Positions 1 through 64,000 of a stretch of 64,000 nucleotides of DNA are shown in pieces. The notes under the pieces are model-generated. The model searched no databases. It saw nothing but the letters and a program-made list of their open reading frames with translations, and had not been told where the DNA came from. Each line of letters begins with the position of its first letter. The stretch's first letter is position 1. The translations under genes and the position numbers were made by a program. Source of the DNA: Novosphingobium decolorationis (GTDB lineage Bacteria > Pseudomonadota > Alphaproteobacteria > Sphingomonadales > Sphingomonadaceae). Location of the stretch: positions 1,217,001 to 1,281,000 of the forward strand of contig NZ_CP054856.1 of assembly GCF_018417475.1 (NCBI RefSeq). The letters are read 5' to 3'.

Positions 1-2
1 TC

Positions 3-1073
3 GGCGCCGGCAAGATCTACACCACGAACACCCAGCTCACCGAGTTCCTGCGCCGCCTCGAACGCTGCTTTGCCGAGCCGATCGAGCACGAAGGCCAGAC
101 CCTTCATTTCGGCGCCAGCATCGGCGTTTCGACGTTCCCGGATGACGGCATCGACCGCGAGACACTGCTCAACAACGCGGACCTCGCGATGTACCGCGCC
201 AAGGGCCAGATCGGCGAGAACGTGTGCTTCTACGAGCCGAGCATGGACGAAAGCGCGCGGGCGCGGCGCAAGCTCGCCAGTGACCTGCGCCAGGCCGTCG
301 AGCGGGACGAGTTGGAGCTGCTCTACCAGCCGCAGTGCTACCTCCAGGGCGGAGAGCTTTCGGGCTACGAGGCCCTCCTGCGCTGGCATCACCCGACCCG
401 CGGCCTGGTCTCGCCGGTCGAATTCATCCCCATCGCCGAGGAAGCCGGCATCATCCTGCCCATCGGCGAATGGGTGCTGCGCCAGGCCTGCCTGGAGGCC
501 ACCCTCTGGGACAACGACCTGCGCATCGCGGTCAACCTCTCAGGCATCCAGCTGGTCCAGCCCGACATCGCCCAGACGGTCACCCGCATCCTGCTCGAAA
601 CCGGCCTGCCGCCAAGGCGCCTCGAACTCGAGATCACCGAAACCTCGATCATCTCGGACAAGGCTCGGGCCCTGCACAACCTGCGCCAGATCAAGGCCCT
701 GGGCGTCGCCATTGCCATGGACGACTTCGGCACCGGCTATTCCTCGCTCGACACCCTGCAGTCCTTCCCGTTCGACAAGATCAAGATCGACAAGTCGTTC
801 CTGCTCCAGTCCGACAGCAACGAGCAGGCTCAGGCCATCATCCGCGCGGTGCTCGGGCTCGGCCAGTCGCTGCAGATCCCGGTCCTGGCCGAAGGGGTAG
901 AGACCGCAGGCCATCTCGACCTTCTCGTCAACGAGGGCTGCCACGAAGCCCAGGGCTATTTCCTGGGCCGGCCCGGCCATGCGCCAAGCCGGCTTGTGGC
1001 CCAAGGCAGCCTTTCCTCCGGCGAGAGCCCCCACGGCCCGCTCATCACAGCGACACCTCTGGACGCCGCCTGA
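3..1073 (+). CDS. GGDEF-EAL domain protein, C-terminal part (5' end outside window)
   Basis: This is the 3' part of a cyclic-di-GMP signalling protein, read in the frame starting at base 3. The first ~65 residues are the end of a GGDEF domain (ASIGVSTFPDDG followed by NADLAMYRAK). A complete EAL phosphodiesterase domain follows. The expected catalytic and metal-binding positions are all visible: YEALLRW (the EAL motif), NLSG, EITET, DDFGTGYSSL, KIDKSF, AEGVET and QGYFLGRP, so c-di-GMP hydrolysis is likely. The GGDEF active site and any sensor region lie upstream of the window, so it is unknown whether the cyclase half works. The gene ends 158 bp before the sulfur operon and is probably a separate unit. 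Confidence 0.93.
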   Translation, partial: GAGKIYTTNTQLTEFLRRLERCFAEPIEHEGQTLHFGASIGVSTFPDDGIDRETLLNNADLAMYRAKGQIGENVCFYEPSMDESARARRKLASDLRQAVERDELELLYQPQCYLQGGELSGYEALLRWHHPTRGLVSPVEFIPIAEEAGIILPIGEWVLRQACLEATLWDNDLRIAVNLSGIQLVQPDIAQTVTRILLETGLPPRRLELEITETSIISDKARALHNLRQIKALGVAIAMDDFGTGYSSLDTLQSFPFDKIKIDKSFLLQSDSNEQAQAIIRAVLGLGQSLQIPVLAEGVETAGHLDLLVNEGCHEAQGYFLGRPGHAPSRLVAQGSLSSGESPHGPLITATPLDAA

Positions 1074-1099
1074 GGACAGGACACCGCGCCCGGCGCCGA

Positions 1100-1140
1100 G
1101 GCTGCACCCAGGCCGCACCCAGGCCGCACCCAGGCTGCAA
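1100..1140. repeat. 11-bp tandem repeat downstream of the EAL gene
   Basis: About 3.7 copies of an 11-base unit, GGCYGCACCCA, run head to tail just after the EAL stop codon. Copies begin at 1100, 1111, 1122 and 1133 and differ only at C/T positions. It is non-coding and could vary in copy number between strains. Confidence 0.7.
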
Positions 1141-1175
1141 GGCCCCGGAAACGGCCCTTTTCAAGGGGCACTAAA

Positions 1176-1203
1176 GATGCCTTTGGGCACGCCCAAGGCA
1201 TTC
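1176..1203 (+). terminator. Possible terminator or leader hairpin before cobA
   Basis: GATGCCTTTGGG and CCCAAGGCATTC form a stem with one bulged base around a short loop. It lies between the EAL stop and the cobA start. There is no U-run after it, so it is either a weak terminator or structure in the cobA leader. Confidence 0.35.
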
Positions 1204-1231
1204 TGGCTGGCATCGCCTTCGCAAGCTGGCC

Positions 1232-2044
1232 ATGTCGGGAAACATGACCGTTCATTCCGCTCTTCCTGGCCACGCGGGGCCTGTCGGCACCGTCCACCTG
1301 GTCGGCGCCGGTCCCGGCGATCCCGACCTGCTCACGCTGCGCGCCGCGCGGCTGGTGATGGGTGCCGCGCTCATCGTCCACGATGGCCTCGTCGATCCGC
1401 GCATTCTCGAGATGGCGCGCCCGAGCGCCCGCCTCGTCTCGGTCGCCAAGAGCCGTTCGCGCCACACCATGAAGCAGGAGGACATCAACGCCCTGCTCGT
1501 CGCCGAAGCCCTTGGCGGTCAGGACGTGGTGCGCCTCAAGGGCGGCGATCCCTTCGTGTTCGGCCGGGGCGGCGAGGAAGCCGAAGCCTGCCGCGCAGCC
1601 GGTGTCCCGGTGCAGGTCGTGCCGGGCATCTCCTCCGCGCTCGGCGCCTCGGCGGCCAGCCAGATCCCGCTCACCCATCGCGACCACGCCTCGATCGTCA
1701 GCTTCGTCGCGGGCCAGTGCAAGGGCCTCTCCGAACAGGACTGGTCGGGTCTTGCCGGCAAGGGCCGCACGCTGGTGATCTTCATGGGCCTCGCCACCGC
1801 CGCGCAGATCAGCGAGAAGCTGATGGGCGATGGCCTTGCGCCCGATGTTCCCGTCGCCGTCATCGAGAAGGCGACCCGTTCCGACATGCGCGTCCTGCGC
1901 GCCCCTCTTGCCGGACTTGCCGAACTGGTCGCCGACCACGCCGTCAAGAGCCCGGCTCTCATCGTTATCGGCGAGGTTGCCCGCATCGAGGGCGGCCTTG
2001 CCGACCATACCATTCGCGCCATGGCGCTGGAGGCAGAGCAGTGA
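1232..2044 (+). CDS. cobA: Uroporphyrinogen-III C-methyltransferase (SUMT)
   Basis: It makes precorrin-2 from uroporphyrinogen III by two SAM-dependent methylations, the first step to siroheme. The 270-residue length fits the single-domain SUMT family. Motifs seen are VHLVGAGPGDPDLLTLRA at the N-terminus, VVRLKGGDPFVFGRGGEEAEA, and VVPGISSALGASAASQIPLTHRD. There is no CysG-type oxidase/ferrochelatase domain. It heads a tightly overlapped sulfur-assimilation operon, so its product most likely supplies siroheme to the sulfite reductase two genes downstream. An alternative ATG lies at 1244; neither start has a strong ribosome-binding site. Confidence 0.95.
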   Translation: MSGNMTVHSALPGHAGPVGTVHLVGAGPGDPDLLTLRAARLVMGAALIVHDGLVDPRILEMARPSARLVSVAKSRSRHTMKQEDINALLVAEALGGQDVVRLKGGDPFVFGRGGEEAEACRAAGVPVQVVPGISSALGASAASQIPLTHRDHASIVSFVAGQCKGLSEQDWSGLAGKGRTLVIFMGLATAAQISEKLMGDGLAPDVPVAVIEKATRSDMRVLRAPLAGLAELVADHAVKSPALIVIGEVARIEGGLADHTIRAMALEAEQ

Positions 2045-2336
2045 AGATCGTGACCGCAAATGACCTCAAGAGCGGGGCCGTCATCTGGTGGACCGGCGTG
2101 GGCTGGTCGCTCGATGTCAATGAGGCCGCTGATGTGGGGGACGATGGCGCCAAGGTCATCGCGCGCGAGGAAGGCGCGCAGAACGCCGTCTCGGCCTACG
2201 TGATCGACGCCGAGAAGGACGAACAGGGCGTGCGCCCTGCGCACATCAAGGAGCGCATCCGCGCCTTTGGCCCGACGGTCCGCCTGGACCTGACGGTGAA
2301 GCCCGCCGACGCCAACGCCGTGAACTGGGTGATCTG

Positions 2337-2337
<1 letters not shown>
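2041..2337 (+). CDS. DUF2849 protein of the sulfur operon
   Basis: A 98-residue protein starting at a GTG whose last two bases are part of the cobA TGA stop (4-bp overlap). It matches DUF2849, a family known mainly from this position between siroheme synthase and sulfite reductase in alphaproteobacteria. There are no cysteines, no signal peptide and no membrane segment. Visible features are IVTANDLKSGAVIWW at the start and a C-terminal VRPAHIKERIRAFGPTVRLDL. The biochemical role is unknown. The fixed position suggests an accessory role to CysI, for example folding or electron delivery. Confidence 0.85.
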
Positions 2338-3963
<1,626 letters not shown>

Positions 3964-3971
<8 letters not shown>

Positions 3972-4398
3972 TGTACAGTTCCGCTTCCGCGACGACGAAG
4001 CGGTCAATGACCCCGCCGTGACGGTCAGCGCCTTCACCGAGCAGTCCAACGCCACCGCCGTGCGCATCGAGCCCAGCGACGATGCCCGCGACCTCCTGCC
4101 CGCGCTTGACCGGCTCGCGCTGGTCGAGGTGGCCTTCCCGGCCTGGACCGACGGGCGCGGCTACTCCTCCGCGCGCATCCTGCGCGAGGCGGGCTACACC
4201 GGCGAACTGCGCGCCACCGGCGATCTGGTGATCGACATGCTGCACCACATGCGCCGCTGCGGATTCGATGCCTTCGCACCCGAAAAGCCGCTCAACACCC
4301 GCGATGCCGAAGCCGCCTTCGCGCGCTGGGAGAATGTGTACCAGGCAACGGTCGTCGATGGCCGTGCGCCGATCTGGGCCAAGCGCCACCCGGCGTAA
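3964..4398 (+). CDS. DUF934 protein of the sulfur operon
   Basis: A 144-residue protein that starts inside the 3' end of cysI (8-bp overlap), which implies translational coupling. It matches DUF934, found next to sulfite reductase and APS reductase in many proteobacteria that lack CysJ. Recognisable parts are LVEVAFPAWTDGRGYSSARILREAGYTGELRATGD and a C-terminal FARWENVYQATV. It is soluble and has a single cysteine. The function is not established; an accessory role in sulfite reduction is inferred from position only. Confidence 0.87.
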
Positions 4399-4426
4399 GA
4401 CCCCCGCTGTCAGGAGGGAGCACCCG

Positions 4427-5239
4427 ATGACCGAACAGAACGACACCCAAGGCCGCATCCGCGACCGCATCGAGACCGGCCCTCGCTTCGTCGAGGCCGA
4501 CGCGGTGCGCCTCAACCGCCTCTTTCGCGGCACCGACACGAGCGAGATGCTTGAGACGCTGCTCAAGGAAGGCATGGCGGGCGACGTGGCGCAGGTGTCG
4601 AGTTTCGGCGCGGAAAGCGCGGTGCTCCTCCACCTCGTCAGCCGGATCGATCCGAACCTGCCGGTGCTTTTCCTGGAAACGGGCAAGCACTTCCCCGAGA
4701 CGCTCGCCTACCGCGACGACCTCGTGGAGCGCCTCGGCCTCAAGAACCTCGTCAACCTGACGCCCGACGAAGAGGAACTGGCCAAGAAGGACGAGAGCGG
4801 CCTTCGCTGGTCCTACGATCCCGATGGCTGCTGCGAGATCCGCAAGGTCAAGCCGCTGGCCAAGGCCCTCGCAGGCTTCGATGCGACGATCACGGGCCGC
4901 AAGGCCTTCCAGTCGTCCACCCGCAAGACCCTGCCCCGCTTCGAGATCGACACGACCGACGAGCAGGGCCGCCTCAAGATCAACCCGCTGATCGACTGGA
5001 CCCCCGAACGGCTCGAGGCCTACATCCAGGAATTCGACCTGCCGCCCCACCCACTGGTGGCACAGGGCTATCCCTCGATCGGCTGCATGCCCTGCACCAG
5101 CAAGGTCGCGCCGGGGGAAGACCCACGCTCGGGCCGCTGGAGGGGCTGGGACAAGACCGAGTGCGGCATCCACAAGCCCGGCGAGGAGGGCAATGGCCCC
5201 GCCAGCGATCTGCCGCCCGGCTTCGACCCGGTGTTCTGA
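4427..5239 (+). CDS. cysH: Assimilatory adenylyl-sulfate (APS) reductase, [4Fe-4S] type
   Basis: A 270-residue thioredoxin-dependent reductase converting adenylyl sulfate to sulfite and AMP. The iron-sulfur ligands that separate APS reductases from PAPS reductases are present: C135-C136 (DGCCEIRK) and C220-x2-C223 (GCMPCT). The catalytic cysteine is C246 in TECGIH. The P-loop-like SSFGAESAVLLHL and LFLETGKHFPET are also seen. The start at 4427 is supported by AGGAGGG nine bases upstream. It is the last gene of the operon and is followed by a strong terminator. The pathway is thus APS to sulfite to sulfide, without a PAPS step. Confidence 0.95.
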   Translation: MTEQNDTQGRIRDRIETGPRFVEADAVRLNRLFRGTDTSEMLETLLKEGMAGDVAQVSSFGAESAVLLHLVSRIDPNLPVLFLETGKHFPETLAYRDDLVERLGLKNLVNLTPDEEELAKKDESGLRWSYDPDGCCEIRKVKPLAKALAGFDATITGRKAFQSSTRKTLPRFEIDTTDEQGRLKINPLIDWTPERLEAYIQEFDLPPHPLVAQGYPSIGCMPCTSKVAPGEDPRSGRWRGWDKTECGIHKPGEEGNGPASDLPPGFDPVF

Positions 5240-5263
5240 AGAACAGCCGCGCAGAACATGAGA

Positions 5264-5298
5264 AAGGGGCGAGCCCGGCCTGGGCTCGCCCCTTTTTT
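5264..5298 (+). terminator. Rho-independent terminator of the sulfur operon
   Basis: A perfect 13-bp stem (AAGGGGCGAGCCC with GGGCTCGCCCCTT), a 5-base loop and six T residues. It ends the cysH transcript. The opposite strand has only a short T-run, so it serves mainly the plus strand. Confidence 0.92.
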
Positions 5299-5315
5299 CG
5301 TGCCGCCGGGCCGTG

Positions 5316-5609
5316 TCAGCCGATGCGGATGGTCTTCTTGACCTGGTTGATCTCGCCCCAGTCGGCGACTTCGACCTGCAACGTGTCGATCACGTCCCCG
5401 TTTTCGGACTGGAGCGTGACCTCGCCGCTGACCGGGCCGCTCTCCCCGTCCTTGCGGGTCAGGATCGCCGAGACCGTATGCTCGCCCGGCTTCAGGCTTG
5501 CGGCCGCCTCCTCCTCGCCCAGATCGAGGATCTGACCATCGACCATCAAGAGAAGATTCTGTGCGTTTGCCGAACGTGCCGGCCGCACACTGATACGCAC
5601 GTCACCCAT
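5316..5609 (-). CDS. Small hypothetical protein, beta-rich
   Basis: A 97-residue protein starting at the ATG at 5609, chosen because AGGGG lies nine bases upstream; an upstream ATG would add only 11 residues. No family is recognised. It has no signal peptide, no transmembrane segment and no cysteine. Alternating hydrophobic stretches (VRISVRPA, LLLMVDGQILDL, HTVSAILTRKDG, VSGEVTLQS) and LKPGEHTVSA suggest a small beta-sandwich. It converges on the sulfur operon terminator and is transcribed on its own. Confidence 0.6.
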   Translation of the reverse strand: MGDVRISVRPARSANAQNLLLMVDGQILDLGEEEAAASLKPGEHTVSAILTRKDGESGPVSGEVTLQSENGDVIDTLQVEVADWGEINQVKKTIRIG

Positions 5610-5887
5610 TGAAATTTCCCCTAGTACCGCGCGCCGGAGCAACTTGCCCGGCGGGACGCCTTCCTTAGCCGCGACTGTGCGCTCCCGCCAGAAGCACCGT
5701 GCGCCCGCAAGCGCGGTCTAACGGACAATTTCACATATACTGGATGGCGAGAGCGGCCGCCCTCGCCACCTCCTTTCCCGTACCCCGAGCTGGCGCAAGC
5801 CGTGGGCGGACACGCGCCCGAGCCACGCCCCGCGAACATATCGCACTTGCACCTGCCACGCGTGTCGCGCGACATTCAGGTTGAGAA

Positions 5888-5907
5888 AGCGCGACAAACA
5901 AGATGAG
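5888..5907 (+). repeat. Left terminal inverted repeat of the IS21 element
   Basis: Twenty bases matching the reversed right end with one mismatch (A versus G at the 14th base). This is the expected transposase binding end. Confidence 0.85.
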
Positions 5908-5912
5908 AATCT

Positions 5913-5963
5913 TGCGTTCCGGGATTGGCGAAGGGCGTAGCCCGTAGCCGATGCCGGAACGCA
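5913..5963 (+). other. Long nested hairpin in the left end of the IS
   Basis: Three nested stems: TGCGTTCCGG (5913-5922) with CCGGAACGCA (5954-5963), ATTGGC (5924-5929) with GCCGAT (5947-5952), and GGGC (5933-5936) with GCCC (5940-5943). It lies between the terminal repeat and istA. It could block read-through translation or transcription from outside, as in other insertion sequences, but this is inference. Confidence 0.6.
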
Positions 5964-6044
5964 GGGGGCGCCTTTTGAAGGGTGCCTGTGATGGTCGTGG
6001 TGGTCGCTATGCATTGGGTTTTCCTAGGGAGGAGGACCTGACGT

Positions 6045-7542
<1,498 letters not shown>

Positions 7543-7546
<4 letters not shown>

Positions 7547-8400
7547 GCACGGCTCCTATGATCGACGCACAGCGCCTGGGCCTGATGCTCAATGAACTGC
7601 GCTTGCCAACCATCAAGCATATCTGGGGAGATTTTGCGGCCCGTGCGGACAAGGAAGGATGGCCCGCGAGCCGGTTCCTTGCAGCCCTTGCCGAACATGA
7701 ACTCGCCGAACGCGATCGCCGCCGGATCGGGCGTCATCTGGCTGAAGCCCACCTGCCGGCAGGCAAGACGTTGGACTGCTTTGCGTTCGAGGCCGTGCCG
7801 ATGATCTCCAAGGCCCAGGTCATGGCCCTGTGCGCCGGCGATGGCTGGCTCGACCAGGGTTCCAATCTCATCCTGTTCGGCCCGCCAGGCGGCGGCAAAA
7901 GCCATCTGGCGGCGGCGATCGGCCTGGCGTTGGTGGAAAATGGCTGGCGAGTGCTGTTCTCCCGCACCTCTGACCTCGTCCAGCGTCTGCAGGTCGCTCG
8001 CCGCGAACTGACGCTGGAATCCGCAATCGCCAAGCTCGACAAATATCATCTGCTCATTCTCGACGACTTTGCCTACGTCTCACGCGATCAGGCGGAAACC
8101 TCCGTCCTCTTCGAACTGATCAGTGCCCGATACGAGCGCAGATCCTTGCTCATCACCGCCAACCAGCCCTTCGGTGAATGGAATCGCGTCTTCCCGGACC
8201 CGGCAATGACGCTCGCTGCGGTCGACAGGCTCGTGCATCACGCCACGATCTTCGAGATGAACGTCGAAAGTTATCGCCGGCGCACGGCTCAGGCCCGCCG
8301 CACCGGGGCTGGACGTCCTGCCGCCTACACCACTCCGAAAGTCCTCGAGACCATCCGCGACAATCAGGATGAGAACGAGGTCCTTGCCAGCGACAATTAA
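7543..8400 (+). CDS. istB: IS21 helper ATPase IstB
   Basis: A 285-residue AAA+ ATPase of the DnaC/IstB type that helps the IstA transposase select targets. Walker A is GPPGGGKSH and Walker B is LLILDDF; a sensor-type stretch SLLITANQPFGEWNRVFPD follows. The gene is intact and starts inside the istA stop (ATGA). With istA broken, IstB cannot mobilise this copy but could still be expressed. Confidence 0.95.
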
Positions 8401-8436
8401 AATCGGCACTGAATGACGCGCCGCGACAATCACATT

Positions 8437-8479
8437 CTCATCCTGATTGACGCGCAATCCTCATCCTGTTTGTCGCGCT
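8437..8479 (+). repeat. Right-end repeats of the IS21 element (inner and outer copies)
   Basis: CTCATCCTGATTGACGCGC (8437-8455) and CTCATCCTGTTTGTCGCGC (8460-8478) are spaced 23 bases apart. The outer copy is the terminal inverted repeat. Multiple end repeats of this sort are typical of IS21 transposase binding sites. Confidence 0.8.
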
Positions 8480-8563
8480 ACACACGCGGGCACTTGCGCC
8501 ATTTGCAGCATTCACCCGCACAAACCGCAAGGTTTCCCCCTCCAGCCAAAGCCGACTTTGCCC

Positions 8564-8569
8564 TATATT
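8564..8569 (+). promoter_or_regulatory. Possible -10 element giving a very short leader for the MFS gene
   Basis: TATATT lies 10 bases before the ATG at 8580, which would put the transcript start within a few bases of the start codon. No ribosome-binding site is visible before that ATG, in line with a leaderless message. No good -35 was found. Confidence 0.3.
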
Positions 8570-8579
8570 GCGGCGCAAC

Positions 8580-9788
8580 ATGACCGTACAGACCTTGCCC
8601 CCCTCCCAGCCGGTTCACCCGGCTCTCGTCATTCTCGCGCTTGCCGTGGGTGCCTTTGCCATCGGCACCACCGAGTTCGCCGCGATGAGCCTCCTCCCCT
8701 ATTTCGCGCGCGACCTTGGCCTGACCGACCCGCAGGCGGGCCACGCGATCAGCATGTATGCGCTGGGCGTCGTGGTCGGTGCGCCGATCTTCTCGGTGCT
8801 GGGCGCGCGCCTGTCGCGCCGCACCATGCTGATCGGCCTCATGGCGATCTTCGCGGTCGGCAACGCGCTGAGCGCCATGGCCTCGAGCTATTCGACGCTG
8901 CTCCTTTTCCGCTTCCTCGCCGGGCTCCCCCATGGCGCCTTCTTCGGCGTCGCCGCCCTCGTCGCGGCCTCGCTCGTGCCAGCCAAGAAGCGCGCACAGG
9001 CCGTCGCCAAGGTGTTCCTGGGCCTGACCATCGCCACCATCATCGGCGTGCCCGCGGCCAACCTGCTCGGCCAGATCGTGGGCTGGCGCTATGGCTTTGG
9101 CATCGTCGCGTTCCTCGCGATGGCCACGATGGCGCTCGTCGCGCTTTACGCGCCGCGCCACGGTGCCGATCCCGACGCCAGTCCTTTACGCGAACTGGGC
9201 GCCTTCAAGCGCCCGCAGGTGCTGCTCACGCTGCTGACCGGCGTGATCGGCTTTGGCGGCATGTTTTGCGTCTACACCTACCTCGCCTCGACCATGATCG
9301 AGGTGACGAAGACGCCCGAAACGCTCGTCCCCGTGGTCCTCGCGGTCTATGGCGTGGGCATGACGGCGGGCAACCTGTTCTGGGCCTGGCTCGCCGACCG
9401 CGACCAGGACCGCGCCGCGATCATCGCCTTCGTGTGGGTCGCGATTGCCCTCGCCCTGTTCCCGCTCGTGGTCAAGAACGTCTGGCTGCTCGCCATCGAC
9501 GTCCTGCTCATCGGCTTTGGCGGCGGCCTCGGCACGATCCTCCAGACGCGCCTGATGGACGTGGCGGGCGACGCGCAGGCTCTGGCCGCGGCCGCGCACC
9601 ACAGTGCGTTCAACACCGCCAACGCGCTCGGCCCCTGGCTGGGGGGCCTTGCCATCACGGCGGGTCTCGGCCTTCCCTCCACAGGCTGGATCGGTGCGGT
9701 GCTCTCGCTTGGCGGCCTTGCCGTCTACCTCGTCACGCTCGCGCTCTACCGCCGCGACCAGCGCCAGGCCGCGCTCGCCATGGCCTGA
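8580..9788 (+). CDS. MFS transporter, DHA1 (AraJ/YdhP-like) family
   Basis: A 402-residue inner-membrane carrier with about twelve hydrophobic segments. FAIGTTEFAAMSLLPYFARDLG in the first helix is characteristic of the DHA1 group of AraJ-type exporters, and GARLSRRTMLIGLM is the loop 2-3 motif. Family members export sugars or drugs; the substrate here is unknown. The ATG at 8580 was preferred over a TTG four codons upstream. No good ribosome-binding site is seen, so the message may be leaderless. The gene starts 101 bp after the IS end and runs into a shared bidirectional terminator. Confidence 0.9.
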   Translation: MTVQTLPPSQPVHPALVILALAVGAFAIGTTEFAAMSLLPYFARDLGLTDPQAGHAISMYALGVVVGAPIFSVLGARLSRRTMLIGLMAIFAVGNALSAMASSYSTLLLFRFLAGLPHGAFFGVAALVAASLVPAKKRAQAVAKVFLGLTIATIIGVPAANLLGQIVGWRYGFGIVAFLAMATMALVALYAPRHGADPDASPLRELGAFKRPQVLLTLLTGVIGFGGMFCVYTYLASTMIEVTKTPETLVPVVLAVYGVGMTAGNLFWAWLADRDQDRAAIIAFVWVAIALALFPLVVKNVWLLAIDVLLIGFGGGLGTILQTRLMDVAGDAQALAAAAHHSAFNTANALGPWLGGLAITAGLGLPSTGWIGAVLSLGGLAVYLVTLALYRRDQRQAALAMA

Positions 9789-9812
9789 GCGGGGGCTCAC
9801 CAGAGACCACGT

Positions 9813-9850
9813 AAAAGGGGCCGGGAAGCAATGCTTCCCGGCCCCTTTTT
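9813..9850. terminator. Bidirectional terminator between the MFS gene and putA
   Basis: A 17-bp perfect stem (AAAAGGGGCCGGGAAGC and its complement) with a 3-base loop. It has an A-run on the left and a T-run on the right, so it can stop both converging transcripts. Confidence 0.93.
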
Positions 9851-9871
9851 CATTCATCGTGGCAAAGACGA

Positions 9872-12800
9872 TCAGTCGATCATCATCAGGCTGGCGTTGC
9901 CGCCTGCCGCCGTGGTGTTGATCGAGACCGACACTTCCTCAAGCAGCCAGGCAAGCCCCGGCCCCGGACGGCCCGCGGCGTGGACAGGCACGATCGGCCC
10001 GGGACGCTCGGCCATGTCGGCGCAGGCCTTGAGCAGCGCGTCCTTGCCGCCTTCGACAAGGCAGACGGCCAGCGGCTCATCCGGCTCGGGCTTGAAGGCG
10101 GCCGCGATGCTGTCGGGCAGACCTTCGGGAAGGTCCATGCCCTCGACGCTCGCGGTGTTTCCGGTGGCCAGCACCAGCGCCATCATGCGCACGAGCCCCG
10201 AGCGGGTCTTGGGCCGCAGCAGGATGCGCCCACGCGGATGGAGCGCGTATTCGTTGCGCTCACCCACAGGGCCGGGCAGTTCCATCTGCACACCAAGGCG
10301 GCTTGCGGTATGGATCGCGCGGGCCTGGGCGGCGCCTTCGAACCACTCCTTCTTGGCGAGCCAGCCGACAAACTCGTCGACGAGCGGCATGCGCACGCCC
10401 GAGGGCGGCAGGACCAGCGGCGCCTGACGCACGAGGCGCCCGAGGTACAAGGGGCCGCCCGCCTTGGGACCGGTGCCCGACATGCCCCGCCCACCGAAGG
10501 GCTGGACGCCGACGATGGCGCCGACCTGGTTGCGGTTGACGTAGCGGTTGCCCGTGCGGATGCGCGAGAGGACGTGCGCCACGGTCCCGTCCATGCGGGT
10601 GTGAAGACCAAAGGTCAGGCCATAGCCGGTCGCGTTGATCGAATCGATCAGCGCGTCGAGGTTCCGGCGCTTGAAGCGCAGGACATGAAGGACCGGCCCG
10701 AAGACCTCCTGCTCCACGTCCTCGACGCTGTCGATCTCGATGATCGTGGGCGCAACGTAGGTACCCTTGGCGCAGTCCTCGCCCAGATCGACCTGGTGGA
10801 TCGTGTGACCGCGCGAGCGCATCGTCTCGATGTGCTCGTTGATCTTGTCGCGCGCTTCCTGCGTGATGACAGGGCCCACATCGACCGAAAGACGATCCGG
10901 GTTGCCGACTTCCAGTTCGGCCAGCGCGCCCTTCAGCATATTCAGCGTGTTGCTGGCGATCTCGTCCTGCAGGCACAGGATGCGCAGCGCCGAACAGCGC
11001 TGGCCCGCGCTGTCGAAGGCCGAGATGATGACATCGCCCACCACCTGCTCGGCAAGCGAGGTGGAATCCACGATCATCGCGTTCTGGCCGCCAGTCTCCG
11101 CGATCAGCGGGATCGGGTGGCCGTCATCCGAAAGACGGCTCGAAAGCTGCTTCTGGATCAGGCGCGCCACTTCGGTGGAGCCGGTGAACATGACGCCGGC
11201 CACTTGCGGCTGCTCGATCAGCGCGGCACCGATGGAGCCATCGCCGGGCAGGAGCTGGAGTGCGTCGCCCGGAATGCCCGCCTGGTGCAGGATACGCACG
11301 GCTTCGGCCGCGATCAGCGGAGTTTCCTCGGCAGGCTTGGCAAGCACGGTGTTGCCCGCAACCAGCGCGGCCGCGACCTGCCCTGTGAAGATCGCCATCG
11401 GGAAGTTCCAGGGGCTGATGCAGACCACCGGCCCCAGCGGCACCTGCGCGGCGCCGAACGTCTGGCGCGACTGCAGGGCGTAGTAGTGGAGGAAGTCGAT
11501 CGCCTCGCGCACTTCGGCAATGGCGTTGGCCGCCGACTTGCCCGCCTCGCGCATGGCAAGGCCCATGAGCACGGGCATCTCGTCCTGCATGACCTTCGCG
11601 GCGCGCTCGAGGATGGCGGCGCGCTCGGCAACGGGGGTGTTGGCCCATTCGCTCGCCGCCGCGCGCTTCATCGCGGCCTCGGCCATTTCGGCCGGGGTCT
11701 CGATCACCGTGCCCACGACATCGTCGTGGTCGGCCGGGTTGATGACGTCCTTGCCCTCTCCCTCGGCGCCATCGGCCGCGGCCTGCCAGGGGTGGGAGAC
11801 CGTTCCGGCGAGCTTGATGGTGAGATCGGCCAGCACCGCATCGTCGGCAAGGTCGAGCCCGGCCGAGTTCGCGCGGTCGGGATAGATCTCGCTCGGGAGG
11901 TCGATCTTGTCGTGCTTGCCCGCCGGATCGTCGAGTTCGAGAAGCGATTCCACCGGGTCATCGACCAGCGTCGCGACATCCACCTTGGGATCGGCGATGC
12001 GGTTGACGAACGAGGAGTTCGCCCCGTTCTCCAGCAGGCGCCGCACGAGGTAGGCCAGCAGCGTCTCATGCGTGCCGACCGGCGCATAGATGCGGCAGGG
12101 ACGCGCCAGGTTGTCCTTGGAAACGACGTGCGAATAGAGCGCCTCGCCCATGCCGTGAAGGCACTGGAACTCGTACTGCTCGACCGTGAAGGTCTCCGGG
12201 TTCGCCATGTGGTAGATGGTCGAGAGCGTCTGCGCGTTGTGGGTCGCGAACTGCGGATAGATCTCGTCCGGCGCGGCGAGCAGCTTGCGGGCCGAAGCGA
12301 TGTAGGCGACGTCGGTATGGCGCTTGCGGGTGAAGACCGGGAAGTCGGACTGCCCGTCGACCTGTGCGCGCTTGATCTCGGCGTCCCAGTAGGCGCCCTT
12401 GACGAGGCGCACCATGATGCGCCGGTCCGCGCGCTTGCCCAAGTCGATCAGCCAGTCGATCACCTGCGGGCAGCGCTTGCCATAAGCCTGGACCACGAAG
12501 CCAAGGCCATTCCAGCCGGCCAGGTCCTTGTCGAGCGCCAGCGATTCCAGAAGGTCCATCGAAAGCTCAAGACGGTCCGCTTCTTCGGCATCGATGTTGA
12601 AGCCGATGTCGTAGCCCTTGGCGAGAAGCGCCAGTTCCTTGACGCGCGGGAGCAGTTCGTCGACCGCACGGCCCGCCTTCGTGCGCATGTAGCGCGGGTG
12701 GAGCGCGGAGAGCTTGATCGAGATACCGGGGCCCTTGTAGACGCCCTTCCCCTTGCCCGCCGCACCGATGGCGTGGATCGCGTTCTCGTAATCCTCGTAG

Positions 12801-13510
12801 TAGTCCTCGGCCGCCTTGGCCGTGACCGCGGCCTCACCCAGCATGTCGTAGCTGTAGCGGAAGCCCTTGGCTTCGAGCTCCCTGGCGCGCTTGATCGCCT
12901 TGGCGATGGTCTGCCCGGTGACGAACTGCTCCCCCATCATGCGCATGGCGATGTCGACACCGCGACGCACGACCGGCTCACCGGCGCGGCCGATCAGGCG
13001 GTTGAGCGCACGGCCAAGGCCCTGGTCATCAACGCTGCCGTCGATCCCGCCATAGAGCTTGCCCGCCACGACCAGCCCCCAGGTTGCCGCGTTGACGAAG
13101 AGCGAACGATCCCCGCCCATATGCTCGTGCCACTGGCCCTTGCCGATCTTGTCGCGGATCAGAGCGTCGCGCGTGTCGTCGTCGGGAATGCGCAGCAGCG
13201 CTTCGGCCAGACACATCAGCGCCACGCCCTCCAAGCTGGAGAGCGAGTACTCGTACATCAGCGCGTCGACGCCGCCCAGCTTGGCCTGCTGCTTCTGCTT
13301 GGCGCGCAGCATCTCAACCAGGTCGGCCGCGGTCTTGCGGATGGAATCGCGCATTTCACCGGGGAAGCTCGCCGCCTCGATCAAGGGGGCCATCGCTTCG
13401 CCCTCCTCGCGTCGGCAGGCTCCGGTGACCGCACGTCGCAAGGCGCTGGGCTCGCGCACGGGTGGGGCGAAGGAGGCGAAGGGCGTGTGCTTGGTTTGTG
13501 TCGCGGTCAT
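9872..13510 (-). CDS. putA: Bifunctional proline dehydrogenase / P5C dehydrogenase
   Basis: A 1212-residue protein oxidising proline to glutamate in two steps with FAD and NAD. The proline dehydrogenase barrel is seen in GISIKLSALHPRY and RLVKGAYWDAEIKRAQ near residue 370. The aldehyde dehydrogenase domain follows with PLGPVVCISPWNFPMAIFTGQ, IAETGGQNAMIVDS and the catalytic cysteine 839 in SAGQRCSALR. About 180 residues follow the dehydrogenase domain, as in long PutA forms with an extra C-terminal ALDH-like domain. There is no N-terminal ribbon-helix-helix DNA-binding domain, so PutA is not its own repressor here; control probably falls to the divergent Lrp-type gene. Confidence 0.97.
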   Translation of the reverse strand: MTATQTKHTPFASFAPPVREPSALRRAVTGACRREEGEAMAPLIEAASFPGEMRDSIRKTAADLVEMLRAKQKQQAKLGGVDALMYEYSLSSLEGVALMCLAEALLRIPDDDTRDALIRDKIGKGQWHEHMGGDRSLFVNAATWGLVVAGKLYGGIDGSVDDQGLGRALNRLIGRAGEPVVRRGVDIAMRMMGEQFVTGQTIAKAIKRARELEAKGFRYSYDMLGEAAVTAKAAEDYYEDYENAIHAIGAAGKGKGVYKGPGISIKLSALHPRYMRTKAGRAVDELLPRVKELALLAKGYDIGFNIDAEEADRLELSMDLLESLALDKDLAGWNGLGFVVQAYGKRCPQVIDWLIDLGKRADRRIMVRLVKGAYWDAEIKRAQVDGQSDFPVFTRKRHTDVAYIASARKLLAAPDEIYPQFATHNAQTLSTIYHMANPETFTVEQYEFQCLHGMGEALYSHVVSKDNLARPCRIYAPVGTHETLLAYLVRRLLENGANSSFVNRIADPKVDVATLVDDPVESLLELDDPAGKHDKIDLPSEIYPDRANSAGLDLADDAVLADLTIKLAGTVSHPWQAAADGAEGEGKDVINPADHDDVVGTVIETPAEMAEAAMKRAAASEWANTPVAERAAILERAAKVMQDEMPVLMGLAMREAGKSAANAIAEVREAIDFLHYYALQSRQTFGAAQVPLGPVVCISPWNFPMAIFTGQVAAALVAGNTVLAKPAEETPLIAAEAVRILHQAGIPGDALQLLPGDGSIGAALIEQPQVAGVMFTGSTEVARLIQKQLSSRLSDDGHPIPLIAETGGQNAMIVDSTSLAEQVVGDVIISAFDSAGQRCSALRILCLQDEIASNTLNMLKGALAELEVGNPDRLSVDVGPVITQEARDKINEHIETMRSRGHTIHQVDLGEDCAKGTYVAPTIIEIDSVEDVEQEVFGPVLHVLRFKRRNLDALIDSINATGYGLTFGLHTRMDGTVAHVLSRIRTGNRYVNRNQVGAIVGVQPFGGRGMSGTGPKAGGPLYLGRLVRQAPLVLPPSGVRMPLVDEFVGWLAKKEWFEGAAQARAIHTASRLGVQMELPGPVGERNEYALHPRGRILLRPKTRSGLVRMMALVLATGNTASVEGMDLPEGLPDSIAAAFKPEPDEPLAVCLVEGGKDALLKACADMAERPGPIVPVHAAGRPGPGLAWLLEEVSVSINTTAAGGNASLMMID

Positions 13511-13536
13511 GATCCCAGATTATCTTTTTTGCAGTT

Positions 13537-13588
13537 GGCAGTCTGCCTTTTCGGCGTCTATTTCCAAAGCGTCTGGGCTAAAGTTTAG
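13537..13588. promoter_or_regulatory. putA/putR intergenic region with two palindromes
   Basis: The 98-bp divergent gap holds GGCAG-T-CTGCC (13537-13547) and CTAAA-G-TTTAG (13578-13588), each a perfect 5+1+5 palindrome. Lrp-family regulators bind short dyads of this sort in several copies. Assignment as operator sites is inference from position. Confidence 0.5.
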
Positions 13589-13608
13589 TTTCATCTTGGG
13601 CGATTTGG

Positions 13609-14079
13609 ATGGTCAGAAAAACGTTTGCAGGCGATTTGGATGAGGTGGATCGCCGGATTATCTCGGTATTGCGTGCAGATGGGCGCAAAACCGTCACCGA
13701 TCTGGCGCGCGAGGTCGGCATCTCGAAAACGCCCTGCCAGATCCGCATGCGACGCCTGATCGACAGCGGTGTGATTCGCGGCTTCCAGGCCGTCGTCGAT
13801 CCCGCGACCCTGGGCCTCGATCACATCGCCTTTGTCGAGATCGGCCTTGCCAGCACGCACGAGAAGGCGCTCACGGACTTCAACGAGGCGGTGCGGCGTA
13901 TCCCTGAGGTGGAGGAGTGCCACATGATCGCGGGCAGCTTCGACTACCTGCTCAAGGTGCGCACGCTCGACATGCGCCGCTATCGCAAGGTCATGGGCGA
14001 GAAGATCACCAATCTCCCCCACGTGGCGACGACCTCGACCTTCGTGGTCATGGAAGCGGTAAAGGAAGTGCACGGGTAG
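13609..14079 (+). CDS. putR: Lrp/AsnC-family regulator, probable proline-responsive activator of putA
   Basis: A 156-residue Lrp-type regulator. The helix-turn-helix is seen in RTVTDLAREVGISKTPCQIRMRRLIDSGVIRGF-type sequence near residues 27-58 (here K-T-V-T). The RAM effector domain follows, ending in VATTSTFVVMEAVKEVHG. It is divergent from putA across 98 bp, the same arrangement as the PutR/BkdR-type activators of proline catabolism in alphaproteobacteria. It likely senses proline and switches on putA. Confidence 0.9.
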   Translation: MVRKTFAGDLDEVDRRIISVLRADGRKTVTDLAREVGISKTPCQIRMRRLIDSGVIRGFQAVVDPATLGLDHIAFVEIGLASTHEKALTDFNEAVRRIPEVEECHMIAGSFDYLLKVRTLDMRRYRKVMGEKITNLPHVATTSTFVVMEAVKEVHG

Positions 14080-14652
14080 CCCACACCCCCCTGTGCGCGA
14101 ATCGGGTCCGCCTGCGCACGTCTCCTGCGGCCAGACACGCGCCACCCCAGGTCCCGGCAGCGCCAAACGCCTGCCCGAGAGCACGCGCGCGTGTCTCGGC
14201 GGCGATCATACCCCCCCTGCCGCGCGCCCATGCGGGAAAGCGCGGGGAAACCCCTTCCCATCACGCCCTGCCCCGAACCAATGCTGCACCCCGGCATGGA
14301 TGAAGCGTGCCGCAACCTGCCACAGCGCAATGAATAAACAGGCTGTATCTTCATCGAACACTCGCATCGCAGCGAATACTATTGAACACACTACAAATCA
14401 TACAAATTCACCCGATCCGCGCACGCAACCTAAATGCAACGGGACCACTTCGGACAGCTTGGGGTTCTTTTAAAAGACCGTATCTGCTAGGGGCGCGGTC
14501 CGCATTAGGAGGAACCAGCCAGAGAACCGACACCACGGTCGGCGGACGGGAAGAGAATTATCCTTGCAGGCAGGACCAGACCGCCGGGCCACCCAGGTGG
14601 TCCCCACCCGCGCCCGCACCGGCGCATCCTTGCACGCGCAGCCCGCGCGCTT
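14080..14652 (+). other. Long non-coding stretch before the symporter operon
   Basis: No convincing gene is seen in this 573-bp stretch. The right half (about 14330-14480) is clearly AT-richer than its surroundings and contains the 12-bp palindrome TCTTTTAAAAGA (14466-14477). A strong Shine-Dalgarno-like TAGGAGGAA lies at 14506-14514, but no ATG, GTG or TTG follows within 15 bases in any frame. An open frame with ATG at 14382 crosses the region but has shadow-like arginine/alanine-rich composition and was rejected. Confidence 0.5.
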
Positions 14653-15087
14653 CTGACGCGGATCGGCACGCTCGCGCTCGCGCTCGCGCTCGCCCTCTCC
14701 GCCACGTCGGCGATCTCGGCCGACGCGCACGACGAGACGCCCGCCTTCACGCACGAAGAGGCACTGACCAGCGACAACGGCTATACCACGCTGGAATGGG
14801 ACGCCGTGCGCCCGGTGGTGGTGCGGCAAGGCTCCACCCCGGCCATGAGCGCAGCCCGCACCATCTTCGAAGGAACGGGCACGCGCCTCTTCGTCAGCGG
14901 ACTGACGGATGGCGACTACTATTTCACGATCGCCGATGCCGCAGCGGGGGCCCCGCCCTCGCCGCCGCTGCACCTTGCGGTCATGCACCAGTCGCTCTCC
15001 CGCGCGCTCTGGCTGACGGCTCTGGGCGCGCTGGTCTTCGCCGCCACCGTCTTCGTCATTCTCCGCGGGGCCTGCCGTGAGCGTTGA
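14653..15087 (+). CDS. Signal-peptide membrane-anchored protein of the symporter operon, start unresolved
   Basis: About 144 residues: a signal-like TRIGTLALALALALSATSAISADA, a globular region (GYTTLEWDA, RLFVSGLTDGDYYFTIADAA) and one C-terminal membrane helix (ALWLTALGALVFAATVFVIL). The middle resembles a fibronectin-III-like beta domain facing the periplasm. No family was recognised with certainty. The frame is open back to 14509 but holds no ATG, GTG or TTG before GTG 14806, which would remove the signal peptide. The CTG at 14653 is offered because it would give a compact signal peptide; a lost start codon is the alternative. It overlaps the symporter gene by 11 bp, so the two are coupled. 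Confidence 0.55.
   Translation: MTRIGTLALALALALSATSAISADAHDETPAFTHEEALTSDNGYTTLEWDAVRPVVVRQGSTPAMSAARTIFEGTGTRLFVSGLTDGDYYFTIADAAAGAPPSPPLHLAVMHQSLSRALWLTALGALVFAATVFVILRGACRER
14671..14694 (+). repeat. Hexanucleotide repeat encoding Leu-Ala in a signal peptide
   Basis: CTCGCG is repeated three times followed by CTCGCC. The unit is six bases, so copy changes would lengthen or shorten the hydrophobic core of the signal peptide by Leu-Ala pairs without shifting frame. Confidence 0.65.
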
Positions 15088-16501
15088 ACAGGCCCTTCTT
15101 CCGCCCTGGCTTGGCTGGACGCTGCTGCTGGGCTTCTCGGTGCTGTGGATCGGGCTTGGCATCTACTGGGGGCGGCGCAACACGAGCTTCGAGGACCATG
15201 CCCTGGCCGGGCGCAACATCGGCCTTGCGCTCGGTTCGGCGACGGCGGCGGCGACCTGGATCACCTCGAACACGACCATGCTCGCCCCGCAGATGGCGCT
15301 GCAGCTGGGCGTATGGGGGATGCTCGCCTATTCGACCGCCTCGCTTGGCCTGTTCCTCTTCGCGCCGATGGCCACACGCATCCGCCAGCTCATGCCGACA
15401 GGCTACACCAGCGGCGACTTCTTCCGCCTGCGCTATGGCCGCGTGGCCTGGGGCATCTTCCTCGCCTTCACGCTGTTCTATTCGCTCACCTGGCTGGTCT
15501 CGATGGCGATGGCGGGCGGCATCCTCCTCAACACGCTTTCGGGCATTCCCTATGGCTGGGGGATGAGCGTGATCCTGGCCGTGTGCGTGGCCTACACGAT
15601 GCGCGGCGGGCTGGGCGCGGTCATCGGCACCGACTTCATCCAGAGCCTCATCATCATCATCGGCATCGTCGTGGTCGGCATCGCGGTCCTCGCCCATGTC
15701 GGGGTGGACGAGATCCACGCCAACCTCGCGCGCGAGCGGCCCGAGCTTCTCAATGTCCTGTTCCCGGCCGCCCTCATGGCGATCTTCAACAACCTGCTCT
15801 TCGGCCTTGGCGAGGTGTTCCACAACAACGTGTGGTGGAGCCGCGCCTTCGCCTTTCGCGAGGGCGTTGCGGGCAAGGCCTTCGCGCTGGGCGGCCTGAT
15901 CTGGTTTCCCATTCCCTTTGCCGCCGGCTTCATCGCGCTGGCTTCGGGCGCGCTCGACGTGCCTGTCCCCAGCGCCGACATGGTCGGTCCGCTGGTGGTG
16001 GCCAAGGTGCTGGGCATCGGCGGCGCGGTGGGCATCTTCGTCATCGTCTTCTGCTCGCTCGCCTCCTCGATCGACAGCCTGCTGGCGGCCACCTCGGACC
16101 TTCTTACCGAGGACGTCTACCGCCGCCTCCTGCGCCCCTCGGCCAGCCCGGAGACGCTCAAGGCCACCGCGCAGTGGATCACGCTGGGCCTGGGCCTCTT
16201 CACCTGGCTGGTCTGCCTGCCACGCATCGGCACGCTCGCCTCGGTGCTGTTCTTCGCAGGACCGCTGGTGGGCGCGATGATCTGGCCCATCGTCACCGGC
16301 CTCTACTGGCGCCGCGCCAGCACAACAGGCGCGGTGGGCGGCATGCTGCTGGGCGCCGGTGTCGGCCTCATCAGCTACTTCGCCATCGGTTTCTACGTCG
16401 CCTCGCTCGTTGCCACGGCCGTCTCGATGGTCTGGGTGCTCGCCTGCGCGCTTCTGTCCCGCTCCCGCTTCGACTGGAGCCAACTGCGAGAGGCCTCCTG
16501 A
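15077..16501 (+). CDS. Sodium:solute symporter family protein
   Basis: A 474-residue inner-membrane carrier of the SSS family, which drives solute uptake with sodium. Thirteen or so hydrophobic segments are seen. Diagnostic stretches include SFEDHALAGRNIGLALGSATAAATWITSNT, MPTGYTSGDFFRLRYGR and IVFCSLASSIDSLLAATSDLLTEDVYRR, the last being the sodium-site helix. It resembles urea/amino-acid type members, but the substrate cannot be fixed from sequence. It starts at GTG 15077 inside the upstream gene and its stop shares one base with the next start. Linkage to carbamoyltransferase and asparagine synthetase genes suggests a nitrogen-rich substrate. Confidence 0.92.
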   Translation: MSVEQALLPPWLGWTLLLGFSVLWIGLGIYWGRRNTSFEDHALAGRNIGLALGSATAAATWITSNTTMLAPQMALQLGVWGMLAYSTASLGLFLFAPMATRIRQLMPTGYTSGDFFRLRYGRVAWGIFLAFTLFYSLTWLVSMAMAGGILLNTLSGIPYGWGMSVILAVCVAYTMRGGLGAVIGTDFIQSLIIIIGIVVVGIAVLAHVGVDEIHANLARERPELLNVLFPAALMAIFNNLLFGLGEVFHNNVWWSRAFAFREGVAGKAFALGGLIWFPIPFAAGFIALASGALDVPVPSADMVGPLVVAKVLGIGGAVGIFVIVFCSLASSIDSLLAATSDLLTEDVYRRLLRPSASPETLKATAQWITLGLGLFTWLVCLPRIGTLASVLFFAGPLVGAMIWPIVTGLYWRRASTTGAVGGMLLGAGVGLISYFAIGFYVASLVATAVSMVWVLACALLSRSRFDWSQLREAS

Positions 16502-16623
16502 TGACCTTCTCAAGTTCCTTCCTTGCCCTGCTGGTCTACGGATCGCTGGGCTGGTGCATGTTCACCGCGCTCGGCCTCGCCGCCCTGCTCATCCGCGACA
16601 TCCGGCGCGGAGAGATCTGGTGA
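16501..16623 (+). CDS. 40-residue single-helix membrane protein
   Basis: A short frame starting at ATG 16501, which shares its A with the symporter stop. The protein has one hydrophobic helix (residues ~7-30, LALLVYGSLGWCMFTALGLAALLI) followed by basic RDIRRGEIW. It ends by overlapping the next gene (GTGA). The perfect coupling on both sides argues that it is real. A small helper subunit of the symporter is likely; no family is recognised. Confidence 0.75.
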   Translation: MTFSSSFLALLVYGSLGWCMFTALGLAALLIRDIRRGEIW

Positions 16624-17741
16624 GCCGCGACGTGTCCCCTGCCTCGCACGTCTGCCACGCGCCGGTCATCGTCAAGCGCCCGGGCAAGATCGGCAATTGC
16701 CCCAACCCGGCCGACTACATCGCCAACGCCCCACAGATCCGCCGCGCCGTGCTCGACCGGCTGCGCGGGCAGTCGGTCCTTTCCGCCGCGCTGTTCGACA
16801 AGGACCTCCTGACCGAACTGGCGAAGTTCGCCGCCTACCTCCAGCTCAAGCGCTTCGAGGTGGAAACGGCGATGAGCGACAAGATCATGGCCGCCGCCTT
16901 CTTCGAGCCCTCCACCCGCACGCGGCTCTCGTTCGAGAGCGCGATGCTGCATCTGGGCGGCAAGACGATCAGCGTGGCCGATGGCAAGACGACCGGCGTC
17001 GCCAAGGGCGAATCCATGCGCGACATCGGGCAGATGTTCAATTCCTACGCCGATGTCGTGGTGGTGCGCCACACCGAGCAGGCCGCCCTCTCCGACATGT
17101 GCGAGTACCTGCGCGTGCCGCTCATCAACGGGGGCAACGGTTCGGACGAGCACCCCACGCAAGCGCTGGCCGACTGGTACGCGCTCCTCAAATGGCGCCC
17201 CGAGATCACCTTCGGCCGCCTGCCCGAGGAATTCCGCCTCAACATCGGCATCATCGGCACGCCGGGCAACATGCGCACGGTCAAGAGCTTCCTGATGCTC
17301 GCCCTGCTCTTCCACGAGAACATCAACCGCATCACCATCTTCTCCGAGATGGCCGATCCCTTGGGCGAGGAACTGCGCGAGCTGACCAAGAACAGCCCGA
17401 TCACCATCGGCTTCTCGCAGAGCCTGACGCAAAATCTCGAATATCTCGACGTCATCTACATGAACGCAATCGCCTATATCGGCGATGGCTACCGCTTCTT
17501 CGCCGACGCCTTCTCGCTCTCGTCCGAAAGCCGGATCAAGCCCGACACGGTGATCCTTCACCCGCTGGCCCGCGGGCTCGAGCTCGACGTCAGCCTCGAT
17601 GACAGCCCCCACAACCTCTACTTCAACCAGGCCGATGGTGCGGTGTGGATCCGCCAGGCGCTGCTCCTCGCGATCTTCGGGCGGGTGACCGACGTGGTGC
17701 CCCCCGACATGCTCGACGACGAGCCCCTCCCCAGCGCCTGA
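16620..17741 (+). CDS. Aspartate carbamoyltransferase paralogue
   Basis: A 373-residue member of the aspartate/ornithine carbamoyltransferase family. The carbamoyl-phosphate motif EPSTRTRLSFE is near residue 97, followed by a VAKGESMRDIGQMFNSYADVVVVRH stretch like the ATCase 80s loop. GSDEHPTQALADW is near 178. The second-substrate loop reads HPLAR (314-318), where ATCases have HPLPR; the cis-proline is replaced by alanine. It is longer than PyrB (about 310) by an N-terminal extension and inserts. The start is GTG 16620, overlapping the 40-residue gene. It is not in a pyr operon but in one with a symporter and asparagine synthetase, so it is probably not the housekeeping enzyme. The acceptor is unknown. 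Confidence 0.88.
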   Translation: MSRDVSPASHVCHAPVIVKRPGKIGNCPNPADYIANAPQIRRAVLDRLRGQSVLSAALFDKDLLTELAKFAAYLQLKRFEVETAMSDKIMAAAFFEPSTRTRLSFESAMLHLGGKTISVADGKTTGVAKGESMRDIGQMFNSYADVVVVRHTEQAALSDMCEYLRVPLINGGNGSDEHPTQALADWYALLKWRPEITFGRLPEEFRLNIGIIGTPGNMRTVKSFLMLALLFHENINRITIFSEMADPLGEELRELTKNSPITIGFSQSLTQNLEYLDVIYMNAIAYIGDGYRFFADAFSLSSESRIKPDTVILHPLARGLELDVSLDDSPHNLYFNQADGAVWIRQALLLAIFGRVTDVVPPDMLDDEPLPSA

Positions 17742-17799
17742 ATGCCCAGCGCCTGAGCGCCCCGCCCCAGCCAACACCCAACCCAAGGAAACACCCGAT

Positions 17800-19743
17800 A
17801 TGTGCGGCATTGCCGGTCTCTGGACCCCAGCGGGCCATGACCAAGACACGCCCCGCCACGCCGAGGCGATGGCCGACCAGCTGGAACATCGCGGGCCCGA
17901 CGGGCGCGGCTTCCATTTCGATCCGGCAAACGGCCTTGCCATGGCGCACACGCGGCTCTCGATCATCGGCCTCAACGCCGGGGACCAGCCGCTCCATGGT
18001 CGCAGCGACGATGGCACGGGCGGGCTCGTCGCCTCGGTCAACGGCGAGTTCTACGACTACAAGCGCCTGCGCGGCCTGCTGCGCACCGACGGCTTCCAGT
18101 TCTCGACCAGGTCCGACAGCGAGATCGCGCTGAAACTCTACGCCAAGCATGGCCTCGATTTCGTCGAGCACCTGCGCGGCGAATTTGCCTTTGCCCTGTT
18201 CGACGAGGAGAGGCAGCCCCTGATCCTGGTGCGCGACCGCTTCGGCATCCGTCCCCTCTTCGTCCACCACGGGCCGCGCGGGGTCATCTGGGGCAGCGAG
18301 ATCAAGGCCCTGCTCGCCCATCCGGACGTGCCCCGCGATGTCTGCCCCCGGGCCCAGCTGCACCAGATGATGCAGGTCATGGTGCCGGGCATGACGCTCT
18401 ATCAGGGCATCGAGGCGGTAAAGCCGGGCACGATGCTCATCATCGAGAAGGCAGGCGATAGCGTGTCGGTGCGCGAGGAGCGCTACTGGGACGCCAATTT
18501 CCCGCGCGAGGGAGAGCACGACATCAAGAGCGATGACGACCACATCGAGGCGGTGCGCGCCGCCCTGGTCGAATCGATCACCTTCCGGCTCGAGGCCGAC
18601 GTTCCGGTCGCCTGCTACCTATCCGGGGGGATCGACAGCTGTTCGATCCTGGGCATGGCCGCCGCGATCCAGCAGTCGCCGGTCAAGGCCTTCACCATCT
18701 CCTTCGACGATGCCCGCTACGACGAGGCCCATATCGCGACGGAAATGGCGCAGATGGCCGGCGCCGACCAGGACATCCTGAAGCTCAAGGCCGAGGACCT
18801 CTACGGCTCCAACTTCGAGAACGCGATCCGCTATTCCGAGCGGACCTTCTACAACACGCTGGGCGTCGCCAAGATGCTAATGAGCAAGCACGTGCGCGAG
18901 GTCGGCTACAAGGTCGTCATCACCGGCGAGGGATCGGACGAGCTGTTCGGCGGCTATGCCCAGTTCAAGGCCGACCTGTTCCTGCACGATCCCGAATACG
19001 CGGCCACTCCGGCGGCGCAGGAAATGCGGGAGAGGAACGCGCTGTTCTCGGGCTCGGTGCTCGCCGAGGAGGCGATCAGCCACCCCGCCTTCGAGGATGT
19101 CATGGGCTTCACCCCCAGCTGGATCCAGCCCTGGATGCTCACCCTCGAACGCGTAAAGCCGCTGCTGTCCGAAGAGTTCAAGGCGAAGCTGGGCGACTAT
19201 GACCCCATCGCCGCCATCGCCCACAGCCTCGACCCGGCCATGCTGGAAGGCCGCCATGTCCTCGACAAGGTGCAGTACTCGTGGATCAAGACGATGCTGG
19301 AGGGGCAGATCCTCAACTGGGGCGGGGACCGCGTCGACATGGCCAACAGCCTCGAAAGCCGCCCGGCCTTCCTCGACCACCACGTCGCCGAACTTGCCAT
19401 GCGCATCCCCCCGCAGGTGCGCGTGCGCGGCGGCGTCGAGAAGTGGGTGGTGCGTGAAGCCATGAAGCACGTGCTCCCACGCGTCCTTTACGAGCGCGAG
19501 AAGTTCGCCTTCATGGCGCCACCCGCGCACACCGATGCGAAGAAAACCGCCGAGATCGACAAGCTGATCGCGCGCTGGCTATCGCCCGAGCGCCTGGCCG
19601 CCAAGGGCCTGTTCGATCCGGCAAAGCTGGGCGCGGCCATCGCGGACTACCGCGCCTCGGACGACCACGCGCAGAACACGCGCATGGACATCATCCTCAA
19701 CCACGCCATCGGCCTGCACGCCGTGGAAGAGCTTCTGGTTTAG
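17800..19743 (+). CDS. asnB: Asparagine synthetase, glutamine-hydrolysing
   Basis: A 647-residue class-II glutamine amidotransferase. Cys2 of MCGIAGLW is the glutaminase nucleophile after Met removal. EHRGPDGRG, the SVNGEFYDYKRLR glutamine pocket and FALFDEERQPLILVRDRFGIRPLF are present. The synthetase domain has the ATP-binding SGGIDS and later GEGSDELFGGYAQFK. The long C-terminal part (DRVDMANSLESRPAFLDHHVAELAMRIPP) matches the AsnB-like group. A ribosome-binding site AAGGAAA precedes the start. It lies 58 bp after the carbamoyltransferase, so the two are probably co-transcribed. Aspartate would be a shared substrate if both enzymes keep their parental specificity. Confidence 0.93.
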   Translation: MCGIAGLWTPAGHDQDTPRHAEAMADQLEHRGPDGRGFHFDPANGLAMAHTRLSIIGLNAGDQPLHGRSDDGTGGLVASVNGEFYDYKRLRGLLRTDGFQFSTRSDSEIALKLYAKHGLDFVEHLRGEFAFALFDEERQPLILVRDRFGIRPLFVHHGPRGVIWGSEIKALLAHPDVPRDVCPRAQLHQMMQVMVPGMTLYQGIEAVKPGTMLIIEKAGDSVSVREERYWDANFPREGEHDIKSDDDHIEAVRAALVESITFRLEADVPVACYLSGGIDSCSILGMAAAIQQSPVKAFTISFDDARYDEAHIATEMAQMAGADQDILKLKAEDLYGSNFENAIRYSERTFYNTLGVAKMLMSKHVREVGYKVVITGEGSDELFGGYAQFKADLFLHDPEYAATPAAQEMRERNALFSGSVLAEEAISHPAFEDVMGFTPSWIQPWMLTLERVKPLLSEEFKAKLGDYDPIAAIAHSLDPAMLEGRHVLDKVQYSWIKTMLEGQILNWGGDRVDMANSLESRPAFLDHHVAELAMRIPPQVRVRGGVEKWVVREAMKHVLPRVLYEREKFAFMAPPAHTDAKKTAEIDKLIARWLSPERLAAKGLFDPAKLGAAIADYRASDDHAQNTRMDIILNHAIGLHAVEELLV

Positions 19744-19749
19744 GCGTCC

Positions 19750-20973
19750 TCAGCCCTCCAGCGCCTCGGCGCCGACCGGATCACGGTAGGCGCCGAGCGT
19801 TGCGATCAGCGCGACGACGACGACAAGGGCGATGGCCGAGGCCAGCAGCGCGAAGTGGTAGCTGCCGGTCACGTCGACCGACCAGCCGAACGCGGCCGGG
19901 CCGAACGCGGCGCCAAAGCTGAACATGCCCAGCACCACGCCATAAGTCGCCCCGTAATTGCGCAGGTGCGCATAGCGCCCGGTGAAGTAGGCGAGCATGT
20001 CGACCTCGGCGCCCGCAGCCAGGCCCAGCATGAGCGCGGCGGCCGTCACCGGCCCGCCAAAGGCGAGCAGCAAGGCGGCCACCACCGGCGAGAGCAGGAA
20101 CAGCGCGGCCACGAACGGCGCGTGGAAACGGTCGAAGAGGTAGCCCACGATCACGCGCGCGAAGATCACGGCAATGCCGATCTTGGCGGCGACCTGCGCA
20201 GCTTCGGCGGCGGGCATGCCCCGGTCCACCACCATGGGCACCAGATGGACGATGAGCCCGGCGACAAAGAAGCCGAGGAGCACGGCAATGCCCACGATGG
20301 TCAGCGTCTGGCGGTTGACCTCGAAGCGGCCGCGCACCCTGGGCTCGGCGCTGGCTGCCGGAGCCGGAGCCTTTTTCTCGCGCGGCATGAGCAGGCTCAC
20401 CGGAAGGCCCACGACAAGGATCGTGGCGGCCATGGCGAGCGCGGCGCTGCGCCAGCCGCTCGAGGCAAAGATCGGCCCCAGCAGCGCAGGCGCCAGGAAG
20501 GCGGCGAGCCCCGAGCCCATCAGCATGAGCCCGAGCGCCAGTCCGCGCCCGGCATCGAACTTCGCCGAGACCGCCCGCGCCCAGATCGCGGGCGTCGTGC
20601 CGCAACCGGCAAGGCTGACGAGGAGCCACAGCCCCCACCACATCGCCACCGAATCCCCGGCCCTCGAAAGGAGCACGAAGCCGATGGGCGCCGCGATGTA
20701 GCTGGCGATCGCGATCATGCGCACGCCATAGCGGTCCGCGAGGCGCCCGACGATCGGCGCGGAGAGGAAGATGCCCAATTGCTCGAAGGTCGCCGCGCCC
20801 GAAGCCGCCGCGCGGCTCCAGCCGAACTCCTCCTGCACCGGCGTGACGAAAAGACCCAGGGCATAGAAGCCGATGCCCATCATGCCCACGCCAATGGCCA
20901 GCCCTGCGGCCAGCACGGTCAGCCAGTTTTCTGCAAATTCGCGCCGCACGGCGCCGGAAAGGGAACCACTCAT
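19750..20973 (-). CDS. MFS transporter, monocarboxylate/OFA-like
   Basis: A 407-residue twelve-helix carrier. The start FYALGLFVTPVQEEFGWSRAAASGA and the loop GRLADRYGVRM are typical of the monocarboxylate/oxalate-formate group. A charged linker (REKKAPAPAASAEPRVRGRFE) separates the two halves. It converges on asnB with only 6 bp between stops. It lies 103 bp downstream of the M20 hydrolase pseudogene on the same strand and was probably co-transcribed with it. The substrate is unknown; acidic small molecules are the family norm. Confidence 0.88.
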   Translation of the reverse strand: MSGSLSGAVRREFAENWLTVLAAGLAIGVGMMGIGFYALGLFVTPVQEEFGWSRAAASGAATFEQLGIFLSAPIVGRLADRYGVRMIAIASYIAAPIGFVLLSRAGDSVAMWWGLWLLVSLAGCGTTPAIWARAVSAKFDAGRGLALGLMLMGSGLAAFLAPALLGPIFASSGWRSAALAMAATILVVGLPVSLLMPREKKAPAPAASAEPRVRGRFEVNRQTLTIVGIAVLLGFFVAGLIVHLVPMVVDRGMPAAEAAQVAAKIGIAVIFARVIVGYLFDRFHAPFVAALFLLSPVVAALLLAFGGPVTAAALMLGLAAGAEVDMLAYFTGRYAHLRNYGATYGVVLGMFSFGAAFGPAAFGWSVDVTGSYHFALLASAIALVVVVALIATLGAYRDPVGAEALEG

Positions 20974-21076
20974 CCCGGCACCTTGTCGCAGCGCAGCATC
21001 AAGGGCAAGCGCTCCCTGCCCGCGCTGCTCGCTGGGCGGTCAGGGGCCGGTTGGTCGGGAGACGGGCGCCCCCGCC

Positions 21077-22359
21077 TCAGACCCGCTCGGCCTGTCCGGC
21101 CTCTTCCAGCGCGCCCTCGTTGCAGGCAAGCTCGCACACGCATTCGTAGAGAAGCCGCGTTCCGCGCTCGCAATCGACCCAGTGCGTCCATTCATCGGGC
21201 GCGTGGCTCACGCCCTTTACAGACGGCACGAAGAACAGCCCCGCGCGCGAATGCTCGCAGAAGAACTGCACGTCGTGGCCTGCGCCCGAGGGCATGATCT
21301 TGTAGCTGTAGCCCAACTCCTTCGTCTTGCCCTCGATCAGCGAGATGAGCCCCGTGTCGCAATAGGCCGGGCCAGCCAGGACATCTGTTCGTATTCGAAG
21401 TGGAGCTTGTTGCGCCGCGCGATGGCGGCCAGCACCCGCTCGCACGCGCTGGCCAGGGCCTTCATCTTCTCGTGGTCGAGGTCGCGCCCGACGATGGTGA
21501 AATCGACCTCACCCGGCACCGTGTGCGGGAAGCCGGGCTTGCAGTTGACATGGCCGATGGTGATGCGGCTCTTGCCGGTGCCCTCCTCCTCGATGATGCG
21601 CGGGATCTCGTGGGCGAAATCGGCCATGCCCATGAGCGCATCGGCGCGCATGTTCATCGGCGCGGTCCCGGCGTGGTCGGCCTTGCCGATGAGGCGCACC
21701 ATCCACTTGAAGACGCCGGAAATTCCTTCGACGATGCCGATGGTGGTCTTCTCGGTATCAAGGACGGGCCCCTGCTCGACATGAAGTTCAAGGTAGGCCC
21801 GGATCGTCTCGGGCGGGCGGTAGGCGTGCATTGCGCGGGAAGGATCGAGCCCGGCCTCGCGCATGGCATCGACCAGTTTGACGCCGCGCTCGTCCGCCGC
21901 GGCATCGAGCCATTCGCGGGTCAGGTGCCCGGTCATGGCCTGCGCGCCGAGCATGCCCCCGAAGCGCCCCTCCTCCTCGGCGGTCGCGATGACCTCGACC
22001 GGATAGAGCGGCTCGATCCCGTTCGCCTTCATCGTGCGCACCACCTCGAGCCCGGCAACGACGCCCAGCACCCCGTCGAACATGCCGCTCGCGGGCACGG
22101 AATCGGTGTGCGAGGCGATGATGACGGCGGGCACGTCCTCGCCCCGTCCGGCCGGATCGAAGCGGCCGATGACATTGCCCGCGCCGTCCATGCGGTGGCT
22201 CATGCCCAATTCCGCAAAGCGCGCACGCAGCCATTCGCGCACGGCCATGTCCTCGGGGCTGAAGCCCTGTCGGTAGACGCCCCCGTCCGCTTCATTGAAG
22301 CCGAAACGCGAAATGGCGGTGATGTCCCGCTCGATCCTCTAGATGCTGACGCTGGGCAC
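21077..22359 (-). pseudogene. M20-family N-carbamoyl-amino-acid/allantoate-type amidohydrolase, two lesions
   Basis: The protein clearly belongs to the M20 hydantoinase/carbamoylase group: IASHTDSVPASGMFDGVLGVVAGLEVV, ATAEEEGRFGGMLGAQAMTG, LELHVEQGPVLD and PSGAGHDVQFF supply the metal ligands. The natural start is GTG 22359, eight or so bases after AAGGGAG. The seventh codon is TAG (22339-22341) where the family has a sense codon; the frame continues cleanly after it (RIERDITAISRFGFNEADGG). A one-base deletion near 21371-21376 breaks MSWL(D)PAYCDTG. An internal ATG at 22248 could restart translation but cannot avoid the frameshift. The function is therefore lost in this strain unless these are sequencing errors. 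Confidence 0.88.
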
Positions 22360-22487
22360 GTGCGTCTCCCTTGTCCGGTATGTGCGGCGCGGATTCCCCA
22401 CGCTCTGTTGGCGGGGAGACTAGACGCCACCACGGGGACGGGGCAAGCCGGGGAAACTGCAGCGCAGGCACCCGGCCTGCGGGTGCC

Positions 22488-22895
22488 TCAGCTCTGGACG
22501 TAGGAGAGTGCGGTCTCGTTCAGCGAGATAGGTTCGAGCTGCATGAACGGCACGACGGGTTCGAGCTGGTACTCGATGGCGATCTTGTCGAACTGCGCGC
22601 CATCGCTGATGCCCCGCTCCAGAGCAATGCGCACGATGCCATCCTCGTTGAGGCCAGCCATTTCCTTGCGCACCTTGTCGGAGACCTGACGCTCGGTCGC
22701 GTCGGGATGGACGTTGGCGTAGCGCACGCCCTCGCCCGCCGCATGACGGATCGCGCCCGTGGCCTGAAGCACGAGCGCAAACTGCAGGATACCGATCATG
22801 AGCGCGGCCGCCACCGGCATGGCGAGGGCGAACTCGATCACCGAGGCGCCTTCACGGTTCGCGGCGAGGCGCTTCAAGCGGTGCAGGATCTTCAC
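22488..22895 (-). CDS. TadE-like pilus assembly protein
   Basis: A 135-residue protein with a TadE-like pseudopilin opening: REGASVIEFALAMPVAAALMIGILQFALVLQATGAIRHAAGEGVRYA. The glutamate of VIEFA and the helix after it are the usual prepilin features. The rest is a small periplasmic domain. It overlaps the upstream TadE/TadF-like gene by 4 bp and ends a three-gene unit. These proteins act in Flp/Tad pilus biogenesis. Confidence 0.85.
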   Translation of the reverse strand: MKILHRLKRLAANREGASVIEFALAMPVAAALMIGILQFALVLQATGAIRHAAGEGVRYANVHPDATERQVSDKVRKEMAGLNEDGIVRIALERGISDGAQFDKIAIEYQLEPVVPFMQLEPISLNETALSYVQS

Positions 22896-23380
22896 TGAAT
22901 GCGCTCCAGACTGGTGCCTTCAAGGGTAATCGTCGAGCCCAGGACCTGCGAACCGAACAGGCTTGCAAGCTTGGACCAGTCGAACTGCATCTCGATCGTC
23001 TTCCTGATCGAGACCTCGACATAGCGCGCCGATTCCTCGCCCGCCGCGCAGTAGGAATCGAACTGGTCCTTGCGAACCCCGTCGCATTCCAGAAAGAGGT
23101 CGGCGGTCACCTGCCCGGCCTCGACATCGGCCGCGGCCATAGCCTCGGTGACGATATAGCTTGTGTCCGAACTCTGCGGACGCTTGGCGAGCACGAAGTC
23201 GGTGGTGCGCTGCGCGGCCAGCTCGACATCGATGCGCGCGACGACGAAGCGCGAGACCTCGACCATGCCCGCCAGGACCATGAGCAGCAGCGGCAGGACC
23301 AGCGCCAGCTCGATCACGCTCGCCCCGCGCCGGTCATGGCGCAGCGCGGCCAGAGCCTGACGCAGGCGGACCATCCTCAT
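22892..23380 (-). CDS. TadE/TadF-like pseudopilin
   Basis: A 162-residue protein with the prepilin helix RRGASVIELALVLPLLLMVLAGMVEVSRFVVARIDVELAAQRTTDFV. The start at 23380 was chosen because it overlaps the upstream stop by 4 bp, the pattern used throughout this unit; an upstream frame extension to 23497 looks like read-through of the neighbour. The C-terminal domain has a cysteine pair (LECDG, SYCAAG). Likely a minor component of the Tad system. Confidence 0.83.
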   Translation of the reverse strand: MRMVRLRQALAALRHDRRGASVIELALVLPLLLMVLAGMVEVSRFVVARIDVELAAQRTTDFVLAKRPQSSDTSYIVTEAMAAADVEAGQVTADLFLECDGVRKDQFDSYCAAGEESARYVEVSIRKTIEMQFDWSKLASLFGSQVLGSTITLEGTSLERIQ

Positions 23381-24636
23381 TCGACCACCTTCACGACCGG
23401 GGCCGACAGATCGAGGTTGGCGTAGTCGACCGTGCAGTTGTTGTTGAGCGAGGAGGTGCCTGCAAAGGTCACGTGGTTCGCGATCAGGAGCAGACACTCG
23501 GCCGACTGGCCCGAGTTGCCGGTGAAGCGCACATCGCCGTTCGGCATGTAGATGACACCGGTGAGGTCCAGCTCGCTGCCGCCAGCAAAGTTGCTCTCGC
23601 TGCTGGACCCGAGCGGGTCCTGGAAGAAGAGGACGTTCTTCCAGGTCGGGCTCTGCGCGGCGCTGGGCGCGGTCAGTTCCATCGTCGCGCCGCCCGTGAT
23701 CTTGACGAAGGCCGCGTTGCCCGGGCCGCCCCCGGTCAGCACGAAGGTCACGCCGTCGCCGCGGACCGTTGCCGAACTCGCGACGTCGAGGCTGCCGCCA
23801 TCGATGATGTAGGTGCCGGGCGAAAGGGTCGTGTTGCCCTTCAGCGTCATGCCGTTGCAGTAGCGCCCCGGCGAAAGGGTCACAACGTCATGCGGATTGT
23901 TGGAATACTTGGTGCTGGTGCAGCCTTCCGGTTCACTGGGAACCTGAAGATCACGGCCCGCCAGCGGGTCCTGGATCGGCAGGCCATAGGGCTGGAGTAC
24001 CGCATCTTCGGGAATGTTGCGCGAGCTGGCATCGATGCCGCCCACCGCGTGGAAGGTCGGCGCGTTGATCCAGCTGGTCCCGGTCAGGTCGATCGCGGCC
24101 TGGATGCCCGAGTTCGCGCCGACACCGCAGCCCAAGTTGACGTCGGCGGTACCCACCGCGCGCACGCCCATACCGGTCGGGGCCAGCGCAATCACGCAAT
24201 ATTCGCCCTCATCGGTGCGCGTGGCGACCGCGCGCGCACGGATCGTCGGCGCCACGTCGAGGAATACGCTGGAGAACGGCAGCCGCTGGCTGGTCGTCGC
24301 AATGACCTCCACCGCGCCCGTATCGCCGGTATAGGCACCCGAGTACGGCGGACTGCTGACCCGCTCGATGAGGACGTTGAGCGTGTTGTCCGTGTTACGC
24401 CCGATTTCCTTGCGGGCACCCGGTTCTGCGCCTTCGGCCTGCAGCATGCTCAGCGCGCCAGCACGCGCACCGGCATCGACGGCCTGCTGCAGCTGACGCT
24501 TCCACAGGTACCACTGCGCGGTATCGACCGCGAGACCTGCCGCGCCGATCAGGGTCACGAAGCCGATGCCGGTGAAAGTAAGAATACTTCCCGAGCGATC
24601 AGAACGCAGGCGGGTCAGGAATGCCGGGTAAGGCAT
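23377..24636 (-). CDS. TadG-like protein with long extracytoplasmic domain
   Basis: A 419-residue protein. The N-terminal TadG signature is RSGSILTFTGIGFVTLIGAAGLAVDTAQWYLWKRQLQQAVDAGARAGAL, including one membrane helix. The remaining ~360 residues are a serine/glycine/threonine-rich extracytoplasmic domain with several TLSPGRYC and LSPGTYIIDGG repeats that suggest a parallel beta-helix. ATG 24636 is preferred over a TTG 14 codons upstream. It is the first gene of a three-gene unit that lacks the Tad ATPase, secretin and prepilin peptidase. Confidence 0.82.
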   Translation of the reverse strand: MPYPAFLTRLRSDRSGSILTFTGIGFVTLIGAAGLAVDTAQWYLWKRQLQQAVDAGARAGALSMLQAEGAEPGARKEIGRNTDNTLNVLIERVSSPPYSGAYTGDTGAVEVIATTSQRLPFSSVFLDVAPTIRARAVATRTDEGEYCVIALAPTGMGVRAVGTADVNLGCGVGANSGIQAAIDLTGTSWINAPTFHAVGGIDASSRNIPEDAVLQPYGLPIQDPLAGRDLQVPSEPEGCTSTKYSNNPHDVVTLSPGRYCNGMTLKGNTTLSPGTYIIDGGSLDVASSATVRGDGVTFVLTGGGPGNAAFVKITGGATMELTAPSAAQSPTWKNVLFFQDPLGSSSESNFAGGSELDLTGVIYMPNGDVRFTGNSGQSAECLLLIANHVTFAGTSSLNNNCTVDYANLDLSAPVVKVVE

Positions 24637-24798
24637 GGCGGTTCGCGGCTTTCGACTGTTGCAATCGAAATCACCCAAGCGCCTGCAAAGATAAGATCTT
24701 CAAAACTTACTTGGTTAATTTTGCAGAAACCATCCCATTGCGCCGGTGCAGCTTGCGGATTTCCATGTTTTAACCCCGACCCGCCCTAACGCGGCAAA

Positions 24799-24832
24799 GT
24801 CCGACCGGGTTCCCACCCGGCCGGACATTTTT
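24799..24832. terminator. Putative terminator hairpin downstream of the flotillin gene
   Basis: GTCCGACCGGG pairs with CCCGGCCGGAC with one mismatch and a 6-base loop. It is followed by five T residues on the plus strand and by only CTTT on the minus strand. It sits 33 bp past the flotillin stop, so it most likely ends that minus-strand transcript despite the weak tail. Confidence 0.5.
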
Positions 24833-24864
24833 GAACAAGGGCGGACGATTCGCCCCGCCAGGGA

Positions 24865-26589
24865 TCAGCCGATCGTCGTGGGACGATAGGGCCCCTCGGA
24901 CGATCCCGTCGGCTCCGCGCCGTCGTTGTCGGCCGCCTGCGGAGCGGCCGGGACCGGCATCACGCCTGCGCCCTGAACCATGTTCGACAGCGTCGAGCCA
25001 TCAAGGCCCAGTTCCTTCATCAAGCCGTCGATCATCGGCGCCTGCGCGCGGTAGGCGAGCGCGGCGCTGACCGCGTCGCTGGCGAGGTTACCCGAGCCGC
25101 CCACCGGAGCCCCGGCTCCGCCGACAGCGCCGGCGCCCCCCTTCGGGGTAAGGCCGTCGACCTGGACGATCTTGATCGAGTCGATCGCTTCGAGCGGCTT
25201 GGCGCTCTCACGCACGACCTCGGGCAGGACCTTCAGAAGCGCCATCTTCATCTGGAGCGAGATCTGCTCCGAGGAGAGGATGTTCGCCGCCTCGTTGATC
25301 GCACGCTGGCCCGCCGCTTCGACCTCCATGCGCACGCGCGCCGCTTCGGCCTTGAGCTTCTCGGCTTCCGCCTCACCCTCGGCCTCGCGGCGTACCGCTT
25401 CGGCCCGGTTGAACGCGGCTTCCTTCTCGGCCTCGGCCTCCACCTTGATGGCGATGGCCTGGCGCTCGGCTTCCTTGGCCGCCTCGATCAGCTCGATCCT
25501 CTTGAGACGCTCGGCCACTTCGGTTTCGCGGCTGGTCGTGACCTGCTCCTCGGCGGCGACCGCCTTGGCGCGGGCCTCGTCGGCCTGGCTCTTGGCCTGG
25601 CTTTCCTCGCGGCTCTTGTTCTGGATCGCGATCTGCTGCTCCTGGCGGGCGAGTTCGACCGCCTGGGCCTGCGCGATCCGCGCCTCCTCGATGGAGCGGT
25701 CGGCCTCGATCTGGCGGGCATCGACCTGCTGCTTGGCCTCGATCCGGGCTTCATCCGATTCCCGGGTCCGCTTGGCCTGCTCGCGGGCGATTTCCGCCAT
25801 CTGCTCGGCGCGGCGCATTTCCACCTCGCGCTCCTGCTCGAGGCGCGCGAACTCGTTGTCGCGCTGGATGGTGAGCGACTGGCGGTCGGCCTCCAGGTTC
25901 TTGGTCTCCATCTGGACACGGGTGTCCTGCTCGATGTCGTTGCGCGTCTTCTTGCGCAGCTCGATCTGCTCGGTCAGCTTGGTGAGACCTTCGGCGTCGA
26001 ACGCGTTGTTGGCGTTGAAGTGCTCGATCGAGGTCTGGTCGAGCCCGGTCAGCGAGACCGATTCCAGCTCCAGACCGTTCATCGCAAGGTCCGAGGAGGA
26101 CACCTGCTGCACTTTCTGCACGAAGTCGGCGCGCTGCTCGTGCAGCTGGTTCATCGACATGCCCGCCGCGACCGAGCGCAGCGCGTCGACGAACTTGCCC
26201 TCGACCAGGTCCTTCAAGGCTTCGGGGTGCATGGTACGCGCGCCCAGCGTCTGCGCGGCCATGGCAATGGCGCCGGCATCCGGGCGGACACGCACGTAGA
26301 ACTCGGCCTTCACGTCGATGCGCAGGCGGTCGAGCGTGATGAGCGCATCCCCGTTCTTGCGCTCCACGGCCAGGCGCACGGTGTTCATGTTGACCGGCAT
26401 GGTCTCGTGGAAGACCGGCAGCACCAAGGCGCCGCCGTTCATCACGACACGCTCGCCCCCCACGCCCGTACGCACGAACGCGATTTCCTTGCTTGCCCGC
26501 TTGTACAGGCGCGCCATCACGATGCCGATCGCCATAAGCGCCACGACAACCGCACCGACCAACACGGCGATGCTGTAAAGCCCCGTCAT
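24865..26589 (-). CDS. Flotillin family protein (YqiK-like)
   Basis: A 574-residue membrane scaffold protein. An N-terminal helix (GLYSIAVLVGAVVVALMAIGIVM) anchors it. The SPFH/band-7 domain follows (EIAFVRTGVGGERVVMNGGALVLPVFHETMPVNMNTVRLAVER). A long charged coiled coil of alanine/glutamate heptads spans residues ~230-450. The tail is glycine/proline rich. ATG 26589 is backed by AAGGAGAG. Flotillins organise membrane microdomains. A YqiJ-like gene lies upstream on the same strand, the partner usually found with YqiK in bacteria. Confidence 0.93.
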   Translation of the reverse strand: MTGLYSIAVLVGAVVVALMAIGIVMARLYKRASKEIAFVRTGVGGERVVMNGGALVLPVFHETMPVNMNTVRLAVERKNGDALITLDRLRIDVKAEFYVRVRPDAGAIAMAAQTLGARTMHPEALKDLVEGKFVDALRSVAAGMSMNQLHEQRADFVQKVQQVSSSDLAMNGLELESVSLTGLDQTSIEHFNANNAFDAEGLTKLTEQIELRKKTRNDIEQDTRVQMETKNLEADRQSLTIQRDNEFARLEQEREVEMRRAEQMAEIAREQAKRTRESDEARIEAKQQVDARQIEADRSIEEARIAQAQAVELARQEQQIAIQNKSREESQAKSQADEARAKAVAAEEQVTTSRETEVAERLKRIELIEAAKEAERQAIAIKVEAEAEKEAAFNRAEAVRREAEGEAEAEKLKAEAARVRMEVEAAGQRAINEAANILSSEQISLQMKMALLKVLPEVVRESAKPLEAIDSIKIVQVDGLTPKGGAGAVGGAGAPVGGSGNLASDAVSAALAYRAQAPMIDGLMKELGLDGSTLSNMVQGAGVMPVPAAPQAADNDGAEPTGSSEGPYRPTTIG

Positions 26590-26972
26590 TTCACTCTCTC
26601 CTTGAGCGGGATGCAGCGGATGGCCCAATGCCCCGCTCTTGAACTCATCCCAACTCAACCGCGCACGCGAAGACGCGGCTGAGCTCAAATGACTTCAATT
26701 TCGCATGCCTGCCAAGGCTATGTGGATAAAACGCGGACCTTGGAAAGTTGCGCAAAGTGCGCCAGGTCCGGTTCTTCAAGTGGCGTCGGCATCAAGCCCC
26801 TTCAAAGGCGATGCACATAGTCCAAACTCCTGGAAACAACGCTGCGGACAGCCCTTCGCCCCGCTCTGACAATTCATTGTTTCCGTTGCGACTTACATAG
26901 CGAAATCGCGATATGCTGCCTAGGAAAACCGGATTGTTGCGAGTTGATTGCAGGTAGTCCCCTGCCCTGCGC
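26590..26972 (-). other. Intergenic region upstream of flotillin
   Basis: No gene was found in these 383 bp. The stretch near 26865-26935 is AT-rich for this genome and probably holds the flotillin promoter, but no clean -35/-10 pair stands out. Near the stop of the YqiJ-like gene, CCTGCCC and GGGCAGG can pair around a 17-base loop without a T-run. Confidence 0.45.
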
Positions 26973-27587
26973 TCATCCCAGCCGGGGCAGGTAGTGGTCG
27001 CCGCGGGCGATGGCCTTGAACAGGTCGCCCTCGCGCCGCACGATGAGGACGCGCTCGCCGGTGACGAACGTCTGCCCGGCGTTGTCGGGTTCGAGCATGA
27101 CGTGGTGGACCTGCCCGAAATGGTCGAGGACCTTCGCCCGCGCGGGCGAGCCGGGCTTGGCGGTGCCGACCACGATCTCGCCTTCGCGCCCGACCAGCGC
27201 GGATCGGTCGATCGCCGAAGTCTCGTCGCGGGGCAGCAGGCGCGCCAGCGGGCGCGAGAGCCCGCCCGTCAGCGGCAGCGCGGCGAGGCCTGTTGCAGGG
27301 CCGACCAGCCAGGGCGTCCAGGCCGTTCCCGTCAGCCCCGCCAGCAGTTCCTGCGCACACAGGCCAAGGATCCCGAAGACACTGAGCAGCACGGTCAGCC
27401 AGACCATGAAAGGCACGCGCCCGAGACCCACCAGCGAGAGGAGGCCGGAATCAAGATCGATGTCCGCGTCCGCGTCGCCCTCCAGCGCATCGGCAAGGCC
27501 GAAGACCTGCACGATTGCGAGGACAAGGACGACACCCAGCGCGGCCGAGAACGGCAGGTTCTCGCCCGCCGTCAGGAAGTCCAGCAT
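26973..27587 (-). CDS. YqiJ-like (DUF1449) membrane protein with OB-fold domain
   Basis: A 204-residue protein. Three membrane segments are visible (FSAALGVVLVLAIVQVFGLADAL, VPFMVWLTVLLSVFGILGL and WLVGPATGLAALPLTGGL). A C-terminal soluble domain (ALVGREGEIVVGTAKPGSPARAKVLDHFGQVHHVMLEP, FVTGERVLIVRREGDLFKAI) has the NfeD/OB-fold pattern. This is the usual flotillin partner. An acidic run DADADIDLD sits in the first cytoplasmic or periplasmic loop. It overlaps the upstream gene by one base at the stop/start. Confidence 0.85.
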   Translation of the reverse strand: MLDFLTAGENLPFSAALGVVLVLAIVQVFGLADALEGDADADIDLDSGLLSLVGLGRVPFMVWLTVLLSVFGILGLCAQELLAGLTGTAWTPWLVGPATGLAALPLTGGLSRPLARLLPRDETSAIDRSALVGREGEIVVGTAKPGSPARAKVLDHFGQVHHVMLEPDNAGQTFVTGERVLIVRREGDLFKAIARGDHYLPRLG

Positions 27588-28297
27588 CAGCCGGGATCCC
27601 TTGCGTCGATGTACTTGGTTTCGAGGAAACGGTTGCGCGTGGCCAGCGCGTCGACGTCGTTGCGCGAGAGGTCCTCGCTCATCGCCTCGATCTCATCGGA
27701 GATAACGCAGAGCCCATCGACCAGCTGCTCGTTGGGCGACAGGCCCGAGGTGCCGGGCCTGGCGCGCAGCGAGGGCGGAATGCGGGTGTAGCTGTCGACC
27801 AGGCTGGGCAGGTGCTCGGAGAGAAGCTTGCGCACCTCGCGCGCGGCGGGCCCGGTCTCCTCCATGTTGGCAAGCTGGGGCGCGAGCTGTTCCAGGTGCA
27901 CGCCGATCATGTCGATGGCATCGACCGCCGCGTTGGGGAGCGCGCGGCGCTTGCCCTCCAGCCAGATCTCGGTCGAGCCCGCCAGTTCAGCGAGCTCGGT
28001 CCCCTGTAGATCGCCCGCGCGCGTGCGCGGCGCGGACGGGTAGATCGCGAGCAGGCAGAAGACGACGAAAGCGAGCAGCGTCACCAGCACCGTGGTCGCA
28101 AAGGTCAGGCCGCCCAGGATCAGCGCGGTCGTCAGTGCGGCCACGAAGATCGCGCCCACGGCCAGCACCGCGCGGCGCAGGCGGCGCAGGCGAAAAGCCC
28201 AGCGCTCCTTCTTCGCGGTGTAGAGACGCGCGGCGCGCTGGCGGCGCGCGGCCCGGACGATCTCCTTTGAAACCCGGCGCGCGGGCACCTGTGCCAT
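27587..28297 (-). CDS. Two-helix membrane protein, probably XpaC-like
   Basis: A 236-residue protein. Its basic N-terminus (RRQRAARLYTAKKERW) is followed by two close membrane helices (AVLAVGAIFVAALTTALILGG and FATTVLVTLLAFVVFCLLAIY). The rest is a soluble helical domain ending FLETKYIDARDPG. The position next to telA matches xpaC in Bacillus and others, and the C-terminal pattern fits that family (annotated as 5-bromo-4-chloroindolyl phosphate hydrolysis). The sequence match is only suggestive. It is coupled to the YqiJ-like gene by a one-base overlap. Confidence 0.7.
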   Translation of the reverse strand: MAQVPARRVSKEIVRAARRQRAARLYTAKKERWAFRLRRLRRAVLAVGAIFVAALTTALILGGLTFATTVLVTLLAFVVFCLLAIYPSAPRTRAGDLQGTELAELAGSTEIWLEGKRRALPNAAVDAIDMIGVHLEQLAPQLANMEETGPAAREVRKLLSEHLPSLVDSYTRIPPSLRARPGTSGLSPNEQLVDGLCVISDEIEAMSEDLSRNDVDALATRNRFLETKYIDARDPG

Positions 28298-28354
28298 GTC
28301 TCTCGTTCTCTCCTGCTGTCGTTACATGAAGCCCCCTGCGGAGGCCACCCGGCC

Positions 28355-29575
28355 TTACTTCTCGTCGAGCGCTTCCAGAAGGTTCTGCGCGGCCTTGGTA
28401 TCGCCTTCGGCCAGCCCCTCGCTCTGTCCCTGCGCGCGGGCGATATAGGCCTTGGACCGGTCGATCTCGCCTTCGAGCGAGGTCACCGTCTGCTTCATGG
28501 AATCGAGCGCCTTGACCTTGAAGGTGTCGATCGAGTCCATCGTGTCGTAGATGTTCTGGAAGGCGCGGCTCAGCGTCTCGAGCGGAATGGTCGCGCTCGC
28601 GGCCTGCTCGTGGATGCGCGCGGTGTTGTCCTTCATCATCTGGCCGGTGCCCTCGATGATATTGGCGGTCGTGGTGTTGAGCGCGGTGATCTGGTCGAGC
28701 ACGAGCTTCTGGTTGGCCATCGCCTGCGCCACGGTGACCGCGGTGCGCAGCGCCCCCACCGTCGTGGTCGAGGCGCGGTCGACGCCCTTGATGAGTTCGA
28801 CGTTGTTCTTCTTCACAAGGTCGAGCGCAAGGTAGCCCTGCACCGAGACCGCCATCTGCGTAAGCAGGTCCTGCGTGCGCTGACGCACGTAGAACAGCGC
28901 GCTCTCGCGCACGGCCTTGGCCTTGGCGGGATCGCTGTGGTCGAGATCGGCGGCCTTGTCCTCGAGCGCGGTGTCGAGAGCCTTCGACATCCAGATCATC
29001 TGTTCCAGCTTGCCGAGCGAGACCCACAGGTTCTGACGCTCAACATCGATGGCCGCGTTGTCCATCAGGAGCTCGTCCTTGCCGTTCTGCAAACGGGTCA
29101 GGATTGCCGAAATGTGGCCCTGCGCGCTCTGGTAGCCGTCGAAATAGTCGCGCAGCTTCGATCCGAAGGGAATGATCCCGAAGAACTTGCGCTTGGAGAG
29201 CAGATCGCCCTTGGTCGAGGGATCGAGGTCCTCGACCGTCTTCCTCAGCTCGGCAAGGTCTGCGCCCACGCCGCTGTCGCGGTCCATCGCGCGGATCGGG
29301 CGGTCGAGGAAGCGGTTGGAATGCCCGGCCGCCTCGGAGATCTCCTTGCGGCCCATGTTGGTGATCTGGTCGACGCGGCGGCCGAAATCGGGCGAACTGG
29401 CGTCCTGCGAGACAAGATCGGAGACGAATTCGTCCACGCGCACCTGCAGCTTGGACTTCTGCTCCTCGTTCACCGGCACGAGTCCGGCGGCCTTCTCGGC
29501 CTGCACGGTGGGCACGGGATCGGGCGGCGTCAGCTTGAGTTCGTCAGCCACAGCCGTGTCGGTCGTGCTCGCCAT
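28355..29575 (-). CDS. telA: TelA/toxic-anion-resistance family protein
   Basis: A 406-residue soluble helical protein of the TelA (KlaA) family, linked to tellurite and cell-envelope stress resistance with unknown mechanism. Family stretches include FFGIIPFGSKLRDYFDGYQSAQGHISAILTRLQNGKDELLMDNAAIDVER and the C-terminal LSRAFQNIYDTMDSIDTFKVKALDSMKQTV. It is the first gene of the minus-strand set TelA, XpaC-like, YqiJ-like, flotillin. That set suggests a membrane-integrity function. Confidence 0.93.
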   Translation of the reverse strand: MASTTDTAVADELKLTPPDPVPTVQAEKAAGLVPVNEEQKSKLQVRVDEFVSDLVSQDASSPDFGRRVDQITNMGRKEISEAAGHSNRFLDRPIRAMDRDSGVGADLAELRKTVEDLDPSTKGDLLSKRKFFGIIPFGSKLRDYFDGYQSAQGHISAILTRLQNGKDELLMDNAAIDVERQNLWVSLGKLEQMIWMSKALDTALEDKAADLDHSDPAKAKAVRESALFYVRQRTQDLLTQMAVSVQGYLALDLVKKNNVELIKGVDRASTTTVGALRTAVTVAQAMANQKLVLDQITALNTTTANIIEGTGQMMKDNTARIHEQAASATIPLETLSRAFQNIYDTMDSIDTFKVKALDSMKQTVTSLEGEIDRSKAYIARAQGQSEGLAEGDTKAAQNLLEALDEK

Positions 29576-29670
29576 TCGTGAAAGTCCTTGTCCTGCATCT
29601 TACCCGGTATTGGACAGACAAGGTAGGTTTGGGCGCCCGTCTCTACAAGAAAAACCGGAAGCTGAGCGCC

Positions 29671-30510
29671 CTAGTCGTCGATGAAGGGGCCATGGCCGTC
29701 GACCTGCGTCATCAACATGGAATCGCCGCGCGCCACGACGCACAAGGTCAGCCCCGCCGCCTCGGCCCGGCGCACGGCCAGATTGGTCGGCGCCGAGATG
29801 GTGACGAGGAGCGCGCAGCCCGCGCGCACCGTCTTCTCGACCAGTTCGTAGGAACAGCGCGAGGTCATGACGATGAAGCCTGCGCCTGCGTCGCGCCCCT
29901 GCCGCGCCAGCGCCCCCACCAGCTTGTCGAGCGCGTTGTGGCGCCCGACATCCTCGCGCAGGAGGAGCACCTCGCCCTCGGGCGTGCAGAAGGCCGCCGC
30001 GTGGGTCGCGCGGGTGGCCTGGCCCAGCACCTGCCGTCCGCGCATCGCCTCCAGCGCCTTGCCCACCGCGGCGCGCGACAAGCGCAAGGTGGGCTCCAGC
30101 ATGGGCAGCGGGCGCAGCGCAGTCTCGATCCCGTCCATCCCGCAGATGCCGCAGGAGCTGTCCCCGATCCGGCGACGCGCACGCTCCAGGACCGGGCCCA
30201 GACACTCGGACGGAAGACTGACCCGCGCCACCATGCCCTGCCCCCATGCGCCCTTGTCGACATGCGAAAGCGCAATCTCGCCGACCTGTTCGGCCCGCGC
30301 CAGTCCCTCGGCCATGAGGAACCCGGTCACGAAGTCCTCCAGGTCCAGGGGCGAGGCCATCATGACGGCAAAGGCGATGCCGTTGATCTCGATGGCAACG
30401 GGGCATTCGATGGCCAGAAGATGCTCTCTTGCGCCTTCCGAAATCGGCCCTTGTGTGTAATCCGCACGCACAAAAAGCGCCTCAAGCGCTCCGGGAACGC
30501 CGCCGCTCAT
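29671..30510 (-). CDS. fdhD: Formate dehydrogenase accessory sulfurtransferase FdhD
   Basis: A 279-residue protein that transfers sulfur from IscS to the molybdenum cofactor of formate dehydrogenase. The catalytic cysteine motif is SSCGICG; DFVTGFLMAEGL, REDVGRHNALDKLVGAL and TSRCSYELVEKTVRAGC are further family marks. ATG 30510 is chosen because GGGAG lies nine bases upstream, better than a GTG two codons earlier. No formate dehydrogenase gene is present in the window, so its client is elsewhere. Confidence 0.95.
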   Translation of the reverse strand: MSGGVPGALEALFVRADYTQGPISEGAREHLLAIECPVAIEINGIAFAVMMASPLDLEDFVTGFLMAEGLARAEQVGEIALSHVDKGAWGQGMVARVSLPSECLGPVLERARRRIGDSSCGICGMDGIETALRPLPMLEPTLRLSRAAVGKALEAMRGRQVLGQATRATHAAAFCTPEGEVLLLREDVGRHNALDKLVGALARQGRDAGAGFIVMTSRCSYELVEKTVRAGCALLVTISAPTNLAVRRAEAAGLTLCVVARGDSMLMTQVDGHGPFIDD

Positions 30511-30786
30511 GGCCACAGGCTCCCTGCCGCAGCGGTCAAAAAATGGCCGAAATGCATGGTTTCATCGCAATCTGCATACGCGTTTTCCACGGGCGAATCC
30601 CGCCCCGCGAGGCCCAACGTGCCAATTTGGCTTGCTTGGCGCTGTGGACTTACCCTAAACGGGCGCGCCAGATAAAGGGTCGATGGGCATGCCCCGCGGA
30701 TTAAGATATGGCATTACCCGCATTCGCGGCGGCGTTTCCCACCCGACCGGACAAAGATTTTTCGCAAGAGATTGGTTGAACCCTAC

Positions 30787-31635
30787 ATGAGTTGGCTGAG
30801 CAAGGTCCGCAATTCGCTTTCGAGCCTGAACAAGCGTGACACCCCCGACAACCTCTGGATCAAGTGCCCGAGCTGCGGCGAGATGCTCTTCACCCAGGAG
30901 TTCGAGGCCAACCTCTCGGTGTGCCCGCGCTGCGAGCACCACGGGCGCATCACCGCCAAGGTCCGCTTCGAGCAGATCCTCGACGCCGGCTTCACGGTGC
31001 TGCCCACGCCCGAGGTGGAAGAGAACCCGCTGAACTTCCGCGACACCAAGAAGTACTCGGACCGCCTCAAGGCCGCCCGCGCGGCCAATCCCTATCCCGA
31101 CGCGTTGACCAACGCCTTCGGCACGATCGAGGGCCACAAGGCCGTGCTCGGCGTCCAGGACTTCAAGTTCATGGGCGGCTCGATGGGCATGGCCGTGGGC
31201 GAGGCGTTCGTCGCGGGCGTCGAGAAGGCGATTGCGCAGAAGTGCGGCTACATCATCTGCACCGCGGCCGGCGGCGCGCGCATGCAGGAGGGTATCCTCT
31301 CGCTCATGCAGATGCCCAAGACCACGGTCGCCACGCGCCGTCTTGCGGCTGCGGGCCTCCCCTACATCGTCATCCTGACCGACCCCACCACCGGCGGCGT
31401 GACCGCGAGCTACGCGATGCTCGGCGACGTCCAGATCGCCGAGCCCGGCGCCCTCATCGGCTTTGCCGGGCAGCGCGTCATCCAGGACACGATCCGCGAA
31501 AAACTTCCCGACGGCTTCCAGCGCGCGGAATACCTCCACGACCACGGCATGGTCGACATGGTGGTGCACCGCAAGGACCTCAAAGGCACGCTGGCACAGC
31601 TCCTCGGATACCTTGAACGAAAGGAAGCCCAGTGA
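30787..31635 (+). CDS. accD: Acetyl-CoA carboxylase carboxyltransferase subunit beta
   Basis: A 282-residue subunit. The N-terminal zinc ribbon has CPSCGE and CPRCEHH, spaced as in AccD. The crotonase-type fold carries [36 protein letters not shown] and [30 protein letters not shown]. It is the first of four accB/C/A/D genes in a row and overlaps accB by 4 bp. With AccA it transfers carboxyl from biotin to acetyl-CoA to make malonyl-CoA. Confidence 0.96.
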
Positions 31636-32090
31636 ATATCGACAGCGCCCTTGTCCGCGAGCTTGCAGAGCTCCTTGCGGAAACCGGCCTCTCGGAAATC
31701 GAGGTGGAGGACGGTGAACGCAAGATCCGCGTCAGCCGCCAGATGATCCAGCAGATGAGCGCGACGCTCCCCCCGGTGGGCTATCCCGCCGAGGCGGCCG
31801 CAGTTCCTGCAGCACCGGCCGCAGCCGCCGCGCCCGCACCGGCGCCCGAAGCCCCCGTCGATGCGGTCAAGTCGCCGATGGTCGGCACCGCCTACATGTC
31901 GGCCGAGCCGGGCGCTGCGCCCTTCATCTCGGTCGGCCAGTCGGTCAAGGAAGGCGATGTCCTCCTCATCGTCGAGGCGATGAAGGTCATGAACCAGATC
32001 ACCGCGCCCAAGTCGGGCACGATCAAGGCGATCCTCGTCGACAACCAGCAGCCGGTCGAATTCGACCAGCCGCTCGTGGTGATCGGCTGA
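31632..32090 (+). CDS. accB: Biotin carboxyl carrier protein of acetyl-CoA carboxylase
   Basis: A 152-residue carrier. The N-terminal part ([31 protein letters not shown]) is the AccC-interacting segment. An alanine/proline linker follows ([21 protein letters not shown]). The biotinyl domain carries K118 in VEAMKVM. The GTG start overlaps the accD stop (GTGA), implying coupled, near-stoichiometric synthesis. Confidence 0.96.
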
Positions 32091-32104
32091 GGTAGAGCGT
32101 TTCC

Positions 32105-33454
<1,350 letters not shown>

Positions 33455-33462
33455 GCGAAAGC

Positions 33463-34425
33463 ATGACCAAACCGATGAAATCCTACCTGGACTTCGAGAA
33501 GCCGATTGCTGAACTGGACACCCGCGTGGCCGAGCTGCGCGCGACCCAGGACGGCAGCAGCGACATTGACATCGAGGCCGAGATCGCCAAGCTCGCGGCC
33601 AAGAGCGAGGCCATGCTCGCCTCCACCTACGGCAAGCTGACGCCCTGGCAGAAGACCCAGGTCGCCCGCCACCCGCTGCGCCCGCACTTCGTCGACTACG
33701 TGGAGATGGCCTTCACCGACTTCGTGCCGCTGGGCGGGGACCGCCTCTATGGCGAGGATTGCGCGATCCTGGGCGGCTTTGCCCGCCTCAATGGCCAGCG
33801 CGTCATGCTCATCGGCCACGAAAAGGGCAACGACACGGCCAGCCGCGTCAAGCACAACTTCGGCATGGCCAAGCCCGAAGGCTACCGCAAGGCGATCCGC
33901 CTGATGGAGATGGCCTCCAAGTTCGGCCTGCCGGTCGTCACGCTTGTCGACACCGCAGGCGCCTTCCCCGGCATCGAGGCCGAGGAACGCGGCCAGGCCG
34001 AAGCCATTGCCCGCTCGACCGAGGCCTGCCTCGCGCTCGGCGTGCCGATGGTCGCGGCCATCGTCGGCGAAGGTGGCTCGGGCGGCGCGGTCGCGATTGC
34101 CGCGGCCAACAAGGTGCTCATGCTCGAGCATTCGGTCTACTCGGTGATTTCGCCCGAGGGCGCCTCCTCGATCCTGTGGCGCACGCCCGAGAAGGCCGCC
34201 GACGCCGCCACCGCGATGAAGGTAACGGCGCAGGACCTCCTCGAACTCAAGGTCATCGACGGCATCGTCGAGGAACCGCTGGGCGGCGCGCACCGCAACC
34301 CGGCCAAGACCGCCAAGGCGCTCGCCACGGCGATCGAGAAGGAACTTGCCAAGCTCGCGAAGCTCGGCGCCGAGGCGCTCGTGCGCCAGCGCGAGGAACG
34401 CTTCCTCGCCATCGGCTCGCTCTGA
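33463..34425 (+). CDS. accA: Acetyl-CoA carboxylase carboxyltransferase subunit alpha
   Basis: A 320-residue subunit paired with AccD. Family marks include YLDFEKPIAELDTRVAELRA, GRLNGQRVMLIGHEKGNDT-like sequence (FARLNGQRVMLIGHEKGNDTA), GMAKPEGYRKAIRLMEMASKFGLPVVTLVDTAGAFPGIEAEERGQAEAIARS and GEGGSGGAVAIAAANKVLMLEHSVYSVISPEGASSILW. ATG 33463 is used; a second in-frame ATG at 33475 is also possible. It ends the acc operon, converging on the sugar kinase with 13 bp between stops. Confidence 0.95.
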   Translation: MTKPMKSYLDFEKPIAELDTRVAELRATQDGSSDIDIEAEIAKLAAKSEAMLASTYGKLTPWQKTQVARHPLRPHFVDYVEMAFTDFVPLGGDRLYGEDCAILGGFARLNGQRVMLIGHEKGNDTASRVKHNFGMAKPEGYRKAIRLMEMASKFGLPVVTLVDTAGAFPGIEAEERGQAEAIARSTEACLALGVPMVAAIVGEGGSGGAVAIAAANKVLMLEHSVYSVISPEGASSILWRTPEKAADAATAMKVTAQDLLELKVIDGIVEEPLGGAHRNPAKTAKALATAIEKELAKLAKLGAEALVRQREERFLAIGSL

Positions 34426-34438
34426 GAACGAACGTGAC

Positions 34439-35344
34439 CTAAACCGCGTGCCCGGGCCGCTGCGCAAGCGCCCGGGCCGCGATTTCCAAGGCCCCTGTCG
34501 GCCCCGCATCGTCCCCCAGCGTCGGCAGCACGATCCGCTGCGCCAGAACGGCGGGCGTGGCATCCTCCAGATAGCCGCCCAGCAGATGCGGCACGTGGTC
34601 GATCGCACGTGCCAGCAGATGTCGCTGGCGATGGGTGACCCCTCCCCCCACGATGATCCGCTGCGGCGCCAGTGTCAGCAGCAGGTGGACGAGCAGTTCG
34701 GCAAGATCCTGCGCGATCACCTCCCAGCGCGGATCGTGCGCGGGCACTTCCCCCGGATGGCAGCCCAGGCGCGCAGCGAGCGCAGGCCCGCTCAGCAGCC
34801 CCTCCACGCAGTCCCCGTGAAAACGGCAGGCGCCCGCAAAACCGTCCCCGCGCGCCCGGCGCAGGCGCAAGTGGCCCAGTTCCGGGTGCAGGCTGCCATG
34901 GACCGGATGGCCCTCGACCAGCACGCCGCCCCCGATCCCTGTGCCAATGGTGACGTAGACAAGGCTGGAACAGCCCTTGCCTGCCCCATGCCGGTATTCG
35001 CCCAGCGCCGCACCGTTCACATCGGTATCAAGCCCGACCGGGCAGCCCAGCTCCTTCGCAAAGGGCGCGCGCACCTCCGCCCCGCTCCACCCCGGCTTGG
35101 GGGTTGCCAGCATGCATCCGAAATCGGTGGCGCGCGGTTCGAGACGGATCGGGCCGAAACTCGCGATCCCCAGCGCATCGAGCGCCCGCGTGCCTTGCCA
35201 ACCGGACAGAACCTCAAGCGCCTCTTCCAGAGTGGTTTCAGGATCGCGGGTCGCGAACTCGACACGCTCGTCGATCCGTCCCGCCTGCCCGAGCACCACG
35301 ACCGTCTTGGTCCCGCCCAACTCGATTCCCGCCAACCTGTGCAC
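34439..35344 (-). CDS. ROK-family sugar kinase, fructokinase type
   Basis: A 301-residue ROK kinase. The ATP motif is GIELGGTKTVVVLG. DVNGAALGEYRHGAG and VYVTIGTGIGGGVLVEGHPVHGSLHPELGHLRL form the catalytic part. The zinc-binding segment is of the fructokinase kind, CRFHGDCVEGLLSGPAL. GTG 35344 is chosen from GGAAGAGG just upstream; a frame extension to 35512 runs through the divergent promoter and is unlikely. It is divergent from the disaccharide carrier gene. It probably phosphorylates fructose released from an imported sugar. Confidence 0.88.
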   Translation of the reverse strand: MHRLAGIELGGTKTVVVLGQAGRIDERVEFATRDPETTLEEALEVLSGWQGTRALDALGIASFGPIRLEPRATDFGCMLATPKPGWSGAEVRAPFAKELGCPVGLDTDVNGAALGEYRHGAGKGCSSLVYVTIGTGIGGGVLVEGHPVHGSLHPELGHLRLRRARGDGFAGACRFHGDCVEGLLSGPALAARLGCHPGEVPAHDPRWEVIAQDLAELLVHLLLTLAPQRIIVGGGVTHRQRHLLARAIDHVPHLLGGYLEDATPAVLAQRIVLPTLGDDAGPTGALEIAARALAQRPGHAV

Positions 35345-35384
35345 GCGCCTCTTCCTTCCCGAACCGCTCCGCCGCTCCCCAAAG

Positions 35385-35405
35385 TTGGCTCGTAATCGGA
35401 GCCAA
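35385..35405. promoter_or_regulatory. Inverted repeat in the kinase/carrier divergent promoter
   Basis: TTGGCTC and GAGCCAA form a perfect 7-bp dyad with a 7-base spacer, between the ROK kinase and the carrier gene. It is a candidate operator for the LacI-type regulator two genes away. A central CG step, usual for LacI sites, is not present, so another regulator is possible. Confidence 0.45.
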
Positions 35406-35493
35406 ACACGTAGGTGTACGGAGCCTCGCCCGCACCAGACCTTGGTAGGCAATAACGATTGTATCCATCGCACAGGCCGCGAGGGGAAGCAAA

Positions 35494-36906
35494 ATGCGGG
35501 CAGGGCCACCACACGGGCCGGTCAAACAGTTTCAAAGGCCCGTGAGATCGCACGGCAGCGCGGTTGCCGAAGCGGTGACGGCGCTGGAAGGAAAGCGCCG
35601 TCTGTCGCTGGCGCGGATTGTCGAACTGAACCTGGGCTTCTTCGGCCTGCAACTGAGTTTCGGCCTGCTGGTCGCCAACACCTCGCCCATCTTCCGCAGC
35701 CTCGGCGCCGAAGAAAGCGAACTTCCGCTTCTGTGGATCGCGGGCCCCATGACCGGAATGCTCGTCCAGCCGCTCGTCGGCGCGCTCAGCGACCGAACCA
35801 CCTCACGCTTTGGGCGGCGCACGCCCTTCCTTGCGGCGGGCAGCGTGCTCGCCGCGGCCAGCCTGGTTGCCATGCCGCTGGCCCCTGCGCTGTGGGTCGC
35901 GGTCGCCCTGCTCTGGGTGCTCGACACGGCCAACAACCTGGTGCTCGAACCCTACCGCGCGACCGTGGCGGACCGTCTGCCGCCCGACCAGCTGCCGCGC
36001 GGCTTTCTCGTCCAGAGCGCCTTCACCGGTGCCGCGCAGACGCTGGCCTACCTCCTGCCCTGGGCGCTCGCCACACTTATCGACCACCGGCTTGTCGATG
36101 CCAACGGCGTGCCACTGACCGTGCGCATCGCCTTTGGTGCCGGCGCGGTGATCACGCTCTCCACGATCCTCTACTCGCTGCTGCGCGTGCCTGAACCCAG
36201 CCTCTCCCCCAGCGAACGCGAGGCGCTGGTCCGCCTGCCCCGCCGCTCGCTCCTTGCGGAAATCTGGACGGCGCTGCGCACCATGCCCGCGCCCATGCGC
36301 CGCCTGGCGCTTCCCATGTTGTGCCAGTGGTACGCGATGTTCGTGTTCTGGCAGTTCTGGCTCGATACCATCGCGCGCCGCCTCCTGGGCACCCACGACC
36401 CGGCGTCGGACGCCTACCGCGAGGCGATCCTGCTCACCCAGCAGCTGGGCACGCTCTACAACGCCATCGCCTTTGTCGCCGCGCTCGCCCTGATCTCCCT
36501 CCTGCGGCGCTGGCCGATCCGCACGATCCATGCGACCTGCCTTGCCCTGAGCGGCCTTTCCATGCTCCTTCTGGCCCGGGCGGGATCGGTGACCTCGCTG
36601 GCGCTGGCCATGGTCGGCATCGGGATCGGCTGGGCCGCCCTCATGGGCAACAACCACGCCCTGCTCGCGCGTTGCCTGCCAGCGCACCGGATCGGCATCT
36701 ACATGGGTCTGTTCAACCTCTTCATCGTGATCCCCATGCTCGCCGAGACCGTGACCATGCCCCTGCTCTACCGCCACCTGCTGGGCAGTGACCCATCGCA
36801 AGCGATTGTAATGGCAGGATTCATCATGATGACCGGGGGCTTGACCATTTTTCTGTCAGGGAAGCCCAGCGTTTCCGCCTTTTTGCGACAGAATCGCAAG
36901 AAATAG
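35494..36906 (+). CDS. GPH/SUT-type sugar transporter, probable sucrose or maltose carrier
   Basis: A 470-residue carrier with about twelve membrane segments. FFGLQLSFGLLVANTSPIFRSLGAEESELPLLWIAGPMTGMLVQPLVGALSDRTTSRFGRRTPFLAAGS is the hallmark of the sucrose/maltose branch of the GPH family, including the SDRxxSRxGRRRPF-like motif. GAGGGGAAG precedes the ATG. With the fructokinase-type ROK and a LacI regulator it forms a small uptake set for a fructose-containing or related disaccharide. No glycoside hydrolase or phosphorylase gene accompanies it in the window. Confidence 0.88.
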   Translation: MRAGPPHGPVKQFQRPVRSHGSAVAEAVTALEGKRRLSLARIVELNLGFFGLQLSFGLLVANTSPIFRSLGAEESELPLLWIAGPMTGMLVQPLVGALSDRTTSRFGRRTPFLAAGSVLAAASLVAMPLAPALWVAVALLWVLDTANNLVLEPYRATVADRLPPDQLPRGFLVQSAFTGAAQTLAYLLPWALATLIDHRLVDANGVPLTVRIAFGAGAVITLSTILYSLLRVPEPSLSPSEREALVRLPRRSLLAEIWTALRTMPAPMRRLALPMLCQWYAMFVFWQFWLDTIARRLLGTHDPASDAYREAILLTQQLGTLYNAIAFVAALALISLLRRWPIRTIHATCLALSGLSMLLLARAGSVTSLALAMVGIGIGWAALMGNNHALLARCLPAHRIGIYMGLFNLFIVIPMLAETVTMPLLYRHLLGSDPSQAIVMAGFIMMTGGLTIFLSGKPSVSAFLRQNRKK

Positions 36907-36945
36907 CCTCGCGTATCTATCCGACTGACCAATAGGGTGCTACAA

Positions 36946-38022
36946 ATGCCCACGATGGTGGAAAAATTGAGGAACGAGGCCGAGGCGGATTCTTCCGAAC
37001 TCGCCCTCACAGAAGAGATCGAGGTGCGCACTCTCGCCGACCTCGCTCGCCTGGCGGGCGTTTCGGCGGGCACGGTGTCGCGGGCCCTTGCCGGCAAGGC
37101 GCTGGTCAATGCCGAGACCCGCGAGCGGATCCAGGCGCTGGCCCGCAAGCACGGGTTCCGGCCCAACCAGATGGCCAGCAAGCTGCGCTCACGCCGCACC
37201 GGCGTCATCGGGGTGGTCATTCCCCTGGGGCACGACAAGCGCCAGCATATTTCGGACCCCTTCTTCCTGACTCTGCTGGGCGCCCTTGCCGACGAACTGA
37301 CCGAGAGCGGCTACGATCTCATGCTCAGCCGCGCGATCCCCGACCAGACAAGCGACTGGCTGGAGCGCATGACCGGTTCGGGCATGGTCGATGGGGTCAT
37401 CGTGATCGGCCAGTCCAACCAGTTCGAGACGATCGAGCGGGTGGCCCGCCACTACCCGGCGATGGTCGTCTGGGGCCATCACCGCGAAGGGCAGATCCAC
37501 TGCTCGGTGGGCAGCGACAACTTCGAGGGGGGGCGCCTCGCCGCCGAGCACCTGATCAAGCGCGGTGCGCGTCGCCTTGCGTTCCTGGGCAGCACGGTCG
37601 GCATCGAGATCGCAAAGCGCTTCGAGGGCACGCTGGCCGCTGCGCGCGCAGCCGGCCTCACCGTCACCCACCTCCCGGTCCACATGGCCCACGAACAGGT
37701 CTTTGAGGAAGTCTCTTCCGCGCTCGGTTATGGTAGCGGTATCGAATTCGACGGCATCGTCGCCGCTTCGGACCTCATCGCGATGTCGGCCCTGCGCGTC
37801 CTGTTCGAGAACGGGCACCAGGTTCCCGCCGAGGTGCAGGTGATCGGCTTCGACGACCTCCCGCTCGCCGCGCAGACCTTCCCGCCGCTTTCCACCCTGC
37901 GCCAGGAAATCCAGACCGGCGCGCACCTCATGGTCGAAAAGCTCAAGGCACGGATCGCGGGCCAAGCGGCGCCAAGCGAGGTCATGGCCCCGACGCTCAT
38001 CCTCCGGGATTCTACGCGTTAG
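36946..38022 (+). CDS. LacI-family transcriptional regulator
   Basis: A 358-residue repressor-type protein. The helix-turn-helix and hinge read RTLADLARLAGVSAGTVSRALAGKALVNAETRERIQALARKHGFRPNQMASKLRSRRTG. The periplasmic-binding-like sugar domain runs to the end (GFDDLPLAAQTFPPLSTLRQ). About 30 acidic residues precede the HTH, longer than usual for LacI. Starts at 36937 (GTG), 36946 and 36955 (ATG) are all possible; AGGGTG favours 36946. It lies 39 bp after the carrier and probably controls the kinase/carrier pair. Confidence 0.9.
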   Translation: MPTMVEKLRNEAEADSSELALTEEIEVRTLADLARLAGVSAGTVSRALAGKALVNAETRERIQALARKHGFRPNQMASKLRSRRTGVIGVVIPLGHDKRQHISDPFFLTLLGALADELTESGYDLMLSRAIPDQTSDWLERMTGSGMVDGVIVIGQSNQFETIERVARHYPAMVVWGHHREGQIHCSVGSDNFEGGRLAAEHLIKRGARRLAFLGSTVGIEIAKRFEGTLAAARAAGLTVTHLPVHMAHEQVFEEVSSALGYGSGIEFDGIVAASDLIAMSALRVLFENGHQVPAEVQVIGFDDLPLAAQTFPPLSTLRQEIQTGAHLMVEKLKARIAGQAAPSEVMAPTLILRDSTR

Positions 38023-38243
38023 TTTGTAACGCAAGTCCCAAAGTGCCATTTTCCGGCCGCGCTGCGATGGCGGCGTGTCTTCCCGGCATCGCTTCGCGGT
38101 AATCTCGCCCAGAAGCGCAGACCATGCCTTCCGGTGCCGGGCGCCCCACGCTAGACAGCGCCGAGCTGGCGCCGCTCCCGGTCAAGACCAACGGCGCACG
38201 GACCCCATGAGCAGGAATTGCCAAGACCCATGTTCGACGTCGC

Positions 38244-39956
38244 ATGCTGATCGGGATTGACCTTGGGACGACCAACAGCGCGGCGGCGATCTGGCAGGAG
38301 GGAGCCGCCCGACTGATCCCGGCGAGCGCCGATGGCGCACTCCTGACCCCATCGGCGGTAAGCTGTGACGCAGCGGGCGCGACCTGGGTCGGGACGCCCG
38401 CGCGCGACCGCCGCGCGGCCCACCCCGCCGACACCGCCACCAGCTTCAAGCGCGCCATGGGCACGAACACCCTGTTCCACCTTGCCGGCCGCGAATTCCG
38501 GGCCGAAGACCTCTCCGCGCTGGTCCTGCGCGCGCTTGTCGAGGATATCGCTGCCGAGACCGGCACGCGCCCCACCGAGGCGGTCATCACCGTGCCCGCC
38601 TACTTCAACGATCGCCAGCGCAAGGCCACGCGCCAGGCGGGCGAGCTGGCCGGGCTCACCGTGCGCCGCCTGATCAATGAACCGACCGCCGCCGCGCTCG
38701 CCTTCGGCCTTCAGGACAAGGGCGACCGCGAGCCGTTCCTGGTCTTCGACCTGGGGGGCGGCACCTTCGATGTCTCCATTGTCGAGATGTTCGAGGGCAT
38801 CGTCGAGGTCCGCGCCTCGGCGGGCGACAACCGCCTGGGCGGCGATGACTTCGACCGCGCGCTGATCGCGCTCACCGCCCCGCGCCTCGATCCCGAAGGC
38901 CGCCTTGCCGCGCTTCCCGAAACACGGCGCGAGGCGCTCCTTGCCCGCGCCGCCGAGCGCTGCCGCAAGGCCCTTTCCAGCGCCGTCGAGGCCGATTTCA
39001 CCGTCACGCTCGATGGCGAGACGCAGCTCTCCGTCACGGTCGGACAGGACGAATTCGAAGCGGCCAGCGCGCCGCTCCTCGACCGGCTGCGCGATCCCAT
39101 CGTGCGTGCGCTCCGCGACAGCGACATCGCCGCCCACGACCTCTCCGAGATCGTGCTCGTGGGCGGGGCCACCCGCATGCCCGCCGTGCGCAAGGCAATC
39201 ACCCGCCTCTTTGGCCGTTTCCCCAACGCCGCCGTCCACCCCGACCACGCGGTAGCACTCGGCGCGGCGATCCAGGCGGGCCTGGCCGCACGCGATGCCG
39301 CGCTCGACGAAGTGCGCATCACCGACGTCTGTCCCTACACGCTGGGTGTCGAAGTGGCCGAGCCCAGCCCCCATGGCGGGCTCCAGAAGGGCCTGTTCTC
39401 CCCCATCATCGAGCGCAATACGCCCGTGCCTGTCAGCCGCGTGCAGTCCTACTCCACCTTGTCGGACGGGCAGAAGCAGATCGAGTTCGGCATCTACCAG
39501 GGCGAGGCGCGCGAGGTTGCGCGCAACATTCGCCTGGGCGAAATCCGCATTCCCGTGCCCGCGCGCCCGGCGGGCGAAGTCGATGTCGACGTGCGCTTTT
39601 CCTACGACAGTTCGGGACTTCTCGAAGTCGACCTGCACATCCCGCTTGACGACAGCCGCCACAACCTCGTCCTGCTGGATGAGGAAGACCGCGAGGGCCC
39701 CGAGAGCCTGGCCGCCCGGCGCGAGGCGCTGGCCGCGCTGAAGTTCCACCCCCGCGAGGACGCGGCCAACATGGCGCTCCTCGCGCGCGCCGAGCGCTGC
39801 TACGAAGACCATATCGGGCCTGTCCGCCAGAACCTGGGCCGCGCGATCACCCGGTTCACCGGGATCCTCGACACCCAGGAGCCTCGCCTCATCGCCGAGG
39901 CCAGGGAGCGCCTCAGCGCGCAGCTCGACGCCATCGAAGGCAGCGCCCCGCTATGA
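38244..39956 (+). CDS. hscC: Hsp70-family chaperone, HscC type
   Basis: A 570-residue Hsp70 homologue. The nucleotide-binding domain has [67 protein letters not shown] and [14 protein letters not shown]. The substrate-binding beta domain follows ([44 protein letters not shown]). The C-terminal lid is short, as in HscC, and there is no DnaK-type tail. The next gene overlaps it by 4 bp and encodes a J-like membrane protein, the same pairing as E. coli hscC with djlB/djlC. A specialised rather than general chaperone is likely. Confidence 0.9.
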
Positions 39957-41737
39957 GCGAGACCTTTCCCTGGTCGGTGCTGGGCATCGCGCCGACCAGC
40001 GACCGCGCGGCGATCCGCAAGGCCTATGCCGCCGCCGTCAAGGCCATGGACATCGACGCCGAGGTCGAGGGCTACGCCCGCCTTCGCAGCGCGCGCGACC
40101 AGGCACTGGCCCTGGCCAGGGAGGCTCCGTCAGACGCCGTTTCCCCGCCGGTCTTGCACGACGTGCCCGAAGACGATGAGGATGCAGTGCCCGAGGACGA
40201 GGCCGCCTCCACGTCCAGCTCCGGGTTCTGGCCGCTGGCCGCCCCGCGCCTGCTGCGCCCGCTCGGTGAAGGCTCTGTCCGCACCGCGCCGCAGGTCCCC
40301 GAGCCTGCCCCCGGGCGTCCCTGCTTCGAGACGATCTTTCCCGATGCCCCCGCCGACACACCGATTGCCGCCACGCTGGAGCTTGGCCCCCACCAGAGCC
40401 TCGCCGCACCCACCCTGTCCGGATACGGCGAGATCGAGGCCGCGCTGGGTCTGATCCCGGGACAGACGGCCTGCGAACGGCTCGAGGCCGTGCTGACCGA
40501 AAGCGAGGATCCCGAACTGGCCGAGGCCGAACGCATCGTCGCGCTGCGCGCGCTGCAGGCCGCGATCGGCGAAGTCCGTTCGGAAGGGATCGACCGGCAG
40601 GAGCAGGTGGAAGACTGGCTGGCGGACCTTCTTGCCACCCACTGGCCACGCTCGGCTCCGCTGCTCGAAACGGCAACCCAGGCGTTCGCCTGGCACGAGG
40701 AGTGGCACCGCTTCGATGCCCGCCCCGCCGTGCGCTTCATCGGCGCGCGCCTTCGCGGAGCGCGATTCCGGGCGCGCGTGGAAGACCCCGGGCACCGCTA
40801 CCACGCCGCCTGGCGTGAGCTGAACCGCAAGGGGCCCGCCGGCCCTTTCCGCTGGCTGCGGGCCTCGCGCGATGACGTGCAGTTCGTGCTTTCGGGCCTG
40901 CGCGCGAATTTCGCGCATCTGGAAGACGAACTGGACCCACGCCGGATCGCCTCGTGGAACCGTCCGGTGATCTGGCCGCGCGTGGTCCTGGGCCTGTGCT
41001 GGCTCGCGCTTCTGGCCAATCTCCTGGGCCTGTCCTGGCCCTTCGGCACCCCGGGCTACGAGCTGCCCGATGGCAGCCGGATCGAACTTGCCGAGGACGG
41101 TCCGGGGCCCACGCTCTTTGGCGAATACATCGAGAACGCGGTGGCCGAGAGCCTAGGGCGGGGGCATGACCTGGCCTGGCTCTGGGACCGCGACGCCGAA
41201 CTGGCCCGGCGCATTGTCGCGCAAGTGCGCGCCAGCCTGGACAGCGGGGACGGTGCCGAGGGGGCCACCCGCGCGGCCGTCAACCTCGTGCGCGCGGCAA
41301 CACACGCCAAGGGTCACACCCTTCGCGCAGAAGCCCGCGAGGCGGCCATGCGCCTGCGCCTCGACCAGTTGCGCGCCGCCCGCGAAATGGCCCCTGCCAC
41401 CTGCCTCGCGCTGCTCCACGACGGGCAGTTGCCCGAACAGGCGTCGGCGTTTCCCGAGCCGCTGCGGGCGCGCGAACGGACCGCTGCCGCGCGCCTTGCC
41501 GAGACCCCGCTCCCGCTCGAGGACCCGGGCGAGGAGGACACCTCGGTTCCCATTCCAGGCGCTCTCATCGACGCGATCATTGCGCGCACGGGCCTGCCCG
41601 ACGCGGCCGTGCGCGAGGCCCTTCAGAACGAGGGCGAGGATGCGCCCCGGTGCGACGTCGCGATTGCGCTGCTGGCGTCGGCACTCGACTGGGAGGGCGA
41701 CCCCGCCACCCGCGAGGCGATCCTGCGCGCGCTCTGA
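39953..41737 (+). CDS. J-domain-like membrane protein, partner of HscC; HPD motif absent
   Basis: A 594-residue protein. Residues ~5-52 ([48 protein letters not shown]) fit a J-domain, but the HPD tripeptide that triggers Hsp70 ATPase is not there; MDID stands in its place. An acidic, low-complexity linker follows, then a helical region. One membrane helix is seen near residues ~343-360 ([20 protein letters not shown]). The C-terminal part is alanine/arginine rich and helical. DjlB/DjlC-type partners of HscC also have divergent HPD sites. The ATGA overlap with hscC argues that the two act together. Confidence 0.8.
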
Positions 41738-41869
41738 TCTCGCCCGAGGATCCGGGGCGGGGATCCGGGGCCACCCCAAGCCGCCGGAACACCTGTCGGG
41801 AACGCAGCGGGCCGTTTCCACGTTCCCTCTCCACAGCCGCGGCACGCGGCCGCAAGCGGGAGAGTGGAC

Positions 41870-42590
41870 GTGACACCATCGCCGAGACCGCCGGAAGGGG
41901 AGCCCCCCCCGCGAGGCGCGCCCCTATGCGCTCTCGCTCGCGCTGCCCGCGACCTGCCTGCTCGCCCTTGCCGGAGCGGCCGTCTTCACCTTCCGCTCCA
42001 GCGCCACCGCGCAGGACCTGCCGCCCCCACCGCGTGAGGCAGGCCCGGTCCCCAGCGGCCTCCAGACCGCGGTCTTCGCTGGCGGCTGCTTCTGGGGCGT
42101 GGAAGCCGTATTCGAACATGTGAAAGGCGTGCGCACGGTCACCTCGGGCTATGCCGGAGGAGCCCGCGCGGACGCCAACTACCGCCGCGTCGCCAGCGAA
42201 AAGACCGGGCACGCCGAAGCCGTACGCATCGTCTACGACCCCGAGGAGGTGCGCTATGGCCAGCTCCTCCACGTCTTCTTTGCCGTCGCCCACGACCCCA
42301 CGCAGCTCAACCGCCAGACGCCCGATGTCGGGCGCAGCTATCGCTCGGCGATCTTCCCCCAGACCCCGCTTCAGCGGCAGATGGCGCGCAGCTACATCGC
42401 CCAGCTCGACAGCGCGGGCACGTTCGGGCGCAAGATCGCCACGAAGCTGGAACAGGGGGCGTTCTACAAGGCCGAGGACGTCCACCAGGACTTTGCCCGC
42501 AAGAACCCGCGCAACGCCTATATCGTGCGCTGGGACAAGCCCAAGGTGGCCAGGCTCAAGCGCGAATTTCCCGCGCTCTACACGCGCTGA
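41870..42590 (+). pseudogene. msrA: Exported peptide-methionine (S)-sulfoxide reductase MsrA, start out of frame
   Basis: The MsrA domain is complete: FAGGCFWGVEAVFEHVKGVRTVTSGYAGG with the catalytic cysteine, then GHAEAVRIVYDPEEVRYGQLL and the usual C-terminal region. Before it lies a clear signal sequence (YALSLALPATCLLALAGAAVFTF) in the same frame, so the enzyme should act in the periplasm. That frame has no ATG, GTG or TTG between an upstream stop (41871) and the GVE valine. A good start (GTG 41870 with GGGAGAG before it) is in another frame and joins the signal peptide exactly if the C8 tract at 41903-41910 had seven Cs. The gene is either phase-variable, mutated, or misread in sequencing. 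Confidence 0.78.
41903..41910 (+). repeat. msrA: C8 homopolymer in the msrA leader
   Basis: Eight consecutive C residues at the junction where the GTG-initiated frame and the MsrA frame diverge. One C fewer restores a continuous protein with signal peptide. Confidence 0.8.
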
Positions 42591-42596
42591 AGCCGC

Positions 42597-43772
42597 TCAG
42601 ATCGCCTCACCGGCCGCGAACCCGCTCGCCCAGGCCCACTGGAAATTGTAGCCGCCCAGCCACCCGGTAACATCGACCGCCTCGCCAATGGCGTAGAGCC
42701 CGGGCACCTTGCGCGCCTCCATCGTCTTGGAGGAGAGACCGGCGGTGTCGATCCCGCCCGCGGTCACTTCCGCCTTGGCAAAGCCTTCTGAACCATCCGG
42801 GACAAAGGGCCAGCGCGCAAGCTGCGCTTCGGCCGTGTCCAGGGCCTTGTCGGACAAGTTGCCAAGCTCGCCCGTCAGCGCCAACCGCTCGGCCAGCGCC
42901 TGCGCCAGGCGGTCGGGCAGCGCCTCGCCCAGCACCTTGCGCAAGGCGACCTTGGGCCGCGCGCGCTTGGCGGCCTTGAGCCAGCCGCGCTCCTGCCCGG
43001 GCAGGAAGTCGATATGGACCGTATCCCCGCGCTGCCAGTAACTGGAAATCTGGAGAATGGCGGGACCTGACAGCCCCCGGTGCGTGAACAGGGCGGCCTC
43101 GCGAAAGGCGGTCTTGCCGCAGGTCACGACGACTGCGGTCGCAACGCCCGAAAGCTCGCGGAACAAGGCCTCGTCGGCTGGAAGCGTCAGCGGCACCAGC
43201 GCGGGGCGCGGCTGGACGACCTTGAGGCCGAACTGGCGCGCCAGATCATAGGCAAAGCCCGTCGCCCCCATCTTGGGGATCGAGGGGCCGCCCGTCGCAA
43301 TCACCAGCGAAGGGGCCTGCGCCTGCGCCGCGCCGTATCGTACCGTGTAGCCCTCGTCGCCGCGCTCCACGCTGGCCACGGCATCGCCGCAGTGGACCGT
43401 GACATCGCCCCTGGCGCATTCCTCCAGCAGCATCTCGACGATCTGCTTCGCGCTGCCATCGCAAAACAGCTGGCCCAGCGTCTTCTCATGCCAGGCAATC
43501 CCGTGCGCCTCGACCAGGTCGAGGAAATCGCGCGGGGTGAAACGGCTCAGCGCCGACTTCGCAAAGTGCGTGTTGTTCGAGAGGTAACGCTCTGGAAGCG
43601 TGTCGATATTGGTGAAGTTGCAGCGCCCGCCGCCCGAGATCAGGATCTTCTTGCCCGGCTTCTCGGCATGGTCGAGCACGAGCACGCGGCGCCCGCGCAA
43701 GGCGGCAACGCGCGCGCAGAACAGACCTGCCGCGCCTGCACCCAGGATTATCGCATCGTAGGTATCGCTCAC
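42597..43772 (-). CDS. HI0933/BaiN-family flavoprotein
   Basis: A 391-residue FAD protein. The dinucleotide motif is AIILGAGAAGLFCARVAALRGRRVLVLD. KPGKKILISGGGRCNFTN is the family signature, followed by VIATGGPSIPKMGATGFAYDLA and the terminal GLYAIGEAVDVTGWLGGYNFQWAWASGFAAGEAI. Family members are poorly characterised oxidoreductases; BaiN acts in bile-acid metabolism, but most members are housekeeping genes of unknown substrate. It overlaps the upstream flavoprotein gene by 4 bp. It converges on msrA. Confidence 0.9.
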   Translation of the reverse strand: MSDTYDAIILGAGAAGLFCARVAALRGRRVLVLDHAEKPGKKILISGGGRCNFTNIDTLPERYLSNNTHFAKSALSRFTPRDFLDLVEAHGIAWHEKTLGQLFCDGSAKQIVEMLLEECARGDVTVHCGDAVASVERGDEGYTVRYGAAQAQAPSLVIATGGPSIPKMGATGFAYDLARQFGLKVVQPRPALVPLTLPADEALFRELSGVATAVVVTCGKTAFREAALFTHRGLSGPAILQISSYWQRGDTVHIDFLPGQERGWLKAAKRARPKVALRKVLGEALPDRLAQALAERLALTGELGNLSDKALDTAEAQLARWPFVPDGSEGFAKAEVTAGGIDTAGLSSKTMEARKVPGLYAIGEAVDVTGWLGGYNFQWAWASGFAAGEAI

Positions 43773-45409
43773 GAGGTGGCCGTCTCCGCCGCCCCGACAA
43801 GGTCGAGCGCGAGCGCCTCGGCGACGCGGATACCATCGACCGCGGCCGAGAGGATGCCGCCTGCATAGCCCGCGCCCTCACCTGCCGGGTAGAGCCCGCG
43901 CGTGTTGAGGCTGTTGAAGTCGCGCCCGCGCGTGATGCGCACGGGCGAGGAGGTGCGCGTCTCGACCCCGGTCAGGACGACATCGGGGTGGTCGTAGCCC
44001 GGCACCTGGCGCCCGAAGACAGGCAGTGCCTCGCGGATCGCCTCGATCACGAAATCGGGAAGGCACTCGGCCAGGTCGGTCAGGTGGACACCGGGCTGAT
44101 AGCTCGGGGTCACGACGCCGAATTCGCTCGAGGGTTTGCCTTCGAGGAAGTCGCCCAGTTTCTGGCCCGGCGCCTTGTAGTTCGAGCCCCCCGCCTTGAA
44201 CGCCAGCTCTTCCAGACGCCGCTGGAGCGCTACGCCCGCCAGGACGTCGCCGGGAAAGTCCCGCTCGGGGCTGATGTCGACGACGAGGCCCGAATTGGCG
44301 TTGAACTCGGCGCGCGAGTACTGGCTCATGCCGTTGGTGACGACGCGCCCTTCTTCCGAGGTCGCGGCCACCACGCGCCCGCCCGGGCACATGCAGAACG
44401 AGTAGACCGTGCGTCCGTTCGAGCACTTGTGCGAGAGCGCATAGGCCGCCGCGCCCAGGATCTTGTTGCCCGCGTTGGGCCCATAGCGCGCGGTGTCGAT
44501 CCAGCCTTGCGGATGCTCGATGCGCACACCGATCGCAAAGGGCTTGGCCTCGACGTGAACGCCCGCCTTGTAGAGCACCTCGAAGGTGTCGCGCGCGGAG
44601 TGGCCAACCGCCAGGATCACGTGGCTTGCGGGCAGGAACTCGCCCGTGGAGAGATGCAGGCCACAGATCTTCTGGACGCCGTCCTCTCCCGTCTCCAGTT
44701 CGAAATCGTCGACCCGCGTGCTGAAGCGGTATTCCCCGCCCAGCTTTTCGATCGTCTCGCGCATCGACATCACCATGGTGACGAGGCGGAAGGTGCCGAT
44801 ATGGGGGTGCGCCTCGGTGAGGATGTCCTCGGGCGCGCCGGCCTTGACGAACTCGGTCAGGACCTTGCGGCCCAGGTGTCGCGAATCCTTGATGCGCGAA
44901 TAGAGCTTGCCGTCCGAGAAGGTGCCTGCGCCGCCCTCGCCGTACTGGACGTTGCTTTCGGGATCGAGGACGGACTTGCGCCACAGCCCCCAGGTGTCCT
45001 TGGTGCGCTCGCGCACCGCCTTGCCGCGCTCGACGATGATCGGCTTGAAGCCCATCTGCGCGAGGATCAGCCCGGCAAGCAGGCCGCACGGGCCCGCCCC
45101 GATCACCACCGGGCGGGGGCCTGCATAGTCCGCCGGAGCCCGCGTCACGAACTTGTAGCTGGTGTCGGGCGTCCTGCGCACATGCGGATCGTCGGCGAAG
45201 CGTTCGAGCACGGTCGCCTCGTCGGCCAGTTGCAGGTCCAGCGTGTAGATGAGCTTGATGGCGTTCTTGCGGCGCGCGTCATTGCCCCGCCGCGCGATGG
45301 CGAGGCGCTGGAGTTCGCCCGCAGCCAGGCCAAGGCGCGCGATGACGGCTGCCTCAAGGTCCTCGCTCGCATGGTCGAGCGGCAGGGCAAGGTCGGAAAG
45401 TCGGATCAT
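43769..45409 (-). CDS. FAD-dependent dehydrogenase (COG2509 type)
   Basis: A 546-residue flavoprotein. The Rossmann motif is VVIGAGPCGLLAGLILAQMGFKPIIVERG. QYGEGGAGTFSDGKLYSRIKD, VILAVGHSARDTFEVLYKAGV, KCSNGRTVYSFCMCPGGRVVAATSE and GLYPAGEGAGYAGGILSAAVDGIRVAEAL are the family marks. The ATG at 45409 is preferred to one 12 codons earlier. The substrate is unknown. The two flavoprotein genes overlap and form one minus-strand unit. Confidence 0.9.
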   Translation of the reverse strand: MIRLSDLALPLDHASEDLEAAVIARLGLAAGELQRLAIARRGNDARRKNAIKLIYTLDLQLADEATVLERFADDPHVRRTPDTSYKFVTRAPADYAGPRPVVIGAGPCGLLAGLILAQMGFKPIIVERGKAVRERTKDTWGLWRKSVLDPESNVQYGEGGAGTFSDGKLYSRIKDSRHLGRKVLTEFVKAGAPEDILTEAHPHIGTFRLVTMVMSMRETIEKLGGEYRFSTRVDDFELETGEDGVQKICGLHLSTGEFLPASHVILAVGHSARDTFEVLYKAGVHVEAKPFAIGVRIEHPQGWIDTARYGPNAGNKILGAAAYALSHKCSNGRTVYSFCMCPGGRVVAATSEEGRVVTNGMSQYSRAEFNANSGLVVDISPERDFPGDVLAGVALQRRLEELAFKAGGSNYKAPGQKLGDFLEGKPSSEFGVVTPSYQPGVHLTDLAECLPDFVIEAIREALPVFGRQVPGYDHPDVVLTGVETRTSSPVRITRGRDFNSLNTRGLYPAGEGAGYAGGILSAAVDGIRVAEALALDLVGAAETATS

Positions 45410-45495
45410 GGCCGCGCCATAGACGCCTTTGCGCGCCGGTGCCATCGCAAGATTGCCTATGTATCGGCCCGGGAAGGCAGGCAGGCACCGCGTGC

Positions 45496-45530
45496 GGGGG
45501 AGGACCCGGGGGGGGGGAGGACCGGGGGGA
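45496..45530. repeat. G-rich tandem repeat with a G10 homopolymer
   Basis: Three consecutive units of a G-run plus AGGAC: G5 (45496-45500), G10 (45508-45517) and G6 (45524-45529). It lies about 70-105 bases before the heme monooxygenase start. The plus strand satisfies a G-quadruplex pattern, and a G10 tract is prone to slippage. Confidence 0.75.
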
Positions 45531-45600
45531 GGACATTGCGTCCCCTTTCGGGAGCCCTCGCCATGGGGTAAGGGCCGATCCCAGCCAAGGAGGTACGATC

Positions 45601-45930
45601 ATGTTCATCGCGATGAACCGTTTTCAGGTGCTGCGGGGCGAGGAGGACGCCTTCGAAGCGCTTTGGACAAACCGCACGACCTATCTCGACGAAGTGCCCG
45701 GATTTGAGGGCTTTCACATGTTGCGCGGCGACGCGGCGGACGATCACACGCTCTATGCCTCGCACACGCTGTGGCGCAGCCGCGCCGATTTCGAGGCCTG
45801 GACGAAGAGCGAAGCCTTCCGCAAGGCCCATTCGCAGGCCTCCGAGAGCAAGCCCAAATACCTCGGACCGCCCCGCTTCGAAGGCTTCGAGACCTTCCTG
45901 TCCGTGCCCGCCGGGGACGAAGGCGCATGA
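45601..45930 (+). CDS. Heme-degrading monooxygenase, IsdG/MhuD type
   Basis: A 109-residue ferredoxin-like ABM-fold protein that opens the heme ring and frees iron. The catalytic residues known from IsdG-type enzymes are here as N6 (MFIAMNRF), W67 (FEAWTKS) and H77 (RKAHSQ), the same spacing as in the family. PGFEGFHMLRG is a further signature. AAGGAGG nine bases upstream supports the start. It overlaps the next gene, a truncated hemoglobin, by ATGA. Upstream lies a G-rich repeat that may affect expression. Confidence 0.88.
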   Translation: MFIAMNRFQVLRGEEDAFEALWTNRTTYLDEVPGFEGFHMLRGDAADDHTLYASHTLWRSRADFEAWTKSEAFRKAHSQASESKPKYLGPPRFEGFETFLSVPAGDEGA

Positions 45931-46340
45931 GCGAGGAAACCGCAGGCGAGGACCAGCCGATCATCGAACGCGTCGGCGGCAAGGATGTCATCGACCGGCT
46001 GGTCGTGCGCTTCTACGAACGCATGGACACGCTGGAGGAGGCGCGGCCCCTGCGCGCGCTGCACCCTGACGATCTTGCCCACACGACCCTCATGCTCCAG
46101 AACTACCTCACCGAATGGCTGGGGGGACCGCCCCTCTATTCGAGCGAAAAGGGTCATCCCCGCATGCGCATGCGGCACATGAAGGTGCCGATCGGCAATT
46201 CCGCGCGCGACCAGTGGATGCTGTGCATGAACGGCGCGCTCGACGAATGTATTGCCGACGCGCCCGCGCGCGAGGCCATCCGCAACGCCATGGCCAAGCT
46301 TGCCGACTGGATGCGCAACACCGAGGACACCCCGGCGTAA
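45927..46340 (+). CDS. Group II truncated hemoglobin
   Basis: A 137-residue 2-on-2 globin. Proximal histidine H84 lies in RMRHMKVPIG; the group II G8 tryptophan is W97 (RDQWMLCM); Y30 (RFYERM) is the B10 tyrosine. WLGGPPLYSSEKGHPRMRMRH is the characteristic stretch. Such globins bind O2/NO and protect against reactive nitrogen or oxygen. Translation is coupled to the heme monooxygenase by a 4-bp overlap. This pairing suggests heme supply or salvage linked to gas protection. Confidence 0.93.
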   Translation: MSEETAGEDQPIIERVGGKDVIDRLVVRFYERMDTLEEARPLRALHPDDLAHTTLMLQNYLTEWLGGPPLYSSEKGHPRMRMRHMKVPIGNSARDQWMLCMNGALDECIADAPAREAIRNAMAKLADWMRNTEDTPA

Positions 46341-46374
46341 GGGCCTTGAGCAAGGCTTTGTTAACAGTTAGAGC

Positions 46375-46430
46375 TATCTGCAAATAACGCTTGCCAATTG
46401 CCGTACAAGTTCGGCAGATAATGATTTGCA
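46375..46430. promoter_or_regulatory. Nested inverted repeats before the tandem TetR gene
   Basis: TATCTGC (46375-46381) pairs with GCAGATA (46414-46420), and TGCAAAT (46379-46385) pairs with ATTTGCA (46424-46430). The second arm abuts the start codon. A GATAAT that could serve as a -10 lies inside the right arm. This is a good candidate for an autoregulatory operator. Confidence 0.5.
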
Positions 46431-47648
46431 ATGGCAACCTTGGCACTCTCCCCCCACCCTACGCAGGACCGTCTGATCACGGCTGTCCTGAACCAGTGGC
46501 AGATTGAAGGCTCTTCGGGCATCTCGGCCCGCCGCCTCGCCGCGCAGGCCGATGTGCCGGTCTCCTCGATCTACCATCATTTCGATTCGCTTGAGGAACT
46601 GCAGGTCTGCGCGCAGCAGCGCGCGCGCCATGAGGCCGAGAACTGGTGCGCCGCCCTGCTCGAGGCCATCGGCGATTTTCCCGCCTGCCCCGAAGCATTC
46701 GGCGGCTTCTTCGCGCACGTGATCGACGCGTGGTGCGAAGCGCAGCGCCATCTCGCCTTTGCCTGGCGCGAATGCGATTCCGCCCCCGATACCGAAGACC
46801 TCATTCACGGCGAGGCCCAGGCTTGGCAACGGCTCTGGTACGAGTTCTGGCGCGAGGCCTGCGCCCACTTCCAGGTGTCCCACGGCCGGGTGATCACCAA
46901 GCGCATCTTCGATACCGAGAGCATGTTTCACCTGATGCGCTGGCACCGCGCCATTGACCAGGCCGCGCTGGGCGAACTGGCGCGTACGCTGGGCAGCTGG
47001 CTCGCGGGAACCCCGCCACCGCCGACCCCATGGCGTGACCATACCCGTGCGCTCGCCTTGAAGACGATGCCCGCTCTTCCCGAACGTGACGAGACGGCCC
47101 GGCGCATCGTCGAGGCCGCGCAGCAGGTCCTGGCCGAGGGAGGGAGCCCGCACCTCACCCACCGCCGGGTGGCCCGCCGGGCCGAACTGACGCTGGGCAC
47201 GGTATCCCACAAGTTCCCGACCAAGTCGGAACTGCTCGGAGCCGCCTTTGAAGGTGCCTACAGCGTGATGGTCGACAAGCTCGACCCGCGAAGCTTCTCC
47301 TCTGCCGATCTCGACGCCGTGATCCACGCGATCGCCGACAGCATCTCCAGCGCCACGCGCGAAAGAGCGCGCAACGAACTGTTCCTTGCGGTTGCCCGCG
47401 ACCCGGCCCTGTCCCATTTCGGCCGCCAATTGCGTTACCTGCGTGGCCGCACCGGCCGCGGCCTGCTGCAATCGCTGGTGGGCTCGCAGCGCACCATCAC
47501 CGCGACCGAAGGCGCGCTGTTCTCGGACTTCAGCCTGGGCCAGATCCGCCGTCACGCCCTGTTCCCGTCCTACGACATCTGCGGCCAGATCCGCGCCGAG
47601 TTCGTCGAACTCCTCGCCCTTTTCGAGCGTCCCTCACCCGACGCCTGA
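46431..47648 (+). CDS. Double TetR-family regulator (two fused TetR units)
   Basis: A 405-residue protein, twice the usual TetR length. The first helix-turn-helix is GISARRLAAQADVPVSSIYHHFDSLEEL (near residues 28-55) and is followed by a helical effector region. A second one, SPHLTHRRVARRAELTLGTVSHKFPTKSELLGAAFEGAY, begins near residue 240 and has its own helical domain. A proline-rich linker (AGTPPPPTPW) joins them. One chain could thus imitate a TetR dimer or bind two kinds of site. It lies between the heme/hemoglobin pair and the siderophore receptor and may control either. Confidence 0.88.
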   Translation: MATLALSPHPTQDRLITAVLNQWQIEGSSGISARRLAAQADVPVSSIYHHFDSLEELQVCAQQRARHEAENWCAALLEAIGDFPACPEAFGGFFAHVIDAWCEAQRHLAFAWRECDSAPDTEDLIHGEAQAWQRLWYEFWREACAHFQVSHGRVITKRIFDTESMFHLMRWHRAIDQAALGELARTLGSWLAGTPPPPTPWRDHTRALALKTMPALPERDETARRIVEAAQQVLAEGGSPHLTHRRVARRAELTLGTVSHKFPTKSELLGAAFEGAYSVMVDKLDPRSFSSADLDAVIHAIADSISSATRERARNELFLAVARDPALSHFGRQLRYLRGRTGRGLLQSLVGSQRTITATEGALFSDFSLGQIRRHALFPSYDICGQIRAEFVELLALFERPSPDA

Positions 47649-47829
47649 CGGCGTTCCTGCGCCCCTGAGCGAGCGCCCTTCGCCGGCATGGACCGGCTCC
47701 GAACAGCGGCCTGCCCTCCGTCTTCGGCTCGGGTGCATCCGGGGCTGAGCGCGCGCTCCCCATTCCGCACCGCATGTCCCGCATGGCTTGACAGGGAGCC
47801 CGTGCGTGCTACTTCGCGGCCAGAACGTT

Positions 47830-47848
47830 AATGCAACTCATTCTCATT
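47830..47848 (+). promoter_or_regulatory. Candidate Fur box before the siderophore receptor
   Basis: AATGCAACTCATTCTCATT, a 19-base site with the AATG/CATT spacing of Fur boxes, lies 15 bases before the receptor start. It is an imperfect match to the classical consensus. Confidence 0.6.
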
Positions 47849-47863
47849 ATAAGGATACGAGCA

Positions 47864-50008
47864 ATGGCCGCGATGCGTGGGGCACATCTGGTGAAGCATT
47901 CCGGGAAGGAGGTGCGTCGCTCCGGCCGGTCAACGCTTCTGCGCAGCAGTGCCTTCGGCGCGCTCGCCGCCTTTGCGGCCCTCAGCGCGACGAGCGCCCG
48001 GGCCGAGGACGCCCCTGCCGACAGGATCATCGTGACCGGCGCCGTCCCCGACGACTATACAGTGGACGACCAGTCGACCTCGACCCGCCTCGACCTTTCG
48101 CTGCGCGAGACGCCGCAGGCGACCACGGTCATCTCGCGCGCGCAGATCGAGGACTTCAACCTCGACACGATCAACGATGTCCTGCTGATGACCCCGGGCG
48201 TGAATGTCGAACGTGCCGAGACGACGCGCACCTATTACAACGCGCGCGGCTTCGACATCATCAACTTCCAGTACGACGGCGTGGGCCAGCCGCTGCCCTC
48301 CGGCCTCCAGATCGGCGCGATCGACACCGCCACCTTCGAGCGCGTCGAGGTCGTGCGCGGCTCGAGCGGCCTGACCTCGCTGACCGGCAACCCGTCGGCC
48401 GCGGTCAACTATGTGCGCAAGCGTGCGCGCCGCGAAACCGGCGGCCATGCCAGCCTTGCCTACACCCGCTTCGACCGCGTTCGCGGCGATGTCGACGTGA
48501 ACATGGCCCTGACCGAGGACGGCGGCGTACGCGCGCGCTTCGTGGGTGCCTACGAGGACGGCGGGAGCCATCTCGATTTCTACCACGATTCGCGCCTGAC
48601 GCTCTACGGCACGCTCTCGGCCGATCTGGGGGACAGCACGGTCGCCACCGTCGGCTACGGCTGGCAGGAGAACGACCCGACCGGCGTGACCTGGGGCGGC
48701 GTTCCCTTCCTCGATGCGAACGGCGACATGCTCGAATACGACCGCTCGATCACCACGGCCCAGCCCTGGTCCAGCTGGCATTCGATCAGCCGTGACCTGT
48801 TCGGTGACATCACCCACGACTTCGGCAATGGCTGGGAGGGCAAGGTCTCGGTCTTGCGCCGCGTGCGCACGATGGAGGCGGAACTCTTCTACCTCTACGG
48901 CGCGCAGGACGCGGACGGCAACGGCCTTTACTCCTGGCCGGGCGCCTACATCGACCGTCACAGCGAGACCACCTTCGATGCGCACCTGACGGGCAACTTC
49001 ACCCTGTTCGGGCGCAGCCACGATCTGGTCCTGGGCGCGAACTACGGCGAGGCACATCTGCGCGAGGATGAGGCCGAGGCGCCCGCGCAGACGAACCTTC
49101 CGCTCACCCCCGAAGAGGCCTTCGGCGGCGCCTTCGCGCGTCCCGATTTTGGAGAGTACAGCCTGCAGGCCGCCTACACGACCAAGACGTACGGCGGGTA
49201 CGGCACGCTGCGCCTCTCGCTCGCCGATCCGGTCCACCTGCTCCTGGGCGGCAATGTCACGCGCACCGAGCGCGAGGGCCAGTCCTACGGAACCCCCAAC
49301 TATTTCGCCAAGACGCGCTTCCTGCCCTTCGCCGGCCTGACCGTTGATCTCACCGGCTCGCTCAGCGCCTATGCGAGCTACGCGACGATCTTCAACCCGC
49401 AGATCAACATGCGCCGCGACGGCTCGGTGCTCGATCCCCTTGAGGGCAAGACCTACGAGGCCGGGATCAAGGGCGAATGGCTCGACGGGCGCCTCAACGC
49501 GGCCATCGCCGTCTTCAGGACCGACCAGCAGAACGTGGCCGAGGCGACCGGCGAACTCGTCGAGAACTCCGTCCAGAACGCCTACATCCAGGTCGACAAT
49601 TCGTCGCGCGGGGTCGAGTTCGATGTCTCGGGCGAACTCCTGCCGGGCCTCCAGCTGACCGGCGGCTATGCCTATGTCGATATCGAGGACAACGACGGGA
49701 TCAATGCCCGCACCTTCATCCCGCGCCACACCGTGCGCCTGAGCACGGTCTACACTCCCCCCGTGCTTGATGCGCTGCGCCTGGGCGGTTCGGTCCGCTA
49801 CCAGAGCCGCATCACCAACGATGGCGCGGTCCAGGACGAATACGCCGTGGTCGACCTGATGGCGCGCTACCAGCTGACCCGCAACATCTCGCTCGGGTTC
49901 AACCTCGATAACCTCACCAACGCCAAGTACTGGCAGAGCATCCAGTTCGCGCAGGGGCTCTACGACGCGCCCCGCACCTGGCGCGGCACGCTCGGCGTCA
50001 GCTTCTGA
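47864..50008 (+). CDS. TonB-dependent siderophore receptor
   Basis: A 714-residue outer-membrane receptor. The start at 47864 follows AAGGATA and gives a long signal peptide ending ALSATSARA. DRIIVTGA is TonB-box-like. The plug domain reads LRETPQATTVISRAQIEDFNLDTINDVLLMTPGVNVE and FERVEVVRGSSGLTSLTGNPSAAVNYVRKR, typical of FhuE/FpvA-like ferric-siderophore receptors. The barrel ends in the phenylalanine of LGVSF. A Fur-like box lies just upstream. It is coupled to two membrane-protein genes, the last a PepSY protein. Confidence 0.92.
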   Translation: MAAMRGAHLVKHSGKEVRRSGRSTLLRSSAFGALAAFAALSATSARAEDAPADRIIVTGAVPDDYTVDDQSTSTRLDLSLRETPQATTVISRAQIEDFNLDTINDVLLMTPGVNVERAETTRTYYNARGFDIINFQYDGVGQPLPSGLQIGAIDTATFERVEVVRGSSGLTSLTGNPSAAVNYVRKRARRETGGHASLAYTRFDRVRGDVDVNMALTEDGGVRARFVGAYEDGGSHLDFYHDSRLTLYGTLSADLGDSTVATVGYGWQENDPTGVTWGGVPFLDANGDMLEYDRSITTAQPWSSWHSISRDLFGDITHDFGNGWEGKVSVLRRVRTMEAELFYLYGAQDADGNGLYSWPGAYIDRHSETTFDAHLTGNFTLFGRSHDLVLGANYGEAHLREDEAEAPAQTNLPLTPEEAFGGAFARPDFGEYSLQAAYTTKTYGGYGTLRLSLADPVHLLLGGNVTRTEREGQSYGTPNYFAKTRFLPFAGLTVDLTGSLSAYASYATIFNPQINMRRDGSVLDPLEGKTYEAGIKGEWLDGRLNAAIAVFRTDQQNVAEATGELVENSVQNAYIQVDNSSRGVEFDVSGELLPGLQLTGGYAYVDIEDNDGINARTFIPRHTVRLSTVYTPPVLDALRLGGSVRYQSRITNDGAVQDEYAVVDLMARYQLTRNISLGFNLDNLTNAKYWQSIQFAQGLYDAPRTWRGTLGVSF

Positions 50009-50571
50009 TGGCCTCGGCGTTTCTCCTGTCGACCGGCTTCGTGCTCGCTGCGGGAGGCCCTGTCCTCCTGCGGATGGGCTGGAACGGCCCCCGCCCGGCG
50101 GTCGCCCTGGGCTGGGCCGCGCTGGGCTTTGCGCTTGTCCTGACCCTGACCGCTGGCGGTGCCTGGGGCCTTGCGGCGGGCGCCACACTGGCCTCTCTGG
50201 TTGCACTTGGCCTTCTTGCCGTGGCGGCCCTGCGCAGCCCCGCCCCGGCGCGCACCCGCGCGCCGCGTGAACCCGCCCTGCGCCGTGCACCGCGCCCGTC
50301 CCTGCCCGACATCGCCCGGCGCACCGGCATCTTCCTCATCATCGCCCTTGCCGATCTTGTCGCCTCGCTGGCCCTGGGCTGGGGGGCGCAGCGTCTGGCC
50401 TGGCTCTCGGGCATGGCCGAGGCCGACGCGCTTCTTGTCGGGCTTTTCGCCCTGCCGCTGTGCTGGGCGCTTCTGGCGAGCTGGCAATTGACCCGCATTC
50501 GCATCACCGACATGCTGCTGGCTGCACTTGCCGTGGCCATCGCCGGAGGACTTCCATGGCTGACGCTGTAA
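50008..50571 (+). CDS. Membrane protein of the siderophore operon, unknown function
   Basis: A 187-residue protein with about five or six membrane helices in two groups, split by a basic loop (SPAPARTRAPREPALRRAPRPS). Its ATG shares one base with the receptor stop, and it overlaps the PepSY gene by 16 bp. No family is assigned with confidence; small iron-uptake membrane proteins (DUF3325/DUF3649 kind) occupy the same position in other genomes. A role in periplasmic iron handling is inferred from position only. Confidence 0.7.
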   Translation: MASAFLLSTGFVLAAGGPVLLRMGWNGPRPAVALGWAALGFALVLTLTAGGAWGLAAGATLASLVALGLLAVAALRSPAPARTRAPREPALRRAPRPSLPDIARRTGIFLIIALADLVASLALGWGAQRLAWLSGMAEADALLVGLFALPLCWALLASWQLTRIRITDMLLAALAVAIAGGLPWLTL

Positions 50572-52043
50572 ATCCCGCCGCTCCGAAAGAGGGCTTCGTC
50601 GCCCGCGCGCTCAAGGGCCACGCCGCGCTCGGCCTGCTCACGGGCGCCCTGCTCTATCTGGTGTGCCTCTCGGGCGCGCTCGCGGTGTTCCAGCAGGACC
50701 TCCAGCGCTGGGAAGAACCCAGCGCGGCCGAAATGACCTCGATATCGCCCGCCGCCGTGCAGCGCGCGATCGAGGGCACGCTCGAACGCCAGGGCAAGGC
50801 CACCGACCATGCCTTTGTCCACATGCCCACGCGCGGCTTGCCCCGCACCATCGTCACCACCGACAACGGCGCGAACTACGTTGATGCGCAAGGCAATTAC
50901 GACCGGGCCGAGGCGCACGCCTGGACGCAGTTCGTGCTCTATTTGCACTATTACCTGAACCTGCCCGCGTTCTGGGGGATCATGGTGACGGGCGCGCTCG
51001 GCGCGATGCTGGTGGCGGCCGTCGTCACCGGTGTCCTGGCCCACCCGCGCATCTTTCGCGATGCCTTCCGCATGCGCCTGCGCGCCCAGCCGCAGTTGGC
51101 CCGTGCGGACCTGCACAACCGCTTCGGGGTCTGGCTCCTCCCCTTCATTGCCGCGCTCGGCTTTACCGGCGCCGTCATCGGCCTGGGCCAGCTTGTCTTC
51201 TACACCGCCGCGCAAGAGCGCCACGGCGGCAATCTGGAAGAGGCCTTTGCCCCGATCTTCGGCGAACACCCGGCGCACGATCCCGCACCTGCGCCCGTCG
51301 CGCGCGCCGACCGCGCGCTGGAGTGGATGGCGCAGAACCACCCGGACCTATTCGTCAGCTATGTCACCATCGAGGAAACCGCCACGGCGGGCCAGCAGAT
51401 CTCGGTCCTTGCCGAGCATCCGCGCCGCCTGATCTATGGGGAGAACTACCTCTTCGATGGCGCGGGCAACTTCAAGAAGGCGCTAGGCCTTGCCGACGGC
51501 GCGCTCGGCCAGCAGGCCGCCGCCTCGGTCTACAAGCTGCACTTTGGCACCTATGGCGGCATTCCCGTGGAACTGGCCTACCTTGTCTTTGGCCTTGCGC
51601 TGTGCGCGATCATCTCGACCGGCACCACGCTGTGGCTGATGAAGCGGCGCGCGCGCGGCCTGCCCTCACCCCGCCTCGAGGCGGTCTGGGCGGTGACGAT
51701 CTGGGGCAGCCCGATCCTGATGACAGGAGCCTACTGGCTGCGCGTCGTGGCCGGGCCGCAGCTGCCCTTCGCCGCGCTGTTCTGGTCGGCTCTGGTCCTG
51801 GCCACGATCCTTGCCGCTCTACGTCCGGCGCTGGCGCCCTCTCCGACCTTGCGGCGGGTCCTGGCCGCCATGCTGGTGCTGACCGGGATCGGCCACGTGA
51901 TCTTTGCAGGGCCGCTGCCCGTGAGCTCGCTGCTGATCGATGCCGCGCTGTGCCTGGGCGCGCTGGCGCTCCTTGGCCCCGAAGCCCTGCACCTGCTGCG
52001 CCGGGAGCGCGCAGGCAAGGCGCGCCTTGCGCCGCAGAGCTGA
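50556..52043 (+). CDS. PepSY-associated membrane protein, probable ferric-siderophore reductase
   Basis: A 495-residue protein with a PepSY_TM layout: a first helix (LKGHAALGLLTGALLYLVCLSGALAVFQQDLQRWEEP), a periplasmic PepSY region, the histidine-bearing HYYLNLPAFWGIMVTGALGAMLVAAVVTGVLAHPRIFRD and DLHNRFGVWLLPFIAALGFTGAVIG helices, and a C-terminal helical block. Such proteins sit next to siderophore receptors and are thought to reduce ferric siderophores or transfer electrons across the membrane through heme. Histidines in the helices would suit heme binding. It is the last gene of the iron operon. Confidence 0.87.
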   Translation: MADAVNPAAPKEGFVARALKGHAALGLLTGALLYLVCLSGALAVFQQDLQRWEEPSAAEMTSISPAAVQRAIEGTLERQGKATDHAFVHMPTRGLPRTIVTTDNGANYVDAQGNYDRAEAHAWTQFVLYLHYYLNLPAFWGIMVTGALGAMLVAAVVTGVLAHPRIFRDAFRMRLRAQPQLARADLHNRFGVWLLPFIAALGFTGAVIGLGQLVFYTAAQERHGGNLEEAFAPIFGEHPAHDPAPAPVARADRALEWMAQNHPDLFVSYVTIEETATAGQQISVLAEHPRRLIYGENYLFDGAGNFKKALGLADGALGQQAAASVYKLHFGTYGGIPVELAYLVFGLALCAIISTGTTLWLMKRRARGLPSPRLEAVWAVTIWGSPILMTGAYWLRVVAGPQLPFAALFWSALVLATILAALRPALAPSPTLRRVLAAMLVLTGIGHVIFAGPLPVSSLLIDAALCLGALALLGPEALHLLRRERAGKARLAPQS

Positions 52044-52045
52044 GA

Positions 52046-52570
52046 TCAGGTCGCGTAATCAAGTTCCGGCCGCGTGCGCTCCTGCTCGGCCGGGTCGGTC
52101 TCGACGAGGTTGATGAGGACCCCGTCGGGATCGCGCAGGCACACCTCAAGCTGGGCGCGGTGCTCCATTGCGAAAGTCTGCGGCTCGGGCGCCCAGGTCG
52201 CGCCCAGCGCGCGCAGCCACGCCATCGTGGCGAGGATATCGGTCACGTAGAAGACCAGCGCAACTTCGCCGATGCGCGCAGGGCCGGTGGGCGCGGGGAG
52301 TTCCTCCTGCGTCGTGCCATCGGCCAGCTGGAACAGGCCGACCATGCCGTAGTTCGGCCCCGGCCGCTTGAGGATGCAGATGTCGAACGGACGCGGATCG
52401 TCGAACCCCAGGATCGCGGTCGCCGAAGGGTGCGCGAGATGCGCCTCGATATAGGTCTCCGACAGGCCGATGGCGCGATAGAAGGCCGCCGAGCGCGCAA
52501 CATCGCGCACGAAGATCGTGGCCCGGATCAGCGCGGAACTGGGCAGAGATGGCTGGGTCGGTGTCGTCAT
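52046..52570 (-). CDS. VOC-family (glyoxalase/dioxygenase fold) protein
   Basis: A 174-residue protein with two betaalphabetabetabeta units: LIRATIFVRDVARSAAFYRAIGLSE and EVALVFYVTDILATMAWLRALGATW, ending RDPDGVLINLVETD. The fold is used by glyoxalases, extradiol dioxygenases and resistance proteins, so the reaction is open. ATG 52570 is preferred over an upstream frame start. It stands 63 bp after the MFS gene on the same strand and closes the receptor-carrier-VOC unit. Confidence 0.85.
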   Translation of the reverse strand: MTTPTQPSLPSSALIRATIFVRDVARSAAFYRAIGLSETYIEAHLAHPSATAILGFDDPRPFDICILKRPGPNYGMVGLFQLADGTTQEELPAPTGPARIGEVALVFYVTDILATMAWLRALGATWAPEPQTFAMEHRAQLEVCLRDPDGVLINLVETDPAEQERTRPELDYAT

Positions 52571-52633
52571 GCGCGTGGGCCTCGCCTCGATAACTTCGGA
52601 TGAAGTCACGAGGCTAGGCGCAGGCACGTGAAT

Positions 52634-53869
52634 TCAGACGTCCAAACGGGCGAGCTGTTCACGGTCCGGATAGCGTCCGAGCGCCAGCAGCGCCGCGCCG
52701 CCGATGGCAAAGAGCACGATCGCCACGGTCAGCATGAGATCGTAGCTGCCGGTCGTGTCGCGCACATAGCCATAGAGCATGGGCGAGATGGCCGAACCGA
52801 TGCCGAAAGGCGCATAGAGGAAGCCGTAGATCCGCCCGTAGTGGCGCAGGCCGAAATAGCGCGCGGTCATGAAGGCCACGATGTCGGTCTCGGTCCCGGC
52901 CGCGACACCGATCAGGAAGCCGCCGAAGAGAATGAGCGAAAAGCTCGTGCTGGTGCCCATGAGCAGGTAGCAGGCGATCGCGGGCAGCAGCATCGCGGGG
53001 AACGCGACGCCCGGCGCCCAGAAGCGGTCGAAGAGGAAGCCGATGCCCAGGCGCCCGATCAGGATGCCCAGCGCCACGCAGCTCATCACGGTCGCCGCAT
53101 CGCCCGCGGTAAAGCCATGCAGCTCGACCATCTGGGCCATGTGGATGTGCGCGCCGCCATAGGAGAACGAGATCAGCAGCGTGCTGACCAGCAGGATCCA
53201 GAACTGGCGGCCGTGCATGGCCTGGCGCAGCGAGAGACCCACGACATCGCCATCGGCCGCCTGCTCCAGCGTGGCGGGGCGTTCTTCCGGGCGTGGCTCG
53301 CGGAACCAGGCGATTATGAAGGGCATCGCCAGGAACAGCGCGAAGACCGTCGCCGCGGGAAAGGCCGCGCGCCATCCGCCTAGGTTGATCGCGAAGTTGA
53401 CGAAGTGGGGCACGAACATGGCGGTCGCGCTGGTGCCCAGGAGCATGATGCCAAGGGCCAGCCCCCGGTGCCGGTCGAACCACATCGCGACCGCGCGACT
53501 CCAGGTCACCGGCGTCGAGCCGATGGCGACAAGGCCCAGCGCAGCCCACCACATGTACCAACCAGGCAGCCAGTCGGGCACGAAGTAGAACGAGGCGAAG
53601 ACGAGAATGAAGGCCAGCATCGAGAGGATGCCGACCCGGCGCACGCCGAAGCGGTCGCAGAAGCCGCCATAGACAGGCGCCAGCATGGCGCCCAGCACAC
53701 CCCACATCAGCGTGGCGGCGCTGATCTGGGTATAGTCCCAGCCGAACTCGTCATGGATCGGACCCATGACGAGCGGCAGGACGTTGAACGGGATCGGCGA
53801 GGCGCCACACGCGGTTGCGAGGAGGGCGGCGAAGACGACCTTCCACCCCTTCTTGAATTCACTAGCCAA
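52634..53869 (-). CDS. MFS transporter, monocarboxylate-porter-like
   Basis: A 411-residue carrier with twelve hydrophobic segments. The opening GPIHDEFGWDYTQISAATLMWGVLGAMLAPVYGGFCDRFGVRRVG is typical of this group. A polar linker (FREPRPEERPATLEQAADGD) joins the two halves. It follows the catabolic TonB receptor by 38 bp on the same strand, so the pair probably moves one substrate across the outer and inner membranes. Confidence 0.9.
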   Translation of the reverse strand: MASEFKKGWKVVFAALLATACGASPIPFNVLPLVMGPIHDEFGWDYTQISAATLMWGVLGAMLAPVYGGFCDRFGVRRVGILSMLAFILVFASFYFVPDWLPGWYMWWAALGLVAIGSTPVTWSRAVAMWFDRHRGLALGIMLLGTSATAMFVPHFVNFAINLGGWRAAFPAATVFALFLAMPFIIAWFREPRPEERPATLEQAADGDVVGLSLRQAMHGRQFWILLVSTLLISFSYGGAHIHMAQMVELHGFTAGDAATVMSCVALGILIGRLGIGFLFDRFWAPGVAFPAMLLPAIACYLLMGTSTSFSLILFGGFLIGVAAGTETDIVAFMTARYFGLRHYGRIYGFLYAPFGIGSAISPMLYGYVRDTTGSYDLMLTVAIVLFAIGGAALLALGRYPDREQLARLDV

Positions 53870-53907
53870 TTGTTTTGCCTCGACGATCCTGTTGCGGTTT
53901 CAAAGTA

Positions 53908-56328
53908 TCAGAAATTGTACCGCAGCTTGCCCATGATGGTGCGCGGCGGATTGATGTACGAATAGCCCAGATAGGTCTCGGTGAAGACCTCGTTGGTGCA
54001 GTTCTGGCAGTTGACCGAAAGCTGCCACTGCTTGTCCGGGCCGTTGAGCGCGATGCCTGCGTTGAGCGTCCACTGCGCGGCCGAGTGCGAACCCACGACG
54101 TAGCGGTTGCCCGAAGCCTCGTAAGTGCCCGTGCCGGTGTCGGCATCGTAGTAGATGGTGCGGTTGGCCGACTGGACTTCCATGGCCGAACGCCAGGTCG
54201 CATCGACCGAGGGGACCAGCGAGAGATCGCCCATCGGGATCTCGTAGCTGCCGCCCATCGCCAGCGTCCAGTCCGGGGTACGCACCGGGGTTGAGATGCC
54301 GCCCGCATCGGTCACGATGCCCACGCCGCAGCGCGAGGTCACACCCGAGAGGCACTCAGCCTGCTGCGCCGCGACCGAAAGCACACCGTATTCGTCGCTT
54401 TCGGGCGCGTTGCGGTCGATGATGTACTTGTCGTCCTGGTAGCCTGCGGTGAGGTGCAGGTTGAGGCCAGGCGTCGGCACGAAGACGAATTCGGCTTCCA
54501 CGCCCTTGTTGCGATAGTCCGCGAAGTTGCGGGTGAGGAAGGCGATCGAGCCATCGTCACGCACGAAGCCCGCCGGGGTCTGCAGGTCCGAGATGTCCAT
54601 CCAGTAGACGGTGAGGTTGGCGCGCAGCATGCGGTTGAACCATTCCGACTTGATGCCCGCCTCGTAGCTCCACACGCGTTCGGGACCGAAGGGCAGGAAC
54701 TCACCCGGGCGCGTCGCGCGCGAGGCCCAGCCGCCCGACTTGAAGCCCTTGGTCGCGCTGGCGTAGAGCAGCACGTCCGGATTGATCTGGTAGTTGATGG
54801 CAAAGCGCGGGGTCCAGATCTTGGTCTTCTGCTCGAGCGGAATGCCCGCGGCCTGGAGATTGCCGTTGTTGAGGCAGGCCGGACCGCCCGTGAAACAGAC
54901 CTCGCGAAGGTCATTAACGCCCACCTTCTTGGTCTCGTCGGTGTAGCGGATGCCTGCGGTCAGCTTGAGGCGGTCGGTGACGTTGGCGTCGAACTGCGCA
55001 TAGCCCGCCAGCGATTCGGTCGAGTTCTTGATGACCTTGTCGTCGAGCAGCAGCGCGAAGGAGGACGACAGGCCGAAGATGTCGGCCGTGTTCGTGTTGT
55101 TCTTCTCCTTCATGTAGAAGCCGCCCACGACGTAGTCGAGGAAGCCGTCGAAGAGCGAACCGTTGACCTTCACTTCCTGGCTGATCTGGTCGGTCCAGAT
55201 GTCGCCCAGGATGGTGAAGCCGCCGAAGGGATAGCCGCCCACCGCCGGATAGGGGGTGGCAATCGAGGGCGCCGAGCGGCCATCGTAGAAGTCGAGGCCG
55301 TACTCCATGTTCTGGCGCAGGTAGCCGGTGATGAACTCGACCGTCGCCTCGTCGGCCACGTCGACCGAGAACTTGGAGGTAATGAGGTCGGTGACCGACT
55401 TGCTGTGCTGGCCGTAGTCGGCCTTGTCGCCGGTCACGCCCAGATCACGGAAGACGTCCGAGGAGGCCTCGGTGTAGCCGCTCGAGGCGTAGCGCCCGCT
55501 GCATTCGCTCGGATCGGCGGGATCGCAGTCGAAGTTCAGGATGTTCTCGGATTCATCGACGATGTGGGTGTAGCCGGCCGACCAGCGCACCGAATCGCTG
55601 AGCTCCCCGCGCAGCGCGAGGCGCGCGCCCCAGCCATCGATGTCGTTGAGACGGTCGCCCGTTGTCGTGTTCTTCACATAGCCGTCGCTGTCCTGCCAGT
55701 AGGCCGAGACCTTGGCCGCGAACGTCGGGCTGAGCGGCACGTTGATCGAGCCGCGCAGGGTCTTGGCCTCGTACGTGCCGTAGCCGCCCTCGAGGAAGCC
55801 GCCGATCGAATCGAACTCGGGCTGGGCCATGTGGACCGAGACCGCGCCGCCCGTGGTGTTGCGGCCGAACAGCGTGCCCTGGGGCCCGCGCAGGACCTCG
55901 ATGCGGTCGATGTCGAAGGTCGAGAAGTTGTTGGCGCCCTGACGCGAAATGTAGACGTCATCGACATAGGTGCCGACCGGAGGATCGAAGGTCGCGATGG
56001 ATTCGGTGCTGCCGATACCGCGGATGTAATACGTGTTCGAGGACCCCAGACCGGTGTTGTTCATGCCGATCATGTTGGGGATGTACTGCACGACCTGGAG
56101 CGTGTTGGTAACGCCGCGCGCATCGAGTTCCGCGCCCGAAATGGCCGAGATCGCAATCGGCACGCTCTGCGCGGTTTCCTCGCGGCGCTGTGCGGTGACG
56201 ACGATTTCCGCGACCTGGGCCGCAGGGCGGCGGGCGCTCTCACCCTCCGTGTCCTGGGCACGAGCCGGGGTCGCGATCGCGAAGAGACCGCATAGCGCGG
56301 TGCTGGCCGTCAGTACTGCTTTCCTCAT
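53908..56328 (-). CDS. TonB-dependent receptor, sphingomonad catabolic type
   Basis: An 806-residue outer-membrane receptor. The signal peptide ends in ATPARAQD; AEIVVTAQRREETAQSVPIAISAISGAELDARGVTNTLQVVQYIPNM is the TonB-box/plug start common to the abundant sphingomonad receptors. FDIDRIEVLRGPQGTLFGRNTTGGAVSVHMAQP ends the plug, and the barrel ends LRYNF. No iron-regulated site is seen; the neighbours are catabolic. The ligand is therefore more likely an organic carbon source than a siderophore. Confidence 0.93.
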   Translation of the reverse strand: MRKAVLTASTALCGLFAIATPARAQDTEGESARRPAAQVAEIVVTAQRREETAQSVPIAISAISGAELDARGVTNTLQVVQYIPNMIGMNNTGLGSSNTYYIRGIGSTESIATFDPPVGTYVDDVYISRQGANNFSTFDIDRIEVLRGPQGTLFGRNTTGGAVSVHMAQPEFDSIGGFLEGGYGTYEAKTLRGSINVPLSPTFAAKVSAYWQDSDGYVKNTTTGDRLNDIDGWGARLALRGELSDSVRWSAGYTHIVDESENILNFDCDPADPSECSGRYASSGYTEASSDVFRDLGVTGDKADYGQHSKSVTDLITSKFSVDVADEATVEFITGYLRQNMEYGLDFYDGRSAPSIATPYPAVGGYPFGGFTILGDIWTDQISQEVKVNGSLFDGFLDYVVGGFYMKEKNNTNTADIFGLSSSFALLLDDKVIKNSTESLAGYAQFDANVTDRLKLTAGIRYTDETKKVGVNDLREVCFTGGPACLNNGNLQAAGIPLEQKTKIWTPRFAINYQINPDVLLYASATKGFKSGGWASRATRPGEFLPFGPERVWSYEAGIKSEWFNRMLRANLTVYWMDISDLQTPAGFVRDDGSIAFLTRNFADYRNKGVEAEFVFVPTPGLNLHLTAGYQDDKYIIDRNAPESDEYGVLSVAAQQAECLSGVTSRCGVGIVTDAGGISTPVRTPDWTLAMGGSYEIPMGDLSLVPSVDATWRSAMEVQSANRTIYYDADTGTGTYEASGNRYVVGSHSAAQWTLNAGIALNGPDKQWQLSVNCQNCTNEVFTETYLGYSYINPPRTIMGKLRYNF

Positions 56329-56507
56329 GTTCCATCCCTTTGTGTTGCGCGGCTACCGAAGTGGCCGTTCTGGCTGGCTCCACACCCTCGAAGGAGCCCA
56401 TCGTTCCGGACCGCTCGATCTGCGTCGAACTGCTCCGGATTTCCCCTACGAAGGTTCGTCCCGAGAGGCCTTCTGTCAAGCCAGAAATGGCGACACTTGA
56501 CTTTTTT

Positions 56508-56534
56508 GGTATAACTCCATTACAAAATTGTCAC
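56508..56534 (-). promoter_or_regulatory. Candidate promoter of the TonB receptor operon
   Basis: On the minus strand GTGACA (56534-56529) is followed after 15 bases by TATACC (56513-56508). It would give a leader of roughly 170 bases. The spacing is short, so confidence is low. Confidence 0.35.
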
Positions 56535-56640
56535 AGGCCACACGAATCACACAAATAATCACAATAACGTGCTGATTTACAGGCATTATTTCTGACGCCG
56601 AGAGACAGTACGGCGAAGCCCGCAGAGTGCTCCTCAGCGC

Positions 56641-56669
56641 TTGACAGGCCGTAATTTGTCCAGACATAT
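56641..56669 (+). promoter_or_regulatory. Candidate promoter of the hydrolase operon with GntR-type dyad
   Basis: A consensus -35 TTGACA (56641-56646) is followed after 17 bases by ACATAT (56664-56669). TGTCCAGACA (56657-56666), a TGTC/GACA dyad resembling HutC-family operators such as GTCTAGAC, overlaps the spacer and -10, where a repressor would block RNA polymerase. Confidence 0.5.
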
Positions 56670-56799
56670 CCAAGGCAGGACAGCGCAAAGCGCAGGGTCC
56701 AGTCGCTATCCGACAGGCGGACATCAGGTCGTCTTGTTCACGCCTGACAGTCCGGCTCACCCATGGCCTGACGTCTGAAAAAAGGGAGACCGTCGACCG

Positions 56800-57564
56800 A
56801 TGAACAGCCCCGCCTCCACCCCCGCCGGTTCCGCCAGCGCTGCCTTTGCCCCGCTCCCGCGCCGCCGCGGCCGGATCCACTATCGCAAGCTCGACGAGAC
56901 CGCGCCCTGGGGCTTCGAGGACTGGGACATCACGCTCGGCGCCGATGGCATGCGCACGCTCACCTCGCACTGCGAGCTCGCCATCGCGGGCGACGTCGTC
57001 GTGCGCGACAGCGTGATTTCGGTCCACGCCGACTTCCACCCTTGCGAGGCCTACGTGCGGATCATGAACAAGGGGCTCCTGACCGGCAGCGGCTGGTTCC
57101 GCTTCACCGACACCGAGGCCCACTGCGAGAGCTATTCGCAGGATCTGGGGCGGGTCAGCCAGACCATCGAGATCCAGCGCCCGATGCGCGGCTTTGGCCT
57201 TCATGCGGTGCAGTCCGACGGCTGGCTGGCCGCCACCTTCCCCTTCGAGAAGGGCGTGGGCCATGTCGAGTTCAAGGGCCGCAACCTGATGCACAGCCTG
57301 CATCATCTGGGCGCCACCGGCCCGAGCCTGGCCACCACCACCTCGGGCTTCGAATTCCTGGGCGTGGAGGAGGTGACGGTCCCGGCCGGCACCTTCACCT
57401 GCAACCGGGTGCGCCTGCGCGGCATCGTCAACGACCACCCGCCCTACGACATGTGGCTGAGCCGTGACGCCGACCGCCTCTACATCAAGGGCGAGGCGCA
57501 AGGGTACCTCGCCTCGGTCTTCGAACTCGTCGAACTGGACGGCGCGCCGCTCGGCGACGCCTGA
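56800..57564 (+). CDS. Uncharacterised 254-residue protein of the hydrolase cluster
   Basis: A soluble protein without signal peptide. It is rich in beta strands; the last third (FEFLGVEEVTVPAGTFTCNRVRLRGIVNDHPPYDMWLSRDADRLYIKGEAQGYLASVFELVEL) resembles the DUF3108-like/lipocalin pattern in which a beta-barrel binds a hydrophobic ligand. No catalytic motif is evident. GGGAGA precedes the ATG. It is the first gene of the rightward operon with two alpha/beta hydrolases and a GntR regulator, so it may bind or process the same substrate. Confidence 0.7.
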   Translation: MNSPASTPAGSASAAFAPLPRRRGRIHYRKLDETAPWGFEDWDITLGADGMRTLTSHCELAIAGDVVVRDSVISVHADFHPCEAYVRIMNKGLLTGSGWFRFTDTEAHCESYSQDLGRVSQTIEIQRPMRGFGLHAVQSDGWLAATFPFEKGVGHVEFKGRNLMHSLHHLGATGPSLATTTSGFEFLGVEEVTVPAGTFTCNRVRLRGIVNDHPPYDMWLSRDADRLYIKGEAQGYLASVFELVELDGAPLGDA

Positions 57565-57611
57565 GCCCCACCCTGCCCTCTCGCCTGAACCAACCGAAAG
57601 ACCCCGCCTCC

Positions 57612-58976
57612 ATGGAAATCACCCGCCACTTCGTCGATGTCGGCTCCCGGCGCGTCCACTACCGCCGCTGCGGCGCAGGCCCCGTCGTGCTCATGGTCCA
57701 CCAGAGCCCGCGCTCCTCGACCGAGTACGAGGCGCTGATGCGCACCTGGGGCGCGAACTTCACCTGCATTGCGCCCGACACGCCGGGTTTCGGCCAGTCC
57801 GATCCCCTGCCCGAGGCAGATGCCACCATCGATGACTTCTCCGACGCACTGGTCGACCTGCTCGATGCACTGGGGCTGGAGAAGGTCGCGGCCTATGGCT
57901 TCCACTCGGGCGGCACGATCCTGGTCAACACGCTCAAGCGCGCGCCCCAGCGTTTCACCGCGCTCGCCATCGGCGGCTACGCGATCTGGACCGAGGAAGA
58001 GAGCAAGGCCTTCTCGGAGAGCTATCTCCCGCCCTTCCAGCCCAGTGGCTACGGCGAACACCTGACCTGGCTGTGGAACCGCATTCTGGAGCAGACCTGG
58101 TTCTTCCCCTGGTTCGACACCCGCAAGGAGGCGCGTATTGGCGTCGCCCATGCCGATCCGGTGCGCGTGGACGCCGTGATCCGCGAGATGCTCGATTCGG
58201 GCGATGCCTACCGCGTGGGCTATGGCGCGGTGCTGCGCGCCCCGCGCGAAGTGCCCGGCCCCAGCGACGAGACCCGCCCCGTCCTCATCCTCGCCTACGC
58301 CGCCGACGTTCTTTACGAGCACATCGACCGCCTGCCCGCCCTTCCCGCCCAGTGGGAAGCGCGCAAGGTCGCCACGCCCGCCGACCAGCAGGACCAGCAC
58401 ATCGCGCACCTGGGCGCCCACGCCTGCCCGCCCCCGGCGCAGCTGGGCGAATGCGCGGACGAAGGTTTCCTGACCCTCACCTGCGAGGGCTTCTCAGGGC
58501 GCCTGCACTGGCGCGGTCTCAGGGATGCTGGCAAGCCACTGGCGATCCATGCGCCGGGCAGTTCGCTCGAACTCCTCGACACGACCTCGGCCTGCGCCAT
58601 CGATCTGCCCGGCCACGGCCTCTCGGATGACTGGAGCGGCCCTGCGCCGACCGACCTCGCCAGCTGGATGGCGGTGCTCGAGGCGGCTCAGCAGGCCCTG
58701 GGCTGCAGCGAGATCGTCCTGCCGCCTGCCCCGCTCGGCGATCCCGAGGCGCTGTTCCCCGATCTCACCCCCGACCGTTTCGGCGCCTACCTCACCCGCG
58801 CCTGGTCAATCGTGCGCGCGGGCAAGATGTTCGCGCCGTGGTACGAGGCAAACCCGGCAAACGCGATCGACTTTGTCCCCGAGGCGCTCGATCCCCAGAC
58901 CTTGCGCATCGAGCACCGCGCCCTTCTGCGCAGCCGCGCCGCGAAGGCGTGGGCAAGTGCCTGCCAGAACGTGTAA
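57612..58976 (+). CDS. Alpha/beta hydrolase with a degenerate second hydrolase-like half
   Basis: A 454-residue protein. The first ~270 residues are an alpha/beta hydrolase: VVLMVHQSPRSSTEYEALM in place of the usual HGFP loop, DTPGFGQSDP, and the nucleophile elbow GFHSGG with S99. The second part (GKPLAIHAPGSSLELLDTTSACAIDLPGHGLSDDWSGPAPTDLASWMAVLEAAQQALG) repeats the start of a hydrolase fold but has no GxSxG elbow. It looks like a duplicated and decayed second domain, perhaps structural. Family members split esters, amides or C-C bonds; the substrate is unknown. Confidence 0.82.
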   Translation: MEITRHFVDVGSRRVHYRRCGAGPVVLMVHQSPRSSTEYEALMRTWGANFTCIAPDTPGFGQSDPLPEADATIDDFSDALVDLLDALGLEKVAAYGFHSGGTILVNTLKRAPQRFTALAIGGYAIWTEEESKAFSESYLPPFQPSGYGEHLTWLWNRILEQTWFFPWFDTRKEARIGVAHADPVRVDAVIREMLDSGDAYRVGYGAVLRAPREVPGPSDETRPVLILAYAADVLYEHIDRLPALPAQWEARKVATPADQQDQHIAHLGAHACPPPAQLGECADEGFLTLTCEGFSGRLHWRGLRDAGKPLAIHAPGSSLELLDTTSACAIDLPGHGLSDDWSGPAPTDLASWMAVLEAAQQALGCSEIVLPPAPLGDPEALFPDLTPDRFGAYLTRAWSIVRAGKMFAPWYEANPANAIDFVPEALDPQTLRIEHRALLRSRAAKAWASACQNV

Positions 58977-58998
58977 AGATACAGCGCATGGAGGTAAG

Positions 58999-59022
58999 GG
59001 GGCGCGTCGAAAGGCGCCCCCG
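58999..59022 (+). other. GC-rich hairpin between hydrolase and GntR genes
   Basis: GGGGGCGC and GCGCCCCC form an 8-bp perfect stem with an 8-base loop and no T-run. It may dampen expression of the downstream regulator or protect the upstream message. Confidence 0.45.
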
Positions 59023-59055
59023 GCGCCCGATATCCGATCTGACTAGGGAGAGACC

Positions 59056-59808
59056 GTGAGCAAGAGGCAGGCGCCACGTTACGAACAGCTCGCCGACGAA
59101 CTGCGCCGCGCGATCCGCTCCGGCCAGTTCGACACGGATGCGACCTTTCCCACCGAGAACGCGCTGTGCGAGCACTATGGCGTCAGCCGCTTCACCGTGC
59201 GCGAGGCCCTGCGCTGCCTCCAGAACGACCGGCTGATCTCGCGCCGACGCGGCTCGGGCACCGTGGTGGAGCCACGCAGCGTGCGCGAGAGCGCGCGTTT
59301 CCAGGCCTTTTCCAGCCTCGATGCCAGCCGCCAGTACGCGGCCGATGCGCGCATGACGCTGGCCCGCGACGGCGAGGCCGCCCTGCCCCGCAGCCTGGCC
59401 GCCTTTGTCGAAGCCCAGCACACGGCCCTTCACAAGGGCAAGTGGGCGCGCCTGCGGGGCCTTCTCACCCAGGGCGGCGGCGATGACCACCCTGTCGCCG
59501 CGATCGAGGCCTACGTCCGCCCGGACCTGGCGCATCTATTGGAACGCGTCGATCTCGATTCGCGCGCGCTCTTTCGCCAGCTCGAAAGCCACGGGGACTT
59601 CACCATCGGGCGCGTGATCCAGCAGATCGCCTCGGTCCCGGCCAGTATCGCCATGGCCAAGGCGCTCGGGATCCCGCGCCGTACACCGTGCCTGCGAATC
59701 GTGCGCGTCTACCACGACAGCGACGGCGTCCCCTTCGAGATCACCAACACCCACCACCCGGGCGAGGCCTTCTCCTATTCCATGGTGATCGAGCCCGAAC
59801 AGACCTGA
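59056..59808 (+). CDS. GntR-family regulator, HutC subfamily
   Basis: A 250-residue regulator. The winged helix is PRYEQLADELRRAIRSGQFDTDATFPTENALCEHYGVSRFTVREALRCLQNDRLISRRRGSGTVV. The C-terminal UTRA ligand domain is seen in PRRTPCLRIVRVYHDSDGVPFEITNTHHPGEAFSYSMVIE. GTG 59056 follows AGGGAGA. Located inside the hydrolase operon, it probably senses the substrate or a breakdown product and represses the divergent cluster. Confidence 0.93.
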   Translation: MSKRQAPRYEQLADELRRAIRSGQFDTDATFPTENALCEHYGVSRFTVREALRCLQNDRLISRRRGSGTVVEPRSVRESARFQAFSSLDASRQYAADARMTLARDGEAALPRSLAAFVEAQHTALHKGKWARLRGLLTQGGGDDHPVAAIEAYVRPDLAHLLERVDLDSRALFRQLESHGDFTIGRVIQQIASVPASIAMAKALGIPRRTPCLRIVRVYHDSDGVPFEITNTHHPGEAFSYSMVIEPEQT

Positions 59809-59837
59809 GCCCTGTACGCCCCTGCAAGGAGACATCC

Positions 59838-60743
59838 ATGACGGCCGTTCGCCGCCGCTACGTCGAGGGCCGTTTCGGCCAGGTCCACGCCCGGATCGCG
59901 CAGCCCGACAGGGACTGCGGCAAACGCCCGCTCCTGCTCATCCACATGAGCCCGATGACAGGCCGCATCTTCGAGGCGCTGGCGGGCGAAATGGGCGAGG
60001 ACCGGCTGGCCGTCGCCTTCGACACGCCGGGCTATGGCCAGTCCGATGCCCCGGACACGCAGCCCTCCATCGAGACGTACGCCGCCGCGCTGGGCGAGGC
60101 GATGGAGGCGCTTGCTCCCGATGGCCCCTTTGACATCCTGGGCTATCATACAGGTTCGCTGACCGCGACCGCGCTTGCCGCGCTCAGCCCTGGGCGGGTG
60201 GGCCGTCTCGTCCTCATCGGCGCGCCGCTCTTCAACCCTGACGAGCGTGCCACCTTCAGGAGCTACTACGGCCCGACGAGCCCCTGCGCGGACGGCGAGC
60301 ACCTCGCGCGGCGCTGGCGCGGCTTTGTCCATCATTACCGACGCCCGGGCATGAGCCTGGAGGAGGTCGCCGAGCACTTCGAGGAGGCCATGACCGGCGG
60401 CGCCAACGCCTGGTGGGGCCATGCCGCGGCCTTCGATTACGAGCTGGAAGCGGCCCTCAAGGCCCTCGCCCATCCCACGCTCATCCTCAAGACCGGCGAT
60501 GACCTTGCCCTCCAGACCGAGCCTGCCCGCCGCCTTTCGCCGCACATCGACATGTTCGACGCGCCCGGCTGGGGCCATGGCTTTGCCACCACCCACGCCC
60601 GGGACCTTGCCGCCGTGCTGCGCGCCTGGCTCGATGCCGGGAGCCGGGAGGCGCGGACCGCCGTGATGGGTGCCCCGGCCCCGGCCTCCGCCCTTGGTCC
60701 GATATGGCCCCCACCCGAGGCGGGAAGCTTCGCGCCGGAATGA
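59838..60743 (+). CDS. Alpha/beta hydrolase with threonine at the nucleophile position
   Basis: A 301-residue alpha/beta hydrolase-fold protein. LLLIHMSPMTGRIFEAL and FDTPGYGQSDAP match the N-terminal half of the hydrolase two genes upstream, so they share a subfamily. The elbow is GYHTGS with T105 where serine is usual. The acid and histidine positions are plausible as LILKTGDDLAL and GWGHGFATTH. AAGGAGA lies before the ATG. It may be a threonine-nucleophile enzyme or a member with another mechanism. Confidence 0.85.
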   Translation: MTAVRRRYVEGRFGQVHARIAQPDRDCGKRPLLLIHMSPMTGRIFEALAGEMGEDRLAVAFDTPGYGQSDAPDTQPSIETYAAALGEAMEALAPDGPFDILGYHTGSLTATALAALSPGRVGRLVLIGAPLFNPDERATFRSYYGPTSPCADGEHLARRWRGFVHHYRRPGMSLEEVAEHFEEAMTGGANAWWGHAAAFDYELEAALKALAHPTLILKTGDDLALQTEPARRLSPHIDMFDAPGWGHGFATTHARDLAAVLRAWLDAGSREARTAVMGAPAPASALGPIWPPPEAGSFAPE

Positions 60744-61147
60744 CCCTGAGCTGAAACTTGCGACCGATTCGCAAAAGCCACCTCATCCTGACGCCCCGCA
60801 CCCACTGGGGGCCTCCCGGACAGCCCGGCCCGCGCACCATTTTTCGCACCTGCAGAACCCCGGCTTACGGCCCGAAAATGGGCATTTCCGGCACGTTGCG
60901 CCCTACGTGTTAGAAAACTTTGGCCCGCGCCAAGCAAATTTCGACCCCGCCACGTCTGGCCATATCTTGACCAAGGGGCCAAGTTACGCTTGACGCACGC
61001 CACACGAGATGGGTCATGTCCCGCTTCGCCCCGGAGGCTGCGGCGGTGTGGCCCGACCACGCCGCAGGCGCCGCCAGGCGGGATCTTCCCGCTCCCGGCG
61101 CGCCGAGCGAACTAACGAATTTTGCGCATACCGAGGAATTTGACACG
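60744..61147 (+). other. Intergenic region before fpr
   Basis: No gene is seen in these 404 bp. An open frame from 61016 joins the fpr frame but has no ribosome-binding site and adds a low-quality, proline/alanine-rich N-terminus; it is probably leader. TTGACC at 60967 and other partial elements occur without a convincing -10. No terminator is evident after the hydrolase gene. Confidence 0.45.
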
Positions 61148-61966
61148 ATGAGCGAACCCACTGCCGAAGCCCCGGTAACTCTCGAACCCACCAAGGCGCT
61201 GAGCGTCGAGACGGTGAACTCGGTCCATCACTGGAACGACCGCCTCTTCAGCTTCAAGATCACGCGTCCCTCGACCTTCCGTTTCCGCTCGGGCGAATTC
61301 ATCATGATCGGCCTGATGGACGACAACGGCCGCCCGCTGCTGCGCGCCTACTCGGTCGCCAGCCCCGCCTGGGACGAGGAACTCGAGTTCCTCTCGATCA
61401 AGGTCCAGGACGGCCCGCTGACCTCGCGCCTGCAGAAGATCCAGCCCGGCGACCAGATCTTCCTGGGCCGCAAGCCGGTCGGCACGCTCGTCACCGACGC
61501 GCTGCTTCCGGGCAAGCGCCTGTTCTTCTTCTCGACCGGCACCGGTCTTGCTCCCTTCATGTCGCTCGCGCGCGATCCCGACGTCTACGAGATGTTCGAC
61601 CAGGTCGTCTGCGTCCACGGCGTGCGCCAGGTGAGCGACCTTGCCTACCGCGAGATGCTCGAAGCGCGTCTCGCCGAGGACCCGCTGGTGGGCGAAGAGG
61701 CGGTGGAGAAGTTCCACTACGTTCCTTCGGTGACGCGTGAGGAATTCCACACCACCGGCCGCATCGGTGACCTCATCGAGAACGGCCGCCTGTTCCAGGG
61801 CCTGGACGGCGATGCCAAGCTCAACCCGGAGACCGACCGCATCATGCTGTGCGGCTCGATGGACATGATCAAGGGCCAGGCCGAGTACCTCGAAAGCATC
61901 GGCTTTACCGAGGGCTCCAACTCCAAGCCCGGCGACTTCGTGATCGAGCGCGCCTTCGTCGACTGA
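61148..61966 (+). CDS. fpr: Ferredoxin-NADP+ reductase
   Basis: A 272-residue FAD/NADP reductase. FAD contacts are LLRAYSVASPAWDEELEFLSIKVQDGPLTSRLQKIQPGDQIFLGRKPVGTLV; the NADP-side motif is LFFFSTGTGLAPFMSLARDP; the end is NSKPGDFVIERAFVD. ATG 61148 with GAGGAA nearby is preferred over an upstream frame start. It moves electrons between NADPH and ferredoxin/flavodoxin, often under oxidative stress. It converges on katG through a shared terminator. It could supply reducing power to the ferredoxin-type sulfite reductase at the other end of the window. Confidence 0.93.
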   Translation: MSEPTAEAPVTLEPTKALSVETVNSVHHWNDRLFSFKITRPSTFRFRSGEFIMIGLMDDNGRPLLRAYSVASPAWDEELEFLSIKVQDGPLTSRLQKIQPGDQIFLGRKPVGTLVTDALLPGKRLFFFSTGTGLAPFMSLARDPDVYEMFDQVVCVHGVRQVSDLAYREMLEARLAEDPLVGEEAVEKFHYVPSVTREEFHTTGRIGDLIENGRLFQGLDGDAKLNPETDRIMLCGSMDMIKGQAEYLESIGFTEGSNSKPGDFVIERAFVD

Positions 61967-61992
61967 TTTCGTCTCCATGTACCCGAGACACG

Positions 61993-62023
61993 AAAAGGGC
62001 CGCAGCGATGCGGCCCTTTTTTT
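61993..62023. terminator. Bidirectional terminator between fpr and katG
   Basis: A 12-bp perfect stem (AAAAGGGCCGCA and complement) with a 4-base loop, T7 on the right and an A-run on the left. It can stop both converging transcripts. Confidence 0.93.
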
Positions 62024-62041
62024 GTGTCCGGTACGATGCGC

Positions 62042-64000
<1,959 letters not shown>

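What the first reader, a model, noticed from the sequence alone, without database searches (positions are those of the whole stretch)
14653..19743. Coupled operon: signal-peptide protein, sodium symporter, 40-residue membrane protein, carbamoyltransferase paralogue, asparagine synthetase
The first four genes overlap by 1 to 11 bp and asnB follows by 58 bp. An ATCase-family enzyme outside a pyr operon, tied to a solute carrier and a glutamine-dependent synthetase, is not a pathway I recognise. Aspartate, carbamoyl phosphate and amide nitrogen are shared themes. Across the strand lie an MFS carrier and a dead M20 N-carbamoyl amidohydrolase, so a ureido/carbamoyl compound is a reasonable guess. 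The system could import a substrate and either build or dismantle an N-carbamoyl amino acid.
Basis: partly seen in the sequence, partly recalled or inferred. Interest (0 to 1): 0.78.

Follow-up and report, generated by a model that had tools for sequence, protein, structure and literature searches.

The report
Gene set for a carbamoyl-amide osmolyte
A five-gene block from a marine-type Novosphingobium looks like the unrecognised pathway for a rare salt-protecting molecule, a glutamine capped at both ends, and a related gene set occurs in bacteria that very probably include the species from which that molecule was described.

Summary
The operon is real. It is best read as a compatible-solute cassette. 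The carbamoyltransferase (CT) is one of three in the genome; true PyrB and OTC lie elsewhere. All five genes occur in 29 of 31 related alphaproteobacterial loci and 4 of 4 Nitrosomonadaceae loci. A diverged CT is in 23 of 369 gammaproteobacteria; in 20 fetched loci it lies with AsnB (18), an M20 N-carbamoyl-amino-acid hydrolase (19), an isochorismatase-family hydrolase (19) and the symporter (15). CT keeps the carbamoyl-phosphate site but lost the ATCase TRxQ motif. [quoted passage not shown] CT is in 38 of 38 good genomes of a family that I identify as Ectothiorhodospiraceae; one fits E. marismortui in size, GC and reaction-centre genes, and its locus reads M20-isochorismatase-CT-AsnB. Searches of the held papers found no CGA gene. 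The product is inferred: no enzyme or metabolite was tested, and glutamine as acceptor is the weakest step.

The parts
14653..15087 (+). P1: membrane-anchored periplasmic protein (N-terminal hydrophobic stretch, fibronectin-III-like beta sandwich, C-terminal TM helix). Start codon unsettled.
   Evidence: window plus 18 relatives aligned; AlphaFold pLDDT 89.1; best PDB matches fn3 domains, E 9e-4; start problem. Absent from the 5 of 20 gamma loci that lack SSS and P3, and from one more, L097.
15077..16501 (+). SSS-family sodium:solute symporter, proposed solute uptake or retrieval
   Evidence: PF00474; closest solved relatives are DUR3 urea symporters, E 2.7e-33; below the cut-offs of the 6 SSS models matched
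16501..16623 (+). P3: 40-residue single-TM protein ending in W, proposed small symporter subunit
   Evidence: relatives printed there are 40 aa and end in W; one shown as a partial alignment; no NCBIfam match; no Pfam match
16620..17741 (+). CT: carbamoyltransferase paralogue; proposed N-alpha-carbamoylation of a neutral amino acid, most likely glutamine
17800..19743 (+). AsnB-like glutamine-dependent amidotransferase; proposed amidation of the alpha-carboxyl group
   Evidence: MCGIAG start here; all 63 full copies that were picked by that start also hold SGGIDSC
21125..22365 (-). Broken M20 N-carbamoyl-amino-acid hydrolase gene (early stop plus frame change); the intact gene is a conserved partner elsewhere

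Best explanation
The block is a compatible-solute (osmolyte) cassette. CT transfers the carbamoyl group of carbamoyl phosphate to the alpha-amino group of a neutral amino acid, most likely L-glutamine. The AsnB-like enzyme then amidates the alpha-carboxyl group, using glutamine nitrogen and ATP. [quoted passage not shown] P1-SSS-P3 form a three-part sodium symporter that imports or retrieves the solute. The M20 hydrolase (broken in this genome), helped elsewhere by an isochorismatase-family hydrolase, removes the caps when the solute is recycled. Shown: gene content, co-linearity, active-site changes, distribution. Inferred: substrate, order of steps, product, role of each accessory part.
For: (1) Conservation: CT+AsnB+SSS in 31 of 31 loci L004-L034, P1 and P3 in 30 each, M20 in 26; 4 of 4 Nitrosomonadaceae loci have P1-SSS-P3-CT-AsnB, one of them also M20. 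(2) In 20 gamma loci (of 23 CT-positive genomes): AsnB 18, M20 19, isochorismatase 19, SSS 15, P3 15, P1 14, mostly on one strand in one run. (3) CT is a clade apart from PyrB and OTC of the same genomes (96/96). It keeps STRTR, KGE, HPTQ and MRT with few exceptions, but ATCase 'Y.TR.Q' has become 'Y.N[AS]IA'. (4) M20 relatives pass the hydantoinase/carbamoylase cut-off (343-349 against 204). Top model is a subfamily labelled allantoate amidohydrolase (485-502 against 399); the best equivalog is N-carbamyl-L-glutamate amidohydrolase ErtE, below its cut-off (351-367 against 520). (5) CT in 41 of 47 genomes (38 of 38 good ones) of the family of G616. Two contigs have exactly the published lengths of Ectothiorhodospira sp. 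BSL-9 (3,550,080) and T. sulfidophilus HL-EbGr7 (3,464,554). G823 fits E. marismortui in size, GC and reaction-centre genes and has M20-isochorismatase-CT-AsnB (L082). (6) Osmotic neighbours: sucrose synthase in 12 of 17 loci of that family, MscS channel in 5 of 17. (7) Parallel: the NAGGN operon pairs an AsnB-type amidotransferase with an N-capping enzyme and a peptidase under a MarR repressor (PMC8070244, passages). (8) Named hosts include marine Novosphingobium, Croceicoccus, Nitrosomonas marina and aestuarii, Alteromonas, Idiomarina (habitats recalled or from the names).
Against: No enzyme assay, metabolite or salt-response data. CGA was called a minor solute of E. marismortui and gave no Raman signal there, though it was not in that reference library. 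The genome paper of T. sulfidophilus HL-EbGr7 reports betaine and sucrose, not CGA, although that very genome (G906, L163) has the metabolic set and the symporter; likewise K90mix's paper reports no CGA. The E. marismortui-like locus lacks SSS, P1 and P3, and the window genome has no close isochorismatase partner (best 26% identity). Its M20 is broken. M20 is absent from 3 of 4 Nitrosomonadaceae loci; MscS is in only 2 of 20 sampled gamma loci. CT stands without its partners in L098 and L162. The window and Ectothiorhodospira CTs are 46% identical over 313 residues, so the product could differ. The acceptor (Gln, Asn or other) is not settled by sequence. Some hosts are not marine as far as I recall (Thiothrix nivea, N. 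endophyticum).
Confidence: 0.6

Rival explanations
1. Same two-cap logic and osmolyte or nitrogen-store role, but the window clade caps another amino acid (for example asparagine), giving a new N-carbamoyl amino acid amide rather than CGA.
For: CT and AsnB of the window are only 46% and 52% identical to those of the E. marismortui-like locus L082; sequence does not fix the side chain.
Against: The acceptor motif Y.N[AS]IA and the core partners are shared by both clades; CGA is the only such single-amino-acid solute that I know of (recalled).
Confidence: 0.2
2. Scavenging system: the DUR3-like symporter imports a ureido or N-carbamoyl compound, M20 and the isochorismatase enzyme strip it, and CT works towards carbamoyl phosphate.
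For: SSS is closest to urea symporters among solved structures; M20 and isochorismatase are in the same run of genes in gammaproteobacteria.
Against: An ATP- and glutamine-consuming AsnB partner in 31 of 31 and 18 of 20 loci points to synthesis; Ectothiorhodospira loci keep CT and AsnB without SSS. I saw no carbamate kinase among recurrent neighbours but did not search for one.
Confidence: 0.1
3. Ordinary paralogues: a spare ATCase plus asparagine synthetase for aspartate-family metabolism.
For: AsnB passes the TIGR01536 cut-off (396.8 against 267.1); public names say aspartate carbamoyltransferase.
Against: CT fails all PyrB and OTC cut-offs listed, lacks the TRxQ motif and forms its own clade; conservation with M20, SSS and isochorismatase is unexplained.
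Confidence: 0.04
4. A secreted signal or defence metabolite of the carbamoyl-amide type, rather than an osmolyte.
For: Patchy distribution (13 of 149 genomes of the window's genus).
Against: CT in 38 of 38 good genomes of one haloalkaliphilic family, an Na+ symporter, and sucrose synthase and MscS next door in part of the loci.
Confidence: 0.06

Closest known systems
NAGGN (N-acetylglutaminylglutamine amide) operon asnO-ngg, PA3459-PA3461
   Same: AsnB-family amidotransferase masks a carboxyl, a partner enzyme masks the amino end, a hydrolase and a MarR regulator lie alongside; the product is a neutral glutamine-derived osmolyte (PMC8070244, passages)
[quoted passage not shown] cited in PMC1224877 and PMC3857566, passages)
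   Same: Chemically what CT plus AsnB would make from glutamine; a related operon is in the family and very probably in the species
   Different: Known as a compound only; no gene named in the listings and passages
Aspartate carbamoyltransferase PyrB
   Same: Fold (TM by target 0.78-0.87 over the 50 rows shown) and carbamoyl phosphate site
   Different: Aspartate side-chain motif lost, separate clade, different operon
N-carbamoyl-L-amino acid hydrolase (M20; PDB 3n5f) and ErtE
   Same: Near full-length match of the L055 copy to 3n5f, E 2.5e-73
   Different: Below the ErtE cut-off; found beside a carbamoyltransferase and AsnB
DUR3 urea symporter (SSS)
   Same: Closest solved relatives of the carrier
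   Different: Distant match; P1 and P3 partners matched no family model

Membership tests
Aspartate carbamoyltransferase (PyrB) | TIGR00670 / NF002032 cut-offs | tested here: not met
   171.2 against 236.95 and 163.5 against 263; L081 CT 190.1 and 190.4; the genome's own PyrB passes both
Aspartate carbamoyltransferase (PyrB) | Aspartate side-chain residues in the 'TRxQ' stretch (E. coli R229, Q231; numbering recalled) | tested here: not met
   Y.N[AS]IA instead
Aspartate carbamoyltransferase (PyrB) | Carbamoyl phosphate site (STRTR, KGE, HPTQ) | tested here: met
   (invariant columns); single exceptions in wider set (L012 has HPSQ)
Ornithine carbamoyltransferase | TIGR00658 cut-off and HCLPA motif | tested here: not met
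   92.2 against 280.85; HPLAR instead
Asparagine synthetase (TIGR01536) | Cut-off; N-terminal Cys; SGGxDS loop | tested here: met
   396.8 against 267.1, sequence; but the genome's XrtA-type AsnB also passes (480.1), so this does not show asparagine as product
NAGGN cluster | AsnO equivalog TIGR03104 | tested here: not met
   278.5 against 570.1; 306.8 for L081
NAGGN cluster | Ngg acetyltransferase/ligase next door | tested here: inconclusive
   none among the neighbours that I identified; no targeted search of the genomes was made
Hydantoinase/carbamoylase family (TIGR01879) | Model cut-off for the M20 partner | tested here: met
   348.0, 349.1 and 343.5 against 204 in three open copies; window fragment 244.2
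CGA biosynthesis pathway | Operon in the organism that makes CGA | tested here: inconclusive
CGA biosynthesis pathway | Enzymes make CGA | not testable with these tools
   needs assay or NMR

The most novel reading that the evidence does not exclude
[quoted passage not shown] It has its own three-part sodium symporter (P1-SSS-P3) and its own degradation enzymes.
Probability: 0.55. Interest if true: 0.87.

Novelty: new variant of a known kind. Interest (0 to 1): 0.8.

Why it matters
If true, a compound described in 1991 gets its enzymes, and possibly thousands of proteins now named aspartate carbamoyltransferase get another function (2210 of 8000 scored candidates at E <= 1e-60 to the family profile; that number may include true PyrB). 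It would predict a nitrogen-rich, transportable solute in many marine bacteria, a possible currency of marine dissolved organic nitrogen. It would add a second, independently built amino-cap-plus-amide osmolyte beside NAGGN. It also makes testable which residues turn an aspartate enzyme into one for a neutral amino acid.

Tried and rejected
Riboswitch or RNA upstream: none (one chance-level match). Plasmid carriage: the one hit was a distant carbamoyltransferase in an Aeromonas caviae record. MFS and PutA as parts: MFS found in 2 and PutA (69% or more) in 3 of 31 relatives; the Lrp-type regulator at 13609-14079 goes with PutA. Other conserved genes: in the clustering I recognised none shared as widely as P1-P5, M20 and isochorismatase; many small clusters were not annotated. 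E. marismortui by name: three protein searches, each listing 120 rows of which only part bear names, did not list it, so I went by genome family. An earlier count said 27 of 31 loci with M20; the correct count is 26. A planned test of mutual exclusion with ectoine genes was not run.
Full report
WHAT IS THERE. Five + strand genes at about 14653-19743 encode P1 (144 aa as read), an SSS symporter (474 aa), P3 (40 aa), a carbamoyltransferase CT (373 aa) and an AsnB-like amidotransferase (647 aa). Steps are -11, -1, -4 and +58 bp. The start of P1 is not a standard codon. The genome (4.75 Mb, 2 contigs) has three OTCace_N matches: this one, one with OTC motifs and one that passes the PyrB cut-offs. 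Its only other full-length AsnB match is the XrtA/EPS type. Upstream lie PutA and an Lrp-type regulator, downstream an MFS carrier; these are found only in 2-3 of 31 relatives.

CONSERVATION. One scan of GTDB genomes returned 31 relatives: Novosphingobium, Croceicoccus, Erythrobacteraceae-type genomes (Altererythrobacter, Erythrobacter, Alteraurantiacibacter, Caenibius), two Alphaproteobacteria MAGs and a Hirschia MAG. CT, AsnB and SSS are together in 31 of 31; P1 and P3 in 30 of 31 each (P1 missing in L029, where the contig ends; P3 missed my threshold in L022, though seen at E 0.04); M20 within 9 kb in 26 of 31 (not in L020, L026, L030, L032, L033; some of these loci are short). In the window's genus 13 of 149 genomes have CT at E <= 1e-60, the window genome included; in a Pseudomonadota sample 2 of 398, one of them the window genome. 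In the family of G102, which I take for Nitrosomonadaceae (ammonia monooxygenase; CT of G446 identical to that of N. aestuarii), 4 of 120 have CT. All four loci carry P1-SSS-P3-CT-AsnB; one of them (L055) is a diverged form with M20 divergently beside it, the other three have no M20 nearby. Named hosts of close or diverged CTs include Nitrosomonas aestuarii and marina, an Oscillatoriales MAG, Alteromonas, Idiomarina, Pseudidiomarina, Thalassomonas, Aliikangiella and Thiothrix nivea. That most are marine or halophilic is recalled or read from names, not tested.

THE GAMMAPROTEOBACTERIAL FORM. 23 of 369 genomes have the diverged CT at E <= 1e-60; I fetched loci of 20 of these 23. In them: AsnB 18, M20 19, isochorismatase-family hydrolase 19, SSS 15, P3 15, P1 14, MscS channel 2. 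Usual order on one strand: P1, M20, isochorismatase, SSS, P3, CT, AsnB. A MarR-like cluster (F6) occurs in 5 of 20 loci, on either strand; one member was checked by Pfam. SSS, P3 and P1 are missing together in L081, L082, L087, L095 and L098; L097 lacks P1 only. I read P1-SSS-P3 as one transporter and CT-AsnB-M20-isochorismatase as the metabolic module. L098 has CT alone.

ACTIVE SITES. CT fails the PyrB, OTC and other carbamoyltransferase cut-offs listed. The model (pLDDT 89.7) is closest to ATCases, two PALA-bound ones first. Alignment with P. abyssi ATCase shows STRTR, KGE, the arginine of "RH", HPTQ and the arginine of "RTV" kept, while "YVTRIQ" has become "YMNAIA" and HPLPR has become HPLAR. 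A pattern scan over 70 loci picked 68 CTs by their STRTR and HP.[AV]R stretches (so these two are there by construction; L098 and L161 were not picked). KGE is in all 68. The Y.N[AS]IA pattern is in 65 at once and in the three others on inspection (L055, L085, L093); MR is in L088 too on inspection; L012 has HPSQ for HPTQ, and L026 was not resolved. From general knowledge of E. coli ATCase (recalled), the lost residues R229 and Q231 bind the aspartate side chain and R167 the alpha-carboxylate. So the acceptor should be an amino acid with a free alpha-carboxylate and a neutral side chain. That puts carbamoylation first and AsnB amidation second, as in NAGGN, where AsnO acts last (PMC8070244, passages). 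The tree places all 35 CT rows in one group (96/96) apart from 5 PyrB and 5 OTC rows; branches are long, and the program warns about that. Window CT is 46% identical to L082 CT over 313 residues. Full AsnBs starting MCGIAG were picked in 63 of 70 loci; all 63 hold SGGIDSC; L086 and L096 have SGGIDSC too. The window AsnB is 52% identical to that of L082 and 33% to its own XrtA paralogue.

THE LINK TO A KNOWN SOLUTE. [quoted passage not shown] PMC1224877 (passages) says it is accumulated by E. marismortui and that such modifications mask the charged groups. PMC3857566 (passages) calls it found in one organism only, and a minor solute. PMC7824335 (passages) speaks more broadly of its being found in purple sulfur bacteria, only in addition to betaine in marine and halophilic species. 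Galinski and Oren 1991 itself was not read. Of the 23 CT-positive gamma genomes, 2 carry PufLM. Their family (47 genomes held) has CT in 41, and in 38 of 38 good ones. Identity: G873 contig 3,550,080 bp equals Ectothiorhodospira sp. BSL-9; G906 contig 3,464,554 bp equals T. sulfidophilus HL-EbGr7. G872 has a HiPIP 71 of 71 identical to PDB 1hpi (its host E. vacuolata is recalled). PMC8877833 (passages) gives 68.2-68.4% GC to a group of E. mobilis (2,796,053 bp, 119 contigs) and E. marismortui (DSM 4180: 2,624,954 bp, 35 contigs; DG9: 2,682,160 bp, 40 contigs), and about 62-64% to the majority. Of the 10 genomes of that genus, each sampled by its CT locus, only G823 (2.6 Mb, about 40 contigs as rounded by the tool) and G870 (2.8 Mb, about 110) are near 68-69% GC. 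So G823 fits E. marismortui and G870 E. mobilis; contig numbers agree only roughly. L082 (G823) and L160 (G870) both have M20-isochorismatase-CT-AsnB, with a sucrose-synthase-like gene divergent (the L081 copy passes the sucrose synthase cut-off). G823, G870, G446 and G000 have three OTCace_N matches each, so CT is the only spare carbamoyltransferase of this family seen. In BSL-9 the CT lies in two ORF pieces. Of 17 loci looked at in the family (of 41 positives), AsnB 15, M20 15, isochorismatase 16, SSS 4, MscS 5, sucrose synthase 12.

AGAINST. The genome papers of T. sulfidophilus HL-EbGr7 and Thioalkalivibrio sp. K90mix report betaine and sucrose, not CGA (PMC3072093, PMC3368412, passages), yet HL-EbGr7 (G906, L163) has CT, AsnB, M20, isochorismatase and SSS; CGA may be conditional or overlooked, or the product differs. 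The window genome lacks a close isochorismatase partner and its M20 is broken, so it may make the solute without degrading it this way. Nothing here measures salt response. Literature searches showed no paper naming genes for CGA; most subscription journals are missing from that library.

VERDICT. A conserved make-move-unmake cassette for a doubly capped amino acid, most likely CGA: 0.6. Same logic with another amino acid: 0.2. The finding deserves an experiment more than most.

Noticed in passing
window 21125-22365 (-): M20 N-carbamoyl hydrolase gene broken by an early stop and a frame change; open copies exist in close relatives.
   Followed up: partly
window 16501-16623 and relatives: P3 is a 40-aa membrane protein ending in tryptophan, without any Pfam or NCBIfam match; it is absent from the same 5 of 20 gamma loci that lack the symporter.
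   Followed up: partly
window 14509-15087: P1 has no ATG/GTG/TTG in frame before 14806; six of the 30 P1 relatives (L004, L005, L020, L026, L027, L034) also gave no standard start in the stretch scanned.
   Followed up: partly
G873 C1:1194650-1195584: The carbamoyltransferase of the genome identified as Ectothiorhodospira sp. BSL-9 lies in two ORF pieces.
   Followed up: no
L053 12179-13189, L054 4709-5719: In two marine-type Nitrosomonas loci the divergent neighbour is an asparaginase-2 family gene (Pfam for L053; L054 93% identical), perhaps the amide remover there.
   Followed up: no
L162 (G909) and L098 (G775): CT homologues without AsnB, M20 or the symporter nearby.
   Followed up: no
NZ_AP026896.1: A 4.9 Mb Aeromonas caviae record sits in the plasmid collection; probably a chromosome.
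   Followed up: no
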